Origin: a bacterium
GTDB taxonomy: Bacteria; JAJVIF01; JAGGVT01
DNA length: 6,499 nt
NCBI GenBank assembly: GCA_021157815.1
Contig: JAGGVT010000046.1
Coordinates: 1 to 6,499, forward strand
Direction of reading: 5' to 3'
The notes below the pieces were generated by a model. The model had not been told where the DNA came from. It saw nothing but the letters and a program-made list of their open reading frames with translations, and made no database searches. Below, one piece after another: positions 1 to 6,499 of the stretch; position 1 is the first letter of the stretch, and each line of letters opens with the position of its first letter. A program made the position numbers and the translations under genes.

Positions 1-16
1 CCTCAAAGATGGCAAA

Positions 17-93
17 TTGTCATTCTGAACTTGATTCAGAATCCACGTCTTCCAGGCTTGAAGATGGATTCCGGGTCAAGCCCGGAATGACAT
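17..93. repeat. Cruciform-like interspersed repeat (MITE/REP-like)
   Basis: The outer arms TGTCATTC (18-25) and GAATGACA (85-92) are perfect inverted repeats. Inside them sit two small hairpins, each with a 5-bp stem and 5-nt loop: CTGAA/TTCAG (25-29/35-39) and CCGGG/CCCGG (71-75/81-85). A central hairpin pairs ATCCA with TGGAT (41-45/65-69) and TCTTC with GAAGA (48-52/60-64). The whole folds as a cruciform on either strand. From memory, this resembles a repeat seen in intergenic DNA of many unrelated bacterial genomes. No coding function is supported, and the open frame through it is a by-product. Confidence 0.75.
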
Positions 94-173
94 TGAATAT
101 ACTTGATGGTTTTATTATGATTTTCTGTTCTATTAAACCTTTTTCAACTGCCCCTGGAATCCAGCGCTCCCAG
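94..173. other. Short intergenic spacer
   Basis: This AT-rich stretch lies between the cruciform repeat and the terminator. The only structure seen is the 11-base palindrome CTGGAATCCAG at 154-164, which overlaps an alternative CCTGG/CCAGG pairing. No gene is supported. Confidence 0.4.
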
Positions 174-212
174 GATAAACAAAAACAGCAGGGGGTTTAA
201 AACCCTCTGCTG
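174..212 (-). terminator. Intrinsic terminator of the transglutaminase/thioredoxin-like gene
   Basis: On the minus strand this reads CAGCAGAGGGTTT, then a 1-nt centre, then AAACCCCCTGCTG, followed by TTTTTGTTT. The stem spans 186-212 and has one G-U pair at 192/206; in practice the innermost A-U pairs would open to form the loop. The U-rich tract corresponds to A-rich plus-strand bases 177-185. It begins 30 bases past the stop codon at 242-244, as expected for the end of that transcript. This is the clearest terminator in the window. Confidence 0.88.
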
Positions 213-241
213 CTTGTTATCGTAATTAAAATTAAAAATTC

Positions 242-1894
242 CTATTCGAATAATTCTTCCTGATACGCGACCAAATCCTGTATATATCCCGCGATTCCCA
301 ATTCATAACCCTCCTGCCAAAGAAGCAAATCAGCGCCTCTGTAGAGAAGCAGTATTGATGGCAGCTTGTTGAAATGCTTGTCATCGTCTTTCCTGCGTTT
401 CAGTCCGAATGCTTCCGCGACCTCACCGGATTCATCAATAATTATTGGGAAATCAATCCCGTTTTCATCGATGAACTTTCTCAATTCAGCCTCATCAACA
501 GGACCCGCGTGAATGCCCCACACCTTGATTTTCGCTTTCTTGAAATTCTTCAACGATGGCAGAGTCGGAATCATTCGCTGGCATGGTTCGCCATGAAGGT
601 CAAAAATCGCGATTACACTGTATTTAGACATGTAGGCGAGTTTTGAATTGAAGATGCCTTCACGATCAAATGCCGGAAGTTCCCACTCAGGCAGATCATC
701 CAGCTCTCGAGCTACGAGGTCTTTTCTGTCCAAATCGCCAATCGGCGGGTCTAGTTTGATTTCAAGCGGGACAACATCGCCGGCTTTAAGTTCGATTTGT
801 TTGGTGAACACATAAACCGAACCATCTTTTACACGAACACCAGCTTCGACAAGATATGTCCCATCACCGAGAACAAGTTGGGTTGCTGCTTCATCGCCGG
901 TTGACATGCGCGATTCCTCAATATTGAATCCCAAATCACGCAGAGGAATCCAGCCACCATTGTTATATACGGCAATAGAGAAATCCTCGAAATCCTTTTG
1001 CTTCAATCCATGACGGAAGAACGTTAATTCAATTATTCCGGTTTCTGTATAATTCGGAGTTATTTGCAGCGCACTGAATGCGCTTGTTGTCGCGACAACA
1101 GTTACGTTATGTTCATTTTCTTTTTCGAATTTTTCAAAATCTCCGAAACTGTCAGGATCATCAGGAAAAAGCGGAATCCATTTATCGCCGTCAAAAATTT
1201 CCACCCAAGAGGCTCCGCCCGATTGTCCGCCGAAAGTTCTGCATCGGGCACTTCTCGATGGCACACCCAAAGATTTCAAAATCGCTGTGGTCAGATTGGC
1301 TATGTCAGTAGGCGATCCGAGTTGAATTCGAAGAACCTGGTCAGGCGCCTGTTGAGGACCGTAAATGCCTCGATAGCGTTCTTTCACATTTTCGAATACC
1401 CATAAATTCACATTTTTTGCCGTTTCAGTAGGAGTGTTTCCAGCCATATCCTTGAAACGTTCGAATATCATCTTTCGCCAAAGTGTAAGAGGCTCATAAC
1501 CGATTCGATACACCAGAATATATTGCCGGAACATATCATCCGGTATTTTATAGGCAAAATCTGTTTTTGCCTTGTAGGCATATTCCAGATGTTCCAGGAG
1601 GATTTCGGGTGTCGCCTCAAGCCTGTCCAGATGTGGCATCTGCAAAATTTGCCACAGGAGGTCCTCCTGTTTTTTGCCATCTACAGAGATAATGGCCTCT
1701 GCAAGGCTTCCCCAGTTGGTGCCGGCGTCTTTCAACGCGTTCATAAGTTTGTCTTTGGATTCGTGATTCTCAATTACATCTTTCAGTCCGGGAAACTTTT
1801 TAAGGTTCAGTTCCTCGTCATCCGCCGAGAAAACAGGCGTTGATGATATTGAGAAAATCATAATCGCCATTATTACTGGTATGAGATATCGCAT
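242..1894 (-). CDS. Secreted transglutaminase-like protein with C-terminal thioredoxin-like domain, both active sites degenerate
   Basis: The product is 550 aa. An N-terminal signal peptide (about residues 1-23, hydrophobic core IPVIMAIMIFSI, cleavage near VFS/ADD, no lipobox) suggests export to the periplasm or beyond. A helical region (about 25-165) precedes a transglutaminase-like fold (about 165-255). There GSPTDIANL (193-201) and GASWVEI (227-233) align with the family's G-x-C and H-A-W-V-E motifs, but Cys is Pro195 and His is Ala228; an Asp (245/246) remains. A beta-rich Ig-like region follows (about 275-385). Residues 405-545 look like a TlpA/AhpC-type thioredoxin fold: in GEPC (435-438) only the second Cys of CxxC remains, and LPSI (511-514) fits the cis-Pro loop. 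The ATG start is set by GGAGG (plus-strand 1901-1905) 6 nt upstream. The upstream gene on the same strand is a paralogue. I infer a binding or structural role rather than catalysis. The fold calls come from motif reading only. Confidence 0.85.
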   Translation of the reverse strand: MRYLIPVIMAIMIFSISSTPVFSADDEELNLKKFPGLKDVIENHESKDKLMNALKDAGTNWGSLAEAIISVDGKKQEDLLWQILQMPHLDRLEATPEILLEHLEYAYKAKTDFAYKIPDDMFRQYILVYRIGYEPLTLWRKMIFERFKDMAGNTPTETAKNVNLWVFENVKERYRGIYGPQQAPDQVLRIQLGSPTDIANLTTAILKSLGVPSRSARCRTFGGQSGGASWVEIFDGDKWIPLFPDDPDSFGDFEKFEKENEHNVTVVATTSAFSALQITPNYTETGIIELTFFRHGLKQKDFEDFSIAVYNNGGWIPLRDLGFNIEESRMSTGDEAATQLVLGDGTYLVEAGVRVKDGSVYVFTKQIELKAGDVVPLEIKLDPPIGDLDRKDLVARELDDLPEWELPAFDREGIFNSKLAYMSKYSVIAIFDLHGEPCQRMIPTLPSLKNFKKAKIKVWGIHAGPVDEAELRKFIDENGIDFPIIIDESGEVAEAFGLKRRKDDDKHFNKLPSILLLYRGADLLLWQEGYELGIAGYIQDLVAYQEELFE

Positions 1895-1900
1895 ATTAAA

Positions 1901-1905
1901 CCTCC
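1901..1905 (-). promoter_or_regulatory. Shine-Dalgarno site of the 242-1894 gene
   Basis: The minus strand reads GGAGG, then six bases (TTTAAT), then the ATG at 1894-1892. The match is strong and the spacing normal. It supports the start that keeps the signal peptide intact. No convincing -35/-10 pair was found further upstream. Confidence 0.75.
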
Positions 1906-2001
1906 GACGTAATTAACAAAGTTGTTTATTGTAAACAGAGTGTTAAAAATCGTATCGGGAAAGCATATTGATTATTAAACATATCATTTTCCTGATAACT
2001 C

Positions 2002-2106
2002 TCGGGTGCCGCCCACACATCACGTCTTTTTGTGATTTGTGGGTGAAAATGCAAATTCGTAACATTTCACCCATAAAGCCGAGACGGCTGTATGGGCGGC
2101 ACCCGA
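2002..2106. repeat. Multi-hairpin intergenic element with 14-bp outer stem
   Basis: A perfect 14-bp inverted repeat (TCGGGTGCCGCCCA, 2002-2015; complement at 2093-2106) encloses three further inverted repeats. CCCACACATCAC pairs with GTGATTTGTGGG (2012-2023/2032-2043, one mismatch). GGGTGAAAATG pairs with CATTTCACCC (2041-2051/2063-2072, one bulge). CCCAT..AGCCG pairs with CGGCT..ATGGG (2070-2081/2085-2096). The stems share bases at their edges, so an open cloverleaf and an alternative set of stems compete. The element occupies most of the gap between the two transglutaminase-like genes. Its compactness suggests a dispersed MITE/REP-like repeat, but an RNA structure in the 3' end of the upstream transcript is possible. 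Any frame through it is incidental. Confidence 0.75.
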
Positions 2107-2110
2107 TGTT

Positions 2111-2143
2111 TCAAATTAAATTGACGCCTTTGACGACAGGCGT
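2111..2143 (-). terminator. Candidate weak terminator of the 414-aa transglutaminase-like gene
   Basis: On the minus strand ACGCCT and AGGCGT (2143-2138/2129-2124) form a 6-bp stem with an 8-nt loop, followed by CAATTTAATTTG. The U-tract is interrupted and the stem is short, so this is weaker than the terminator at 174-212. Its place 22 bases past the stop at 2165-2167 fits the role. The large hairpin element directly downstream might also stop transcription. Confidence 0.45.
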
Positions 2144-2164
2144 TAAACCCCTCTGCTAATATAA

Positions 2165-3409
2165 TTATTCCTCTTTCTTTGCCGGTCTGACCCAGAAATA
2201 ACCATCAAGTACAGGCCCTTTAACCGGTTTGATTGTAGCTTTAGCCTTCTGTCCCTTTTTAATCGTCACAAGTTTTCCGCCTCCGAGTTCTTCATTGCCG
2301 GCGGATATGAAATATTTTCCTGCCCCGATTGTTATTTCAGCCACGCCGTTTTCGTCAGTGGCAATTCTCGCGATTGGACGTAACCCGCCAAAATTGAATA
2401 CGTAAACATATACGTTTGCCTCTACCATTGGTTCGCCGTCTTCATAAAGAGCTGTAACCTCAAGCTTGCCGGGTGTTGTGTAGAAATTAGTAGAGTTGAC
2501 AATGGCGTATTTTTCAGGTTTGTCGTCAACATACCTGTAGATTTCCTCGTCCATAGTTTCCAAATTTGGAAGCCCATAGGGGATAGTCCACACAAGCGCG
2601 GCTCGTCTTGCCGGATTTGAAAACCATGCTGAATTGAGAGTATCTTTCGACTCGCACGCGCCAAGATAATTCCACCGCTCATTTGCCCAGACCTCAACCC
2701 ATGCGTGGTTGTTGTCGCAGTGCGCCCAATATGGCGTCCATGCGTGACGTACCGGAATGCCGACACTGCGCGCGGCGTCCATATAAAATATCATCATCTC
2801 TTCACATCTGCCGTATCCGCTTTTCAGTGTCTCGAATGGTCCCTGGTCTCTGTACTGTGTCGGTTTAAATCCAACGAGTTCATCGCTGTATCTATTCACC
2901 TCAAGAGCTGCTTCCTCAAGAGTTTCACAATCTTTCAATCTGTCTTTCAACGCGTCATAGAAAAATTTCCTGAAATTAACTATCGGTTCCTGGCTTACAC
3001 GATGAGGTAAAACATAAAGATAGAAAAACTCATCGCTGTAATCATCGCCCCACGGGAATTCCTCACGGGCTTTGAACGCGAAGTTGATATTGTCCACGAA
3101 AGTGTCAACATCCATCGCGACAATATCCACAAGAGGCATGAAAGCGACAAGGAATACACCCGCTCGTTTTTTCTCGTCGGAATTCAATTGAGCAAACGCT
3201 TCTTCGAACACGCCAATATTTTCACCCATGATTCCGACGTTTTCCTCGAAAGCCTCAAGCCAAATCGGCGGGAGTGAATCTTTAATTGATTCAATATCAA
3301 TTTTTCCGTTTTGGGCAAAAGCGGGATTTGCTCCAAACGAGTTTGTCCCAAACGAGTTTGCTCCGAACAGAATGAATATAATCACTACAGGTAAAAGGAA
3401 TTTACGCAC
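2165..3409 (-). CDS. Secreted transglutaminase-like (papain-fold) protein with Ig-like C-terminal domain
   Basis: The product is 414 aa. A signal peptide (hydrophobic core LLPVVIIFILFG, cleavage likely AFA/QNG after residue 32) marks an exported protein. A helical region (about 35-165) leads into a transglutaminase-like domain (about 170-280). GYGRCEE (198-204) carries the likely nucleophile Cys202, and NHAWVEVW (234-241) carries His235. In the LGACE motif (249-253) the third triad position, Asp in peptide N-glycanase-like relatives, is Gly250, with Glu253 nearby. LNSAWFSNPARRA and the following residues recall a family of secreted bacterial transglutaminase-like proteins known mainly from Bacteroidetes. 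Residues 315-395 look like a carboxypeptidase-regulatory/Ig-like beta domain. The GTG start is chosen from its Shine-Dalgarno site and the signal peptide. The region around residues 107-148 matches residues 101-141 of the downstream product. Protein cleavage or crosslinking activity is inferred; the substrate is unknown. Confidence 0.88.
   Translation of the reverse strand: MRKFLLPVVIIFILFGANSFGTNSFGANPAFAQNGKIDIESIKDSLPPIWLEAFEENVGIMGENIGVFEEAFAQLNSDEKKRAGVFLVAFMPLVDIVAMDVDTFVDNINFAFKAREEFPWGDDYSDEFFYLYVLPHRVSQEPIVNFRKFFYDALKDRLKDCETLEEAALEVNRYSDELVGFKPTQYRDQGPFETLKSGYGRCEEMMIFYMDAARSVGIPVRHAWTPYWAHCDNNHAWVEVWANERWNYLGACESKDTLNSAWFSNPARRAALVWTIPYGLPNLETMDEEIYRYVDDKPEKYAIVNSTNFYTTPGKLEVTALYEDGEPMVEANVYVYVFNFGGLRPIARIATDENGVAEITIGAGKYFISAGNEELGGGKLVTIKKGQKAKATIKPVKGPVLDGYFWVRPAKKEE
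3330..3374 (-). repeat. In-frame 15-bp tandem repeat inside the signal-peptide coding region
   Basis: The plus strand holds two 15-bp units (3330-3344 and 3345-3359) differing at 2 of 15 positions, then a third copy (3360-3374) matching mainly over its first 9 bases. On the coding strand they specify the motif NSFG(A/T) repeated between the hydrophobic core and the AFA cleavage site. Since 15 is a multiple of 3, copy-number change would lengthen or shorten the signal-peptide C-region without a frameshift. Confidence 0.8.
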
Positions 3410-3417
3410 CTTGGATA

Positions 3418-3422
3418 CCTCC
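3418..3422 (-). promoter_or_regulatory. Shine-Dalgarno site selecting the GTG start of the 2165-3409 gene
   Basis: The minus strand reads GGAGG, 8 nt upstream of the GTG at 3409-3407. The strong match and normal spacing, together with the hydrophobic signal peptide that starts at this codon, decide for the GTG. Confidence 0.75.
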
Positions 3423-3497
3423 GGGTTATGAAATGATGAAAACTACAGATAAAGATTGTAAATCAATCACAATGAAATTAAAAGGGGTTAATCGGTT

Positions 3498-3527
3498 TTG
3501 GAATTTTAGTGGTAGATAAGTTAATAT
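3498..3527 (+). promoter_or_regulatory. Tentative sigma70-type promoter for ribE
   Basis: TTGGAA (3498-3503) and TAATAT (3522-3527) each match consensus at 4 of 6 positions, with an 18-nt spacer. They sit directly before the 8-bp array, so a transcript would start inside the array and carry it as its leader. This is a weak match in AT-rich DNA. No FMN riboswitch was recognised between 3410 and 3669. Confidence 0.28.
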
Positions 3528-3663
3528 GTTAGCAAGTTAGCAAGTTAGCAGGTTAGCAAGTTAGCAGGTTAGTAAGTTGGCAGGTTAGTAAGTTGGCAGG
3601 TTAGTAAGTTGGCAGGTTAGCAAGTTAGCAGGTTAGCAGGTTAGCAGGTTGGCAGGTTGGCAG
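3528..3663. repeat. Minisatellite: 17 tandem copies of the 8-bp unit GTTAGCAR
   Basis: Seventeen uninterrupted 8-bp units run from 3528 to 3663, with a degenerate unit (GTTAATAT) just before at 3520-3527 and a partial GT after. The variants are GTTAGCAA, GTTAGCAG, GTTAGTAA and GTTGGCAG. Units 6-11 form three copies of a 16-bp higher-order repeat (GTTAGTAA plus GTTGGCAG), which suggests expansion by slippage or unequal exchange. The array ends 6 bases before the ribE ATG. Because 8 is not a multiple of 3 and most units contain TAG, the array is not a coding repeat. It has no spacer structure, so it is not a CRISPR array. Confidence 0.95.
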
Positions 3664-3665
3664 GT
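3662..3665 (+). promoter_or_regulatory. Weak ribE ribosome-binding site at the edge of the repeat array
   Basis: AGGT, made of the last two bases of the final array unit and the next two bases, lies 4 nt before the ATG at 3670 (AGG with 5-nt spacing). It is the only Shine-Dalgarno-like match near this start. Earlier units ending in CAG before GTT offer the same AGGT at 8-base intervals. Confidence 0.45.
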
Positions 3666-3669
3666 AATT

Positions 3670-4326
3670 ATGTTTACAGGACTCATTACACATATTGGGC
3701 AAGTTGGAAATGTTAAGCGTCAGAGTGATGGCTTATCGCTAACTGTTGAATGCCCTGATTCTTTTATGGACGATGTGCAAATCGGCGACAGCGTTGCGGT
3801 ATCGGGTGCATGCCTGACTGTAACTCAAATGAAAGGCAATCAATTCACCGTCGATATCAGCCGGGAGACAATCGACTGTTCGACCATTTCAAAATGGCTC
3901 AAGGGCAGGAAAGCCAATCTGGAAAAATCACTGAAAGCGTCAGACAGTCTCGGAGGTCATTTTGTAATGGGGCATGTCGATGGCATTGCCAAACTGGTCA
4001 AAAACGAGAAAGCAGGGGAGGGGAGTATTTTAACTTTTGAAACTTCAGAGGGAATCGCTGGCATGATTGTACCCAAAGGCTCGGTCAGTATCGACGGCGT
4101 CAGCCTGACTCCGGCATCCTCTGAAAAAACCAAATTCAGCATCGCGATAATTCCTCACACACTCGCCAACACAACTCTAGCCGATTTATCCATCGGCGAT
4201 GAGGTAAACGTCGAAATCGACATCTTCGCCAGATACATCTTCGAGTTTCTGAAAAGCACAGGCAATCTGCCAGACGTAAAAGAGAGTAACCTCACAATAG
4301 ACGAGCTTCGCAAAGAAGGATTTTAA
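3670..4326 (+). CDS. ribE: Riboflavin synthase, alpha chain
   Basis: This cytoplasmic enzyme dismutates two 6,7-dimethyl-8-ribityllumazine molecules to riboflavin plus a pyrimidinedione, the last step of riboflavin synthesis. The 218-aa length is typical. The two repeated beta-barrel lobes are visible: the N-lobe has MFTGLI at the start, GACLTV (46-51) and LGGHFVMGHVDG (94-105); the C-lobe has KGSVSIDGVSLT (136-147), IPHTLANTTL (161-170) and VNVEIDIFARYI (179-190). Phe2, Ser41, Cys48 and His102, recalled as active-site residues of the E. coli enzyme, are all present. The ATG at 3670 is chosen because the family begins MFTGLI; an in-frame TTG at 3649 would add seven residues encoded by the repeat array. 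It stands alone without ribD, ribBA or ribH and without a recognisable FMN riboswitch. The symbol follows the ribE usage; E. coli calls it ribC. Confidence 0.97.
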   Translation: MFTGLITHIGQVGNVKRQSDGLSLTVECPDSFMDDVQIGDSVAVSGACLTVTQMKGNQFTVDISRETIDCSTISKWLKGRKANLEKSLKASDSLGGHFVMGHVDGIAKLVKNEKAGEGSILTFETSEGIAGMIVPKGSVSIDGVSLTPASSEKTKFSIAIIPHTLANTTLADLSIGDEVNVEIDIFARYIFEFLKSTGNLPDVKESNLTIDELRKEGF

Positions 4327-4484
4327 TTTCCCCACCCAACAGCACTCCCCGCGAACTGGGAGGGAGCAAGGTAGTTGTCTCAGAACTTCATTACTGGCAT
4401 GATTTTGTGTCGTGCTTCGCTGCGTTCAGAATGACAAAAAATATGGGGTTCTGAGACACTTCCCAAGCTGTCTTCCCTCCTCGT
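4327..4484. repeat. Repeat-derived intergenic DNA including an 83-bp inverted-repeat element
   Basis: Perfect 11-bp inverted repeats TGTCTCAGAAC (4376-4386) and GTTCTGAGACA (4448-4458) bound an 83-bp segment. Within it TTTTGT and ACAAAA (4403-4408/4434-4439) enclose GTTCAGAATGACA (4424-4436), the exact complement of 18-30 in the first repeat of the window. Upstream, CTCCC/GGGAG (4345-4349/4358-4362) forms a small stem without a T-run, so no clear ribE terminator is present. No coding sequence is supported. Confidence 0.65.
4474..4484. repeat. Left target-site duplication of the MITE
   Basis: TCCCTCCTCGT here matches CCCCTCCTCGT at 4716-4726 in 10 of 11 positions, the last ten being identical. 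The two copies flank the inverted-repeat element exactly, as expected for a duplication made at insertion. Confidence 0.7.
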
Positions 4485-4715
4485 CATAAGCGCTAAGTTA
4501 TTTATCCTTGAAAAAGCTACTTTAAACTACTGTAAAATTGCAATGAACTGTAAAGCCGGACATTGAAATCAGAGCCCCAAACGTTAGTGAGGGGTAAGCA
4601 AGGTTTATAGCAGCTTCGAGGTTACCCCTCACTAACGTTCGGGGCTCGGATGATGCATCAATCGGGAATTGAGTGAATACTACCTGGCAACGAAAAGTTT
4701 AACTTAGCGCTTATG
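4485..4715. mobile_element. 231-bp MITE-like non-autonomous insertion element
   Basis: The ends are perfect 16-bp terminal inverted repeats, CATAAGCGCTAAGTTA (4485-4500) and its complement (4700-4715). Directly outside lie 10-11 bp direct repeats. The interior carries a long hairpin: 26-bp arms at 4572-4597 and 4622-4647 pair at 25 of 26 positions around a 24-nt loop, followed by the palindrome TGATGCATCA (4651-4660). No transposase frame is present, so movement would need a transposase in trans. A duplication of about 10-11 bp is compatible with IS4-type transposases, which is an inference from length alone. The insertion split a hairpin repeat that reads TTCCCTCCTC..GAGGAGGGAA when the element and one duplicate are removed. 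Confidence 0.85.
4572..4647. repeat. Long internal hairpin of the MITE
   Basis: Arms 4572-4597 (beginning GAGCCCC, ending GGGGTAA) and 4622-4647 are inverted copies with a single A/C mismatch; three more pairs (4568-4570/4649-4651) extend the stem past one further mismatch. The loop is 24 nt. This is the strongest potential RNA or DNA hairpin in the window. Confidence 0.85.
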
Positions 4716-4726
4716 CCCCTCCTCGT
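4716..4726. repeat. Right target-site duplication of the MITE
   Basis: CCCCTCCTCGT directly follows the right terminal inverted repeat and matches the left copy at 4474-4484 in 10 of 11 positions. Confidence 0.7.
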
Positions 4727-4780
4727 GGGGGATTAGAGGAGGGAAATGTCTCCCCCGCTCGCGGGGGATTAAGGGGGGAA
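4717..4780. repeat. Two related GC-rich hairpin repeat units in tandem
   Basis: Unit A (4717-4743) pairs CCCTCCTC with GAGGAGGG around GTGGGGGATTA. Unit B (4752-4767) pairs CCCCCG with CGGGGG around CTCG and is followed by ATTAAGGGGGGAA. Both units share GGGGGATTA (4727-4735 and 4763-4771), so they look like diverged copies of one hairpin family. The MITE is inserted beside unit A and duplicated part of its left arm. Confidence 0.6.
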
Positions 4781-4782
4781 CT

Positions 4783-4809
4783 AAAAAACGCGCCCTTTCG
4801 AACGCGTTT
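4783..4809 (-). terminator. Intrinsic terminator of the pseudopilin gene
   Basis: On the minus strand AAACGCG (4809-4803) and CGCGTTT (4792-4786) form a 7-bp stem with a 10-nt loop, running directly into a six-U tract (plus-strand A-run 4783-4788). It lies 87 bases past the stop codon at 4897-4899. On the plus strand no T-run follows, so it acts in the minus direction only. Confidence 0.75.
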
Positions 4810-4854
4810 CGTAAAAACTACCAATATGAAAACAGATTGGAGTTTCCTTGTTTA

Positions 4855-4880
4855 GGTATAAATAGCAGAGGGTTTATACC
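4855..4880 (-). other. AT-rich hairpin in the pseudopilin 3' region
   Basis: GGTATAAA (4855-4862) and TTTATACC (4873-4880) are perfect 8-bp inverted repeats around a 10-nt loop. There is no U-tract after it, so it is not a terminator on its own. Its loop and arm contain AGCAGAGGGTTT (4864-4875), a motif that recurs downstream of the other two minus-strand genes. Confidence 0.5.
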
Positions 4881-4896
4881 TTATGCTATAAACATT

Positions 4897-5964
4897 CTAG
4901 AATGTGTGTGATGTTCCCGAGCCGGTCAGTACCGCTACAACACCATCCTTGATTCCATCCGGCGCGCCGTAAAGCCAGTCATTACCTGCGATATCCTTTG
5001 GCGGAAACATTGGATGATTGTTTTCATCGCCGCCACCGAATACCTCCGGTAGCCCTATAACAATATCGGGATATCCATCCATCGGTTTGGCGTAGAAAGT
5101 TTCACCAGGAACAAGAATATTCCTGATGACATCTTTTCCCGACGTTGATTTTGAACCATATCCGCCAAGTATATATGTATTGAATTTGTGATAGCGGAAA
5201 TTATGTACCTGTAATCCGGCACCGCCGCCTATAACCGTTGCCGCCTGATCATAATCTCCCATCGCGCGATAGAAGAAATTGCCCTCCCACCAGTCGTTTA
5301 CAGGAATCGGATTGCCGCTGAGGTCATCGACCTGATTGCCGCCGAAACGATAATTCAGCTGGCCTATCAGGTTTTCTTCCGCGCCGATACGGCTGTTCGC
5401 CCAGTGAAGCTTGATCTGGTCAATATCCCAGGGTTCTTCCTCACCGTTTGGTAATGTGCGAGTGGGTGTTGTTAGTCCACCGATTGTGGTAATGTTTAAA
5501 AATCTGGGGTCGTCGAGGCCGTTTCCAACAACATCTCCAGCCATTCCGAATCGAGGATCACCTGTACCAGCTTCATTATTGCCGCCAGTAAGTTTCACAA
5601 TATTGTGCGATTGCGCCTGGTTGACAAACGGATTTTTGGGATAGCTGATTTCGATATAACCTTTTTCGATAAGTGGGTCCATTAACCATCGCGCATCCTC
5701 GTTGCCGGCATCACGCATTCTTTTCTGGAAACGATACCAGCCGCCCTGGTCGCCACCGCCTATATAAGCCGGGTACTGCGAATGGTCAACATAAAATCTT
5801 TCCAAAGCCGCCTGAATTACATGCAGGTTCGCTTTGACCTCCGCTTCTTTTGCCTTGTTTCGCGCTCGTGTCATATTTGGAATCGCCAGCGCTGCCAGGA
5901 TTCCTATAATTGTTATGACGACAAGCATCTCCACGAGGGTGAAACCGTTCTGGCTTCTTTGCAT
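4897..5964 (-). CDS. Large type II secretion/type IV pilin-like protein (prepilin N-terminal methylation motif)
   Basis: The 355-aa product starts with a class III prepilin signal: MQRSQNG/FTLVEMLVVIT, cleaved after Gly7 by a prepilin peptidase with N-methylation of Phe8. Glu12 is the conserved Glu5 of the mature pilin. A single hydrophobic helix (about 8-30) continues into an amphipathic helix (about 31-57). It should pass through the inner membrane and assemble into a pseudopilus or pilus. FYVDHSQYPAY (57-67) and KNPFVNQ (110-116) recall the region after the helix in GspG-type major pseudopilins. It is more than twice the usual GspG length (about 140 aa); the extra sequence is a Gly/Asn/Asp-rich, cysteine-free globular part. 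No secretion or pilus genes adjoin it, so it may be an orphan or minor pilin. The ATG has GGGAG 10 nt upstream (plus-strand 5975-5979). Confidence 0.9.
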   Translation of the reverse strand: MQRSQNGFTLVEMLVVITIIGILAALAIPNMTRARNKAKEAEVKANLHVIQAALERFYVDHSQYPAYIGGGDQGGWYRFQKRMRDAGNEDARWLMDPLIEKGYIEISYPKNPFVNQAQSHNIVKLTGGNNEAGTGDPRFGMAGDVVGNGLDDPRFLNITTIGGLTTPTRTLPNGEEEPWDIDQIKLHWANSRIGAEENLIGQLNYRFGGNQVDDLSGNPIPVNDWWEGNFFYRAMGDYDQAATVIGGGAGLQVHNFRYHKFNTYILGGYGSKSTSGKDVIRNILVPGETFYAKPMDGYPDIVIGLPEVFGGGDENNHPMFPPKDIAGNDWLYGAPDGIKDGVVAVLTGSGTSHTF

Positions 5965-5974
5965 AGCTAAATCA

Positions 5975-5979
5975 CTCCC
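5975..5979 (-). promoter_or_regulatory. Shine-Dalgarno site of the pseudopilin gene
   Basis: The minus strand reads GGGAG, then TGATTTAGCT (10 nt), then the ATG. The spacing is slightly long but usable. The start is fixed by the prepilin leader, which needs a short positively charged stretch before GFTLVE. Confidence 0.55.
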
Positions 5980-5984
5980 TGATA

Positions 5985-6340
5985 AATCTTAGGAGGTTGG
6001 ATAAAAGTATGAAAAACAAATAATTTTAAACATCATCCTGCCTTTACAGGCATCTTACTACTTATAAATATACCATAGACATTTGATTGAGAAAAGAGTG
6101 CAGCAATATCCGAGTGGTAAATGAACGTTTAACACATACAATTATACCACATGCATCTTTGCCACGACTCTCACCTATAATATACTCTCAAATATCTTAC
6201 AATTACAACCCAAATGATTCAATCGGATTATATTTGAATCACACTACTGTCCGGTTAAATTCGAATGAAAGTAAAAACTGAGAATATTCCACGACGGTAG
6301 TAAAAAGGGAATGTCCCAACAAAGCAAATAAACTCAGTAT
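5985..6340. other. AT-rich upstream region without a supported gene
   Basis: Small inverted repeats are visible: TGCCT/AGGCA (6039-6043/6048-6052), TGATTCAA/TTGAATCA (6215-6222/6234-6241) and ACTGAG/CTCAGT (6277-6282/6333-6338). The promoter of the pseudopilin gene should lie at its left end, but no -35/-10 pair stands out. CTACTGTCCGGTTAAATTC (6244-6262) has the look of an insertion-sequence terminus, from memory only. The 64-codon open frame at 6087-6281 has a composition like its AT-rich surroundings and no Shine-Dalgarno site, so I do not call it a gene. Confidence 0.4.
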
Positions 6341-6499
6341 AAATGCGGGTTTGCGGTGTAGTTCATTGATAACGTCAGATTTGAAGCCTTATGTGGACGT
6401 ACCCCATTATTGGGGAATGCTCCTTTTTGCGGATGGAACGATTCGGTATTCACCCTAAATCCGCGATGGGATATTTTCGTATCACCTACGGCTCGCAGG
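6341..6499. other. Unassigned sequence at the right edge, possibly part of a repeat or truncated gene
   Basis: Two frames stay open to the window edge: minus strand 6498-6334 (54 codons, ending Pro-His-Leu-Tyr then TGA) and plus strand 6362-6499 (ending PRWDIFVSPTARR), with no start codon and Shine-Dalgarno pair visible for either. CCCCA/TGGGG (6402-6406/6411-6415) and GCGGAT/ATCCGC (6429-6434/6459-6464) can pair. I recognise no protein family. The base composition is less AT-rich than at 6000-6300, so a different origin is possible. Confidence 0.3.

Follow-up and report, generated by a model that had tools for sequence, protein, structure and literature searches.

Enzyme folds that have lost their catalytic residues are known from eukaryotes. 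Erythrocyte band 4.2 has a transglutaminase fold without the catalytic Cys and plays a structural role, and the b and b′ domains of protein disulfide isomerase are non-catalytic thioredoxin folds that lack CxxC and bind clients. The protein described here, the product of a bacterial gene designated B, resembles both in these losses. However, band 4.2 is eukaryotic, has no thioredoxin domain and shares neither gene nor operon with an active paralogue, and protein disulfide isomerase is likewise eukaryotic and of unrelated architecture. By profile match B is like the transglutaminase-core superfamily (PF01841), e.g. a putative cysteine protease of Cytophaga hutchinsonii (PDB 3isr) and peptide:N-glycanase (2f4m), yet it lacks the Cys and His, both of which are present in the neighbouring gene product A. 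With the ResA/TlpA/DsbE family (PF00578) B shares the fold, the E-P of the ResA CEPC motif, the cis-Pro position and the groove Gly; it differs in having no CxxC and in being joined to a dead transglutaminase core. A fragment of a Bacteroides fragilis "possible transglutaminase-family protein" (PDB 3e8v) is the beta-sandwich of the A half of relatives in which A and B are fused; only 82 residues were solved and the B half is not in the structure. No description of the two-dead-fold architecture of B was found in the non-subscription literature searched. One report lists exported transglutaminase-domain proteins of B. vulgatus, with no analysis of architecture in the passages concerned (PMC11035120). 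The B family is apparently widespread and undescribed.

The window, i.e. the whole stretch of DNA analysed, is 6499 bases long and makes up an entire contig (C96) of a 3.2-Mb source genome, 91% complete in 221 contigs; its phylum is represented by four genomes in the collection searched. Gene B lies at 242..1894 on the minus strand, as do all the features given below for B, and its assignment as an exported pseudo-transglutaminase/pseudo-thioredoxin protein draws on the open frame, Pfam matches and homologues in many phyla. The frame of 550 aa starts with ATG and is uninterrupted in the ORF listing, with GGAGG just 5′ of the ATG and, 3′ of the stop codon, a 12-bp hairpin followed by TTTTTG (186-212), the likely terminator of B. 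The intact 550-codon frame, Shine-Dalgarno site and likely terminator of the original prediction are all present. Residues ~1-24 (MRYLIPVIMAIMIFSISSTPVFSA; 1823..1894) read by eye as a Sec-type signal peptide. The N-terminal helical domain that follows (residues ~25-150; 1445..1822), delimited from the AlphaFold2 model m175efb77d260 and alignments, is common to A and carries near-invariant Asp90, Arg130 and Glu134. Next come the transglutaminase-core domain (residues 152-242; 1169..1441), identified by Pfam and by alignment with the paralogue, in which Pro195 occupies the Cys position and Ala228 the His position, and a beta-sandwich domain (residues ~285-381; 752..1042), whose strands are seen in the model and which aligns with the corresponding part of A. 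The chain ends in a ResA/TlpA-type thioredoxin domain (residues ~393-550; 245..718), recognized by Pfam, phmmer, fold match and alignment, in which GEPC435-438, Arg440, Pro512 at the cis-Pro position and Gly529 are found.

Both enzyme folds of B are recovered by Pfam. Transglut_core (PF01841) matches residues 152-242 with 45.0 bits against a cut-off of 23, which places B in the superfamily by profile, and AhpC-TSA (PF00578) matches residues 400-502 with 43.9 bits against a cut-off of 26. In the alignment with neighbouring paralogues that bear Cys and His, Pro195 falls on the catalytic Cys of GYGRC and Ala228 on the His of NNHAW, and phmmer aligns GEPC onto ResA CEPC with Gly435 at the first Cys position and Cys438 at the second. 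The AlphaFold2 model of B, made with 67 homologues, has a pLDDT of 82 and a pTM of 0.77. Residues 392-549 match structures of ResA, DsbE, CcmG and PrxQ, the best being 2f9s (ResA; Z 17.2, rmsd 2.2 Å, 136 residues), and together with the alignment of Pro512 at the cis-Pro position this predicts a thioredoxin fold for the C-terminal domain. The original claim of two enzyme folds without catalytic residues, joined in one secreted protein, is thus confirmed by Pfam, the alignments and the ResA fold match, and the positions it gave (Pro195, Ala228, GEPC435-438 and Pro512) are all right. The structural comparison it proposed bore out the thioredoxin domain; the transglutaminase core had no fold match among the matches listed, which were filled by thioredoxin matches.

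Directly upstream of B and on the same strand lies gene A (2165..3409, minus strand), which the original prediction did not mention. As judged from the ORF, Pfam and alignments, it encodes a putative exported transglutaminase-like enzyme of 414 aa, the second transglutaminase-core protein of the window, with GYGRC and NNHAW, and hence Cys202 and His235, intact. The two proteins are paralogues (hhalign E 2.8e-37 over 319 columns), Pro195 pairing with Cys202 and Ala228 with His235. Across homologues of A, the catalytic Cys and the His are each present in 116/116. The usual third catalytic residue, Asp, is replaced by Gly in 111 of the 116, and a conserved Glu occurs three residues later (GACEP); the catalytic triad may be rearranged. 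Because the usual Asp is absent, the activity of A is not certain, and we infer that it is active as an enzyme. Its resemblance to cysteine-protease-like and peptide:N-glycanase-like transglutaminases is weak (E 0.002 for the peptide:N-glycanase match).

Homologues of B were sought in 97 genomes and afterwards in the phyla of several matches. The closest relative in the 97-genome search is 36% identical to window B; a first scan of genome contigs with B alone as query gave no match. With an alignment of A as query, 582 related stretches were found in the genome collection, and 80 named loci were kept. Removal of duplicates left 17 stand-alone B proteins, 92 proteins in which A is followed by a long C-terminal half, and 24 frames with A only, some of which are cut by contig ends. 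Both A and B served as queries, so that cases of A lacking any B may be under-represented. The stand-alone B set was later extended by six proteins.

The second half of the fused proteins is B-like: another transglutaminase core is followed by a beta-sandwich and a thioredoxin-like end, the last of which is missing from the available DNA or unaligned in 16 of 90 aligned tails. The fused protein is a single chain of ~880 aa in Bacteroidota, Planctomycetota, Zixibacteria and others. By named phylum, fusions occur in Bacteroidota, Planctomycetota, Zixiibacteriota, Krumholzibacteriota, Eiseniibacteriota, Aminicenantota, Acidobacteriota and Cloacimonadota; two further loci labelled Bacillota may be mis-binned. 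Both halves are one polypeptide in most lineages sampled, and split genes are found in the window's phylum, Eisenbacteria, UBP14, UBP7 and others. In Thermophagus xiamenensis (L113:4363-7020) two frames, of 300 and 564 aa, stand in place of the fused one, through either a recent split or a frameshift. The A part is matched in 54 of 149 Bacteroidales genomes, about a third of those sampled, some of the matches being shorter paralogues; this order-level figure is preferred to the 1/198 obtained with the fused profile over the whole phylum, for which few candidates were scored per genome. Pfam annotates the fused proteins as transglutaminase-core only. A distant transglutaminase relative is also encoded on two "Bacteriophage sp." contigs from human faeces (MT837403.1 and MT835747.1), which may be mislabelled bacterial DNA.

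The novelty lies in a widespread live/dead pair and not in a single gene. Half of each fused protein consists of two dead enzyme folds maintained by selection in many phyla, common gut and oral Bacteroidales among them. With the genes split in the window's phylum, the live and dead halves can be made separately, so that the effect of a pseudoenzyme on its active sibling is directly testable.

Loss of the catalytic residues is a property of the whole B family. The transglutaminase Cys is found in 0/107 homologues (Pro195 in the window) and the His in one of 102 (Ala228 in the window), the exception (L088) itself lacking the Cys; neither position has a fixed substitute. At the thioredoxin site the first Cys is found in 0/91, and none of the 91 has the CxxC of a thiol-disulfide oxidoreductase or the peroxidatic Cys of a peroxiredoxin. 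Instead the former CxxC site reads E-P-[S/T]-x-[R/H], with Glu436 in 91/91, Pro437 in 83/91, Ser/Thr at the second Cys position in 81/91 and Arg/His440 in 85/91; Pro512 (90/90) and Gly529 (89/89) are fixed as well. Columns of the domain with full or almost full conservation are E436, P437, P512 and G529, which, judging from known ResA and thioredoxin structures, we take to lie at the former active site or groove. The six B proteins added later likewise lack the catalytic residues, and one of them (L184) has Glu-Ala in place of Glu-Pro. What was observed in the window is correct, and more general than one gene. The consistent replacement of Cys and His, which had been proposed as a check, holds among the homologues. 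The reading of Cys438 does not fare as well: B has two cysteines, Cys218 and Cys438, so the latter is not the lone one, and with Cys at this position in only 2/91 homologues (the window and L045) the suggested mixed disulfide or dimer is not supported and Cys438 is rejected as a functional residue.

Selection on B was estimated by the Nei-Gojobori method in four close pairs, as had also been proposed. The dN/dS of B is 0.16-0.24 overall, 0.19-0.45 for the pseudo-transglutaminase part and 0.13-0.31 for the pseudo-thioredoxin part, and that of A in the same genome pairs is 0.18-0.32. These pairs all come from outside the window's genus, more distant pairs being saturated or nearly so at synonymous sites, and in the three Eisenbacteria loci the start taken for B may lie too far 5′, so that its frame runs into the end of A, possibly biasing the first part. 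The values indicate purifying selection, and with the group-wide loss of catalytic residues they mark B as an apparent pseudoenzyme. Because the loss is family-wide and selection is purifying, B is apparently a selected, non-catalytic protein and not a product of decay, in line with the original prediction.

In a tree of the shared helical and transglutaminase region, A forms one clade (SH-aLRT 99), which contains one odd transglutaminase row, and B falls outside it. The B rows divide into two main groups, stand-alone and fused, and one long-branched row apart from them. The Planctomycetota fusions group with stand-alone B, and therefore fusion or fission of A and B probably happened more than once. 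Branches of B are longer than those of A, i.e. B evolves faster. Groupings of lineages in A broadly recur in B, as co-inheritance would predict, an agreement that alone is no proof of interaction.

Fusion, adjacency and co-occurrence are the customary genomic argument for a functional partnership, and each is found here. A is present in 22 of the 23 genomes with stand-alone B, the sole genome without A at the threshold used (G494) being 84% complete. The two genes are adjacent in 13 of the 23, in both orders (A-B, and B-A in G019), and in some (G001, G033 and G131) the frames touch or overlap. A is fused to a B-like half in the 92 proteins found. The window itself has the Cys/His-bearing paralogue beside B at 2165-3409. 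On these genomic patterns a partnership of A and B appears well supported; since B is nearly always beside, co-occurring with or fused to A, it is probably a helper of A.

We consider it rather probable that B serves the transglutaminase-like cysteine enzyme A as a dedicated partner without catalytic function and re-uses its thioredoxin groove to hold a peptide or client, the role of the groove being held with less confidence than the rest. Both proteins would be exported, and A would do the chemistry with its Cys-His pair. B would pack with A, as a second subunit in the window's organism and, in Bacteroidota and others, as the latter half of a single chain, and its dead transglutaminase core would act as a scaffold or contribute to the substrate cleft. 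The dead thioredoxin domain, which keeps a groove with E-P-[S/T]-x-[R/H], the cis-Pro and the Gly, would probably hold a peptide or client for A, in the manner of the non-catalytic thioredoxin domains of protein disulfide isomerase; alternatively, B may gate A. It is because the fixed columns (Glu-Pro of the former CEPC, the cis-Pro and the Gly facing it) line the ResA/thioredoxin active site and groove, as would suit a binding groove retained when redox chemistry was lost, that B is proposed to present a peptide or client to A or to gate it. The fused Planctomycetota protein L037 (964 aa; model m63f31f1a755e, 63 homologues) is predicted with a pLDDT of 84 and a pTM of 0.86, a value that would be unusual for loosely tethered halves and hints that A and B are held in a fixed position to each other. 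Weighing against the partner reading are the 9 genomes with A and B on different contigs, the faster evolution of B, genome G494 and the missing Asp of A. Complex formation and peptide binding are what we infer from these patterns. A stronger version, in which B is obligatory to a live transglutaminase-like hydrolase as its substrate-binding or regulatory half, in a widespread undescribed exported class where the former thioredoxin active site would have become a binding motif E-P-[S/T]-x-[R/H], is put forward tentatively, as something that could well prove wrong.

The best of the competing explanations, although an unlikely one, is that B is merely a structural or dimerization scaffold for A, with neither the dead core nor the dead groove binding substrate. 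A merely structural part would be expected to carry no fixed residue at the lost Cys and His positions, as is the case. The pTM of 0.86 of the fused model would suit a scaffold as well. However, the conserved thioredoxin columns lie at the former active site and groove and not elsewhere, which is odd for a pure scaffold.

That B is a secreted binding protein with its own function, independent of A, is improbable. The two genes are on different contigs in 9 of the 23 genomes, as such independence would allow, but A and B are fused in many phyla, adjacent in 13 genomes and almost always present together. Gene neighbours gave no constant partner: those in Bacteroidales include CutC in 8 of the 89 proteins scanned, GH29 fucosidase in 3 and GH92 mannosidase in 2. 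Assigning function from neighbours was rejected, as they are too scattered to point to a pathway, although the weak match of A to peptide:N-glycanase led to a link to N-glycans or glycoproteins being considered.

Even less credible is catalysis by B through other residues, such as the invariant Glu436 with Ser/Thr438 and Arg/His440. The near fixation of E-P-[S/T]-x-[R/H] across phyla speaks for it, but B has no other conserved Cys-His pair, and in the homologue alignment no column anywhere has Cys in at least 40%. We know of no catalytic motif of this type on a thioredoxin fold. That B is a decaying copy of A can be practically discounted: both catalytic centres are gone, but the loss is common to homologues with intact frames in many phyla and dN/dS is well below 1, and single-copy decay is rejected on both grounds.

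Between A and B, at 1975-2125, lies an imperfect palindrome of ~150 bp with inverted arms at 2002-2019 and 2089-2106. It has ~40 dispersed copies in the source genome, most with 86-94% identity, and no Rfam match; it looks MITE- or REP-like and is possibly an insertion in the A-B operon. At 3520-3670 a tandem array of an 8-bp unit (GTTAGCAG, GTTAGTAA and GTTGGCAG variants) lies directly upstream of a frame at 3649-4326 that by eye looks like a gene for riboflavin synthase alpha chain; the array contains the start of this frame as listed. Further along, 4897-5964 encodes a pseudopilin- or pilin-like protein that carries a methylation motif at its N-terminus and has a long C-terminal part; a relative of this protein occurs near another transglutaminase gene in G001 (L032).
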